From Trichodelitschia bisporula (taxonomy: Eukaryota; Ascomycota; Dothideomycetes; Phaeotrichales; Phaeotrichaceae): a stretch of 64,000 nt of DNA. The position numbers and the translations under genes were made by a program. Below, in pieces: positions 1-64,000 of the stretch; within the stretch, counting starts at the first letter, position 1, and every line of letters begins with the position of its first letter. Location: contig ML996711.1 of NCBI GenBank assembly GCA_010356995.1, positions 1-64,000 of the forward strand. The letters are read 5' to 3'. The notes under the pieces were generated by a model. It was not told the DNA's origin, ran no database searches, and was given only the letters and a program-made list of their open reading frames with translations.

Positions 1-567
1 CCCCCTAGCCACCCCATTCGGAGAATCGGAGTGCGAGGTAGTGTTGCCTGAGTCACGTCGAGGCAGAGCTGACACTGCGAAGACGGAATAGGGGTCCTAA
101 CAGGCGCCCCCGCTTAATTGAGATATGACCCTTCCGATACTCATGATACTTCGCTTGCAGGTCCAACCGGGCCGGTTCTAGAGAGGGGAGCCGGCGACAG
201 GGCCGAAGACGGGGCGATTTAAGGGAGGCGTTGTGGTTCAATGCGGAGGGCAGGACGAGCACATGTTACTGCCCATCTAAAATCACTTAGCGCATCAGTA
301 ATTTCCAATTGAAGGAAATCTGGCGCTGGATTTAGCGGCAAGACGGAGGAAATATTGGCTAGCAAGAATGACAATGCATGGGCTAGTCTAGATTGAGCAC
401 TTTCCTCATTGAGCTAAGGATACGGACACAGGTCAGAGATAAGACGTTTTCGAATTCAAATCTAGCCGGCCAAGCATAGCACAGTATTTTTGCGAGGATA
501 ATATGATGAGGTAGCCCGTATTAAAGTGCTGCCGAGGGCGGTGTCCTGATCCGGACTTCCTAATGCG
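1..567. other. No gene recognised at left edge
   Basis: This stretch has no open frame with coding character. The longest frame is a 69-codon minus-strand frame at 53-262 that matches nothing I know. I see no repeat structure or RNA gene before the 5S-like unit at 568. Confidence 0.5.
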
Positions 568-686
568 GAACGCGGCCATAGATCAAAGAGTACACCAGTC
601 CCCGTCTGCTCACTGAAGTTAAGCTTCGAACCGGTTGACTAGTAGTTGCGTGGGTGACCAGCAGCGAATCCCAACTGCTGTATGTT
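568..686 (+). rRNA. 5S rRNA-like unit with divergent 5' end (possible pseudogene)
   Basis: The core matches fungal 5S rRNA in order and spacing: CCATA near the 5' end, CCCGTCTGCTCA, then GTTAAGC (internal box A region), GGTTGACTAGTAGTTG, GGGTGACCA (box C) and GCGAATCCC, ending in TGTATGTTTTT, with T residues suited to RNA polymerase III termination. Length is about 119 nt, as expected. Filamentous ascomycetes often scatter 5S genes singly, which fits. What is odd is helix I: the 5' strand (GAACGCGGC) does not pair with the normal 3' strand (GCTGTATGTT), whereas functional fungal copies begin close to ACATACGAC. The unit may therefore be a 5S pseudogene or a fragment whose first nine bases were replaced. 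The internal promoter boxes look intact. Identity as 5S-derived is solid; function is uncertain. Confidence 0.8.
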
Positions 687-1045
687 TTTGCTCGTTTTTG
701 CCTCACTGTGGACGTGTATCTTTTTACGGCAGGTTGGAAAATGGAACGGAAGGAGAGACCTGGGGATAGGACAAAAGGGAGACGGGACGTGGGTATGCGT
801 AACGTCGACTTGCCATTCATCGTGGAGATCGGCAGGAGATATGAAAGTCCGCATTGAAAGGTCCCTTTCGCTCCATGCCCCTCTGATGTGTTGATATGCC
901 AACGGTTAGGAAGCACAATACTGCTTTGCATCTTCTTTTACATGGTATATTTGATTTGCTCGTCATGTCATACAACTTCTAACTTCATGGAACTACCATT
1001 CCGTTCCGCCCATCCCCGCTACGCTTGCCTACACTACACTGTCCT
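687..1045. other. Intergenic, no gene seen
   Basis: This is the stretch between the 5S-like unit and the 3' end of the oxidoreductase gene. Short frames are present on both strands, but none has a recognisable product. Confidence 0.5.
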
Positions 1046-2164
1046 TCAGGGCGCACCACGCACGCCCTCCTTCGCGATCGGGTCGATAAACCGCGTCCGG
1101 TACGGCAAACTCCCCAGCTTGTCCGACAAGACCTGCTCCGACAGCTTCCACAGCTGGTCTTGCAACTCCTCATCCTTGGCCACACTCGAGACATCGCTCG
1201 TCTTGCGGTCAGGAATGATATAAGCGCCCTTGAGTTTCTCCCTCACAACCTCCGGGCCAGTGGCCGCAAACAGCATAGACCGACACCCTTGCTTCACGGG
1301 ATCGACCATAAACCGCCGCACCACACCAACACCCACCTTACCCACCAGGCCATATGCCTCCACGGCTTGATCCGTCTGGTCCGTCTTCACAGCCCCGGGA
1401 TGGGTCGCAAGAATGTATGGGGCCGCGTCAGGTGCCGGGTCAAGTCCCAGCTCCCCGGCAGCCTGGTAGCGCGTGAGCGTGAGCACAAACATCAAGACCG
1501 CGAGCTTGGTGCGGTTGTACAGGCTCGCAGCGCCGACGTCCTTGTTGATCTCGTCGACGGAGGAGAACCAGGTCTTTGCTTGGGAGGCGAGGACGGGTCG
1601 GTGGAGCTCTGAGGATTGCATGAGGAGGCGCGAGTTGGGTGTATTTTGTAGAATTGGGAGGAGTGAGAGGGCGAGGTGGAAGTGCGCGAAGTGGTTGACC
1701 TGCATGTGGGTATCGAGTCCATCTTTGCTTTCGTTGTAGGGTCCGATGCCAAGGCCGGCGTTGCAGATGAGCTGCTGGCGTTAACCTAGAGATGGGGTGA
1801 TAGAGCGCAAGGCTTACAGCATCCAGTTGGTCGAGGTTCTTCGCGAGCTCTTTTGCAACCTCATCGACTTGCTTCAGATCCTCAAAGTCGCACTTCTTCC
1901 ACTCTACTTTGCTGATATCTCCCCATTCCTTGAGTTCTTTCTGTGCGTCCTCTGCGTGTTCCTCCTTCTTCGAGAGGATATAGATCTTCTTCGGGTGGTG
2001 CTGCAGCAGGTGGGCTGTGATACCAAAGCCAATACCTGCGGTCCCGCCGGTAACGATGTAGACCTTCAAGGCGTGAGTAGGGAACTTGATACAACTTGGA
2101 TGAAGCCTACCTTGCCGGACAGGTCCGGGATGTCATTGTCGGGGTCGTAGGTGTTGCCGAACAT
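1046..2164 (-). CDS. Short-chain dehydrogenase/reductase (SDR) family oxidoreductase
   Basis: Three exons, read leftward: 2164-2111, 2063-1818 and 1774-1046, giving about 342 residues. Exon 1 encodes MFGNTYDPDNDIPDLSGK and splices into VYIVTGGTAGIGFG, the TGxxxGIG dinucleotide-binding turn. Exon 3 opens with the ICNAG motif. The catalytic YxxxK is YNRTK, preceded by a serine in LMQSSE. The length and the spacing of motifs fit the retinol-dehydrogenase/WWOX-like SDRs; the fungal bli-4-like oxidoreductases are the nearest group I can name, with moderate confidence. It should reduce or oxidise a carbonyl/alcohol using NAD(P)(H); the substrate cannot be told. The exon 3 acceptor is a tandem CAG-CAG, so 1774 (adds Gln) or 1771 (gives LDALICNAG) may be used. 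The frame's apparent TTG start at 2069 lies inside intron 1 and is not real. It is head to head with SRP102 across 498 bp. Confidence 0.88.
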
Positions 2165-2662
2165 ACTTTCGACTCGAGTGGTTTCTCTTACTATTTAGGA
2201 TGGAATGTAAGCTGGTGAATAGCGGTAGACATGTGTACGACGTCGGGAATCGCACTCCGAGAGGAATTTATCAATCCCCATCTCGACCCCGCATGTACTA
2301 TGACACTTCTTGACGTCAACGCGGCATCACGATCGAGCCGTGCTACAGGCAATCGCGATGGGAAGAACGAGGCAAACAGGGCAAGCGCCATTGCGCGACA
2401 CGGTTATCCCCGGCCCTGTTGATCACTTTCCTCCTTTGAGGCTGATGACGATAGCTTGTCGTAGGTCTCTGACCAAATGACGTTATGCCGGGTCAAGCTC
2501 CGCTCCGCCCTCCCGCCCCTCTGAACTCCGCCCCGCCGGCAAGTTCCCAAGCTCCACCAGCCACACGCACTCGCCACAACACCAAAGATCACGTCGCCCA
2601 ACCCAAAAGACGCCTAACCTCACGACTTCACACGTCGTCATTCCACCCGTCCACCCTCAACC
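2165..2662. promoter_or_regulatory. Shared upstream region of SDR gene and SRP102
   Basis: This 498-bp stretch lies between two divergently transcribed genes and has no credible coding frame of its own. It should hold both promoters. I see no clear TATA box, and the last 150 bp before SRP102 is rich in C and short C/T runs, as fungal leaders often are. Confidence 0.5.
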
Positions 2663-3599
2663 ATGGCCTGGCACTCGCCCGACGGTTGGCTAACGCAGGG
2701 CCTAGCCCCGCACGTCTCAACCATCACAATAACCTTCATAATTACCCTCGCCCTCCCGATCTTCGTCCACTGGTACCTCTACCGCTCCCGCGCCGCAACC
2801 GTAACCCCAAAATTCCTCGTCCTCGGTCCCAGCGGCGCCGGTAAAACCGCATTAATAACCACCGTTCATCCCCTTCTCCCTCCAGCAGTACCCCTACTAA
2901 CACGCACAGCTCGAGCGCGGCGCCCCGACAGCAACACACACCTCCCTCACCCCCCTCACCATCGCCGCCCCCCTGCCCGCAACACACACCCCCTCCTCCG
3001 CGCGCTACCGCAGCACAAACGATGCCGCCTTGCGCCTCGTCCCCATCCTCTTCACCGACACGCCCGGGCACGGCAAACTCCGCCATCTAGCCCTGGGCCT
3101 CATCACACCCGCCCCGCCAACGCCGCCCCCCACAGGCCTGATCTTCGTCGTCGACGCCGCGGCCCTGAGCTCCGAGGCGGACAACGCGGGTCTCCGCGAC
3201 GCGGCCGAATACCTGCACGACGTGCTGCTGGCGCTGCAGCGCGCGTACGAGCGCGCGAAGTCCAGTGTCGCGCGGGAGATTCCGCTTGTTGTTGTGGCGG
3301 GGAAGTTGGATTTGTTTACGGCGCTACCTGCGGGCGTGGTGCGCTCGTTGCTTGAGGCGGAGATTGGGCGTGTGCGGGAGACAAAGGCGAGGGGGATTGT
3401 GGGCGTTGGGAAGGGTGGGGATGGGCTTGGAGGGGAAGAGGTTGTCGAGGAGGGCGCGCTGGGCGGGCGTGCGGAGGGCAAGTTCGAGTTTGGCGTTATG
3501 GAGGAATGGGGGATTAAGGTCTCTGTTGTTGGGGGCAATGTGCGCGGGGAGGGGCCGGGTGTGACGGGGTTATGGGACTGGGTTGCGGGCCAGATTTAG
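2663..3599 (+). CDS. SRP102: Signal recognition particle receptor subunit beta
   Basis: Two exons, 2663-2863 and 2910-3599, give 296 residues. The 46-nt intron has a weak donor (GTTCAT) but a consensus branch (CTACTAAC) and CACAG acceptor, and joins LITT to LERGAPTATHTSL, restoring the family's pattern. One N-terminal membrane segment (about residues 20-43, TITITFIITLALPIFVHWYLY) is followed by a small GTPase domain. P-loop is GPSGAGKT (about 56-63), G3 is DTPGHG (about 117) and the G4-like motif is AGKLDLF (about 196). SR-beta anchors SR-alpha at the ER membrane and docks the ribosome-SRP complex for co-translational translocation. A glycine-rich insertion (VGVGKGGDGLGGEE) near residue 225 looks lineage-specific. 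The gene ends only 87 bp before the convergent stop codon of HRQ1. Confidence 0.9.
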
Positions 3600-3686
3600 G
3601 GGTTAATAGGGGTTGGGGTGGCGTTGTAGATAGCCACGGAGGTACGGATAGATACACGGTATAGAGCGGCTAATTTATTGCCTCTA

Positions 3687-6600
3687 TCATGTCGTTTCCT
3701 CGCTCCGAACCGGCACAGCGCCAGCAGGAACGACCGTCTCCACGCCCGCGGGAAAAGCCTCATCCTCACCCCACGGCAGTGCGTCAACATCAATCGCCAC
3801 GCCCAACAGCGCCTTGAGCACCACCCCCGCGCCCGACTTACTAACGACCACATTCCCCTCTCCACACCGCTCATCACAGCAACACTCCAGACAGCCCTGC
3901 CCACACTTGCACGCCTCCACCCGCGCCAGCGCCTGCCTGAGGAGCACATCTACAAACTCAAACGCCTTCCGGCAGACCCCGCTTCCACCACACCCGGCAT
4001 CATACAGCGTCAGCCTAGCGGGACGCTTGCGTGCCGTCTCCCGCTTCGCGAGCTCCTTCTCCGGCGCTTTGCACTCAGTCCGCACGTCGCCAGGCGCGGC
4101 GATCGCCACGACGGGGAGGAGGCTGAGGAGCGCGTGCTCGGCGGCGTGGATCGCGGCCGCGGCGTTGAGCCGTCGTGACGCCAGAATATCGAGGGCGAAG
4201 CGGGGGACGTCCAGCCAGAGGCCCTTGGTGTGGCGTATGATGGGCGGGTTGTGCACCTCCACGGCGTCGAGGATAGTGCCCCGCTTGTCGACTTTGAAGA
4301 ACCCGAAGACAACTTGCGTGATGCGGACTGCGCCGAAGAAGGCCCTTTCTGTGGAGCCGGGGATGGCGCGCGTGGCGTGGGTTTCCATAGCGTCAACATC
4401 AGTGAAGTCACGCTGGCGTGTCGTGTAGTCGACGCGGACGCGCTCGACGGTTGCAAGCATGCGATCGAGTGAGAGCTCGCTTACGAGGTATGTTGTGCCT
4501 TGGTGGAGGAATATGGCACCTTCGTAGATGGTAAAGTAGGCGCGTGATACTTCAAGTTGTTCGATGACCTCATTGCGTCCATTTGTCGTATCAATGATGG
4601 CAATGTGGTCCTCCTCACTCACTCGGATAGACACGAAGTCTGACGGTCGGGGAAGGAACCGTGCCGAGCAGTAGTAGAGCCCATCGGCATCGCTCCGCAG
4701 CCGCTCGCGTGCCAACTCGGCTAACTGCGGCCCGAAGAACTCCACGTCAGCTTCGAGATTTATCGGAATCTCAAACGCAGCACACTGCACATGGCCCTCG
4801 AGAACAAGCACATTCTCCAGATCAACCTGCAACGCCGCATTCGGCCGATCAAAGATCTCATTCGGATTGCGCATAAAGTGCTGGTCAGCTGGATACGAGC
4901 CGCCAACAAGGACGCTTAGCGAGTCTCGATTCCGCCTTCCGGCACGACCGCTCTGCTGTCGTAAATTTGCAATGCTGTACGGAAATCCGACCGTGACTAC
5001 CGCGTCAAGGGCTCCAATGTCCACACCCAGCTCCAGCGCGCTAGTCGCCACGATGCCCACCAACCGGCCAGCGAACATGTCTTTCTCAATCGCCCGCCGG
5101 TCCTGGGGAGTGTACCCCCCGCGGTACGACATTACGCGAGGTGCAACGGAGGCCCGGCTTTGAGCAGTTAGCTCAGCGCGTACTGCGGCGAGGAGTGCTT
5201 CACAGAGCTTTCGGACGCGACAGAAGGCGATGGTTCGGGCGCCACGGAGGATTAGCGCGCAGAAGAGGTGTGCGGCTTCGGCGACGAGGTCGCCACGGCC
5301 CGATGCGGGCGCGGTGGGGTCTTTGAATGGAGTGTTCCAGCATATGAAAGATTTACGGCCGGCCGGGGAGCCGGAAATGGAGGTGAGAGAAACATCGGAG
5401 ACGCCGAAGATGGTGGCCATATGCTCCTTCGGGTTGGCGACAGTAGCAGAGCAGGAGATAAAGCGGATGTGGCGGTTGCCAACAGCCGCACAAATGCGAC
5501 GTAGCCGGCGCATAATGAGCGCGACGTGGGCACCGAAGATGCCGTTGTAAACGTGCAACTCATCGACCACAACGAATTTGAGATTTTGCAGAAAATTTCG
5601 CCAGCCAGTCTCGTTCGGAAGAATGGAGATGTGAAGCATGTCCGGATTGGTGAATATCACTCGCGCCTCGTCACGGATGAAGCGCCGGTCAGCTATTGGC
5701 GTGTCTCCATCGAACGTCTCAACCAGCACATCAGCCAGCGATGGCATCAGGCCAAGCATGTCCTTGAGGCCGCGCTTCTGATCCTGTGCAAGAGCCTTCG
5801 TGGGAAAGATATACATGGCACGAGTACGGCGATCCTTTTCGAGCTCGTGTAGGACGGGAATCTGATAGATGAGTGACTTGCCCGAGCTAGTCGGAGTCGA
5901 AACGATAACGTGCTTCCCATCATAGAGGTTGTTGATCGCCTCGACTTGATGTGAGTAGAACTGCGTGATGCCGCGGGCACTGTAGAGCGCATCAACAAGC
6001 TGCTGTGAAAGTGCAAAGTTTAAGTTGCCATAGGCGGCCTCCTGAGCATCAATCACACGATACCCATCCTCAACGATTTGTCCCTTGTACCACGGGAGGC
6101 TCTTGATTTCATCCACGATCTCCGGCACGGACTTGCGCTCAGATGAGCTTGGAATCTCAGTTGGTGCTTCGACCAGCGATACGTGCCGCGGCACGTACTG
6201 CTCGGCATCAGCACGTAGCTTTTCCACAGGGTCCAGACCCGACGCGGTGCATTTTTCCAAAAATGAGTCAACCACGGAGCGGAACTTGCGAGTGCGCTGC
6301 TCAATTGCTTTCATCATTTGCGCCTGCGTAATTTTCTGAGTCCGCAGCTTCGTAGCATCGCCAGCTTTGAGTAAATGCCCATCCGTAAACTCAAATACCA
6401 ACTCTTCGCTCTTCGCAGAGCCATCCAGGGCTGGTAAAATGAATTCTTTATCCCGACCATCTTTCCCTCCACTGCTGCTCCGCTCAGGTACCGCATCGGC
6501 ATAGTCTATCGAAACGGATTGCGGTGCCAAAGCTTTGATTTGCGTGAGTTCATCTACCGTGAGCTGCCGTTTGGTATGAGCTGAAACGGCAGGTGCAAGG

Positions 6601-6827
6601 GTGGAAAGGGTAGGAGGGGCTGGATTCCGGGCGGATAGGAACGTTCCAACCGTTACGAGGGCACGGTGGGTGGTGACAAGAGATGCAAAGTGTGCTGGAA
6701 GCGGTCCGGACGGAGCTTTCGATTTGGCCTTCGTGTTTTTGATGGAGGTCTTGCATGAAGATTCCGGTTCAGCTTTCAAGGGGGTCTCGCGCTTCCGCTT
6801 GCCCGTGGCAGAGCGAGTTGGGAGCAT
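3687..6827 (-). CDS. HRQ1: RecQ-like 3'-5' DNA helicase Hrq1 with C-terminal DUF1998 domain
   Basis: A single exon of 1046 residues. The open frame extends upstream to 6866, but that first codon is TTG; the first ATG is at 6827 and opens MLPTRSATGKRKRE, a likely nuclear localisation signal. Superfamily 2 helicase motifs are in order: STPTSSGKS (Walker A, about residue 312), VVDELH (DEAH-type box, about 421), CSATVANP, ELGVDIGALD and QQSGRAGRRNR (motif VI, about 629). The C-terminus carries the MZB/DUF1998 cysteine cluster (ACKCGQGCLECCCDERC, about 960-980), which is diagnostic for Hrq1 as opposed to Sgs1-type RecQ. Hrq1 acts in interstrand-crosslink repair and telomere maintenance and is the fungal counterpart of human RECQL4. 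It converges on SRP102 at its 3' end. Confidence in family is very high. Confidence 0.95.
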   Translation of the reverse strand: MLPTRSATGKRKRETPLKAEPESSCKTSIKNTKAKSKAPSGPLPAHFASLVTTHRALVTVGTFLSARNPAPPTLSTLAPAVSAHTKRQLTVDELTQIKALAPQSVSIDYADAVPERSSSGGKDGRDKEFILPALDGSAKSEELVFEFTDGHLLKAGDATKLRTQKITQAQMMKAIEQRTRKFRSVVDSFLEKCTASGLDPVEKLRADAEQYVPRHVSLVEAPTEIPSSSERKSVPEIVDEIKSLPWYKGQIVEDGYRVIDAQEAAYGNLNFALSQQLVDALYSARGITQFYSHQVEAINNLYDGKHVIVSTPTSSGKSLIYQIPVLHELEKDRRTRAMYIFPTKALAQDQKRGLKDMLGLMPSLADVLVETFDGDTPIADRRFIRDEARVIFTNPDMLHISILPNETGWRNFLQNLKFVVVDELHVYNGIFGAHVALIMRRLRRICAAVGNRHIRFISCSATVANPKEHMATIFGVSDVSLTSISGSPAGRKSFICWNTPFKDPTAPASGRGDLVAEAAHLFCALILRGARTIAFCRVRKLCEALLAAVRAELTAQSRASVAPRVMSYRGGYTPQDRRAIEKDMFAGRLVGIVATSALELGVDIGALDAVVTVGFPYSIANLRQQSGRAGRRNRDSLSVLVGGSYPADQHFMRNPNEIFDRPNAALQVDLENVLVLEGHVQCAAFEIPINLEADVEFFGPQLAELARERLRSDADGLYYCSARFLPRPSDFVSIRVSEEDHIAIIDTTNGRNEVIEQLEVSRAYFTIYEGAIFLHQGTTYLVSELSLDRMLATVERVRVDYTTRQRDFTDVDAMETHATRAIPGSTERAFFGAVRITQVVFGFFKVDKRGTILDAVEVHNPPIIRHTKGLWLDVPRFALDILASRRLNAAAAIHAAEHALLSLLPVVAIAAPGDVRTECKAPEKELAKRETARKRPARLTLYDAGCGGSGVCRKAFEFVDVLLRQALARVEACKCGQGCLECCCDERCGEGNVVVSKSGAGVVLKALLGVAIDVDALPWGEDEAFPAGVETVVPAGAVPVRSEETT

Positions 6828-7073
6828 TGTAGACTGGTCGTGAATTCTTGCATGAGAGATACACAAGCTGTGATGAGAGAAGAAATTGCTGTTGTTGAAA
6901 GTGTTGTAGGGTTAGAGTGACGTCGCCACAGGCGTCGCGTGAAGTTCGCGGTCTCACGCGGTCACGGGACTACCCGCCCATAAAGTACCCCTGACCGGCG
7001 GAGGGAGGCATGCACGGCATAGACCGATCCTGAAGCGTCTTCCCAAACTTCACTGTACAGGTTCTAGCTCAAT

Positions 7074-8584
7074 CTACAAGTTGTCCTGCGTAAAAACCAG
7101 CAGCGCCAACCGATGCCTAACAAACAGTCCCGCCACCCCACATGCAAATTGGAACGCCATCAGCCCCATACATAACCGGTCTTCTCGCATCGGCCCAAAC
7201 CACACCAACCACAAGTTGATTAGTGTCATGTTCGAACACTCGACCACCTCCCCCTTATTATCCGTCTTCACCTGCAACAGCCGCAGCTCGCCTAGCAGCT
7301 TCAAAACCGCCTGCACCGGACGTGCGGGCGGTTTGCGGAACGTCGCCGTCGAGGGTTCCATTAGACCCGTACGCGCATTGAAGTGGGGGAGACGGTGTCG
7401 CGGGCACGGCACTATGTGAAAGAGCTGCGGTGCCGAGTAGACAAAATTGAATACTTGCGGCAAGAAGAGCAACCATAACGTCTTGCTGAAGTGTCCGAGG
7501 ATGCCATCGACGGCGAATACCATTCCTGCAAAGTAGCAGTAGGTGTCGCCGACAAATACTTTGGCAGGATACCAGTTGTGCATGAGGAGGGCACAGGAGA
7601 CGCCCAGGAAGGGCAAGAGGAGGTAGATGGAGAAGAGATGGGCGTCTGTGGCTGGGTGGGGATACGATGTAAAAGGCGGGAGATAGAGCACGTCGTTCGC
7701 GAGGATGAGCAGCGCTATCACTATGGACTGCGAGACCTCGATGCCGTTGATGCCAGCGAGGATGTTGATCGAGTTGGGGCAGAAGATGGCAAAGGCGGCC
7801 ATGTAAGCGTAGTACAGCCAGCCTTACGGGTTAGTCGGAGCGATACAGCGGGCAACGTACACACCGAGATTGAATAGATCCCCCAAGTACTGCTGAAGAG
7901 GCGTTGGAACGACAACCTGCGTCACTCCGAAGTCCACGAAGTAGACGATGAGCATCGGTACCGAGGCAAAAGCCGGAATCAGCACCTTGTGCCGCCAGCG
8001 GATGTCAAACAGGTCGTCCCCTATGCCCAGGATAACTATGCTCTGGAGAGAGAGAATGGCGGAGAGGTATGCCGCAAGCTATTCGCGTGAGCATTACAGC
8101 CGATACCGTAACGGCGCAACGGACCTTGTTGTGCGGAAACCTATGCAGAAAGCGTCCGGTCTCGACGTGGTGCACCTCCTGGATGTAGTCTTTGTTCCCG
8201 CCACCCGAAGTAGCGGCGACTATATCCTTATAGAACGGGAATGGTATGAACATGATGATGCAGAGCAGGTATACGACAGCGCAGACGGCGCCCATTGTCT
8301 CCGGACTGCGTGTGTCAGCGGAGCTACAGCGAGCGGATTCGAAAGCCTACAGACATCTCGACCTTGCGCAGCTTGCTCATGTCTGTCCCCTTGAGTCCTG
8401 CCTTCATGAATGTGTTTCCGAGCCATCGTATCATAGCGTACGTCGCACTGAACGCAATACCGCTGAAGGCCAGTGACGCGACGACAGGGTTGCCGTCGCC
8501 CTGGAAGGCATTGCTGATGATTGCTACGCCGGCAGCGCTGATGGCAAAAAGTGACAGAGCCTCTGACCTGCTCAGAGAGGTCAT
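7074..8584 (-). CDS. ALG7: UDP-GlcNAc:dolichyl-phosphate GlcNAc-1-phosphotransferase
   Basis: Four exons, read leftward: 8584-8355, 8305-8125, 8078-7865 and 7822-7074, giving 457 residues; the three introns are 42-49 nt. Splicing rebuilds the family landmarks: [25 protein letters not shown]-like [24 protein letters not shown] (metal-binding aspartates), [17 protein letters not shown] and AKVFVGDT. About ten membrane segments are visible. The enzyme makes Dol-PP-GlcNAc on the ER membrane, the first committed step of N-glycan assembly and the target of tunicamycin. The start at 8584 ([13 protein letters not shown]) follows family length; upstream in-frame codons at 8674 would add 30 proline-rich residues of doubtful value. 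It is head to head with SEH1 across 216 bp, a probable bidirectional promoter. Confidence 0.94.
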
Positions 8585-8800
8585 ATCGGCGCCGGGGGGT
8601 GGAGAGCGCAAAGAGAGCGCAAATGGAAGCAAGATGAGATGCGCCAAACGTGGCCGTTGCACTGACGATGGCAAGCTGCGCCACAGGAATCCCGGTGAAG
8701 TGGCTCAGCCAGCCGCTACCCGACACCAACAGCGGCTAGCTCCCGCACCCATTCCCAATCGCGACTCGCGCGGCGTTAACAATCCACCACCAGCGCCAAC

Positions 8801-10463
8801 ATGGAGCAGCACGACGTCAAGGGCCCTGAAGCGGAAGAAGAGCCTCACGGCTCCGACCACGACGCTGCCGGCAACGGCGAAGAAGGTCCCCACAGTCGCC
8901 CTATCATTCCCGACATCGTCGAAGAAATCAGCGCTCAACTCTGTACCCCTCGCTTCCTCCGCACGCTTACGCCCAGCCAATTGCCCTCGCGTGCAGTCTC
9001 CGACTCCTCACTCTCTCCGCGCGACCGCTCCTTCGACCTTTCTCGGCCCAAGGAGCCCACCACTCCTCCCCCGTCTGGCCTCACGCCGAACTATCACGCT
9101 CGTCATCAGCACTTGTACGCCTCTCCTGGACTCCCAGAGGATCAGCAGGCCGATCACGTTCCTGACAGTGCTGCCATAAGCGCCTGGCGCGCGCTTGCTG
9201 CCATGGCTGCCGACCGCGGCTTCGTTACGTGGGACCACGGCCACTCCGACCTTGTCCTGGCCGTTGATTTTAACTACTATGGCTCACGCATGGTCACTGC
9301 GAGCTCTGACCAGCGGCTCAAAGTGTGGGATCGCAAAGATGACGTCTGGAACATCGTGGACTCGTGGAGAGCTCATGACGCCGAGATTGTCGATGTAAGT
9401 GCTGTTTGATCCATCTCGTTTTTACTAAAACTGGCAGGTCAAATGGAACGGTCCGTTTGTAGGTGAGGTAATCGGCAGCGTGGGCGAGGATGGACGCTTC
9501 CGGCTGTGGATGGAAGACGTAACCGAGATCCCCAACGCAGGCCGCCGCTTCAGGAACATCTTCGAGCTGCGCTCCGACACACGCGTTCCGTACATGTCTC
9601 TCGATTTCAAGAACATCCTCAACGAGACTTACCTCGCCCTCGTCACCCGCGACGGCTACCTCAGCGTCTACGAGCCAGTCGACTTCGACAACCTCGCGGA
9701 ATGGCACGTGATGTCGCAGAAGTACCTCTGCCCAACACCGCCGCGGCAAGAAGAGACCGGCTTCAAAGTGTGCTTCCACCACGAGCGGCTTCCCTGCTGG
9801 ACTGCCGTGCAGGCGGGCCTAGACCGGAAGTCCCTCTCCCTCGCCGTCGCCGCCATGGACGTCGTCAAGATCTTCCGTACGGACAAAGACCGCCGCTTCT
9901 ACATTGCAGCCGAGCTTACAGGGGCACGCAACATCATCCGTGACGTCAGCTGGGCGAACGGTTCCATGCGCGGCTTCGACATCGTTGCGAGTGCCAGCAA
10001 GGACGGCACCGTGCGCATCTACGAGCTGCACCCCGCGGCTGACGTCAAGCTCGGCCAGACCGGCACTGGGGATGCGACGACGCCGTCTCTCGCGGCTGAC
10101 GCTTTGGCCCAGGCCACTGCGCGCCGCTCGGCCCCGAATCCCTCTGGCATCGGCGCCGGCCTCGCTGTGTTCAATCCGACGCGCGAGGCCGCGGCGCGCC
10201 AGAGCGATGCCCAGGCTGGACGTGTGCTGCAGGTGCCGCGGCTGGTGGCGGAACTGGCAGGTGGGCAGGGCGCAGTGTGGCGCGTTGAGTTTGCGCATTC
10301 TGGTGAGTCAGACTCGCTGGGGATCGTGCGGTTGCTGACGTGCGTGCTAGGTGATGTGCTCTTCTCGGCGGGCGACGATGGCGCAGTCCGCTCGTGGAAG
10401 AAAGCGCTCACGGGTGAATGGCTCGAGTATGCACAGGTCGACCTCGGGTCAGATGGCGCCTAG
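8801..10463 (+). CDS. SEH1: WD40-repeat nucleoporin Seh1
   Basis: Three exons, 8801-9394, 9438-10302 and 10351-10463, give 523 residues. The beta-propeller begins near residue 135 (WDHGHSDLVLAVDFNYYG, then MVTASSDQRLKVWD), the Seh1 signature, and ends with VWRVEFAHSGDVLFSAGDDGAVRSW. Seh1 is a propeller of the Nup107-160/Nup84 Y-complex of the nuclear pore and of the SEA/GATOR complex that controls TORC1 at the vacuole. Two things are odd. First, the 134-residue N-terminal extension is not in yeast or human Seh1 but has strong coding-like third positions; a start at 9203 would remove it. Second, intron 2 is 48 nt with no stop, so retention would insert 16 residues (GESDSLGIV...) between propeller strands. 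An unusual loop rich in Ala/Arg follows VRIYELHP. Confidence 0.9.
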
Positions 10464-11433
10464 GCGTGGGTCTGGTGCGGTGAGTCGAATGTGTGGCTTA
10501 CGGCGGATCTTTGTGGGTGAGTAACCGGCGTTCACGGTGGTCGGATAGCTCATCCTTCGATTTACACGAGTTCTGAATCAGGTGCGAGATGATACCCATT
10601 TCTTCAGATTTTGATGCTTTTCCAAGTCTTGATTGTTCCGGACGGGGGCTCTTGGCCGGCGAAATGGTTAGCAATCTTCATCTTCCTACTGTTTCGTAGT
10701 GACTACTCGCGGTCTGCCAGGCATAAGAATAGGGGGTTCGGCTTATAGTGAAGCCCGCTACTCCCTGTATGTGGCCGCTTCTCCTGGCCACGGAGCATAC
10801 CCTCCATCAACCCCTCATAAACAGCAGTCAGCAAGATCGCCTACAGCAAGTCTCCGGCTCCAATATCTGCTACGTGAACGCCTCACGCCCAGCGCTCCCA
10901 CGGGCCATCGCCTCCATCCCCCTGATCCGCATGCCACCGACCCCATCATCATCCTCCTCTCGAGAACCCCCTCCGCACTTACCTTTGTGTTAGCGAAGTT
11001 ATCACATCACCCCCTCGCCTTCCCACGACGATCCCACGCCCCGTCACTGCGCCTCCCTTCGCCACCAACATGCCACTTCGCCCTCCCAGGCCGCGTACAA
11101 CATAGTAGACCCACCACAGAATCAGCACACTCATCACACCCACCCTACGCCCCACCTCGCCGCCCAGCGCCCAACGGCGGCGAAGTCGTGAGCCCAACGC
11201 CAGGTGACAAAGCACAGGAAAGCGTCACAACGCAGCCGCGGCGGCGGAAGGGCGGCATCATGCCAGCGCCGCATATGCTGTGAAAAAAAGGCGTTAACCG
11301 CGAAGATCGTCCTGGTCAAGAAAGCGTAGGAAGGTACCTCCCGCAGGTACCCTACATCCGCACCGCCACCAGCGCCACTAACCCCACCTAAGCTGCGCCA
11401 CACATGCACCGGACGACCGAGGGCTCATCGAAA

Positions 11434-11497
11434 AAAAGTCATGACCTCCGGCGACATGACCTCTGCCAAATTTTGGTGAGGGTAGGACATGACTTTT
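11434..11497. repeat. Spaced inverted repeat built on CATGAC
   Basis: AAAAGTCATGACC at 11434-11446 faces its near-perfect reverse complement GGACATGACTTTT at 11485-11497. A third copy, GACATGACCTC, lies between them at about 11454. Such symmetric, closely spaced hexamers can be binding sites for a dimeric regulator, but no adjacent gene is recognised, so the role is unknown. Confidence 0.4.
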
Positions 11498-14400
11498 CCG
11501 GGTGGCCCTTGGACGTCCAGCCCTGTACGTTGTATGACGGCCAAGAGCTGAACCTCGACCCGCCGGTGCACGCGGCCAAATATACCCTCAGCGCTGCTCA
11601 GCTCCCGCCGTACTCCCCGGGCACGCCGCAACGGGCGGCGCGGCGCGCGTTTCAGCTCCCCGCTCTCACGGCATCTCTGCGCGGCGAGGTAAGCGTGTTG
11701 GACACCAGCGGCGTAGTAGAGAAAGGGATTGCACATCCGTAAAAACGCGATTCGGGGTAGGAGGTGCGCGCCGTTAGCATAAGCCTTGCGGGCCTGCCTG
11801 GATCCCCGCTCCCGAGCGGCCTCAACCACACCCTGGCGGCTGCGGCCCCGCGCCGCGAGGCTGGTGCTGGGTGCCGCGCGCGTGCGGCCCCTCGCCGCTG
11901 AGCGGGACCGCGCTCACCGGTCTATCTGCCTTCATGGCTGTTCGTGTGCCGTGCATGAACCAGCGCATGGCGGGCGCCGCTGGCACGCGGGACGAGATGC
12001 AGATATGCGGTGCATTGGGGACGAGGCTATGGGGTTGTAGATTTCGGGTGGGACGGTGGTACGGCATTTAATGGTTTATGCGTTGCGGCTCTGCGGGGCC
12101 AGTGGATTGTCGTCGTGCTGGGCCGGTGAGCGGCGCGCGTTTGAGTGCGCGCGTTTGGAATGGTGGCTGCTTCTTATGGCGTGTACGCGGTTGATGCGCG
12201 TGCGGGGTGAGTTGCGCTCAATGTCAATGCTCTCCAACAAGGCTAGGGAGTTTGACCCGCACTGTCGTCAACAGGCTCTACCCGTGGAAATAGCACGAAC
12301 CCTGAATTCCGATCCCGATCCCTCCCCCGCTCTCATCCCCGCCTTCCACCCCCAGGCAAACACGGCCTCACCCCACACAGCGTCAACCGGGCCTCAGCCC
12401 GGCGCGGCATCCAGACCTCTCGGCCTCCACCCACAGACTACTGGCCCGCACAGACAAGGTGTCTATCGGCAACCCATGAATGGTGGAGGTCGGCGAATCG
12501 CCGTCGCGGCTGTTGGCTCCGCAGTCGGGGCTGCCCGTTTCAGTCGCAGGAAGCAGGCTAAGCGGCGGGGAAAGGTTGTGCGTGGTCACGCCTCGAGGCT
12601 ATTCGCCGAGATTGCGGGGTGGGATTGGTGGGTAAGGGGAGGTGCGTTATGTGAGGCGGAGGACTTGGGGAGGAGGATGGAAGCTTGCTTGGGTTTTGCT
12701 GCCCTTGACATTGCTGCTGCCCTCGAGCTGTGCGAGGAGCCCAAGGCTGGCAACGTGGCGCCTTGTCTGTGACGAGAGCGTGGAGGCGCGCCATTGGCCC
12801 GCGAGTACAGTGCCGTGAGCGGGCGCGAGGCTCAGGAAGGTGACGAAGAAAGAGGACGTTGCGGTAGCGAATGCGGCGAGATGCGCCAGCACCGTGCTTA
12901 ACTACCGTCAGATAGCGTATTCGGATGATATCCGTGGGATGCCGTGTCCTGCTCAATCAGCAAAAAGTCGTGCATCACGATTGGATGCAGGGGACAGATG
13001 ACCTGCGAAAAAGATATGCGAGAATGGCGACGCTGCGAATGAGAATCTGCTCATCCCACGCTTTGAAATGATTCCACCTTCGAGAATTCGATTGCCATCT
13101 CGACCCCACTGCACCGCCTCACTGCGCCTCGGGCGATGCCGTTGCCATCGTTGTTCAAGTCAGGCATTAGTAAGGCTGTGACGCAGCGTCCGCGCCTCTC
13201 TACAAGGCAATCAGGAACACATTCCCAACCCCGCCCAGTCCAGCGGCCAGGCGCCAGGGGCACGCAACGCCCGTTCTCGCCCCGCTGCCGCGCTGCCTCT
13301 CGCGGGCACCGGGCCGCGGCTCGCGCCGCAAAATTGGGCTCCGGCACGGCGCGGGCGGGTCGTCAGTGACGTGGGTCTGGAAGCGCAGATCACGCGGGTG
13401 AGGACGATTTGGGAATGAATTGAAATGCGCGCGATGCAGGCGACGCAGGATTACGACGGTGGGATGAGTGGGATGGGCCAGCGCGGCCTGGTCGTTGGCC
13501 GTTGGTGTTCGGGTTGGTGGATCGGCATTGCGTGCGCGGTGCGCGTTGATGTGACAGGTACGCCACGGGAGGGGCGGGCGGAATCGGGGCGCTCGGGCGG
13601 ATCGGCGGTGGCATTCTCGGCTGCGGAGTTTTTTGCGATGCGGGGTTTTGCGCCGCGGCGTGGCTGATCGTGGGGGTGGCCCCCCGCGGTCTTTGCCGGT
13701 CGTGCCACTCTGACTTTCTTCCATCCTAGAGGAGAAGGGGAAGGCGCAAAACGTTTTGGCGTGTGCTGTGAGAGGTGAGAGAGCGGCGTAGAGGCACAAA
13801 ATACGGTAGGTGAGCTGATGGTGATATGCACTGGGCGTACCGACAGGAATGGTAATGGTAAGCAGGGTAAGACGAATGCGCAGTGCACCGTACAGCACGA
13901 CGGGCAGTCGCAGTGGAATGTTCCGCAAGTCTTCGATGATGACGTCTGCTGCATTTCCTCTCTCTTCAACGCTTCCCTCCTCTTCTCCAACTTTTGCATC
14001 GGATGCCGGATAGCCAAATTAACGTAGCCTGGGGTCATTAGGGTAGATGCCTGTCTCTCGACGCCGTTGTCACCGTTATGATCTGTACTATGATATCGAC
14101 CTGCCTGATATTGCGCCCGAGGCACCGGCAAAGTGACGATGAATGTTGGGCAGGTGCGTGGTACAGTCCAAACAAGCAGCAGGCTAACCCAGATGGCTTC
14201 GTATTGTCACTCGTATCCACCTACTCTTCCGGCTCTTCCAGATGACCTACGGACAAAGCGGGGACATGACTACGAGTCGATGAGCTGCCACGACAGCGCA
14301 GCGCAGCACAGCCTAGCAAAGACACTTCTTCCTCACCGTAGACTCAACGCTCTCTGTCTCTAACACATATACAGTCTTTCTCCACTCCACTCTTGCAAGA

Positions 14401-14689
14401 CAGCAAAATGAGGCAGCGAAATCGGATCGAGCTTATGTTCGCTTTGCGCATGCTGAGGCAGAGAGGGCGAGCGATGCGCACTTGATGGAGCACAGAAAAC
14501 GGCGCAACTCCATTCTATGGGTGTGATTGGAGATGATGCAGAAACTGCCTCTTCTTCTCGACCTCTTCGCTGGTCAACTGGTCCGGCGGCACTGGATCGT
14601 TACGAACTTGCCTGCCCGCATGTTCTTCCCGAGTGGCTGGGGCTGGGGTGTTGCTCGACAAGGACACGCGAAGCTGTAGCCAACAAATC

Positions 14690-15440
14690 ACGATGCCCAC
14701 CCTCCCTCCAACTCTCTCATCTTTACTATCTCTCTGTATCTGCATCCTATAGCCCCCCTCCCAGTCCATCCTGCCATCCTACCGTACAGCCCTACCCTGC
14801 CCCCATCATCTTCCCCCCCAGTCGCATGCCTCCCCACGTCGTCTCCGACTCGCAAAGCGCCGCCTGCCCGCCTTTTCTCACGTTTCCAACTTCCCGCTGC
14901 CGCCCTCGGCTTTTGCGCAACCCCTCCGGCCAGCCAGCGAGCGGCTGCCTCCACTTCGCCTTTGCTGGGCTTTGCTCGCGAGCCGCCGAAATAAGCTGAA
15001 TCTAGCCGGTTATCCATGGAAGGTCGTCTGTCAGAAAAGTGCACGGTCATGCCCACGCCTCCCCACCCCGTGCTCCCGCTCACTCACTCCACCCACCATT
15101 TCTACCTATCCCCATCCCGCACCACCACAGCCCGGCTTTCTCTAGAGACAGCCTGTTCCTCTCCGCCCTTTTTCTTTGGCTCTCCATACGGATCGGGCTC
15201 ATGGCACCTTTAGCGACTTGATTAGCTGCTTTGCTTTTCTTCAGTTTCCCATATTTTAACGACTTGTAATAGTCGCAGTTCTGGTTGCCTTCTCCATTTT
15301 CCCTTCATCATCACCATCACCATCAACCAGCCAGAACACTAAATACGTTCCCTCTTCATCAACCATTAGCCATACCTAATCCTCACTTCCAAAATACGTC
15401 CTTGTGATACAACACCACTCCCCCATCCACTCGAACCCCT
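14690..15440 (+). promoter_or_regulatory. C/T-rich promoter/leader tract upstream of the 15446 gene
   Basis: The plus strand is dominated by C and T with many CCC, CTC and TCTC runs, then CATCACCATCACCATCA just before the start codon. Such pyrimidine-rich tracts often precede the transcription start of highly or constitutively expressed filamentous fungal genes. I cannot place the start site itself. Confidence 0.45.
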
Positions 15441-15445
15441 TCACA

Positions 15446-16881
15446 ATGACCCAAAAAATCCACTGGCGGGATGACACGGACGCCCGCGACAGCGAGGAGA
15501 GCTCTCGCCGCAGCGACGCCTCGTACCGCTCCTACAGCACCGCGCCAACAGAACGCAGCGAACGCGATAGACAGCCTGGCCTACCGCGTCGGGAAACCTG
15601 CCATGCGCGTCTCGAAGGCCGGCGTGAAGTGCCGCCGTTTGTTTACGACGCCTCCTCAGCTTCGGTAGACTCCGTGTCGACCATCGCTTCTGACGAAAGC
15701 GATGCGGAGCAGGAAGAGGATGATTTCTCGGCCTATGAGGCCGACGAGTATGACGCTGAGCACTACCGCAGCGATGCCCTTCCTGCCTCTCCACTCGACT
15801 TCAGCGAGCTGTTCCCGTCGGCCCGTCGTCTGGTCATCCACCACGACGACTCGACCGTCGACGGCAACATGAACCTGCGCATAGACACCAGCGTCGAACT
15901 GAAGTGGAGCGGTAAGAAGCGCGACATGACCCTCTTCCACCTCCGCATGCACGACCTCAAGAGCCGTCACTTTTCTCTGCGTCGATATTGCCGCGATTCG
16001 GGCCGCGAGGTCTGCAGTACCGCTCGCAAGTACCAACAACCAGCGACAGCAAAACGGCCTCCGTTACAAAAGTCGTTCAGTAGCGCTTTTGCCACTCTGC
16101 GACGTCAAACTCTCGAGCACAAGGCGCCTGGCAACAACGCCTCGATCAGCAGACAGGATTCTGGATATGGGTCCCTGAACGGCGATGGCGCCGCTGCCGA
16201 CGAGGAGGCCGACGTGCAGTCCATCGGCAAGGTGCGAACAAAGCCGGCCGCTCGCTTGCCCACCAACACCATCAAGCTCGAGTTCTCAAACTACGCCCAC
16301 GTCAACGTGAAGCGGAGAGGGACCGGTGCGAACAACAAGCGATACCAGTTCGAGTACTGGGGCCACCAGTATTCGTGGAAACGCTGCGTCAGGACAGAGG
16401 GCCATGAAGAGGAGGTGTCTTACCATCTTGTACGCGATGACAAGTACGATGCCCTCGCACACATCGTCCCTGTGCCCTTGACCACGAGTCAGGTGGAGGA
16501 GGAGCGGTTCAAGGGCGGGTGGGTGCCCCCGTGCTCCATGTGGATCAGCGACCAAGATGTAATCGATGGTTCGCCCGATCTCGCCGAGTGAGTCTTGTTC
16601 TTTTTGAGTGACAGTCGCACAGCTGCTAACCTTCTTCAAGTGTTGTCATGGCTACCGGCCTCATAGCCCTGGTTGACGATACCATCAAGCGGCGCTGGCA
16701 CTCCAAGCACATCCGCCAGATCGTGCTACCTTTGGCGCGAAGCTCCTCATTTCGCATGGAGTACATCGGACCGAAACAGCTGATTAACGAGGTGTTCCAC
16801 CGCAGCGGCGCCCAGAATCGTGGTCCCACGTCCGGGCACCCGTCGCCCATCCGGCGTCACTCCAAAGGCTTCGAAGACTGA
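15446..16881 (+). CDS. Protein of unknown function, acidic N-terminus and conserved-looking C-terminal domain
   Basis: Two exons, 15446-16587 and 16641-16881, give 460 residues. The intron (GTGAGT donor, GCTAAC branch, TTCAAG acceptor) joins SPDLAD to VVMATGLIALVDD. The start is the ATG in CACAATGACC; the open frame upstream begins only with GTG. Residues 1-150 are Ser/Asp/Glu-rich and disordered. Residues 150-200 (LFPSARRLVIHHDD, MNLRIDTSVELKWSGKKRDMTLFHLRMHDL) and 285-450 (KLEFSNYAHVNVKRR, YQFEYWGHQYSWKR, VSYHLVRDD, GWVPPCSMWI, IALVDDTIKRRWHSKHI) alternate hydrophobic and charged residues as in beta-rich folds. I do not recognise the family and assign no function. No signal peptide or membrane segment is visible. 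Long gene-poor DNA flanks it on both sides. Confidence 0.8.
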
Positions 16882-19753
16882 GAGAGCGGTGACCGCGAGG
16901 TGACGCTGTCGTGCTTCACGACAAACTCTCCACTGCTCGGGCCGCTGGTGGCAACTTGCATCGCATTTTTATTTCCATTCTCGTACATGCCTTTTCTGCC
17001 TCTCCCACTCCACCCCAACGGGGTGGCGAGGGAGACGTGTGTCGGTGTTTGACGTTGCAACGTGGCGGCCATCTCGCTACCGTTGGCCTCTGGGGAAGCG
17101 GGCAAAAAAGGGCACTTTTGGTTTCAATGGGCTCTATATTCTTTTGAAACGTGTTTCCCGTTGTTCCCTCATTTCGCGCCATTTGGGAGGTTGGGAGTGT
17201 TTTCCAGCGCGCACAGCAGGGTACGAGGAGGTGTGGCGAGGGGAACGAGTGCATCGAACGGCGATCCGCTGATATTTTCGGGGTCGGATATTGGGCGCAC
17301 AGCATGTTTGCCTTGAACTGCTCACGAATGGAATAACGCTTCACGACCCTCTTTCAGAGACAAAGTGATGTGTTTGACATGCTGCGAACCGCCCTTTTTT
17401 TGGGGGGGCAAGCTACGCTCATATGCAGTTCTTTCTGCCCTCGTTCGGCGGAGGTTTTTGGAGTGGATCCCAGCCAGTAGCCGGGCGCCTATCTTCGGCA
17501 GCTGGCTGAACGATGCCCACGGTAGAGGAGTCCAGACACGACGGACCGATGAGCGGAATTGCCCCGTTGGTTTGCGTGTCACGGGAGATTGCGTTGGGTT
17601 TGTCTTACCGAGGCGGTGTCGCGCAGCTGTGGGATTCCGCCTTCGGAGACGGGTTGCTGCGCAAAAACTGGGCTCACATATGCAGATGGGGGGGAGACAC
17701 GGAGATGGGCGAAAGGTAGGTACCCGAGATGGCACGACGGGCCTGTACAGCAGGATTTGCATGCATTCCTCTTCGGTGGGTTATGAAGACCACATGGGGA
17801 GTTTGCTCCGGTGCTCTTAGTACCGTTACGGTAGACGATAGGCTTCTGGAGTGGAACACAAACAGACATGAGATGACATAATGGGATTTTGAAGTCATGT
17901 TTGAAGCGTTGGAGATGTGTTTTGAGTGGGGAGCGCACGGTTCGCCCGGGCAAGTTACTCGTTTTACTGTACCAACCTCGCTCAGGCAATGATCTTGCCG
18001 TTCAGGCATCAAACACCGTCATTATCTCAGACATCTGGCGTCCGGTAATTGGCCACTGGCCGACCTCGCCTCTCTCCTCCAACTTCCGTCTATCGTCACT
18101 TGGCTTGGCTCTATTTTCTCTCCAACTACTCTTCTCTCTCCACTGTAACTTTTCTTCATCTTTACCTCATCCCAACCTGTCGTCACCTCCAAGGCATCGA
18201 AGCACCACGCCTCCTGGTGACGTCGTTGTCCTCGGCGGCTTGTCACTGCTAATCGTTAGCAGAAAATCATTTTGGCAGCTAGCATTGACACGTCGTCCGC
18301 CATGTCAGCATGCATCAACCTCGTTACCTCTGCTTCCCCACCACCTGCCTAGCCGCCTTTCTTCCTCGGAAAGCCAACTACCGCTCGTCCACCAGCAATC
18401 AACCACCATCTCTACCTCATTGAAGCCCTTGCTCTGAGCCTCACTGTCACTCGGCCAAAAACTCCCCGTCCCCAGTCCTACCCTCCTTAACCCCCCCCTC
18501 CAACCCCCCAGTCCCCCAGTCTCCCCATCTCCCGGTTCCTGCGGTCGTTTTCATTCATCCCCCGCTCCCAGTCTTCGCCTTGATACCCACCATCTTCAAT
18601 CCTCCACCCAGAAATCTAAACGCTTTGAAACAACTCCCTCACGCAAGCCGAGGCAGTCTTTGCAGAATGCGTTGCGTCTTCGCTTCCGAATAAGACACAA
18701 CCACGATGTTCTTTGCTCTCTCGTGTGCATAGAATCGTTACATGCACGCCTATCTTGCTTGGTGTCGGACAAAAATCGCCTCCCTAACAACACTGCCGAT
18801 GCCACTTCACCCATTCTCCCCCGAAGCAGTGGGTGGCGGCCATGCGGGCTAGCCTTCAGTCCCCAATTCGGGATCCCTAGCCATTGCTCTGCGTCTTCGT
18901 ACAGGAAAGCCAAGCGCGGGAGCGGACCCATAGACGCGGTACATCGACCACGGCACGCCATTTTTTGTTTTTGTTATTCTCTTCTCAACTCTCCACTCTG
19001 CTCCCTTACCCCCTCAGCCGTAGGCCATACCGCCCACCCCCCTCTCTCCCATTGGAAGCAAGACCTTGTCTTCCTCGGCGGCTGCGGCACTCATGGCTCG
19101 GCCCTCTCCTTCCGCGTGGCCCAGGCCAATGCGCTGGGTGTTGCTGCGAACCATTGCCAGGACTTCCGTTGTTCGAACGGCGAGATCGTCGAGAATACCG
19201 CTCGCACATCCCACACACCCCCGTAATTAGGGGCTGAGCTGGCACTTCCAGTACCGAGCGGGGAGGAGCGCGAAGCGCACTCCTTCGTTTACCCACACTG
19301 CTGTAACCCACGGATAGCGACTGCTGTCCTGCCCGCAAGTATGCTAGATGGCATTGGTGGAGGGTGAGTGACGAGCGAGAGGATCAGGTCAGCAGCGCTG
19401 TGGGCGGCGGGAAAACCGTATAAAGTGCTTTTCTCGGCTGCTGCTGCTGTTGCTGCTTGTTCAGCAGAGGCAACGGACCGGACAGCAATTTTAGCGACCT
19501 TGTCTTTTCAAGTGAAGCGCTATCCAAGTTAAGCGGCTTTTTTTGCGTCGTCCTCGCATTTGCCCGATCCTTTCGCGTCTTTGTTCCGCGCTTGCCTTTA
19601 TCTGTCCCTGCTCTTTTCGCCCTATCTTCTATCGTCATCGCCCCCTTCGTCACCGCCGTTCGCCAGCCTTACCAACCCACCTTTACCCTCGCCCCGATCT
19701 CCGATCGCTCACCGTCCCCGCCACGGGCTACTGCCATAGACCTGGTCGCCGAT
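16882..19753. other. Gene-poor stretch; C/T-rich leader of the dsRBD gene at right
   Basis: No supported coding region. A homopolymer junction of eight T followed by seven G lies near 17395-17409. From about 18060 to 18600 the plus strand is pyrimidine-rich. A TATAAA and a CTG-repeat run (GCTGCTGCTGCTGTTGCTGC) lie near 19420-19460 and probably belong to the promoter and leader of the gene at 19754. Confidence 0.5.
19419..19424 (+). promoter_or_regulatory. TATA box candidate for the dsRBD gene
   Basis: TATAAA in the context CCGTATAAAGTGC lies 330 bp before the start codon at 19754, on the same strand. If used, it predicts a leader of about 300 nt, which would include the CTG-rich run. Confidence 0.35.
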
Positions 19754-20214
19754 ATGTCCTCCAACTCGGCCCAAACCGCCGAGCGCGTGGGTCATTGGCA
19801 GGAAAACCTGCAGAGTGGGTAGTCTCCCATGCTCCGAACCACCAACTGACTCCATAGATTTCTGCGCCACGCACCAGCTCGGCCAGCCAACATACCAGAC
19901 GGCTTCTGACCGGCGCGGTGCGTGCCCCCAGCCGGGCGCCAGCTTACGCCTACCCCCCACCCCACCCCTTGCTAACCCCCACAGGCACTCGCACAGCCTG
20001 GTCTGCGACCGTGTGCGTCGGCGGCTGCTTTGTCCCCGCGCGCTACTGGTACTCCGGGGAGTACATACACAACGCGCGCGAGGATGCGGCCCATGTGGCT
20101 TATCAGTGGCTCATCAGTCTGCCGAATTATCAGCAGTGTCATCGGAGCCATCCGGGACCCGCCCGGCCACCGCAGACGTATCCGAATGCTGGGCCCAGGG
20201 AACCGGGGACGTAG
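19754..20214 (+). CDS. Small double-stranded-RNA-binding domain protein
   Basis: Three exons, 19754-19814, 19858-19917 and 19985-20214, give 116 residues; introns are 43 and 67 nt, both phase 1, with CAACTGAC and GCTAACC branch points. No single frame reveals it. Spliced, residues 14-85 read as a DRBM fold: HWQENLQNFCATHQLGQPTY (helix 1 and strand 1), then RTAWSATVCVGG (strand 2), RYWYSGEYIHNAREDAAHVAYQWL (strand 3 and the second helix, where AREDAAHVA stands in for the usual KKEAKNAAA). The helix-2 basic cluster of classic dsRBDs is replaced by N-A-R-E-D, so RNA binding may be weak and a protein-interaction role is possible. The remaining tail is Pro-rich. It stands alone without an enzymatic domain, like many short dsRBD proteins annotated in ascomycetes. 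Function is unknown; a link to RNA silencing is only inference. Confidence 0.78.
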
Positions 20215-22100
20215 GCTTTGGCGAGCTTGGATGGAGGGTGAGAGGACGATGGGGACGACGTAGGGGACGAGGAGACGCTGGGGAGGATATGATACCGCGG
20301 GCTCCATAACTTTCTCCGTGCTGGGGTTCTCGTGAGCGCTCACTTCGACTTTTACTTGGCTGCGATGCTGCATTTTCAGCGCTTTTTTTGAAAGGCGTGC
20401 CTTCGGGTTCTGACGAAGTACGGAGCGTTGGCGCTTCAGTCTTTTTTTTTTTTCCTTGCGAGCGAGACGGGCGGTGGCCATCTCGTTTTCTGATGTGCGG
20501 TTATCTGTCAAGTGTCGATTAGGTTGGGCCTGGGGGACGCGGTACATCCGCTGTTGTTCGGAGAGACGAAATTTGGGATATTCGGCCAAAGTATGGGTTG
20601 AGTGGGAATCGCGGGCTGCTACCGGGCAGCGTGTCTCTCGAGCGTTTTGTTTTGGATGACCAGTCGCGGGCAAGCACGGTGGCTACATCTTCATGGCGGT
20701 CGAGTTCAGCACCTTTGGTGGGCACATCGTTTCCCTTTTTCAGGCCGCGCCTTTTGGGACCAGTGCTGCGAACTTGTTGGAGGGTAGTTTAGTTCGAGGG
20801 AGCGAGCCGGGCTACTACGTAGCTAGTGTACTTTCGAAGGGTACATCCGAATTACTTTTGCCGTCCAGTTATCCCGCTGCGAACAAAACTGCGAACTACT
20901 CGCGAACTATTGAAGTCTTTCGCATAAGTTGCGTTACGCAACGTCCCCGACGCTGGCGTAGGATTCGCAGCAAAGGCGGAAGGGCTGGCGGGTAGTTGAC
21001 CTGGTACTGGCTCCGTCTGGCGCACACTGCGCAGCGGTTGGCTGGTATATCGGGAGCGCAATTCGTCGGGCGGCTGTGCGGTTAGCGGGGGCGTTCAGCC
21101 AGTCTCGTGGGATCGCGGGGATTCGAATATACTCCCTTTGGAACTAGGTCCAGTGTTGAAACTTGAGGTGTGCCTGTGTGACTATATGTTTGAGATGAAG
21201 AACATTCGCTCCTTCGGCGCGCGCGCCTGACTGACAGCGCCTTCACGCGCTTTTTGATAACGGGCCCCCGCGTGTCCCGGCCGTGGGGCGCGTGGTCGTC
21301 GCGTGGGGCGGCACATGATGACAGCCTTGGGCGTTGGGCACGGGTTCGGGCTGCGGGGTGGGTCGGGTTGCAATTTTGGCTTGTTGGGCGGGAGGAGAGG
21401 GATGGATTTCAAGGACGGATGGACGTGGTTGTATTTTGTGCTTTGATAAAGCGGGTAGTTGCGGGCACCGTAGGGGCGGGGTGCGGGTGTGGGGTGCTGT
21501 GGGGTGGGGCGTCCAGGATGGGATTTTAAGGGTGGATTTGGAGAGGCTTTTGAGTGTGGGGTGCGCTGTGATGGGCTTGGAGCTGCTAGATTGAATATCA
21601 TGTTCACGGTTGAGGCAGTTTGGCTTCAAGTTTCATTGTGGTACATCGCCTTCATGTATACATCTTCAAACATGTCTTCACGCTTTTATCCTGACCCATC
21701 CCATCGTGATATTGTCCCCGTACATGTCCATTTCCACTGTCCCCATAGCAGTCCCCTTTCCAACATCCCCACCAGCCCGAGGTCGCCCTATCCTAGCCCG
21801 TAGTTATCCTTCGTCTGCGCATATCCTTCCTTTTTTGACGGTATCACCCCCCCCCGCAATCCCTCACAGACCCTCCCATCGCACCCCGTAAGCATCCTGA
21901 TGCCCACTTCAATAGCTTCCTCCATAGAACCCACTCATCAAACTCCCACGTCGTCCTATCGTGCCATCCATTGTGCCATCTCATCGTGCCGTCCCGTCAT
22001 GCACATCCAGTCGTGTCGTCGTCAGAGAGAGTGTTTGCCCCTGCCCTGCACAGGTGCTCGAGGCATACCACCTGTACTAGACAGGAGCAAAGTAGTCTCC
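20215..22100. other. Gene-poor stretch
   Basis: No supported gene. Frames are short, overlap on both strands and carry no motif. The plus strand becomes C-rich from about 21650, with degenerate CATCCCATCG-like words that lead into the repeat array. Confidence 0.5.
21951..22025 (+). repeat. Short degenerate tandem repeat, ATCGTGCCATC-like
   Basis: Four to five imperfect copies of an 11-12 bp word (TATCGTGCCATCC, ATTGTGCCATCT, CATCGTGCCGTCCC, GTCATGCACATCC) run head to tail. They lie at the left border of the larger hairpin array but are a different sequence family. Confidence 0.5.
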
Positions 22101-22149
22101 CACAGGGAGCATGTCCCCCACTTGGGAGAACGTGCAGCCCCACCGAGGA

Positions 22150-23369
22150 GGTACACTCGCCAGCCAGATATATTTCAATGTCCAGCCAACTTGCTGGGGC
22201 CCCGGGCGGTTGTGGAGTGTAGAAGTGTACGCCCGGAGCCATAGCTGTTCCCCCCAGGGAGGGAGTGGCACCTCCCCAAGGTACAGGCACACCCTGGCAG
22301 ACACCTTTCGCTGTCCGGCCGACTGTTGGGGCTCCTGGCAGCGATAGAAGTGCGCGCCTGAAAGCCCCAGCAGTCCCCCATCAGGGAGGATGTGCCGCCC
22401 CAATAAGGGATGGGCACTCCCCGACCAGACACATTTCGGTGCCTGATCGACTGCGCTGGACTCCGGGAAGCAGCGGCGTTGGACTGCATGCCCGAGAGTC
22501 CCAGCAGTTCCTTATTGCGGAGGGCGTGCCAGCCGGACAAGTGGTAGTGTCCGGCCGGCTGTGCTGGGGCTACGGGCAACAGTGGCGTGGGAACTGCATG
22601 CCCGGAGCCCCAGCGGTCGCCATTCCGGGAGGACGTGCTAGCCGGATATATAGCGGTGTTTGGCGGGCAAAGAATTGATGGAAACTCGCCAGCGGAGCAC
22701 ATTTCGGTGTCCGGTCGACCGTGGTGGGGTCCCGGGCAACATTGGCGTTAGAACTGCATGCCCGAGACCCCCAGCGGCCCCCCTTCGGGACGGACCTGCC
22801 AGCCGGACAAATGGTGGCGTCCGGCTGGCAGTTCTATGGCTCCGGACTACAGTAGCATTTGAACTGCGTGCCCGGAAGCCCCAGCCGTCCTCCATCAGGG
22901 AGGCCCGTGCCATCTCAGGCAGAGAGAGGGAGGAAGCTCGCCAGTCAGACACATTTCGGTATCCGGCCGACGGTGGTGGGGTCCCGAGCAACAGTGGCGT
23001 TTGAACTGCATGCCCGGGACCCCGAGTGGCCCTCCCTGCAGGAAGGACCCACCAGCCGGACCGATAGCGGTGTCCGGCTGGCAGTGCCAGGGCCCGGGCA
23101 GCAGTGGCGTTTGCACTGCGTTACCGAAAGCCCCAGCCTTCCTTCATCAGGGAGGCCGTGCCACCTCCCGGGAGGGGCACTAGCCAGCCGGACAGACAGG
23201 GCTGTCCGGCCGACTGCGGGGCCAAGACTCCGGACAACATCGCCATATCGACCACGCATGCCCGGAGCCCTGCGTCCCAGCCACCTCCTCTACGGAGGGG
23301 CGATGGACGTCTCCTCCAGGGAGAACCCCACCAGCCGGCTACAAGATGGGGAGTGTAGCCGGCTGGCCG
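22150..23369. repeat. Array of about eleven hairpin-bearing imperfect tandem repeats
   Basis: Every unit carries a core of the form CCAGCCGGAC-loop-GTCCGGCTGG, followed by a GTGGTGGGG(C/T)CCGGGCAACAGTGGCGTT-like arm (I give it in pieces because units differ), then GAACTGCATGCCCGGAGCCCCAG and a CCATCAGGGAGG-like block. Anchored on GAACTGCATGCCC, unit starts fall near 22482, 22593, 22751, 22861, 23003, 23113 and 23251, so spacing alternates between 110 and about 140-158 bp. Perfect 10-bp stems occur at 22799-22828 and 23052-23081 and a perfect 13-bp stem at 23331-23366. A subset of units has the loop ACACATTTCGGTGT instead. The array is GC-rich, not coding in any consistent frame, and ends 170 bp from the stop codon of the large minus-strand gene, so it may lie in that gene's 3' UTR. 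Origin (satellite, structured RNA, palindromic element) is unknown. Confidence 0.8.
23331..23366. repeat. Perfect 13-bp inverted repeat closing the array
   Basis: CCAGCCGGCTACA (23331-23343), a 10-nt loop (AGATGGGGAG), then TGTAGCCGGCTGG (23354-23366) form a perfect stem. It is the longest stem in the array. Compared with the other units, both arms have changed together (GGCTACA with TGTAGCC in place of GGAC with GTCC). It lies about 175 bp beyond the stop codon of the minus-strand gene, where a structured 3' end or terminator could sit. Confidence 0.75.
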
Positions 23370-23540
23370 GAACCAATATACGCGGCACGCCGGAGTTATA
23401 TATAGGATATAACGTCTTCTGTCGTTGGAGCGGGTCGATTGATGATATACCTCTGCCAGGTGACATTCCGGCAGAGAAAGGGTCTTACGTCGACCGGCAA
23501 GGAGATAGTGCCGACCGACCGCCCGTAGTGATTCCAGCGA

Positions 23541-26500
23541 TTAGTTCTGGGGGCCGGACGCCCCAGAACGCTTCGCGGCCTTCAGAAATTCAAAGTCTGC
23601 GTTTTGGAGATTCAGATTCTGCCCCTGTGAAGGAGGAGGTCTCATCGGAGCTGTACCGGGTGAAGCTTGCGCGCCGTAGGCCGCCTGGTAAGGGTCCCTA
23701 CGCGGTCCAGACGTTGGGGCCCTAGGACCACCCTGGATATTGTAATACGGTGAGGGGGTCGGTGCAAGAGAGCGGCAGTACGTCGAGACTTGCGGGGTCG
23801 TGGTCGGATATGCTGGACCTTGGTTCATAGGGGCCTGGGCACCCATCGGAGCATGATGCATCGGGCCTGCAGCCATCGGAGCACGATTCATCGGCCCTGC
23901 GCCCATCTGAGCGTGAGGCATTGGGTGCCCACCCATCGGGTTTCCGCCCATGGGGTTCCCGCCCATCGGGCCTGCACCCATCGAAGCGGAAGACATCGGA
24001 GCTTGCGGAATCGGGCCTCCACCCATCTGAGCATGATGCACCTGGCCTGCAGACATCGGAACCTGAACCATGGGAGACTGAGTAGCAGGAACCTTGAACT
24101 TCGGAGCCTGGTTCTTAGAAGGTTGACGCTTCTTCTTAGGGGGGGAATTTGGCGCAGGATTCGTGTCTTTGGCCTGTAGGTCGCGGAGGCGGGTACCGTA
24201 CCAATCTGCAACTTTCTTTTTCTGTTCCTCAGTGGTGGCGTTAGAGAGAGCCACCCGCATACGTTCCTCTAAGACCGCACGCATATCTTGCGGTGCAAAG
24301 ACAGGCTGTTGCGCCTGCTGTTCCTGGGGAGGAGCAGCGTGCTGCACCTGCTGTCCCTGGACTTGAGCACCACCATACTGCGCCTGCTCGGCCTGGCGAA
24401 TAGCACCAGCTGCGGCTTGACGACGCATATCTTGTTGATTATTCCGAAGCTGAGTGTCGATGAGTGCATTATTGACTCCTCCCTGGGATGGCGCCTTAAG
24501 AGCCGCATCCCTCTCAGCCAGCGCTTCCGACGACCCGGACCACAGGACCTTTAACTGGCACAAAGGATTGTCATCCTGCTTCAAGTCCAAGTAGTGGACC
24601 CCACCCTGCCTAGGACCTGTAAAGCCAAGCAGGTCCCAAGCTTGCTTGTCGAGTATGTCATGATACTTCTCGAATGCGGGCTTCCAAGCTTCACCAGGGT
24701 CGGCCCTCAGCTCAGCCTCCAGCTCGGCCCAGGTTTTCTGCCCTTCGTGATAGCAAAACATGAAGCGCAGCTTGTGTTCGAAATCATCCACCGGCGTGTT
24801 CTCCGGACAGTCGCACGGCCCCTGCGGCTGTTCCTGAGGTTCCGACAACGCCCCACCTTGCGGCTGTCCATATCTAAAGTTTGCAATATCCGTTCGAATA
24901 TTGCACAACTTCTTACGCCCATGCGGCTCTTCCTGAGTCTCCGGCTGCGTGCAATCACTAGGAGCGATCGGGATAAGAGCGAGCGGAGGAGAGAGTGGAG
25001 TGAAAACCCCCCGCTGGAACTGCGCCATCATCTCCTCATTAGGCTTGTGAGCGTGCTCGACCGACGTGGAGGGCTTCTCAGCACCTGTAAGGTCTGTGGG
25101 CTCAGGCAGTTCGCCAATGATGCAGCGATTGGGGCTAGACACCGTGCTAGCCGGAAGGGTCGCTACAAAGTCATCCCGAGCTTGAGCGCTCAAAGGTGGG
25201 TTTTCCGCGGACTGAGGAGCGGCATCGTTTTGGGCACCCACATTTTCGGTGACAGTGCTCCCAGCACTGCTGGGGATGGGAACACCGAAGGGCCCGCTGA
25301 GCAGGTGATAGGCCTCAGACACCTTGCTGGCCGGAAGGCTCTCTACAAAGTGTTCCAGAGCTTGGCCACCCACCCATTGCTTTTCCAAGGGCTGACGTTC
25401 GGCATCGCTCAGTAAATCCAGATTTTCGGTAATAGTGCCGGGAATTGCGCCGAATTGAATAAAAAGCTCCCCCGTCCCGGCTCCAGCCTTGTAGAGGAAG
25501 GCCATAAGCCACCGACGTATCTCCCAATCGTCCGATGCAACATTGCCATCGACGGTGACTCCGGCGTTGCCAGGGAGGTTCTGTGCATCGTTGTTGGCAG
25601 CATTGCCATCGGCGTTGACTTCAGGGTCGTCGGTAAAGGCCTTGAGCCACTGACCCAAGTTGCCCTCAGGGCTTGCGAGCAAGGCGTTGACGCGCTGATC
25701 CGTCTCTGCATCGCTGCTTGCAACATCGCTATCGACGGTGACTCCAGCATTGCCAGAAAGGCTCTGTGCATCGCTGCTGGCAGCATTGCCACGGACGGCG
25801 ACTCCAGCGTTGTCAGGAAGGTTCGGTGCGTTGCTGCTGGCAACATTGTCGTAGACGTCGTCAATGATGAGGTACTCATTAGGACCGAGCGTCAAACCGA
25901 TGCCAGGCACGTTTGGGAGGTCGGAAAGTTTGACACCGCGCTGAGGAAAAAAGTGCACTTCGCCCTCATCAACCTTCGCACGCTTTGGATCCGGCTCGGA
26001 CGGGGAGCTATAGCGACGCTTTGAGCCAGTCGCAGCCTTATCAGGAGCGGTGTTCTGCGGATCATCAGATGAGGAATCCATAGCATGGGAAAGACTCACC
26101 CCAGGTTCAGCCGGAGTCCGAGAGCCCGCAGGCTTGAGTTGAGCAGAAGTGGTTTTCGGTGTAGTCACACTGGAAGCAGAGTTATGGGGAGAGGGGTTCT
26201 CATTCATCGGCTTAGACGCGCACTCGGGCTTCTGCGGAGGCCCTTGAAACTTGGGAAGGCTCAGGCCGAGTCCGGCCGGAGTCGGAGCGCCCGGAGTAGG
26301 CTTCGGCAGAGCAGGTTTGGTAGGGGGGCCTTGAGACTTGGGAAGGCTCAGACCCAGACAAGCCGGGATCGGAGCACCGGGAGTCGGAGCCGGCATAGGC
26401 TTGTGTTGAGCAGAAGTAGCTTTCGATGAAGTTCCACTGGAAGCAGAGTCATGGGGATTGGGGTTGCCCTTCATACGCTTAGACGCAGACTCGGGGAAGC

Positions 26501-28375
26501 CCTCGGCAGGACGCTTCTTGCTAGAAGGCACGCCAGGTGTGGTGGAGGTTTTGCCAGGCTTCTGTTCAGCAGTCGTCTCCATTTCATCGAACAAGGTGTC
26601 GAGAGTCTGATCACCCATGCCATCTCCGAAAAGATCATCGAAATCGAAGTCGTCCGCGTGTCCCGGATCCCCGGTGGCTTCACTGAACGCAGTGTCAGGA
26701 TTCCCGGCGGGTTCGTTGAGCGCGGCGTCAGGATTCCCGGCGGGTTCGTTGAGCGTGGGGTCGGGATTTCCGGCAGGTTCCTTGAGCGCGGTATCAGGAT
26801 TCCCGGCGGCTTCATTGAGCGTGGCGTCGATATCCTTAGGGGGAATCTTCTCTCCGAACCAGTCAGTGGGATCGAAGTTGGCCGGCAGTCCAGAATCTGC
26901 CTCGTTTTGCGAATTTTCAGCGGTCAAGGCGTCCACTGTGCGAAACAACTCATCAACATTCGGATCAGGACAAATGCTGGTGTCCACCCATTCTGGCACA
27001 TCCAGGGCAGGATCAAAATTAGTGTCCACCCATTCTGCCATAAAGTCCGGCTCGCCGGGAGTCGGCGCTGACTCCGAAGTTTCCATAAGATGGTTCTCCT
27101 CGGCAGCGATGGCGGAAGAAGCCTGGCCAACGGCGCCTTGAGCACCAGAATTGACAATGACATTGCTATTGGCCTGACCAGAAGGATTGAGAGAGCCGTT
27201 GTAACTACCAGTCTGGTTGATATTCAAAGTGTTACCAGGGCCCGTACCGCCAAACTGACCAGCGAGGCGAGGGTTGACAGTGCCACCCGTAATGTCGGTG
27301 CCATTGAGATCGTGAGCAGGCGGGTAGGACGCCGCATTGTACTGACCCTCAGCCGCAACAGGAACGAGAGTTTGCTGCGGCCCGCCATGTCCAAAGCGAC
27401 CGAAGTTTTGAGGAACTTGATTCTGAAGGGCACCCTGATTGCCCTTATTGCCGTGATCCTGAGAAGCGCTGGAGCCACCCTGGTTGTTGTGATGAGCTCC
27501 GTGCATGCCCTGAGGGCTGTTGCTGCTCATCGTGGGAGGGGCAAAGACCGGACGAACCGGGTTCAGGTTGGTCCGACCGCTCACGTACAGAGGATTGCCG
27601 TAAACGCCGGGATCCACATAATGACTACCCTTGTTGATGTTGACCTGGCCAGGACGAGGACCATTTTGGTTGAAATTGGCCTGACCGGGATGGAAGGCAC
27701 CGAGACTGCCGTAGGCCGGGCCAGTAAACTGACCGCTGTTGGGGTGCTTGTTCTGGTCTGCGCCATTTTGACCGGGATAGGTATTAGCTTGATCACCAGT
27801 CTGAGGACCATAATTGCCAGCAGCAGGTGGCTGGTATCCGATACCGATCTTCCGAACCGGGACCTCTCCCGAAGGGGTCTTAGCCGTGACCATAACCATG
27901 TGATCAGGGGCTTTGCCACTAATAGCCTTGATGTGATGCTCAGAGATTCCGAAACTCCTCATGTCCAGTTGCTTGCCGATCACATGGCGGAGTTTCTCGC
28001 TCTTCTGAGGCAGACCCATGCGCTTGAGGTAGCTGGAGAGACCCGTAGTGACCTTCCTCAGATCTTGATCGGAGTCGGTGAGAAGGCTACTGGTAAGTAC
28101 AACAGCCGTGGCGTGCACTAAGTTCCGATGCACGTTCTTGAAACGTTCGAATCTCTCCTCGGCAACGTCCAGGGGAACGCGAATGTTCTCGGCAATCCGC
28201 GCATGGGTCCCAAGGTAGGAATTCTTGAGTTCATCTATGTCGGGGGCTGCAAACTATTTATCGACGTTAGCTACCGTGTATACAACTTGCGTAGAATGAT
28301 CAGTTAAAACCAAGAACTTACCGACATAGTGAGCGGGCCTGTCTTAGGGACGGCACGATCCTGGCCTGTAGCCAT
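23541..28375 (-). CDS. Large low-complexity, internally repeated orphan protein
   Basis: Two exons, 28375-28322 and 28253-23541, give 1588 residues. The 68-nt intron (GTAAGT donor, AATAG acceptor) joins MATGQDRAVPKTGPLTMS to FAAPDIDELKN. Only residues 1-140 look globular and helical (ERFERFKNVHRNLVHATAVVL). The rest is disordered and built of repeats: a Gly/Asn/Gln region (about 145-380), five 11-residue repeats of type ALNEPAGNPDT (about 493-548), a doubled PTPGAP-LGLSLPK-QGPP block (about 640-700), (N/D)(V/A)ASSDA-NAGVTVDG repeats (about 818-930), a doubled FV(E/A)(S/T)LPAS(K/T)VS block (about 986 and 1050) and a Met/Pro/Gly/His tail of (M)GAGPM-type repeats (about 1410-1505). There is no signal peptide or membrane segment. 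Two NLS-like runs (KKRP, KKKRQPSKN) suggest the nucleus, by inference. I do not recognise it. An uninterrupted 4.7-kb frame supports that it is expressed. Confidence 0.82.
26665..26829 (-). repeat. Coding minisatellite, five copies of 33 bp
   Basis: Copies start at 26665, 26698, 26731, 26764 and 26797; each begins GGAT(T/C)(C/T)CCGG on the plus strand. On the coding strand they give five 11-residue units of the ALNEPAGNPDT type. The period is a multiple of three, so copy number can change without breaking the frame of the orphan gene. The units differ at several positions, so the array is not brand new. Confidence 0.85.
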
Positions 28376-29193
28376 GATGACGGATGGCGAGCAGGTCTGA
28401 CTGAGGATGCGTGTTTATCTGACGCGGATGTGATGAGAACCGTGACGCGTCGCGAGTTCGCGATGTAGATGTCAGGTATGATGAACGCGTGTCGGTACAA
28501 CTCGCGAGAAAGTGCTTTGGGTCGCGGGTTGAGTCGAGCCAAGGGGGAAGAGTACGCCACTGATCTGCTGCAATGTCGCAGGGAACTGATGGCTATTGTG
28601 AGCTCACAAAAGTGCCAACCAGAGACGATGTTATGTGCAACAACGCGATGGGTGTGCAACGCGAAAACGCGCTTTCAAGAGGCCGAGCGTATTTGCAGAG
28701 CAAAATGACAATGAATAAGGAGGTGTGAACGCTTGGGTATTGCTTGAGGAAAGAAGAAGCAGTGGACGATGCTGATGATCGAAATGTGAGTAGGTTGGTG
28801 TGGAGAGGTTGCAGAGAAGAGGAAGGAGAAGAGAAGACGAGGTGTTGATGAGCGAAGGGCCACAGTCTTCGCGCATGCCCATTGAGAGCTTGGCGACTGT
28901 GGCCTAAGCTTCATATCGTCCGAAGTCTGGAGTTATCGTGGACAGATGATATGTTCGGATGGAAGGACCCGAAGGGGGTGTGGGTGGTAAGTAAGGGCTA
29001 GGAGGACTCGGTAAGCAAACACAACACCCAAACATCAGCCAACACCCAAGTCAGAAGCAGAAGACCAGTCAAGACCGACAAAGACAAGAGCGGATACATT
29101 TACAAATCTATCCCAACATCAATTACAAGCACCAACGCCACCTAGCGCAGTTCCGATCCGAGTCCGTCATGTTGCAGGTTGAAGAAAGTATAT
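28376..29193. other. Intergenic between orphan gene promoter and MSP1 3' end
   Basis: No supported gene. From about 28700 to 28910 the minus strand is C/T-rich (CTTTTCTCTTCTCC-like), consistent with the promoter/leader of the minus-strand orphan gene. The segment 28980-29130 is A-rich on the plus strand and probably includes the MSP1 3' UTR. Confidence 0.5.
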
Positions 29194-30602
29194 TCAGAGA
29201 GATCTCGGTTTCTCCATCTTCTCGTCATCATCCAACTCTTCTTCCGTCGTAAATTGGCCGTCCGAGTCAATATCTTCAGGCTCCGGTTGCTGGGAGACGG
29301 ACTTCGCGTTCGCATATTGTAGGCCGCTAGTCCGTCCAAAGAAATCTCCGGTTCGTAATCCACGAACATCGGCGGGGTTCACAGCTTGCTTCAGGTTGCC
29401 TTGGGCTTTCATCTCTTTGATGTATTCGCGAACGGGACACATGGCTGCATCGCGACATGCTTCTTTTATGTCGCTTCCGGACATGCCGGCACTGACCCGG
29501 ACTAGATAGTCCAGATCGAAATTCGCATGGTCAACTTTGGTATCCCGCAGAATGAGCTTGAAGATCCGTCGCCGCTGGTGCGTTGAGGGGAGAGACACTG
29601 GGAACTTCTTTGGCATCCGACGCAGAATGGCCTCGTCGATATCTTGAATGCGGTTGGTAGCTCCCAGTATGCATATTCTTTGGGGAACTCCTGAGGAATT
29701 CGCGGAAGCCAGGCCATCCCAGTGCGTCATGAATCTACTTTGGTTAAAACTACTGGACTAGAACTTTGAAGACGCATACTCAGCCTTAACCATACCGCTA
29801 GCCTCGTGCTCGCCACTTCGCCTTTGGCCCAGCACAGCATCTATTTCGTCGATGAACACGATGGTCGGCTGAAGCTTACGCGCAAGAGAGAAAACGGCGC
29901 TGACAAGCTTGTTCGAATCGCCGTACCACTTCTCCGTCAAAGTGGAGATATGGAGGTTGATAAAGCAAGCGCCGCTTTCATGTGCCAGAGCTTTAGCAAG
30001 CATCGTTTTGCCGCAACCGGGAGGACCGAACAGTAGAACGCCAGATGGGGCAGACAGCAGTGAAGATGAGTGGGCGTAAAGATGGGGCATGGTGAGAGGG
30101 TAGATGACAGATTCCTTCAGTTCTTCGATAATGTCGTCAAGGCCGCCGATATCTAGATTGCACTCAGAATACATTCGGTTATCAAGGAGCGAGCGGCTCT
30201 ACCCTCGAACGTCACCGGAATATCCTCTGGAGCCACGACTTCCATGGCTATTGTCTGCTCATAGGGGGTGAGGTGGAGGTCTTGCAGCCGGGGCCGGTCA
30301 TGGCCGTAGGGATGGTCTTCGTCGCCATCGACACCCTCCTTGCTGGCGAGGATGCCTTCCAGCTTCTTACGGGCGGCGCTGGCCTTCTGCTTCGCCTCCT
30401 CTTTCTGGCCGCCATCGAAGTCTAGCTTGGAAATAATGCTGCGTGCTACCCAGTATGCCGCGACGGACTGTAGTTCCGAACAACGCATCAGCACGCGCCA
30501 CTTAGAAACGGAGACAGCAGGACACGAGGGAAATCTTACGGCAAGGGCGATGGAGAGCACATCCTGTAGCAGGATCCACTTGCGGTTCGTAGTAGTAGTC
30601 AT
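29194..30602 (-). CDS. MSP1: Mitochondrial outer-membrane AAA ATPase Msp1/ATAD1
   Basis: Four exons, read leftward: 30602-30540, 30467-30203, 30152-29780 and 29734-29194, giving 413 residues. The N-terminus has one membrane segment ([19 protein letters not shown]) that anchors it in the mitochondrial outer membrane and peroxisome. The AAA core opens with [21 protein letters not shown]; Walker A is GPPGCGKT (about 150), Walker B FIDEID (about 210) and sensor 1 lies in ILGATNR. Msp1 pulls mislocalised tail-anchored proteins and stalled precursors out of the membrane. Family length is about 400, so the model is complete. The tail after GDFFGRTSG is acidic and disordered. Splicing at GAGG/GTAGAG and ATCTAG/ATATC restores EDIGG. 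It shares a 362-bp upstream region with TIM21, transcribed the other way. Confidence 0.95.
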
Positions 30603-30964
30603 GGAGGTAGCGGAGAAAACATGCGAAGCGCCGAACAATGATGCGACGAAAGTAACAAACGACGAAAGCCGAAAGTTGAGGTGATGTTGCACGATGGAAC
30701 TCGGACAACAGCACTCGCCACAAGCGTGCGTTGCGGTAGACTAGCCGCATTCATCTTAGCTCAGATGCAGTGTCAGCCACATCTTGGCCCGCCTGCATCC
30801 CCGGCGCGAGCCTCCCCGCAGTGGGTACCGCACACGCCACAGCAAGCTCTTTGGAGTCGAGACATGTGCGAACTCGCCCCGCACATCGTGAACAGTGTAC
30901 TGCATTCCTACGTCGAAGCTTGCCACGCCAGCAACATGGCAAAATGGGCGCTCTCCATATCAAC
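30603..30964. promoter_or_regulatory. Bidirectional promoter region of MSP1 and TIM21
   Basis: The 362 bp between the two start codons contains no credible gene and must supply both transcripts. Both products work at mitochondrial membranes, so joint regulation is plausible. I see no consensus TATA box on either strand. Confidence 0.55.
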
Positions 30965-31839
30965 ATGATCAGAACGAGACTGTTCGCCCTCTACCGGCCC
31001 CATACCATCCGATTGTGCGCAGCACCCACATCCGCCCCACTCGCCAGAACCTACGCGACACACCAGACCTTGGGCGGCAAGACGCCGTCCCGGAAGCAGA
31101 TTACAGTGATTGGCGACGATGGTCGGGTTAACTGGGCCGATCTCAGCACGCGAGAGAAAGCGGCGCGAACGACGCAGCAGTCGGTAAATCTGCTAGTCAT
31201 CCTCGCCGGCGTTATCCTGACCGTTGGTTGCATCCTGCCCGCTATACATCATGTGTCTAATTTTGCTGTAGGGTGCCGTTGCTACTGCCCTCTACACCGA
31301 AGTCTTTGCTGTGGACAGCAAGGTCGCACATTTTAACCGAGCCGTCGACCGCATCAAGCGAAATTCGCGCTGCATAGAAGTTTTAGGAAGTAGAAGGGAC
31401 ATTAAGGCGTATGGAGAGTCCTCCTGGAACAGATGGAACCGGAACCGTGCAATCGCGTATGGAGCCCCTATAATGATGGACCTTGAGCTTATATTCCTTC
31501 AGCTCGAGGCGTGAGACAGATCGAATGGGCACTGAGCACTTCTACATGCATTTCAACGTGGGTTGTTTACACTCTCGATTTGACGATATCACACCTAACC
31601 GTGGAACAGGTTGAGGGCCCGCTTAGCCGAGGAGTTGCTCAAGTGCACCTGACAAAGAGAAAAGGGGACGATGAATGGGAATATCGCTTGCTTGCCCTCG
31701 ATGTTGAAGGTTTGTTGACAATGTCTGAGCTTGTAGCTGGAACTAACGCCTGTCAGGCCACCAACGCATCTACCTCGAGAATTCGGACGCCAAATTTGAT
31801 AAGCGCTCTGGCAAAATGTTTGGGGTCCGTTGGTGGTAG
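30965..31839 (+). CDS. TIM21: Mitochondrial inner-membrane translocase subunit Tim21
   Basis: Five exons, 30965-31222, 31272-31456, 31503-31557, 31610-31709 and 31757-31839, give 226 residues. An Arg-rich presequence (MIRTRLFALYRPHTIRL) is followed by TTQQSVNLLVILAGVILTGAVATALY, the single inner-membrane segment (about 72-96), and the conserved intermembrane-space domain: EVFAVDSKVAHFNRAVDRIK, GTEHFYMHFNVEGPL, GVAQVHL, YRLLALDVEGHQRIYLEN, ending GVRWW. Tim21 links the TOM complex to TIM23 and also helps assemble respiratory complexes. The intron between IA and SRRETDRMGTE is 46 nt; the exon of 55 nt around MHFN is the shortest. An in-frame ATG at 30944 would add seven residues; 30965 gives the better presequence. 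Confidence 0.93.
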
Positions 31840-32366
31840 CCTTTCAACGTTTAGAATTCGTTTAGGTCCGAGCCAATATGCCAACCAGACAGCTTACAAG
31901 TCATTCCTCGCGTAAGAGGCGCGAGATGCTCAGAAAGTTAACTTTAGGAGGCTAGCAGGGACAAAATAGCTAAAAGTGACCTCATAATTGTTATAGCGAA
32001 TGCAAAATCTGCAACCTCTGTTATCCAGAGCTATTGCCGGTCTTGATGATCTTTTCCACACATTGCTGCCGTAAACACAGTCATTCAACCCAGACTTCAC
32101 TCAAAAAATGCAGGCAGATTGCGGCAAATACGTCGTGCACCTGTCTGTTAAATGGGAGGCAGATATTGTGGCATCCGCTCGTTGCCATCATAACTTCATT
32201 TTGCCAGTAAACCTATTGTCAGAGCCCCGTAAAATGACGCCCGCCTAATCCATTAACCCTCACAAAACTATCATGTTCAAAGTGCATCACCAGACACCCA
32301 GATCTCTCGTGCCAGGACAACCACTGCAGGGCCATGGGAGCTTCAGCATGGGGCCGGTCAACTGCT
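31840..32366. other. Intergenic between convergent TIM21 and NOT2
   Basis: A 3'-to-3' stretch with no coding signal. It should contain both polyadenylation regions; TTCGTTTAGG and AATTGTTATAGC are AT-leaning but no signal is clear. Confidence 0.5.
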
Positions 32367-34071
32367 TTACAAGGCTAGACCCTGAGTGGGACCATGACGC
32401 TGATCCAGGTGGTCGTAGTTCAGAAGGAACTCCTTCTGATGCGTTGCGTCAACATTCGTCAATGGATGACAGGGAAGATATTTCAACTTACCCGCTCGCG
32501 ACGCCAGTTGTTGACATCGAAGAAAAAGTAGCAGCCGCGCTCTTGCTTGTCGTTAATGCGGATAGGCTGCATATAGGTCGTATCCTTCATCATCCACTGC
32601 TTGAGCTCCTTATGCCAGCGCCAGTCACGCTTGTACAGCTCTTGGGCAGCAAGCTCCTGGAGAATGTCACGAGGATACTGGTAAAATATCATGATGAGCG
32701 TCTCGTCCGTGAGACTAGGAATCTTGGAATGAAGCGGCGCGATGTTCGTGACCTTGTATGCCTCCGGGAGCTTGAATTCAGGGACCACTGGGCGCTCATC
32801 AAACGGCGACCCAAACTGAGGCCAGAGCGGCCTATCCGTATTAGCATCATCTTGTAGTATCCGAAGCAATATCTTACTCGGAGCTCTCCAGATCCAGGCC
32901 AAGCTGTGTCAGGTCCATGCCGAGATAGTGCTCGTTGTAGTCTGGACTGTCCTTCGACACCTGCGCGACAAGCCCGGTCAAACCCCATAGCTCTTGCTCG
33001 GTCATCTCCGCCAGCCGCTTATGGCGCTGTGGTTGCAGAAGCTGCTGCGGGGAGTCGACGACTTCAGGGCCCGGCGGCTGCGTCGGCAACACAGTCGACT
33101 GCGCAGCATCCTGGAAGCCGCGGCCCTGATAGCTGCCCATGAGGCCAGGTTGCTGTGGATCTTGCTGGGCCGGGAACGGGTTCGCAATGGTGCGGCCGAC
33201 ACGGGCCTGGCGTGAGGATGCGTCGGAGAAGCGGTCATCGCCAATGACAGAGCCAGTTCCACGCTCGGACTGGTCGGCAATCGGGCTCGTCACACCCATG
33301 CGCGATTGCTGCTGGGATGCACTGGTCTGTTGCGCAAGACCAGAGAGCTGAGGGACGCCTCCCTGGTTGCCGAAGTGGTAGCCGTCGCCGCCAGGAGCGA
33401 AGTGCGAGGCAGTGGGAGTGGTCTCATCTTGGCCTTGAGCATGAAGCTGTTGAGCACCGGACTGAGGCAAATTCGCACTGGAAAGCCAACCTGGAATACC
33501 ACGTCCGCGCCCGATGCCACCCATGAAAGCGCGCCGCTCCGGAGACCGCGGACGCACGTTGTTTGCCCAGGAGGAGAGGTTGGGGGGCAAAGTAGAGGTC
33601 TGTTGAATTGTCTGCTGGCCAGGCTGAGGCTGCTGCGGCTGCGATCCGCCTCCAAGGGAGGGGAAATCACTGTCATACGATTCAGAAATCATGTTTGATG
33701 CGCGGTTATGAAAATCCAGGAAGCTCGTGATGGAGCCAGGAAGTGGATGGTTTGGGGTGCGGAGAAGAACAAAATTTGTTTGCAAAGTTGAGGATAATGG
33801 GAAACTTACGCCGCCAAATCGATAGGTCGATGTTGAGGTTGGTTGCTAATGGCTTGCGCGAAGCTAGAAGTGCCTGGTGCCGTCCGAGACTGTGCGCTCG
33901 ATATAGCAGAATTCTGGCTCAAGCCAAACCATGATGGGTCGGCACCTGATAGCAACATTTAGCTGTGAGCAGGGCGGCAGATAGGAATTCTTTACCTATC
34001 TTCCCGTTCTGAACATTTTGCAGCCGAGCTGCCGCCGGAGTTGCGCGTCTATTGTCGCCTGGAGGAAACAT
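32367..34071 (-). CDS. NOT2: CCR4-NOT complex subunit Not2 (Cdc36)
   Basis: Five exons, read leftward: 34071-33996, 33945-33810, 33669-32878, 32831-32492 and 32435-32367, giving 470 residues. Splicing restores LAADFPSLGG, the short FPSL motif typical of Not2, and SSEPLWPQFGSPFDERP at the start of the C-terminal NOT-box domain (about 334-470: FKLPEAYKVTN, SLTDETLIMIFYQYPRDILQELAAQELYKRDWRWHKELKQWM, YFFFDVNNWRRERKEFLLNYDHLD). The middle is Gln/Gly/Pro-rich and disordered. Not2 pairs with Not3/5 on the Not1 scaffold for mRNA deadenylation and transcriptional control. The 140-nt intron 2 is longer than the others (46-56 nt) and its acceptor (TATGACAG/TGATTTCC) was chosen to join in frame to DFPSL. 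The final exon codes just 22 residues. Confidence 0.92.
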
Positions 34072-34940
34072 GTTCCCCGGGACTTGTCGTAAGCCCTGCG
34101 GCCCCGAACCTGTGCTCGGAGTCAGAATCGATTTTCAACATTACGTTTTCAAAGAAGACAGCGACTGAAGCTTTGTGCAGCGCAAACAACCGGTCAGCCC
34201 CGACATGCCATAACGGCAAGTCTCACGTCGGGCGATTCGAGACTCGGTTACACGGGAGGGGAGCCGTTAGTATATAGAGAGCTCTTCTTGAAATGCAAAG
34301 CCTGAGAAGCTATGGAGCCTGAGAAGCTTCACCGATGTCACTCGGCGCATAGCTATGTCGCTTGACGTAGTGTAATGAAGCACCTGGATGAAAATAGCCA
34401 CCATACCTGGACGATGCATTTGCCTTCGAAGGCGAGAATTGGATGTACGCGGCGATTGGTAAAAGCGAGAGAAGGGCTCGATAATGTGAGAGAGGTGTCG
34501 TCGTTGTCGGTGGAGATAGAGCAAGAGCAGGCGAGGTTGAACACAGGGCTGGCACTTTTCCCGTTTCCGCTGTAGCGAATGATGGCCTGCCTCCTGGAGG
34601 CTTCCCTTTGCCAAGTACTGGACGCTCGGACCATCCAAGTGTCAAACTCGTTTGTCCGCGTCTGTCACATCCAATTATTCATAGTACAGCGCTTAACGTG
34701 GTAAACTCGATGAGCCTCCGCAGGGGTTGAACTTTTTTGTGCTATGCGGTACTCAAAAGTGTACCACTATCTACGCGACCCTTGCCCTCCAAATTCGACT
34801 CAACGGCTATCTCACTCGTTCGGATGTTGTGATTGATTTACATAGCAATCTGTACACGTCTCCGAGTGTTTATCGCCATCCATACTTTCGTACATTTCTA
34901 CAACCATCAGTTCATACAGAAGACTCTCAGCGAACAGGCT
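34072..34940. promoter_or_regulatory. Shared upstream region of NOT2 and MRPL4
   Basis: The 869 bp between the divergent start codons has no supported gene. A 123-codon minus frame at 34267-34638 exists but overlaps others and has no motif. The region should hold two promoters. Confidence 0.45.
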
Positions 34941-35813
34941 ATGGCCGCGCGCATCTCAGCTTGCATGGCTCAGCCAGCGCATCGCTCTATATGCCTGGAT
35001 ACAGTACACTGGTCTTCTTCTTCAGCTTCTCGGTGTCAATTCCTCCCGACCTACAGAGCCTCGCAATTCTCCACATCTCTCCCAAGATGCTATCCCCGGG
35101 ATAGGAATCGGCTCAGAAGCATGTCTGCCATCAAAGGCTCCGGCCTCGGACCCAGCTACAAGCTGTCGGTAACGTTGGAGGATCTTCCTATACCCGTTGA
35201 CTCGAAGGAGATATCGAAGCCCCAGCCGGACCAGCAGCATGGCCTATGGGGCTTCTTCAACAAGGAAAGGACTGTTTTATCACTCGTTGAAACAGACAGC
35301 GCACATGGTCAGTGCCCCGTTGGCCTACATGCTTAGATTCGACTGACCTGTCGATAGGGCGGGAGTGGAGTGTTGAGGAGCTGCGCCGCAAATCGTGGAC
35401 GGACCTCCACTCTCTCTGGTGGGTATGCGTCATGGAGAGGAACAGGCTCGCAACCGAAGCTCTTACCCGAGAACGCCTCAAGGCTGGCTACGGAAAGCAC
35501 GAAGCCTCGACGCGGGACAAAGCCGTAAGTCATATCTGCCCTCCCGATGCGAATCTTCTGACAGCATGGCATAGATCAGGCGCACAATGCGCGCCATCAA
35601 GCACACTCTCACAGAACGGTGGTACGCTTGGGAAGATGCTAGGCAGCTTGCCGATTCCGATCCTGAAATCAACCAAAGTGGGAGCGGCCCCTTGTATCGC
35701 CCCATTGTTTCAAATGTGAGATGTCTTTACTCACTAAAATATATATATGCTAACGGTTCAAGGATTATCTGGAAGAACACGATGCTGCACAATCTAACGA
35801 AGTAAAGGCATAG
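34941..35813 (+). CDS. MRPL4: Mitochondrial large-subunit ribosomal protein uL29m
   Basis: Four exons, 34941-35307, 35358-35524, 35575-35715 and 35763-35813, give 241 residues. The N-terminus (MAARISACMAQPAH..., then RASQFSTSLPRC) is a mitochondrial targeting sequence. The conserved MRP-L47 domain follows: GREWSVEELRRKSWTDLHSLWWVCVMERNRLATE, then IRRTMRAIKHTLTERWYAWEDA. This protein sits near the exit of the mitochondrial ribosome. The last exon encodes just DYLEEHDAAQSNEVKA. Introns are 47-50 nt with clear GT-AG ends and a GCTAAC branch in the last. Head to head with NOT2. Confidence 0.93.
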
Positions 35814-36547
35814 GAAGACGCTTCTGCGCGTTTCTTGCACGAATAGGTCCTTCGGTGCCGTGCTTCGTGGCTTGAGATGAACGCATGCAGGGCCCACTTC
35901 TCAAATTCAGAATCGTAGATGTTTTAAGGTATGAACATTGACGGTGTGCGATAGATCTGCATCCGTGATCTCTCCGAATCTGAACTTGCATGTGCTATAG
36001 GTGGGCTTTAGCGTGAATCTTAAGCCTTTGGGGCACGCAGTCGTGACAGTTCCACCTGCAGGCCAAGCCAGCCAAGTTCGAGGACCTAAGGCCGTATGCT
36101 CAGGAATCGTATACTTCATAGATAGCGAGCTGACTGCTCTGACACTGAAAGAGGTCACCTGTAAACTTGGCATTCATGAGTTGTTAAAGAAGTTACAGGC
36201 CAGTTCGACTCGATACTCAGAAGCCCACAGAAGTTCTACTTCTAATGCACGCACTGTAGCATGAGTGGAATGCAAGCATGCTTGACACGTCGTGACGATG
36301 GTCGGCCAGGGACGTTGGCCAACGTTGCTTTTGTTCAGTCCCCTGGCCGGCCAGTCGCAGTGCGCCCTAGTCAGACATGGCGGGCCGTCCCCATTATCAA
36401 AGCTTCCCCGGCCAAGCCGCCTCCACTTCGTCACCTAGACCGCTAGAACAACTCCAAAAGCAATAAACTACCGGTAAAACTGCTTCCTGCTTGTCGAAGC
36501 ACCCTTTCTCCACCTTCTCGCAAGCTTATTCTACCGCATCATTCGCC
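35814..36547. promoter_or_regulatory. Intergenic/promoter of GDI1
   Basis: 734 bp without a supported gene. An 87-codon plus frame (36001-36264) and its antisense frames look like chance. A nested palindrome at 36303-36350 is described separately. The last 80 bp before GDI1 has short C/T runs. Confidence 0.45.
36303..36350. repeat. Nested palindrome upstream of GDI1
   Basis: CGGCCAGGGAC (36303-36313) and GTCCCCTGGCCGG (36338-36350) are inverted copies with one extra C. Inside lies a perfect 14-bp palindrome, ACGTTGGCCAACGT (36312-36325). It is about 200 bp before the GDI1 start codon and could be an operator for a dimeric regulator; that role is inference. Confidence 0.55.
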
Positions 36548-38282
36548 ATGGAGGAAGTTGCGCCCGAGTATGACCTTGTTGTGCTGGGGACTGGTGCGTA
36601 CTGCCCCGCCTTTGAGCTCTCATGTCGTCACGACGTCCGCCTAGCTAACTTTCCCCAGGCTTGACCGAGTGTGTCCTGTCCGGGTACGTATTGTAGTGCG
36701 ATCCTTTTCATCTCCCCGCTAATATGTTACCAGCGTCTTCAGTGTCAAGGGCAAGAAAGTGCTGCACATCGATCGCAATGATCACTACGGAGGGTGCGTC
36801 GCTGCAACCCCGCTTCAGACACGTCCTAACTTGCAGACAGAGAGGCGGCATCAGTCAACTTGGAATATGTAAGAATATCCACCTCTCATTGTGCGCTTAG
36901 CTTACTCTGGGTAGCTCTTCAAGAAGTATGGCAACTTCCAACCTGGCGACGAGCCCTGGAAGAAGTACGGTCGCACGAACGACTGGAATATCGACCTTGT
37001 CCCCAAGCTCCTCATGTCTAACGGTGAACTGACAAACATCCTTGTGTCGACGGACGTCACGAGATACCTGGAGTTCAAACAGATTGCTGGGAGTTACGTA
37101 CAGCAAGGAAACGGGTCCAAGGCCACCGTCGCAAAGGTGCCTTCGGACGCGGCGGAAGCGCTGCGCAGTCCACTCATGGGCCTGTTCGAGAAGCGCCGCG
37201 CTAAGAAGTTCCTCGAGTGGGTGGGATCGTTCAAGGAGGATGATCCTGCTACTCACAACGGTATGTTGCGGCTTTCCTCCCACCAGACGCTGCTGATAGG
37301 GCTCCAGGCATGGATCTCAGCAAGACGACGATGCGTGAGGTGTACGACAAGTTCGGTCTCGAGGCGACTACCCGGGATTTTATCGGCCACAGCATGGCGC
37401 TCTTCCAAACCGATGACTACCTCACTTCACCGGGCATGGCTCAAGATGCTGTTTCTCGCATTCGTCTCTACGTCAACAGCATGGCGCGTTACGGTAAATC
37501 TCCGTATATCTATCCTCTCTACGGTCTGGGCGAGCTGCCGCAGGGCTTTGCTCGGCTTTCGGCCATCTACGGGGGCACATACATGCTGAACACCGACATC
37601 GACGAGATCCTCTATGAGAATGGAAAGGTGTCGGGCATCAAGGCGACCATGAGGAACGAGAACATGAAGTTTGAGACCAAGTGCTCGCAGATTCTGGCCG
37701 ATCCGTCGTACTTCCCCGGCAAGGTGCGGGTCACCGGGCACCTGCTTAAGGCCATCTGCATCTTGAACCACCCGGTGGCGAGCACAGACAACTCAGACTC
37801 GCTTCAGCTGATTCTTCCACAGAGCCAGATCGGGCGGAAGCATGGTGAGCCACTTTAGCCTTCTCTTTCGATGCTAACAGAGCAGACATCTACATCGCCG
37901 TCGTTTCCTCCGCGCACAACGTGTGTCCCAAGGGCTACTACATCGCCATCGTGTCCACCATCGCCGAAGGCGACAGCAACCACCATATTGAGCTGCAGGC
38001 CGGTATCGACCGCCTGGGCAAGATTGAGGAGCAGTTCATGGGCCCACCTATCCCGCTCTACGAACCAGTAGAGAGTGGCGAAAAGGACCTAGTCTTCATC
38101 TCCAAAAGCTACGATGCCACCAGCCACTTTGAGACCACCACAGGTAGGGATCCCTTGATGATGTTTTTCAATGCTGATTCTATTTTGAAGACGACATTCG
38201 CGACATCTACAAGCGGGCTGCGGGCGAGGAGCTGGTTGTTGAAGGGCTGCGGAAGGGTCAGAACTTGGTCACTGACGAGTAA
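36548..38282 (+). CDS. GDI1: Rab GDP-dissociation inhibitor
   Basis: Eight exons, 36548-36593, 36659-36683, 36734-36793, 36841-36868, 36915-37260, 37308-37844, 37886-38143 and 38191-38282, give 463 residues. Exons 2 and 4 are only 25 and 28 nt. Spliced, the N-terminus reads [45 protein letters not shown], the GDI/CHM family start with its dinucleotide-like fold. MSNGELTNILVSTDVTRYLEFK and GGTYMLNTDIDEI are Rab-binding-platform and mobile-effector landmarks. GDI extracts prenylated GDP-Rab proteins from membranes and recycles them for all vesicle traffic steps; it is essential in yeast. The length matches family members (about 450-465). The exon 4 acceptor is the second of two close AGs (TTGCAGACAG), needed to give GGEAAS. 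Confidence 0.96.
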
Positions 38283-39530
38283 CTCTGATGCAGTTCCGGG
38301 TCAAGCACTTCGTTTTCCTTCGCTTGAAACCTTTCGTTACTGTAAGGTTTGCCTTTTAGCAATAGGATAACAGGCGTGAATCAGAGCGGCGATACGATTC
38401 CTCATTCGTGACGATATGAGTGCTGGATTGACCGATGCCATGAGCTAATGCTGGGCGTCGCCATAGGCGTACTGTGGTAGTGTTAATATTTCCTCTGTCC
38501 TTCACAATCCGGAGTACATAGATCTTGTTCGATCTGATGGATCGACCTTGGTGCTACCGTACTTGAACGCTACTGAGATATTACGCTATGGACATCTGGA
38601 TGTTTATAGCGATTAAGAAAAGGCTTGACGATCTGATATTCTTCCGAGGGCGGCTCAAGAATGCCTTTTGCCGCGTCCCGCAAGGCGGGGTTGAACGGCT
38701 TACCGGTACAGCGATTGTATGCCGCACGGGAGCGGCGACCCCATGGACCAAGGGGATGCAGGTGGCGCTTGCGCGTGAAGGCGCCGATAGCGCAATTTTT
38801 CTCGGGGTAACAGGGACTTCGACTGGATCGAGGTGTACAGCCGTGAACCAAGTACATGATGATGCGGTCTAGACTGCCATTCACAAATCTAGATCATTAG
38901 TTCTAGTCTGGACACCGGCAATCCTTAGCCCCTCATTCCCGTCCGCGAAAGAGGTTTCTTTTGCACGACCGTTTCTTCGTGCGACCACGGCTATTTGTGT
39001 TCGGCATCCACCCAGCATCTCCGAGGAGGCATCTTCGTCACTTCGGACTTACGCAACTTCTAGACCGAAACGGACTCCCCGACACCAGGTTGGCAATTAG
39101 AATAGTTCAGCTGCCGAACCCAACAGCGCAAGAATCTTCGAACCTTCAAGACTTCTCGTCTCCCCCTCACCAACCACGGAACCCGCGCTAAAAGGCCGAG
39201 GCGCCACCCTGCAGCTGCAGAGGACCAGGACCACAAGCATCCCCAGCATCACCTGCTTGACCTTACTTGATGCGGCGCACAGATACCGCTAGCATTGGGA
39301 ATTCCGTAAACTGAACCTCCTACCTGAAGCCTTCAAATGTACCTTACTTCCCGCTGTCGGAGTCGGAGCCAGGTCCGAATCCCAACCATCGAATCCTCCG
39401 TCGCCCTCCCTCCATCTACCCGTCTATGGTACTTGGTCGCCTTATCCCGTTCCGCTTAATCGCCGAAGCTACCTCCGTTTCTTGGGACAGGGAAGGTGCA
39501 ACCATCCGATCAGTGGTGCTTTGGCACTCG
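38283..39530. other. Intergenic with one candidate small frame
   Basis: No certain gene. A 95-codon minus-strand frame at 38570-38857 is listed separately. The right half (39150-39530) is C/T-leaning and probably contains the promoter of the Zn2Cys6 factor. Confidence 0.45.
38570..38857 (-). CDS. Candidate small basic protein (95 aa), unrecognised
   Basis: An open frame from ATG at 38857 to the stop at 38570 encodes MYLVHGCTPRSSRSP..., with a central GPWGRRSRAAYNRCTGKPFN and a helical tail EPPSEEYQIVKPFLNRY. Codon third positions favour C and T, unlike nearby non-coding frames, and the sequence is basic and varied in composition. I recognise no family. It could be a small nuclear-encoded organellar or nucleic-acid-binding protein, the last exon of a longer gene, or chance. 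No splice-ready upstream exon is obvious. Confidence 0.3.
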   Translation of the reverse strand: MYLVHGCTPRSSRSPCYPEKNCAIGAFTRKRHLHPLGPWGRRSRAAYNRCTGKPFNPALRDAAKGILEPPSEEYQIVKPFLNRYKHPDVHSVISQ

Positions 39531-42118
39531 ATGTCGTCCCCTTTCCGCCCGTTGTTGCCTGCGGACAACAACGGAGGTCACGCCACGCGCTCCCCGCGAC
39601 GGGACCCCGCTGCGCTGCGGAAGCGAACCGTCATCAACTCAGCCTGTAGAGCGTGTCGCAAGCGTAAGAGCAGGGTGTGTTTTCCTCCGCCTTTTTTTCG
39701 GATCATTGTTTGTGCTCTATCCGGACCGCTGACCGATATACCCAGTGCGATGGGAAACGGCCTGTCTGCACGACCTGCCAGAACAAGAGTTCCAACTGCG
39801 AATATGAAATTGATCCAGGCGTGACTCGGACATCGGCACTGAAGGTCAAGGCGCAGCGTCTGGAAAATGAACTCGGCACGATGCTGGAGTTGTACTGGTA
39901 CCTGCAAACCAAGTCAGAATCTGAGGCGAGATCCCTCTTCGACCGCATCAGGGCTGGCGCCGACTTGCCCAGCGTGACCAACATGCTGGCTGGTAGCCGG
40001 GAACTTCCGACGCTCGAGCGTGACGGCGACGACGAGATGGTCGATCCGCTTTCTCGGCCAACCGCTTCCGAGCATGTGGCTGAAGATGAGGCCTCACATG
40101 CTAAGTCTAGCGATTCCGACGAAACTGGAACCCCGCGGATTCTCATGGTTCCCTCCGAAAGTACACTACTTGACGTTTTCCGCATACCGGAAGCTGTTGC
40201 GACTTTGACTTCGGCGATTGATACTTTTTATCTGGGGACGGGAATAATGTTTTACGTCATGCCGAAAACAGAAGGCTACAACCTGCTTTCGCAATTTCAT
40301 ACTGAGTTCGGTGGTGGGGATGGGACCACTCTGGGCCGCATGTTCTGCGAGCCCCTGGATCAGCAGTCCAAAGTGCTTCTCTGTGAGCTTGCGGGTATGG
40401 CGGCCGTAGGATTGCAGTACGGAAGAGATCCGATACCAGCGTTGAGGTTTGAAGGTACGAAAGCTGCTGGCACACTGGAGTTCGTCGATTCATTCTATAT
40501 GATCTCCAAGCATTTCCTCGAGGCCGTCATCCAGTTCGACCCTGTTCGGGCAATTAGGTCATGTGCACTTCTAGCTTTGTTCAACGTTATTGCACATTCG
40601 ACCATGGCCTTGGCTTATGCTGGTAAGCTGCACTCTAAACAGTATAAAAGGGAAGGGGAATAACATGCGATTTCTTAGACATGGGGCTAACTTTGGCCGA
40701 CCGATTTGGCCTCACCCAGCCTCAACAACCAGCTGCAGTGAGTCAGGAAGAGTGGCTAGACAGGAAGAAGATTTTGCGGACTCTCGTCATCATACGATGG
40801 TGAGTTGACAACCCAATAGCGAACCTGCAGTACTGATGCAGAACAGTTGGCTGGTTGCAACATTGGGTTACGTTCCAGCCAATAATGAGAGCAAACAGGA
40901 CATTGTAAGTTATATCAGTCTGTGTCGCAATTGCTCACACGAGGCCAGAGTCCCTTGGGCGAAGGTTCGGGGCTGGAGGAAACTATTCAGCAAGAAACCG
41001 CAAAACTCCTCATCCTCAAGTCGAACTTACTCCGCATGCTGGACAGCTTCAGACAACTTACTCCAACCCTAATCATGACCGTTAGGGAAGACCTGAATGC
41101 CTGGCACACGCGAATGCCAGAATGGATGCAGCTTCGGGCATTGGTCGCCGACACAGTCATCCCTCCGGAGGTCAGAAGAGTGATCTTCTTCGTACACCTC
41201 TTCTATCTTTCTGCAGTTACGCTGTTGTCTCGCCTTGTCCACGCCGTTGAGAAAAACAAAACTCAAAGCTACAGCTCACAAGCAACCCGGATGGCGGTTG
41301 AGGAGGGCCTTATGGCCTCCAGAACATCAGCGAGGATTTTGTCATTGCTGTTAGTAGAGCAGACCGTGTTCAACAAGTGCTGGCTCTGCATGTAAGTGTC
41401 CCTCTCCTTTTCTGTTGTCTGATGCCTGACGATGCACCACAGCTTCCAGGCTTACACCTCTTCGATAACAATTCTCTACGGAACCACCCAGATGATCTTG
41501 AACGCTTTTCCGCGCAAAAATTGGGAACGCGATCTAATCCTCGCCAAGCGCTGTCTGGAGTTTCTCAGGTATTGCAGGGAAGCTGATTCAGTCGCGCGCA
41601 ATTTTTATGATATCGCCAACCGACACTATGAGTCTGTAACGGCGGCAGTACCAGAAACTCAGAGCACAGGTGTCGAGACGCCGTGGATCTTTGAAGCGAT
41701 CTCGGAAAACAGCGACTATTTGTTCCAGTCGCCGGCCGGTGATTCAGGCTTGCACAAGACGTCGCGTGAACTCCTGATGTTAATCAGCCACCCGTTTGTC
41801 GGCTTTCGGATCCCGGAGTCGCAGGCAACGCCGACCGCAATGCTGTCAGGCTCACTTGCGCGAATGGTGAATCAAGGGGAGTCGGAATCTTCAATAGAGT
41901 TCAAGTTGGCCTGGAGCAGGCAGGTGGGCGCACCGTTCAATTCACCAGGGATATTCAGGATGGATGAGTCTTCGAGTAGTGGGGAGAGCTCGGACATTAC
42001 TGGAGCCAGTGGGGATGGGACTCCCAATTCTATGACGATCGACGTTAAAACTGGACGATTTGTTGGAGCGAAAGAGCCCTCGGGGTGGACTAGGCTTACC
42101 CTTTCGCAAAGGCTCTAA
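39531..42118 (+). CDS. Zn2Cys6 fungal transcription factor
   Basis: Six exons, 39531-39674, 39746-40622, 40679-40799, 40847-40904, 40949-41391 and 41443-42118, give 772 residues. Intron 1 splits the binuclear zinc cluster; joined it reads CRACRKRKSRCDGKRPVCTTCQNKSSNC (six cysteines; shown here as the motif's span, residues about 40-67). A short linker and probable coiled coil follow (KAQRLENELGTMLELYWYL). The middle homology region (about 190-560: AIDTFYLGTGIMFYVM, FCEPLDQQSKVLLCELAGMAAVGLQ, FVDSFYMISKHFLE) is the fungal-specific transcription factor domain. The Ser-rich tail may be activating. Targets cannot be told. An in-frame ATG at 39426 would add 35 residues; 39531 (MSSPFRPLLPADNNG) is the likelier start. 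Its 3' end faces the secreted hydrolase, 164 bp away. Confidence 0.92.
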
Positions 42119-42282
42119 TTGGGCGGCCAAACCGTTGATACTCTGGGAACTGATTGGCAACGGTAAATTTGGCTTATATTGATGCGCCGCTAGCGATTTT
42201 TGGACTATGGACATCTCTGTGGCATCTGAACCACCGAAGTGGTGAACAGATGTACGAAGAAATGGATAAGAATATCTACCGA

Positions 42283-43282
42283 TCAAGGCCTCTTCCAATT
42301 CTTGGACTCAATCGCCCAACCATCCTTCGTCAGTGACGAGGTGGCTGGATTCAGGAACAGCTCCCCCGCCGCCGTATCACCCTTGAGCTGCCACTTGAAA
42401 AAGGCAACGGCGGCCTTACCGAACTTACCGCCGTATTGGTCCCCGTACGTCGCCATGTGGCCAACTGGCAAGTTTGCTTTGACCGTCGGAATCTTTGCCG
42501 GCAAGGTCTTGTAATCCCTTTCGCCCTAAACGAGTTAGCCGCCCACGCTGTCGCTGAGATCTGCTTACATTAAGATATGCAATATCAGATTCTCCACCGA
42601 GAAAATATCCGACTGGTGCGTGAAGCCGGTCGAAATACTTTTGGTTCTCAGCGATGATCAACCCGCTATTGAAGATTCCCGTTAATTTGATCCGCGGATC
42701 CACACTCGCAGAATATGCCTGGATCCCTCCGCACGATTGTCCCGCCGCCGCAAGGCGAGTCTTATCGAGATGCGTCCAGTTTCCGGTCCCGGCGTTCTGG
42801 TACACCCACTCAATCGCATCGGGTATGTCCTTGGCCGTTGTTCCCGAAAGCAGCGACCCATTCGGATCGCCATTGGCAATGACTACAAACCCATGCGACG
42901 CAATCTCAGTCAGGAACTTGGAAAACCACTGCCCGTTTCCAGAGCACGCGCCGTTGCCCCACAGGATGACAGGCAGCTTCTGTCCCACCGGCAGCATCTT
43001 GGGCTGGAACACTGTGTGCCGGGTGAAGCTTGCGATTGCGCCACCGGAGGCTTTGTACGGGCCTGAACCGCCAGTCGTGTCTACCGTCATGCCGAGCACC
43101 GGTCCAACCATTCCGACTAGCCCACCGATGCTGAAGCTTGGAGACGAAGATGCGCCGGTCCCCGAGCCGAAGATGCCTGTTTGGGCTTCAGACATGATGC
43201 CCTCGACCAAGCCTTTCGCTTGTGGGGCTGCGAGGGCGGGAGTGAGGGCGACGAGGAAGGAGAGAGTGGCTGGGAGCTTCAT
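42283..43282 (-). CDS. Secreted alpha/beta hydrolase (PETase/lipase-like)
   Basis: Two exons, read leftward 43282-42569 and 42525-42283, give 318 residues. A signal peptide (MKLPATLSFLVALTPALA, then AP) predicts secretion. The alpha/beta-hydrolase core starts at LPVILWGNGAC; the nucleophile elbow is AGQSCGG (Ser about 183), the acid is Asp about 233 in GGESDIAY, and the His is about 261 in PVGHMATYGDQYGG, after the intron. The arrangement resembles bacterial-type cutinase/PETase and chlorophyllase-like esterases found across ascomycetes. One N-glycosylation site (NWT) is visible near 168. The natural substrate is unknown. A tail of about 30 residues after WQLKGDTAAGELF completes the fold. Head to head with ORC4 (785 bp) and tail to tail with the Zn2Cys6 factor. 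Confidence 0.88.
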
Positions 43283-44067
43283 ATTGAACGTAGGGAATGA
43301 AGAGCGCCTTCAATGGGATTGGAATGCTTGAGCTGTTAAACTAAACAATGTAGAATCGAACGTGCAAAGGGGTTGTTATATCTGATTTCGAATGATGGAG
43401 CCTCACGGAACAGGTAAATCGTGATTTTCATCCTGCCTACCAAGACTCGTTTTGGCTCTCGTTCTCGCATTTGTTCTATCTTCAGGTCTGTTGAAGTTGC
43501 CCACGGTCATAAGCTGGAAATTAATTGGTTGGCTCAATATGTACATGAACATAAATCGGTCGACTAGTAGTATAACTCACTATCATCTCCGAATAAATTG
43601 CTATTTACGTCCGTAGTCTACTGTAGCACTATCATATTACGAGCCAACCAGTAGTCGGGCAGTCTAACATGCGGTCGGATTCACAATAAGAAACGCTCTC
43701 CTTATGATGGCATTAGCGATGGATGTTTTAGATTGGTGAGTTCAACTATTGACGCCTGGCAGAAGTCTACCTGGCAGAATTGGGTACCAAGTTAGGTAGA
43801 CGTCTGTATCTTCTTTCACAATCACTCCTGAGTACTATGTCCAAATTGCAGCACAGCGCCTGTAACCTCGAGATACCATGTTATCCCAAAAGGGCAGTCG
43901 CCCTTGATTGGACATGATGCGTCCGCCCTTCCCGAATCTCGGCCGCCAAGTCTCGCCGCCAAACGCGTCCCAGGATCCAGGAACTTCGTCTCGACGCGCT
44001 TCCTCCGACGACTACAGCTCAGACGACGCATCCGCATCCCATTCGACCTGCACTCCGTGCCCGCACT
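43283..44067. promoter_or_regulatory. Shared upstream region of hydrolase and ORC4
   Basis: 785 bp with no supported gene. The middle (43330-43750) is AT-richer than the rest of the window and may hold the hydrolase promoter; the last 150 bp has codon-like plus frames that do not connect to ORC4. Confidence 0.45.
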
Positions 44068-46816
44068 ATGACGGAAACACCCCGGGTATCGAAACGCCGG
44101 CGCCTCAATTCCCAAGCCGACGTCTCGTCATCTAGGACCGCGGATCCCGAACCCGAACCGCTTGACGTCTACGACGACATTGACGGGGCCTTGAACCCGC
44201 GGGCCACGCCGAAGAGGGTTAATGAAGTTGGAAGTGCGACAAAGAACTCTGCGCGGCGGTCAGCGAGGCAGAAATCTGCGCTGGGGAAGAGTTTGGAGGT
44301 GGAACGATCTGGATCCAACGGCGTGAATGGGCGCACGACGCCTTCTCGAGTGAATGGAGCCTCCCGGAAAGCCCGAAACGGCAATACACCCTCCAAGCTT
44401 GCGTCTCAGGCAAATGGCACGGCGGATGGACCGGGTAACAGCGAGGACGAGCTGGCGTCTCAACCGGCGACAGTTAATGGGAAGTTGAACGGCAATAGGA
44501 TACACGTGGAGACCGAGGATGAGGCGGCTATTGCTGCGGCAGTAGAGAATCCTTCAAGAGGAGGCCGGAAGCGTGCTCTGCCTGATCGGCAAACCACCAA
44601 GGTGACGGCCAAGGGACTTCACACTACGCCTGCGAAACCGACACCTCAAAAGCGCGCCGCACAGCCAAAGGCGCAGCCGGTACCGGTGTTAGACAGTGGT
44701 GATGAAATTGCAGCCACGAAGAAGCCAAAGTCTGCTTCAAAGCCGACTCCGAAAACGGCGACGCCTCGGACTCGCCGCCAGCCCCTCAAAAGCCAACTGA
44801 TGGCCCAGCCTACTGAAGCCACTGAGGTGCCGCAGGATGTGGAAACTGTTTCGGTTGAAGCAGATTCGGCAGAGGACATACGCCCTGAGTCGAGCCCGAC
44901 AAAACCACGTCGAGCGACGAAGAAGCCGGAGCTAGCTTCACAAGCTGAACCGACTGAGATCGAAGATATGGAGATGGGTGGAGCCGATGAAATGGTCACA
45001 GTGACAAAGCCGACCCCGAAGAAGTGTGGTAGGCCGCCGAAGTCGGCTAGCCTTGCCGTGGGCGATGTCCCCGCTCGAAATATTCTTACACCTCGGAAGC
45101 GTGGACGGCCCCCTAAGTCGAAGTTGGCTGAGGAGAATGGCGAAAATGAAGTCCCGGCAACGACCCCGAAGCGCCGCGGCCGGCCACCGAAGAAAGCAAA
45201 CGTTGTTCCGGTTATTCAAGTTGAAGTGCCGGGAGCTGCCGCCAAAATTGGTGAATATGACGGGCCTGATCCTATGGACCTGGACATTATCGTCAACGAC
45301 AACATTCAAGAGCTCACTTTTGCCGAGGCCGTGGGTGGTTCGGCTGCGATACCCGTGCTTCCAATGGCGACAAAGGATATTCCACAGGAACTGAATACCA
45401 TCAAGAAAATCGTGTTGGAGAAGATAGCTCAAAAGCGTCCTATCCCCCTTACCGGACTCGACGAAGAATATGGCAAAGTTTATCATTTGATGGAAGCGAC
45501 AATTACGTCCGGTGAAGGAAACTCCATGCTTCTCATCGGTGCAAGAGGCAGTGGAAAGAGCGCTTTGGTGTCGAAAGCCATCCAAGAGCTCTCTCGCTCA
45601 CAGAAGGACCATTTCCACGTTGTCCGGCTCAATGGATTCATTCACACCGACGACAAACTGGCTCTACGCGACGTTTGGCGACAGCTAGGAAGTGAGATGG
45701 AGCTCGAGGAGGATAATGGCGTCAAGAGCTATGCCGACACATTGACGATGCTTCTGGCCTTGCTGTCCCACCCATCTGAAATCACCGGCGATCATTCGGA
45801 CCAGGTTATCGCCAAGTCAGTTGTCTTTATCATGGACGAGTTCGACCTGTTTGCCTCGCATCCGCGACAGACTCTATTGTACAATCTCTTGGACATTGCT
45901 CAATCACGGAAGGCTCCGATTGCCGTCTTGGGTTTGACGACTAGGATCGACGTCATGGAGAGTCTGGAGAAGCGAGTCAAAAGCAGATTCAGCCATCGTT
46001 ATGTTCATCTTTCCCTACCAAAGAGCTTGACGCTTTTTGTTGAGGCGTGCAAAGCGGCGCTCATGGTGCAGAAGGGCGAATTGGACTTCACTGAAAAAGC
46101 ACTTCTGATACAGCCTTCTCCAAGGACCAGTCTGGGGGCCGGGACCACCTCGACTGACTACCTAACGGACTGGAATAACTCTATCACCGTATGTCACCCT
46201 TTGTTTTTCAATAGAGCCACGCTAACATCTCGTACAGACACTGTTCACCTCTCGCCCGTTCCTCCAAACCTACATTTCACCCCCCTACGCCCTCACCAAA
46301 TCACTCCCCAGCGCCCTGACGTCCTTTTTCCTCCCCCTTTCCACACTCTCCACCCTCCCAACAGCAGATCACTTCCTTTCCCACCCCCCAACCCTCCTCT
46401 CCCCACCCCACTCAAACCTCCACCTCCTCCCCTCCCTTTCGGACCTCGCCCTCGCCCTTCTTATCTCCGCCGCCCGCCTCAGCATCATCCACGCCACCGA
46501 CACATGCAATTTCGGCCTCGCATACGCAGAATACGTCTCCCTGTCATCGAAAGCGCGCATCCAGACCGCAGCTCATGGTGCCCTTGCCGTCGGTGCCTCG
46601 GTCCGCGTCTGGGGCAAGCACGTCGCACGCAAAGAGTGGGAGGGTCTCATCGCGCAGGGCCTGCTGGTGCCTGTGCTCGCTGGTGCGGCGACGGGGTGGG
46701 GTGAGGGACGCGTGGCCGGCGGGGCTATGGTTCGCGTCGATGTGGCGCTCGAGGAGATTTCGGGGGCCGCGGGGTCGCTGTCGGGGGTCATGGAGCGGTG
46801 GTGCCGGCATATTTAG
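44068..46816 (+). CDS. ORC4: Origin recognition complex subunit 4 with AT-hooks
   Basis: Two exons, 44068-46188 and 46238-46816, give 899 residues. The first 420 residues are basic and disordered, with three AT-hooks near 318 (CGRPPK), 344 (KRGRPPK) and 369 (RRGRPPK), spaced about 25 residues apart. The AAA+ module follows: Walker A GARGSGKS (about 491-498), Walker B VVFIMDEFDLF (about 585), sensor-1 region AVLGLTTRIDVMESLEKRVKSRF. The intron lies in the winged-helix part (NNSIT/TLFTSRPFLQ). Exon 2 runs Leu/Pro-rich and closes with GKHVARKEWEGLIAQGLLVPV, the terminal winged helix. ORC4 helps ORC bind origins and load MCM2-7. AT-hooks on Orc4 are known from fission yeast (nine copies); here three suggest AT-directed origin binding, by analogy. 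Confidence 0.93.
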
Positions 46817-49800
46817 AGTGGGGGCGGGGTTGGCATGTGAGGCGGTGTCTGTGGGGGTGGGAACAGCTTGTAGCACGTTTTGGTCGGTTACGAGTGCACC
46901 TGGTGGGGACTGCATGTAGAACTACGGTATCGGTTTTGCCCTATACCCTTCTGGTCCTGTCTGCGCCCCGCTGCTACAACCTATCGTCTCCCGGCAACGC
47001 CTTCTAGGCAACAAGGATCCGCGGAGCTGGGGCCCGCCTCCGTAGCGTGACGTTGTGCGACTTACGTGCATGGCGAGCCGCCTGTTGGCGTGCCGGCCGA
47101 CTCCCCAATTCCGGAGGCATGCTTGTCGGGACCCCGGCCGTGGATCCCGATCCGGTTATATTTGACATCCCGGCCACACGAATCCCGGTTCTCGGTCAGC
47201 TCACGCGAAATGAGGCGGCAAGATCGCTGTCCATGGCTGGTGTGTGAGACCGCAGCCCCGGGTCCAGCCTTGTACACTGCATGCTCAGGGGTGTTGGAAG
47301 GCGTGTAAGTCTTTCAGAATGCGAACATGGCGCGTGGGCAGGTGCAGGTGAAGCACGCTGCGCCGCGTCTGCGGCGAGCCTGTCGGAATCGCCGGTTCGG
47401 AACCCATTGAGCTCTCGCGAGTCAATTTTTCCTGGCTTGTGCGACGTTCAGCTTCTGGCCACGCGCCGTACGCGGTCTGGCCCAGGTTGAGTGCGCAGCG
47501 GCGTGGAGTTTCTGTCATGAATCACGGATTCTGTCCCTTCCTGTGTGTTTAAACCGCAAAGAGGCCATATCCAACGATATGGAGACAGTGCTGGCGGTGG
47601 GGACAGTGGGGCGCGATTGAAAGACGGTGAGGCTGAAGCGGGGACGCGGAAATGCACAGAAGACCAGTATTCCAGAGGATAGACCTTGCAGGTTCTCCGA
47701 GGGTCCGCCTACACTGCAGATGTCGTCGACGTCAATCTGCACATATGCTTGCATCATTTCGCCCTGCCTTAGCGGCTGCAGCCACAGTCGCTTCAACCGG
47801 AGAAGCAGACCACCACGCGGGATTGGACCTCTGTCGTGGAAGCGGTAAATGGGGAGAGTGGAGGGCGGATAGGATCCTGTAATGGTCGCAAAGGTCATCC
47901 TACCAGGACCCTAGTGTTAGGTATTCAATCAGGCCTACTCTTCACATTAATTAGCTATCGGACCTCCGCATTGACAAGTGAAGCACGATCGACTGAGGAC
48001 TTGAAGTCAATGGAAATCCCGACGGCTTGGTAATAAATGCCAAGTTTCCCCGCCGCAAACCCGATGGAATCGCGGATATTGCCGTCTAGTTCGAGTTCTG
48101 ATGCCCGCGACATAACGTTATCGTGCAGCGATGCGAAAGATCCTCGGAACCGTAAGCAAACATTCCCCAAAAGAAAATGTAACCGAGGGGTCCGAGATGA
48201 ACCTTGGGATGTTCCGCTGCACGTTCTACTGACTTGTTGCACCTTGAAGCACTCCGTGCTCCGCAAAGTGGTGATTGGACGGTTAGTCGACTCAGCTCTT
48301 TATACCTCGTAGTGCTGGTCAAAGATTAACCGACCCCCTGAGCCCACTCGCCGTACTTTGGCAGTTGATAGTTCTTCACCGCAGCCGCCCTTGAAGTAGT
48401 GAACTTCAGTTCCCCACAATAAATTTACGCCAGGTGCGGATCGCGAGAACCAGAATGGAGACTTGCAGTCTCGACCTGCACTTGTGGTCCGCGAATCTCC
48501 ACGGCAATGACTCGCTAGTCCTGTTTGTAATATCGTACCAGTACGGTCGTAGCCACTCTGCTGCATGAGCAACTGAGTCAAGATCGCGGCGACAGCTGTA
48601 CGACGTGAAATTACGCCAATTGTGAATGACGACAAAACGGCACAGTCGAATAAATTCGGGCGGCAAAACTCGGCCCTTTTAAAGCGATCAACACTAACAA
48701 TGAGAAATCACTTACCAGCAAGAGCAGTAAAGAACTACTACCCACAGCTCTTCCATTTCCAATCCGGAGAAGTTGAGAGGCTCACACCGGCTCGTTCATA
48801 CATGTTGTAAACTCCCGGGAAATTAATGGCCGTTAGGGCGCTCCTTGCCTCGATGCAGGGCACCGAGCTAAGCAGTAGAAGACAGGCCGATTGCCGGAAA
48901 TTGCAGGGAATAGCTTTGGAAAGATGGGAATGCGCCAGAACATGCCAAAGCCCCTTCGAGGTGTGGATAAGAAAGCATGGTGGCCTCCATCGAAGAGCGC
49001 TAAATGGCAAGTCATGGCAGAATGTTAATTTCTTGGTCAAGCGGTTGTTGCCGTACCATGAAGCAGGGTGCCAATAATCCGACCATCACATTCTCCTGAG
49101 GATCATCTTCAGCTTAGGTGCACTTCGGGTCTGTTTGCCTGGATATTACAGCCTTGTAAAGTAAGACATACATGCTGTTGCTTTGCGTTAGCAGTAGCGG
49201 CATGGCATCTGATATGGTGAAGAGGCGGTCCTAGCTGTGCGTAAGGCATACCTTGATGCTATGTACGTCGCCTCGTGCCGACCCGCGCACGGATTGGTCA
49301 TGTTTTGCTCGGGAGACATCAAGCCGACAGCGGCCCAGCGCGGGTAAACTTTTGCTGCGGAGGAAAACAAGGTTTAGTGCTCGCCGCGAACCCTACTTCG
49401 CACATCACGTCGGGCTTGAGTAGGAGCCCGGAATGCGGAGATCGTAGCTGGACCTTTCACTTTGTGATTGGCAGGTGGTCAGCAGAGGCCATCGATGATA
49501 ATCAAGTTTTTCCCCCTCCAGGACATATTTTGCATCCTTAGCTGCATACTCAGCAGTTGCCGACGCTACGTGGCGCATGGCCTGCGGGCCTGTCGGTAAA
49601 CAGCCGAGGGGGCATACGAAGTCGTCTTGAAACCTAAAGCCGGACCGCATTTCAGCTCTGGAGGATAGACTATGATCGAAGCAACCTCCGAGAGGACTGG
49701 AAATGGCGGCGTCATCCGTTGGTGCTCCATCATCCAAAGCCAGGCGACGAACTAGAGACGGGAGCCGGGGGGGAAAGGCGTATGATGATGCGCCATCGTG

Positions 49801-51103
49801 ATGATACGGTAGCTGCGTGTCGGGGAAATGTCCGTGTGACTTCTGTTATTTCTTAGTTCCATGCGGTTTGCTGTGCGTGCACAGCCCGTCGGTTTCAACA
49901 CCCAGTAACATGGCTTTGGGATGCGTGGCGTTATCTCCCGTCGGGCACTTGTCAAGGGTGGCTTTTACCTAAGGCTCAGCGGCTGAGGGCGCCGGTGATG
50001 CTTCGCAACAATGTGGTCGAGGGCACGGTTCAGGCCCGCATTTCTAGCGCGGGTACAGCGGGAGTCCCCGTCCGGCAGTGCTTCTGAAGGCGTGGGAAGC
50101 TGAAGCACAGACCGCCCAGGATTGAAGGTGTCTGCACTACTGTTAGACAGTCAGTACACTAGGCCGTACATATGTCTGGAAGAAAACAAAGGAAACGGAA
50201 ATGAGGGCGGTGGGCGCGCACGAGACGCTGCAGAGCCCAAGCCAGCAAGGGTCCGCAAGTGTGGATTAGTATACGCAGTGGTAACCCGTCGACCGTGATG
50301 TGTACGGGGTGTGTGAGAATCCCGGTCTGGTGGGAAAGGCCTGGGGTAGCCCCACGTTCAGTTATCTGCCAAGCTGGAGCGGGTCGAATGCGAATGTCAT
50401 AGTTAGGGAGTTGCTGGATTCCTTGACGGCGGTCCAAAGGAGTGGTCGATGTTGACCTTTTGCTTTGCACCTCTGAGTCCGAAGCGGGAGCATGCCCCGC
50501 TCAACCGCTCTCTCCAGTTGCGCCAAACGCGACGTCTGCTGTGTCTGCCAACTGGGCGGTCTAGTCGCCAAAGTAGTAAATTTTCTCGAAGCAGCAACGG
50601 CTATGTCATATCGCCATGCAGGATGGTGTTTACCGGGGTTCGTTCGCTTCCTGTTCCCTAGTGCGAATTCCAGTCAGTCAAAATGCCCTCCGTCGCGAAA
50701 AGGAAACCCCCAACCGATCGGTTCCTGTCCACATCAGCCAGCTTTCGGCCAAGCTAGACTTCCAACCTCGGGCTGTGAGCATGCCCATATTGTCCAACAG
50801 TCCTAGCTGCGATAGGCCAGCACGATCTGCGGCGAGCCGTGAAGCCCCGCAGCTGGCAAAATCGGGTACCATTGGCGCAGAAGAAGGCGGCCAAACGAGC
50901 AAAATAGTAGCATTCCCTGCATGCCGCCGTGTAAGTAAGCCATGATGGGCAAGGCTGGGGGGAGTCTTCTTGCGCATGGGCGGCTTGGTCCATCGTCATT
51001 CTCTAGCCCCTTGTGCGACTTTAAGCCTCCTCCTACCACTCCTAGGTTATTATCTCAAGACCAGGTGTATCCAGCATTCCGGGTCAGCACGCGCAAAGTC
51101 GAC
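46817..51103. other. Gene-poor 4.3-kb stretch
   Basis: No frame matches a family. Minus frames at 49405-49737 (110 codons) and 48300-48635 (111 codons) and a plus frame at 50616-50945 are the longest; none has a motif or a convincing splice partner. Base composition is mixed, without the strong AT bias that repeat-induced mutation would leave. I see no tandem repeat, RNA gene or transposon. Confidence 0.5.
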
Positions 51104-52758
51104 ATGGCAGAAGAAGCTGTGCCGGAAGGGTATTACGAGACGGTGGAAGTCCATGAGCGGACATTCCAGAAGTACTCCATCGATCGCGGAGTCTATCCCG
51201 TTCCCGTAGATGAGGTACGTAGGCTATCATCACATCAAGCTGCTCTTCCCGCGCAAAATATTCGCCTTGTGTCAGCTTGCTATCCCATCACATAAGAGAC
51301 CAGATACTCAACTTCGAACGCACAGGAAGAAGAAGATCGGCTCTCGGCCCAACACGCAGTTTTCCAGGAGCTCTTCGGTGGTAGATTCTACTTCGTGCCA
51401 CTTCAGTACCCTCGACAAGTCCTAGACTGTGGGTATGGTCAAGCCCACTGGGCAGTGTCGTTTGCTCAAACATATGGCAGCAGCGAGGTAAGTTGCTGGT
51501 CGTCTCTCATCGCAATTACCCCGCAGCGCCCTGAGGAACCGCTTGACCGCGACCGCCCCCCGTTCAGCGCACTCGATGGGTTGGTGGGTGAACTTGTGAA
51601 AGGATACGAAGCCGGGCATCTTCGTCTCCGCCGCATCAAGTCCTTCAAAAGACCGAAAAAGACAGGCTAACCGTCATGCCGGACAGGTTACGGCCATTGA
51701 CATCTGGCCTGCTGATATCGCTGACGAACCGGACAATTTGTCTCTCGAGGTCTGGAACCTGAACGAATCTTTGATCCCGACATACAAACCGAATCACTAC
51801 GACTTCATCCATTCCCGTTGCGTAGGGCCCGGAATTCACACAGACCGATGGCGCGGCTATGTGCACGAACTCGCGCGTTTGTTGAAGCGTGACGGCTGGC
51901 TGCAGATGGCCGAATTTTACTACAATATCCAATCCGACAGTGGCAGACTGACTGACCAACATGCACTCCACCAGTGGGGTGCCAATTACAGGGCTGCGCT
52001 AGAGCGTGACAGAGATCCCAGAGTAGGAAGGAGCTTGGTTGAGAAATTACGGCAGGCGGGATTGAGAGAGGTACAGCACAGGATGTTTCAGGTACCAATT
52101 GGTGCGTGGCCCACAGGTACGTCAGACTTCCGCATCGTCTCCTGAGTCGGGTAGCAGTGGATGATCCATCGGAGTTTGAGCGATTTCAAGTCCAGCTCTT
52201 AAAGATGCCCGGCCCGGACCGTCGGAAACGGCAAGATCCATGCGATTTCCACCGGGTCGGGGCATTAGTGCGGGAACCTTATCTCACCACATTCCGAACA
52301 TCTTTGCCAAGTTTGCGGTCTTCGAAATTTAGAGGCAGAGCACTGGTTGTCGAATGGGTAACTAAGATAACAGCAGCTTCACCGCGAAGTCTCGGGGTTG
52401 CATCGATGGCTTCAAGACTCGGGCCTCGCTAATTGCACTTCGTTGGCGCCATTGCGTCTTGGAGACTGCAGTCCGTGTGCTGATATTTTGATACTCGCAG
52501 ATCCCACCCAGCGCCGGATTGGAGAACTGAACCTCGACAACATTAAAGCAATGCTCGAGTCTCACGCGATGTGGCCTTTCACATCTCGCCTCGGTTGGAC
52601 CAGGGAGCAGGTGGTTTGGCTCACGGAACGCGCGAAGCAAGAGGCAGAAGACGTGACTCTCAGGCTCTATATCCCGTTGTTAGTTGACGACATTGCTGTT
52701 CGCGAGGACTGGAACTAATGAGCTGAGCAGATACGTGGCCTGGGGCCGAAAGCGATAG
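51104..52758 (+). CDS. LaeA-like (TAM-domain) SAM-dependent methyltransferase
   Basis: Five exons, 51104-51214, 51326-51487, 51687-52116, 52501-52678 and 52731-52758, give 302 residues. Motif I is VLDCGYGQAHWAVSFAQTY (family form VLDxGxGxGxWA), then VTAIDIWP (acidic loop), FDFIHSR-like YDFIHSRCVGPGI, and GYVHELARLLKRDGWLQMAEF. The C-terminal half (GAWPTDPTQRRIGELNLDN, FTSRLGWTREQV, YVAWGRKR) matches the ascomycete family that includes the secondary-metabolism regulator LaeA and many lineage-specific relatives. The glycine of the second GxG position is replaced (GQAHW), as in several paralogues. Intron 3 is 384 nt, far longer than the usual 50, and could hide another exon or an insertion. No biosynthetic core gene is nearby, so it is not clustered. 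Substrate is unknown. Confidence 0.85.
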
Positions 52759-55455
52759 CCAAAGCTGCAAGGCGGCCTCGTCTTGCTGGCAGCGCCACAA
52801 ATACCAGGTGTTGGCCCTGACTTTTTGGTGTCGGAGGTCGTTTCTTCTTTGGCTCAAGACTGATTCCTAGAACGTAAAGCTCCATCTAGTATCAACCCGG
52901 TGTGGGAATGACAGCTTCAGGTACCTGCGTGGTCTCTCAGTTTCAACCCATACTCCTCAAGCGTGCTTTTCTGCCTCGCCTCGTCGAGCTGATGGCTGAG
53001 TGGCGATGTTGACTTGCTAGGCGTCGATTTTGAAGTTGAATGGAACTTTGTTCGACGTGATTTGCAGGCCGATATTCAACTTCAACTGCCCCCGACATCA
53101 GACGAAGTAGCGAACAGAACCGACCACGCTTCGCTGGGAGGAAAAGAGGAAGGAACCGCCGCCTCGGCTACCATTCACCATCATAGACAATCGTCAAGAT
53201 GATGTAAGGACATGGAATCCAGTGTAGAATACGAAAGAACAAGCCGAAGGCCAACAAACGCAGATACCCTCAAAGCGGCATCGAAGCCCGAGTGTTTCCT
53301 GGTGTGAGAAGTAAAAAGGGAGGCAGGTTTCCAACCAAGAGTGGCAAGCGGGACCTAGCGGGGGCCTTTGACCCAGTATGTCGGGACAGAAACTTTTGTT
53401 TTCACTACGAGTCTGATGAACTGCGGGGTGTGAGGGAGTTAAGAAGAGGATATCGAGTTGTTGGTGCATGACAAAGAGGTTTGCGCTGTGAAGGATGGAA
53501 GATGGTTGTGTTGTCATCAGTCTCAGGTGTCGTCGGATTGGAGGAAGGTGGCGATGCGGGAGGAGCTTCAAGAGATGTCGACGTCTTCTCTCTCGCCTTC
53601 TTTCTCACGAAGCAAAGAGAGAAAGGCGCGACGCGATGAGGCAAAGAGAAAGCAAGATTCGAAGTTGATGTCACTTTGGGTGTTTCTTCTTCTCATCTTT
53701 GGCTTCTCCCTTCAGCCGTTCACCCGACCCTCCTTCCTTCCTTCCCCTCCCCCTTCCCCGCCTTCCTCCCAACACCCCTCCCTCCAATGCAATGCCCCCA
53801 GCGCAAGCAACTCAGCGCGAATTGCTGCAAGGAAAAATCATCCATACGGAGTGATTTCCCATCTCTCCAACCAAGGGCATCCTCCTACGCCTCCTCCGAA
53901 ATACGCTCTGGCATCTCCGCTTGATTATTAGCATTTCCTGCACCTCGAACGCCACATCCATCCCCGAGCTTTCCCGAATCCAGCGCTATTGGGTACCAGC
54001 GTATTCGGTGCACCTTGCTACCGGTGTATCGCGTGCAGGAGACTTCTCCGCATTTTACTAGCCTTACCGTAGGCTGATTCTTCGACTGGAAGCGAACACC
54101 ACCAGCTACGGCATGGCTGTTGAGCCGAACCATGGCGCCGTTCCAAGGTCCTGCAGCCATGGGGTTGGGTCATGCAGCAGCCAACCTCACATCACCCATG
54201 AAAGCAGTCGCCAGCGCGTTTAACTATCTTGAGCGAGTTTATCCCTCGCAGAAACATGCAGAGTGTCTATTTTCAGGTCAGGCAAGCGGAAACCACTAAC
54301 ATACCTTCCCAGCATTGGCAGGCTCGGCAAACCCGCATCTCTGGTCAAACCCGTGATGAGCCATCGACGGCAAAGCAGCCGCATGGCCGCCATCGTGATG
54401 ATCACAAGCCACGTCACAAAGCTTTACTTCGGAGCACATGGACTTTGGCGCTTAGCATGTCCAAACGAAGATTAGGCTGGAATAAGCGCCATGCGGGGAG
54501 ATGCTCCCGCCGGCTAGCGGATGGGCAGATAGAAAGTCTTCAGGGGTTTTAGCTGGGCACCCAGAACGCAGGGAGTACGACTGCATATGGCGAAGGGTGA
54601 CTTCCATCCTATCTATGGGAAGTAAGGGGAAATGAACATCAGCCATTTGGCATTCATATTCTGCCTTATCTCCAAGTCTGCACAAAAATCGTGAAAGGTA
54701 GGTGGGTGGAGAATGCTTCCAAGGAATTCAAGATGTTAGCCGAAGTTCTCGAGTCTATTCGAAATTCCGCTGCATCAGTCCAGACTTGCAGCGTGCATAT
54801 CTTCGGTGTTCGAGCTGCATATTCAACCACCGAAAACGCGATAGGTCTTCGGCTCCGCCCAATGGCCAAGGAAAGCGCGAAGAGAACGTTGCATCTCACA
54901 AGCTGCGATTCGATGGGTTAAGCGTGCAACGACTTTTTCGGGTCGGCTTTTGGCTCAATCCCTTGTAATCGAGCCTGGAACGACGTCTAGCTGCCAGCAA
55001 TCATGTCCAATCGCGTAGGAGCGCGAGCCGTGTGGAAAGCCTCTTCCGGATATATGCAGTATTCCTGCTTCAATTCTGGCCTGTTTGTGATGATGAGCAC
55101 AGGTTTTCGGAAGTTCTGGCCAACCCAGCAGCTTACATACCCGGATGTCAAGCGCTTGCTTGGGACTCGGGCCTTTCTTATAAGGCATAGTCTGAACAAC
55201 TTTGAACGGATTGTTTAAGATGCTGCCGTCTATGTACCCCATCCTAGCGCATTGGTCCGCAGTTTCTCCGCCGTCGGAGATGCCCGTGCCCGGCGATGAA
55301 TGACCCTACACTGCAATCAAACTACTATGACTGAAATTGCAGCACAGCAATGCTGCGCACTCGGAATCGAATTTTCCGAATGCCTTTTAAAGTTCACCAT
55401 AACTCTAAAAGGTGCGGTTCTGCCGAACCAGTCTTGACGAGTCGTGCAGATCGCA
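52759..55455. other. Gene-poor 2.7-kb stretch
   Basis: No supported gene. Minus frames at 53885-54160 (91 codons) and 54955-55242 (95 codons) are open with fair codon use but no known motif. Around 53690-53790 the plus strand is C/T-rich. The last 200 bp should contain the GDSL esterase promoter. Confidence 0.5.
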
Positions 55456-56835
55456 ATGGCTTCAATCCAACACCTCCACGTTATGCTTTTCCTCTTCTGG
55501 CTCCCGTGCATCAGTGCCATGGTACCGGGGGGAGCTTCTTGGGCCCTGGAGAACTTCAAGAGCCTAGTCACATTCGGAGACAGCTACACTGACGAAGTGA
55601 GGATGAGCTACATCGGTCAGCATGGCGGAATCACCCCTCCGATTGGCTGGGTACCGCCAGTGGTAAGGCTCTCGAAATTCTCTTCTACCTGCATGCATAT
55701 GGCGCCATGTTCTTAATGCTGCAACTGCATGAACGTCTGCTTTTGAATGTCGTTCATGTAAAGCTATATGCTCGTGTTCACGTCCGATCTTGTTTCGACC
55801 AATGGCTTTGATTACTTTTTGATGCTACGCCTTAGTGCGCGGCGGTCTCATTCTAGCCTGCTTCCCCGCTGCCATGTTGAGTGACGTGTCTGGCGTTCTT
55901 TCCCTATATGGTCTACTAGCACGAGCTCATTTCTAAAAAGGGAAACTCTGCATCCAGCCCCGCGCCATGGGCTCGCTATGTCTCCTACTATACCGGCGCA
56001 CAGCTCTACAACTACGCCGTCAGTGGGGCCGTTTGTTCTAACGCCATCACCCCGCGATCAGCCTCGTCGTCGTATCTCTTTCCATCAGTTGCTGAGTACG
56101 AGATCCCCGCCTTTGTCGCGGATAAAAAATACTTCAAAACCCAGGGTGGACCTAACTCCGTCGCCGCGCCAGTCGACGATAGCACCGTCTATGCGCTCTG
56201 GATTGGAACGAACGATCTTGGCAATAATGCGTTGCTTACGGACTCTCAAGTCAAGGGGAAGACGATAGCTGACTACGTTGATTGCGTTTACGAGTCGTTT
56301 GATAAGCTGTATGCTGATGGTGCGCGGTACTTCATCCTCATGAACCTGGTCCCGCTGGAACTGGCGCCGCAGTATGCAACGCCTGAGAAAGGAGGTCTGG
56401 GGAAAACTCAGTTCTGGTCAGATAAGCCAGAAAACGTCACCGAAGTGAGCTACCGGATGAAAGAGATGGTGGTTGGGGTCAACGAGCTATTCAAGTACCG
56501 CACACCATATGAAGTATGCTTGGCAAACCGGTGGAAAGGAGCGAATGTGGCTTTGTATGATGTCCACCGCTTGGTACGTGCTTTCCAGCACAAATCTCCC
56601 CCAGATGTTAACCGGACTGATGTAGTTCGCCGACATTTACCACAACCCATCCAAGTACCTCAACGGCACTACCCCGCCCAACGTCACCGCTAGCCCGCCG
56701 ACGGCTTCCACGAGTCCAGATTCATATATGTGGGCCGATGCCCTACACCCCTCGCAACAGGTGCAGCGCCTCGTCGCGCAGGAGTTCACACGCGTAGTTA
56801 ATGGGAGCAGCAGTTATGCCGCGTACTGGAAGTAG
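55456..56835 (+). CDS. Secreted GDSL/SGNH esterase (CE16-like)
   Basis: Three exons, 55456-55662, 55941-56573 and 56626-56835, give 349 residues. The start is the first ATG; the frame's GTG at 55444 is not used. A signal peptide (MASIQHLHVMLFLFWLPCISA) predicts secretion. Block I is VTFGDSYTDE (Ser about 43), block III WIGTNDLG (about 158) and block V DALHPS (Asp about 318, His about 321), the SGNH triad arrangement. The sequence fits fungal carbohydrate-esterase family 16-type acetylesterases, which deacetylate plant polysaccharide oligomers. At least four NxS/T sites are visible (NVT, NGT, NVT, NGS). Intron 1 is 278 nt, unusually long; its acceptor AAAAAG/GGAAAC gives PVGNSASSPAPW. It converges on the GGCT-like gene with 57 bp between stops. 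Confidence 0.9.
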
Positions 56836-56892
56836 AAGTATCACCACCGCAAGCCATCATAAACAAAATCAAACACCAACCGCATCTTCTTC

Positions 56893-57525
56893 TCATTCAC
56901 CACTGCCTGTCGATTTCACCTCAATACGTGCCTCCGCCTCACGTGCATCCCTGAAGTTCCCCGCCTGACGTCCCGCTAACGTCAGCACCTCCTCTCCCAC
57001 CTCCTTGCCATCCTCAGCCGGGATGAAACCCCGAATCACCCGCTCCACATACGTCTCTGGCACGCCGCACGCCAACGCATCCGCCACACCGCGGTTCATC
57101 CGGTACACGTACTCCTTCCTCGGGACGTCAGGCACCGTTCTCTTGCGATCGATATAAACAAGAACCTCGCACTGGACCGTTGGCAGGGTAATATCGACCG
57201 GTTCGTCCGCCCATCCCGCCGGCCAGTAGTCTGCACTGACGTAGGCCTTCTCGTAGGCGTGCGGCACGCCTTCATTTATGTCTAGCGCCGCTTCGTCGGC
57301 GGGAGTTAGGGCGTAGGTTAGGGCCCAGACGTGGGAGGTGTCAGGGGTCTCGAGGGTGTTGGGGAGTTTGGCGACGTTGGCGTACCCTCGTGAATTGATG
57401 AGCCAGTAGTAGCCATGGAGCCGGGCGAGGCCGGTGTAGGGCGAAGAAGGACAGCGGCGGGCCATTTGGGCGAGCCAGAGATTGGAGCCGTAAGCGAAGT
57501 AGAGAGTTGAACTTGAGTGGGACAT
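56893..57525 (-). CDS. Gamma-glutamylcyclotransferase-like protein
   Basis: A single exon of 210 residues. The GGCT fold signature YFAYGSNLW is at residues 9-17 and forms the substrate-binding loop. The catalytic glutamate is E85 in ALDINEGVPHAYEK, and the beta-barrel strands ALTYALT and CEVLVYID flank it. Family members turn gamma-glutamyl dipeptides or glutathione-derived products into 5-oxoproline; fungal ones of this length are often annotated only as AIG2-like or gamma-glutamylcyclotransferase. The C-terminal 60 residues (MNRGVADALACGVPETYVERVIRGFIP) are helical. The product lacks a signal peptide and is probably cytosolic. Its start lies 505 bp from the myosin light chain start on the other strand. 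Confidence 0.88.
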   Translation of the reverse strand: MSHSSSTLYFAYGSNLWLAQMARRCPSSPYTGLARLHGYYWLINSRGYANVAKLPNTLETPDTSHVWALTYALTPADEAALDINEGVPHAYEKAYVSADYWPAGWADEPVDITLPTVQCEVLVYIDRKRTVPDVPRKEYVYRMNRGVADALACGVPETYVERVIRGFIPAEDGKEVGEEVLTLAGRQAGNFRDAREAEARIEVKSTGSGE

Positions 57526-58030
57526 GGTGGAAGAGGGAGAGGAGGGAATTGGGTCTTGGAGGAAGTGGTGATACCCGAAGCTGAGATTTGATACCGGCTT
57601 CCGCGGCTGGCTATGTAGCTTTTATGAGATGCAATGTCTAGTCCTTCGCTCGAATCTCTTATGTGCTTTAAGCAACAATTGCCCAAGTATCAAGTGAGAT
57701 CCGGTGCCGTGACGTCCGCCTCCATCCGAGGTCACGATGTCCCCGCACTCAAAATAGCGCCACAACGCCAAGCACTCACCATGGCAACCGCGCCCTTAAG
57801 CCACACACCACACCCGACAGGCAAACAAGCCAGCCACTCACAAGCGCAGCAGCCGTGAACTTGCTTCTGTTGTGTTTTTCCCTTCTGCCACACCTTCCGA
57901 AACCTCTTCCCTTCTATCTCAACTTCACTTCCTTCCCCGCTGCCATAACTATCTCACTCTTCCCAAAAACGCTGCTGCAAACCCGCCAGTCCAGACTTCC
58001 GCACCTGTCCCGACCCATCTCCATCTAAAA
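57526..58030. promoter_or_regulatory. Shared upstream region of GGCT-like and myosin light chain genes
   Basis: 505 bp between divergent genes. The right half, 57880-58030, is C/T-rich (TTCCCTTCTATCTC-type), a typical leader for the strongly expressed myosin light chain. I see no other feature. Confidence 0.5.
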
Positions 58031-58765
58031 ATGGTACGTACCTCCCCCGCCCTGGCTCCCAAAACGGCGGGCAGCGCCGCCGCTTCTCGCCCCCGTCCGT
58101 TGATCCCCCATCTCCATCTCCATTCCCATCACCACAATCCGCACAACCCCTAGAACACCCTTTCCTCACGCTTCTCATCTCTTCAAACCCGCGCAATGGC
58201 CAAAGACTCACACCCCACGCAGGCCAGCACAAACTACAAGGAGGCATTCAGCCTGTTCGACAAGCGGGGCACGGGGCGCGTCTCGCTCGACAGCCTGGGC
58301 GACCTGCTGCGTGCCTGCGGGCAAAACCCCACGCTCGCCGAGATCACCGAGCTGGAGAAGAGCGCGGGCAGCGACTGTGAGCTTTGCCTCCTTCCCTCTC
58401 CCGCAAAAACACCCAAGCCTAGCGATGCTGACTGTGTGGCTAGTCGACTTCGACACCTTCCAGCGCATCCTCAACCGGCCCGGCGGCTTCCGCGAGCCCG
58501 GCGAGCCGGAGGAGTACTGCCGCGGCTTCCAGGTCTTCGACAAGGACATGACGGGCTTTATTGGCGTCGGCCAGCTGCGCTACATCCTCACGAACTTGGG
58601 CGAGAAGATGTCGGATGAGGAGGTTGATGAGCTGCTCAAGGCGGTGGATACCAGCTCGGGCGAGATCAATTACACCGGTGAGTTTTATTCTATTCGCCCT
58701 GCCGGCTGGCTTATGGACGATTGCTGATGTGGGCAGATCTCGTACGCACGATCCTTGCGAACTAG
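58031..58765 (+). CDS. MLC1: Essential myosin light chain (EF-hand, Cdc4/Mlc1-like)
   Basis: Five pieces if the first exon is the bare ATG: 58031-58033, 58223-58376, 58444-58677 and 58737-58765 (four exons), giving 139 residues. The ATG is in a strong context (CTAAAAATGG) and is followed at once by a GTACGT donor; the acceptor CCACGCAG joins it to ASTNYKEAF, close to the 141-residue fission-yeast Cdc4. Alternatively translation may start at 58196 in the intron (MAKDSHPTQ), adding eight residues. Conserved landmarks are LLRACGQNPTLAEI, GFQVFDKDMTGFIGVGQLRYILTNLGEKMSDEEVDELL and the terminal LVRTILAN. Of the EF-hands, only the third (DKDMTGFIGVGQL) is near-canonical. The protein binds the IQ motifs of type II and V myosins in cytokinesis and transport. 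Confidence 0.92.
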
Positions 58766-59614
58766 CCGCGATCTGGGGTTTTTCTTTTGTCGGTCAAGCG
58801 CGCTTGGGCATTGATGGCGTTAAGGCGCGTTCCTGGTCTGGGTCTTCGGCCGGACTCGGTTGGCGTGCTGGTGGGACGCTGGACGAGGAGGTGCGGCGAT
58901 GATGCTAGTACGATTTTATCTGTGCGATAGCCACGTTTCTCTCTAGCTGGGGGAGCTTGGAACAATAATGCGATCCTGTCTCCCTTCAGAACTTTCCTCG
59001 ATCGTGAAGCAAGGGGCACAGTGAAGTGGTTTCTGACGGACATGTCAGAAGTGCAACAGAGGGTTTCATTCATCATCATCATAAAGATATGCTCCTCGCT
59101 TCTACGGGGGTTAACGTTGAGTCTAGTCTCTAACCGCCCGATAGGCTCACATCTCTACAAGCAGATCACCTGGCCAAACGCAGGGCCCGATGGCCTTCTG
59201 GAGCGTACACACTCAGGATTGAAGCGCGAACTTGGCTCGGCTGTGTTTCATGCGTGGGCTATGGTGGTGATGTGACTTCTGCTCCGGTCTGATCTTTACG
59301 GGGCGGATCAATTCGGAGCAAGAATAATATCCTACCAAAGCCCAGGAGTGAAGCCCAGACGAGCCGAGTTTGTGCTTGTGCTGAGTACAGTCGGCTCAGG
59401 GGAGAGTACAAGAGGAGACGAAAGCATCCACAGAACACCGATACATGCAAGACGATCCAAGCCACTCCAAACCATGCAAAGCCCCATAATTTTATGCACG
59501 TCCTCTCCACGTACCCGGGACAACGCCACTATCAAACATGACGCCGAACGCTAGCCAGTTAAACACCCATAGAAGATGAACAGAAGAGAAGAAGTATGCA
59601 TGGAAACTCATGGA
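58766..59614. other. Intergenic between convergent MLC1 and the C2H2 gene
   Basis: 849 bp without a supported gene. It holds two 3' ends; the stretch CATCATCATCATAAAGATATG near 59070-59095 is low-complexity. I see no other feature. Confidence 0.5.
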
Positions 59615-61157
59615 TCATCCGGGATAGATGGGGTTGTGGCGTTTTGAACGATGTCGCGTTAAATGATCCTGTCGTGCAAATCTCTGCTCGCAGCCAGGGA
59701 AACCGCAGGCAAAAGGCTTATATTCTCCACCATGCACCGTCCGCTGATGCCGCCTCAGGTCTTTTGGATACCGAAATCCTTCTGAACATCTGGGACATTT
59801 ATGCTCTTTGAGCTTTTTGTTGCCGGGGTCATGGCGTTTAGATTGGAGGTGCTTGCTAGGCGGTTACGTTAACGACTGGTCTTTGACACTTGCATGAAGA
59901 TTGGAGCTTACTTGTAGCCGTTGGCATCTTTGAAATCCTTGTTGCAGTCCACGCAGTGCGAGCTGTGGCTTCTCACAGAGTCGGTCGGGACAGGATTAGA
60001 AATCCCAGGAATATCGTTCCCGGCCGGTATGTAGTTGTATGAGAGAATCGGTTGCGGTAAGGAATTGGAGCTTTCATCCGCAAAGGCCCGGTTGTCCTGG
60101 CCATGCGTGTTTGGGGCTGCTGTTCCCACAAGGTCTTCATCCGAGATGGCCGCATCGTATGGTGCTTCTGCTTCTACCTCATCGACCTGAGATCCAGCGA
60201 GGATATGAGAGAGTGAATCTCCGGGGTATTTCTGCTGATCGAAATGCGTTTCATGGCCTCCATTCGAGTATCTTCGCCTGCTCAAGGGCTGCACATGTCC
60301 TTGGTACAAATAATCATATCCCCCGTGACCAGGAGCGGGGAAAGGCGGAGACGATTCGGAGGCAGTATCCTGCATGGGATACCCATCATGTTGCTGCATC
60401 GACGCTGACGAGTGTGTTCGAATGTAGCTGCCGCGCCTCATGCTGCTTGCATTGACGGCCGGACGACGAGGGAAAGCGAAGGCTTCCGTGGTTGTGTTCG
60501 CATTGGCTTGTCGCGCCGAAAACGCGATGGAGCGTCGCACTGACATCGAGGGGGAGAGTTGGTCAGAGGCATGTATGAGACTGTTTCCTCCTGTTCTCAA
60601 ATTGGCAAAAGAGCTCCGACGAGCAGATGAGGTATCTGGGGCTTCATTCGCATCATGCTGCTGCATTGACATTGAAGTAAATCGCTGATACAACGCTTCT
60701 TGTGCTCTGTTTTCCGGCGTTAGAATTGGCAGCGGTGAAAGGCCACTACCCGCGGTGTCAGGAGGCATCCAGGGAGCATCTCTCATGGTAGTATCATCCG
60801 TTGATGGCTGCATGGGCTGAGGCGGTTCGGGAAGTTCGTTGTACGGCATAAGATACCCGGTCCCGAAGGCGTCGGCAGCGGGAGACTGGTAGGTGACGGC
60901 TGGATTGACGTTGTACCCATGGGAGTATAATCCCTCATCAGAGACAGGATAGCTGTCGACATTCTGGCCACCGGTGTTTGTGGTGCTCCCGGCAATATAA
61001 TGACCGTCGGCAGCATAATGGTCGTATTGGGAGTCAGTGGCGTAGGAGGACTCCTGTAATCTCTTGAAGAAGTGAGATAAGTCGACATAATCGGAGCGCT
61101 ACCAACCTGCTCACATCCACAACCCCCAATTTCACACTGGTAACAGAAATGCGACAT
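59615..61157 (-). CDS. C2H2 zinc-finger protein with cysteine-rich N-terminus
   Basis: Three exons, read leftward: 61157-61107, 61062-59912 and 59855-59615, giving 480 residues. Exon 1 encodes MSHFCYQCEIGGCGCEQ, with four cysteines in the first 15 residues. The middle (about 18-385) is Ser/Gln/Pro-rich and disordered. The last intron lies inside finger 1; splicing AA/C gives CVDCNKDFKDANGYNKHLQSKRH. Finger 2 is CPRCSEGFRYPKDLRRHQRTVH and finger 3 CGFPGCEQRFARQDHLTRHRSKRH, each with the full Cys2His2 set. These facts support a nuclear DNA-binding protein; targets are unknown. The exon 1 choice is less certain: an in-frame TAG at about 61090 blocks simple extension, and the 44-nt intron GTTGGT...TTCAAG bypasses it in frame. 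Confidence 0.82.
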
Positions 61158-64000
61158 TGGTATTAGATTGAAGAGGTATGATAGTGAAGGAAAGCCAGAG
61201 AGCAAATGATCCCAGCTACCATACCCATTTTGAAGCCAAAAGGTTACCAAGAGCAGCCTCTTGGGCTGTGAGTCGTAGGTTGTGAGCCGCAGTGCTGTGT
61301 TGCGCTGGCAGGCGTCGCGATGATGAGCTGTCAAGAGGCGGCCACCGCCGCGCAAGGCAAACACAATCTAAGGTAAGGCCATCAGAGCATATGGTGAGGG
61401 GGCCATTGGGACTTGCGGGCCACAGCAAGCGGGGCTCAGGGGAACGACGCTTGGTTGGGGTTGTAAGGCATCGCTTGTGGTGAGTGGACGGGGGAAGGTT
61501 CGCGGTGCATACGCCCGGGAGCGGCCTCCCATCGTCAAAAATCGGCGTGGTGGTTGGCGTGGACGTGAATAATAGGAGACTGAAGGGACGATGGGGTAAG
61601 CGCGGTAATCAAATCCCCGGAATTGGTCCTATTCTTTTGGCCGAAGATGAAAAGCAGATCAAGGCAACAGAAGGCGATGGGAGATTCCAGGACTTAAAAG
61701 ACTTGATGGGGAGGTGCAGCAAGACCTATCTCAGTAACCGCCGCGGCCAACAGGGGCTGGCGCCTCTTCATGCACTCAACGCCTAAACTGTTTAGCAATT
61801 CCACATCGTTGGTAGCAAAGATTGATGGAAGGGTAGCGATTCCAAGCATCAGTGCACCGGATTGAAATGCCAGCGCATCTGTCGGTGCCAGCCTCGCTGC
61901 GGCCGAGAGGATGGCCCACGCTTTATCCCGTTAAGTTGCTCGCTTACCTGCCACTTCCGTCAGTTGGGCTGCAAAGTGACCCTAAGAAAGAAAAGGGCGA
62001 CTTACCTCGCAACAAAAGAACTGTCCGGCCTCTTAAGGTCTGTTTGAGCTCGGTATGAGGAAGGGCAACGGGGCCGAATACTTTCCTCTGCGTTAGCTAA
62101 CAAGTTTACAGGGCATTGAATGCACACAAGCTGTCCAGCGGCCCAACTCGCTAGCCTCGCTGCATTGATGCCAGCTCAGGCGCCAAATGATGATAGTCGA
62201 TGTACGAGGCTGAGCCTTCGGGCCGAATTCCAAGGCTTCATTACCTTCCAACGACGTGGCCGAAGGGTATGTGGTTCAGTCCGCTGCCTTTGACACGTTT
62301 CTGCGCATCAAGCAGTCTTGTGACTCCAAATGCATATGGACATGCCATGGCTCCTGCATCTTCTCAGTCGATGAGGGTTGTTGCGAGTGCCATCCATAGG
62401 CTCAGCCAGGCATCGTGCAAGGCATCAACTCTGCCCAATGAGAGGAAGTCGTGGTGAGGTGCCGCTCCCAAGTTCGCCCGGAACAGAATACTTCTGGAAT
62501 GACCAAAACCAATTGGTCTACTCGCTCGGTTTATGTCGACTAGCTGCGGCTGTTTTCTCCAAAATAGGATTTGGGTTGCTTTCTCTTCCGCGATGCGATG
62601 CCTCGGCGTGGGGATGGGGAACCGGGTAGCATTCCGAAGACGAAGCCAAAGGCCAATCAGTCCACAGGAGCCCTCAGCACGGTGTCTGGCATACTGTTGG
62701 ACCAAGGACATGGACAAAAGTGAGAAGGTGTCAAAAGTGAAAAGGAGCTATGGGACGGGGCCACTCCTTTTATGGCCGTCCGCCTCGCTGGCGCCCTGTC
62801 CGGGGTATAGCTTCAAATCTGCGCTGTCGGCACCTCGATCGAACCGAACAACATTCATGCAACTAGATCAGGACGCGGCAGGCGGAATATAATGCGACAC
62901 CCTTGTCGAGAACGGCTTATGTCACCTGGCAAGCAACAAGTGTACAAGTTTGCCCCGTGGGTCGCTTCTCTGGGCCTCATATTTAGACGGGCGTGTTTGA
63001 TGATGTGGCAATCACATCGAGGTGGTCGTCATCGTATGGAAAGCGCTCTCTGGAATGTGAAGAGAGTCCGTGGAGCTGGAACCTGGAAGTCTCGTTCTTC
63101 GGGCTTGGATTGGAAGAGTGGAAATCCAAGGGGATATGGTGCTGAAATTGGGCAGCATGCACGGTATAAAGGTTCGTGAGCGTATGTACCATAGGAGGTG
63201 CATGATGGCGATATGATGGCGATATGATGAAGGAGATGTGGACGGCGTCGTCGGTCAAAAGGTCCGCAGGTGAGTTCCTTCGTTCTTATTGACTGGCCCC
63301 ACAAAAGCCAAAAGCACCTTCCCGCCGTGTGGAACTGTGGTCCGTTCATCTGCTAGCCGAATCAGGAAACGTCTATCGTGAGGCATTAGACCGCGAGATG
63401 CGCAAAACGGGCACTCTCTCTTCCTTTGCATTCAATTTTGCTTCCTGGGACTCAAAGAACCGAAAGGATGTCGCCATGAAGATTTATCACTACGGATGTA
63501 CCTCCGTACACCCAGGTCTCAAGGAGTTGCCCCATCAACACACACAGGCCGAGAATTCGCTCTCGAATCTGTGCGAGGCCCGACCGGTGAGATGAGGATG
63601 TGGTGGCAGGTACTCGTAAATGCCGCCACCACGGCTCGATGCTTTTTGCGGAAGCCTCATATTTATCCGGCCCGCCTTACTTTCCTAATGGCGTCCAACA
63701 TCGCCCCAGCTTCCCCTGGACAAGCTCACCAACGGAATCATGGGCAATTGGATTCGCTTGTAAGACTTGAAAGTCTTCCGTCAGTGATGGCATCCTTCAC
63801 CGGGTCTGAGGACGGGATGGCCCGGCTGGAGCACTCAGAGACCCGATGAATGTCTGTGTCAAGATATCACGAACAGCCAGAAACAGGCTTTGAGAATGAA
63901 CTATCCACGATCTGGATATGAAAACTTTGAGACTACAGGCATTCGAAGCATCTTGGGTGGTGAAGTGGTCCAAAGATTGATGCGAAAGGCTCTGACAAGC
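61158..64000. other. Gene-poor right end
   Basis: No supported gene. A minus frame at 62364-62717 (117 codons, HDFLSLGRVDALHDAWLSLWMALATTLID) has protein-like composition and an open continuation after its stop, but I recognise no family and place it under findings. A short imperfect tandem repeat, GATGGCGATAT in two to three copies, lies at 63204-63230. The stretch 61158-61500 should hold the promoter of the C2H2 gene. Confidence 0.5.

Follow-up and report, generated by a model that had tools for sequence, protein, structure and literature searches.

The question raised by this locus of Trichodelitschia bisporula is whether a row of hairpin-forming repeats has kept its base pairing under constraint and, if so, whether the pairing is kept in an RNA or as a DNA palindrome. 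The repeats lie in the first 64,000 nucleotides of contig ML996711.1 (assembly GCA_010356995.1), the stretch that was analysed here and that we call the window. A first-pass annotation had described about eleven repeat units within 22150..23369, each with an inverted repeat, and had argued from arms that seemed to change together that pairing itself is kept, either in RNA or as a DNA palindrome.

Results

Layout of the array and anatomy of its units

Our analysis confirmed a diverged tandem array at 22160-23366, made up of nine full units of 108-147 nt together with one truncated unit and one unit that consists of a single hairpin (Table 1). Start-to-start spacings are 51-147 nt, and a higher-order period of 252 nt is found within the array at 22680-23167. 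The array of eleven units described earlier is real when the truncated and the one-hairpin units are included, but each full unit contains three or four hairpins instead of a single one: all nine have the site of a CCAGCCGGAC-type hairpin I, a hairpin II and a short hairpin III, and hairpin IV is present in the five longer units. The array lies inside the limits first proposed, whereas folded segments occur also beyond them, at 22022-22103 and 23440-23580. The inverted repeats that had been quoted as perfect stems of differing sequence exist, namely CCAGCCGGAC/GTCCGGCTGG at 22799 and 23052, GCCGGACAG/CTGTCCGGC in the 23184 unit and the 13-bp pair at 23331; the stems at 22799 and 23052, however, are identical.

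On the minus strand hairpin I has 7-13 predicted pairs outside the truncated unit and 3 within it, where it folds poorly on this strand (-2.5 kcal/mol over 30 nt) and better on the plus strand (-10.3 kcal/mol over 32 nt). For the nine minus-strand copies of hairpin II 14-27 pairs are predicted, and 21 for the model; six of these copies have an apical loop like UUCAAACGCC. At least 20 pairs are predicted in four copies (20, 20, 21 and 27) and 14-18 in the other five. In the diverged unit 23184 the folding energy of hairpin II is -41.7 kcal/mol on the minus strand (z -4.5) against -22.3 kcal/mol on the plus strand (z -1.1). The covariance model R2, built from the very nine hairpin II sequences that it scores, matched all nine on the minus strand at E values of at most 1.4e-8 and gave five matches on the plus strand, with E values of at least 0.0026.

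Table 1. Coordinates of the array, of selected hairpins and of adjoining features in the window.
Feature	Position	Strand	Details
Array of hairpin modules	22160..23366	-	Repeat layout and minus-strand folding
Unit starts (plus coordinates)	22160, 22293, 22421, 22529, 22638, 22689, 22799, 22941, 23052, 23184, 23331		22638 truncated (51 nt); 23331 hairpin I only
Example of a full unit	23052..23183	-	I 23052-23081; II 23083-23139; III about 23140-23156; IV about 23158-23180
Hairpin II of unit 22941	22972..23029	-	18 predicted pairs, one bulge, 9-nt loop; z -5.4 minus, -2.8 plus
Hairpin II of diverged unit 23184	23214..23282	-	Extended stem that includes G-U pairs
Terminal hairpin of the array	23331..23366	-	13 perfect pairs; arm GGCTACA replaces GGAC of other units
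Hairpin beyond the array, not a unit copy	22022..22103	-	13 + 9 pairs separated by one mismatch; on minus some are G-U
TATATATAA, possible TATA box	23396..23404	-	About 30 nt before the array; within an AT-rich palindrome
Hairpin between stop codon and array	23440..23475	-	z -2.55 minus; plus strand not folded apart
Hairpin enclosing the stop codon of the upstream ORF	23533..23580	-	z -2.85 minus; plus strand not folded apart
Open frame of 1570 codons	23541..28253	-	Stop codon 23541-23543; 3-base periodicity strong as far as the stop

Coding status, known families and other copies

The array is non-coding. Differences between two 252-nt copies were distributed 12:12:12 by codon phase, those of another pair of copies 14:10:7, and the 3-base periodicity of 0.4-1.3 compares with 6.8-16.5 in eight segments of the large upstream open reading frame; a protein-coding repeat was rejected for want of a clear codon phase and of periodicity. 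Searching Rfam over the whole window yielded nothing but 5S rRNA at or above the gathering threshold, the nine matches from a permissive search of 21500-24000 were without exception below threshold, and a tRNA search found none. A known Rfam RNA family was rejected, as the array stays below every gathering threshold.

DNA and pattern searches of the genome (25,654,952 bases) found no second locus; the DNA search skips simple repeats and common words, and diverged relatives could be missed by these searches. With no further copies found in the genome, a dispersed repeat or transposon family was likewise rejected within the limits of these searches. No fungal nuclear array of this kind was found in a limited literature search, and one could be in print. 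Tandem, diverged and found at one locus only, the array might be a plain GC-rich minisatellite, the founder unit of which was palindromic by chance and has decayed neutrally since; the neighbouring gene carries minisatellites too. Such an origin has to be judged by the fate of the fold, to which the following tests apply.

Folding strength against background

The folding of the array exceeds chance. When the DNA was cut into 130-nt tiles (first tile phase, 30 shuffles per tile), the nine array tiles averaged a folding z of -4.1 (minus strand) and -2.3 (plus strand), compared with -0.04 and -0.08 for the 153 other tiles of 12000-33000, and the minus strand had the lower z in all nine array tiles. 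When the whole window was tiled again in a second phase, the lowest nine-tile run reached -3.39 (minus), the lowest of 924 outside runs only -1.19, and the minus strand beat the plus strand in six of the nine array tiles (14 shuffles). Furthermore, among 2650 nine-tile runs from twenty 10-kb stretches of this genome (200 kb, 14 shuffles) the best value was -1.42. The folding is uneven along the array, since 110-nt minus-strand tiles spanning 22580-22729 and 22860-23009 gave z values of 0.2 to 1.1, and parts of the gap between stop codon and array are likewise not folded above chance. Because the nine units are copies of one another, the array tiles are not independent, and decay and permutation tests were therefore run on the units.

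Column-wise covariation

Arms that change together, the reason first given for kept pairing, proved a poor guide. In hairpin I (ten copies) 85% of cells are paired and the covariation score was reached by 71 of 500 shuffles; in hairpin II (nine copies) 80% of cells are paired and 102 of 500 shuffles reached the score, the 23331 hairpin being left out of this column-wise test. Two-sided changes are few, affecting 3 of 12 pairs in hairpin I (reached by 169 of 500 shuffles) and 4 of 21 in hairpin II (106 of 500), and the best single measure, cells changed on both sides in hairpin II, was still reached by 36 of 500. Base-pair covariation clearly above shuffles was not found in hairpins I and II, and column-wise covariation failed as proof of pairing, shuffles often reaching the scores. 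According to the available portion of PMC11234323, variation that has power but lacks covariation counts against a conserved pair. The minisatellite explanation gains from this outcome and from hairpin III, for which neither of the two tests described below (permutation and arm swap) revealed constraint.

Retention of the fold

Swapping arms between units, which needs no alignment, gave p values on the minus strand of 0.019 for hairpin I (11 copies) and 0.003 for hairpin II (9 copies), with no significant effect for III (p 0.71) or IV (p 0.12); on the plus strand the values were 0.050 (I), 0.069 (II), 0.91 (III) and 0.16 (IV).

For the neutral-decay test, evolution from the unit consensus was simulated along the unit tree with the nine full units and hairpins I-III. 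The decay tests draw on a single alignment of nine related copies and exclude the truncated unit 22638, hairpin IV and the hairpin at 23331. At matched divergence the observed minus-strand energy was -489 kcal/mol, compared with -407 +/- 23 expected (0 of 200 simulations reach it), and the plus-strand energy -435 kcal/mol, compared with -405 +/- 23 (20 of 200 reach it), while the difference between the strands was reached by 1 of 200. Lower divergence gave 2/200 for the minus strand, 66/200 for the plus strand and 1/200 for the difference, and higher divergence 0/200, 9/200 and 0/200, respectively. With the end units dropped, the minus strand stood at 0/200 and the strand difference at 1/200. 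By unit type, the strand difference was reached by 2 of 200 simulations with the five A'-type units alone and by 45 of 200 with the four A-type units alone.

Unpaired sites, read on the minus strand, show more C/T variation (21) than A/G variation (7), and this excess led us to a permutation that keeps the spectrum exactly: substitutions were moved among sites of the same consensus base and indels were excluded. The observed folding was reached on the minus strand by none of 400 permutations, whether columns or events were moved; on the plus strand by 3 of 400 (columns) and 4 of 400 (events); and the strand difference by none of 400 in both cases. Taken by hairpin, the minus-strand counts were 1/400 for I, 0/400 for II and 112/400 for III, those of the strand difference 61/400, 0/400 and 282/400. 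As the strand difference is rare for hairpin II alone, the strand signal sits mainly in hairpin II.

These tests support the view that the fold of the nine full units is kept on the minus strand better than neutral decay allows, and on this ground the earlier claim that pairing itself is kept holds. Moreover, divergence is lower at the paired consensus sites (0.18; 78 of the 107 sites) than at the unpaired ones (0.28; 29 sites). Stem sites are better conserved than loop sites, and changes that leave G-U pairs are retained. Minus-strand structure beyond neutral decay, as well as the smaller divergence of stems than of loops, goes against a neutrally decaying minisatellite, which we consider improbable.

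Which strand carries the constraint

At many changed stem positions the minus-strand RNA would have G-U while the plus strand reads A-C. Stem changes read on the minus strand gave G-U to A-C ratios by cells of 21:9 in hairpin I and 27:9 in hairpin II, where cells share ancestry, but only 10:8 and 13:8 by column pairs; an earlier alignment of the arms of all four hairpins had given 37:13 by cells. The five plus-strand R2 matches were dropped from this counting. As proof, the count of G-U against A-C is suggestive by cells and fails by columns. The same minus-over-plus bias is found in the hairpin at 22022-22103 (z -4.97 minus, -2.56 plus), which is no homologue of the array units. A DNA palindrome alone does not predict a strand difference, and the constraint on pairing probably acts on a minus-strand RNA; the earlier alternative of RNA or DNA palindrome is narrowed accordingly, the palindrome by itself leaving the strand difference of the decay and permutation tests unpredicted.

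Palindromes might also be maintained by template switching, without any function. According to the part of PMC8794818 available to us, hairpins can arise and be maintained through template switching, which can also look like compensatory change and may itself be strand-biased; in such hairpins, as in the array, arms stay complementary despite sequence change. The consensus unit (-72.7 kcal/mol, minus strand) folds more stably than eight of the nine copies, which would be expected if an ancestral palindrome had decayed. The 23331 hairpin combines 13 perfect base pairs with a new sequence, and plus-strand structure is also kept somewhat better than by permutation (3-4 of 400). However, Watson-Crick correction does not itself predict that minus-strand G-U pairs should be kept over plus-strand ones; the strand difference is rare by chance (1/200, 0/400), and the end hairpin, though non-homologous, is biased to the same strand. 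The retained structure of the array is strand-biased in a manner that the mechanism, as far as the available text of that paper describes it, does not predict of itself, and we regard maintenance by template switching as unlikely.

Surroundings and possible transcripts

The array begins about 175 nt beyond the stop codon of the co-directional 1570-codon open reading frame, for which neither Pfam nor PDB yielded a match. This reading frame holds tandem repeats with periods of 15/30, 33/66 and 60 nt, all multiples of three. Beyond the stop codon in the hairpin at 23533-23580 the frame stays open for 139 codons, which may reflect readthrough or chance. An internal Pol III promoter was rejected: none of the 30 B-box-like matches in the window (chance expectation 31) lies within 22000-23600.

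We propose that the array may well be a structured minus-strand RNA, either a 3' UTR or a non-coding RNA, with a selected fold that serves as a multivalent platform. The minus-strand RNA would carry a row of nine to ten modules, each with three or four hairpins, and a separate 22-pair hairpin would come after the row; the copies would have arisen by tandem duplication, after which selection would have held hairpins I and II foldable in RNA. The array would then lie within a 3' UTR of about 1.5 kb belonging to the co-directional reading frame that ends at 23541 or, alternatively, in a non-coding RNA that starts shortly before the array. Presuming transcription, we lean slightly towards a 3' UTR, joined to the upstream messenger, over a separate RNA.

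Platform or Dicer substrate

A double-stranded-RNA-binding or loop-binding protein might dock repeatedly on the modules and thereby localise, retain or silence the transcript. The competing possibility is a milRNA or hpRNA cluster, in which the II hairpins and the 22-pair end hairpin would be diced to 20-24-nt RNAs that load Argonaute. Against dicing, no more than 14-18 pairs are predicted in five of the nine II hairpins, and hairpin I is shorter than hairpin II, yet constrained; stems of this kind are generally too short for Dicer. In favour of dicing, at least 20 pairs are predicted in the remaining four II hairpins and 22 in the end hairpin, and two Dicer-dimer loci are present in the genome together with three Piwi loci. 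The hairpins of surveyed fungal mi/milRNA loci are generally short, and fewer than 20 nt separate their duplex arms, as far as the accessible text of PMC9757828 goes. In the parts of PMC3547838 at hand, Neurospora milR-1 lacks predicted A and B boxes and depends on TATA-like elements, which the TATA-like element before the array recalls, and the four main Neurospora milR loci have in common a T run just downstream; for the latter we found no TTTT counterpart on the minus strand of 21501-23700, a weak observation, as by our estimate chance alone would supply two to three. Overall, the array resembles the fungal milRNA and hpRNA loci of these partly available sources in some short-looped hairpins of about 20-27 pairs and in the presence of Dicer and Argonaute loci in the genome, and differs from them in its nine tandem copies, its constrained shorter hairpins and the T-run terminator, which was not seen. 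We hold a milRNA or hpRNA cluster to be rather unlikely, and a multivalent binding platform appears somewhat more plausible than a Dicer substrate. Over its matched stretch the third Piwi-domain locus (G000:C18:570652-571683) is interrupted by three in-frame stops, consistent with introns or with a pseudogene.

Discussion

To our knowledge, most described cases of tandem RNA modules under structural constraint belong to a small number of animal lncRNAs. The Xist A-repeat, an example of tandem structured lncRNA repeats, is likewise built of tandem GC-rich folding modules with a proposed repeated binding of protein, whereas the modules described here comprise three or four hairpins over 108-147 nt and directly follow a coding frame; a sequence relation to Xist is not expected. 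GC-rich hairpin modules are also seen in the GC-rich double-hairpin elements of fungal mitochondria. Those are dispersed mitochondrial elements, whereas the present array is single, tandem and located on a contig of 317,611 bases that is taken as nuclear.

The array suggests an undescribed structured RNA or a long messenger tail. More speculatively, and with considerable doubt on our side, it could be a lineage-specific fungal RNA, similar in build to the repeat domains of mammalian or insect scaffold lncRNAs, whose multi-hairpin docking modules set valency through their copy number, and which, as the 3' UTR of a large low-complexity protein or beside its gene, helps to localise or condense that protein. 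This compact fungal case, with about ten diverged copies and RNAi genes present, would permit tests of fold retention among repeats, and also direct tests of valency (copy number) against function. In addition, strand-compared neutral decay from a consensus helps to separate RNA constraint from a DNA palindrome and is usable on other hairpin arrays.

Elsewhere in the window, a 5S rRNA gene lies at 568-686 on the plus strand, near the contig start (Rfam RF00001, 71.4 bits), and an AAA ATPase is encoded at 29194-30198 on the minus strand by two adjacent open reading frames (AAA and AAA_lid_3) that are probably joined by an intron.
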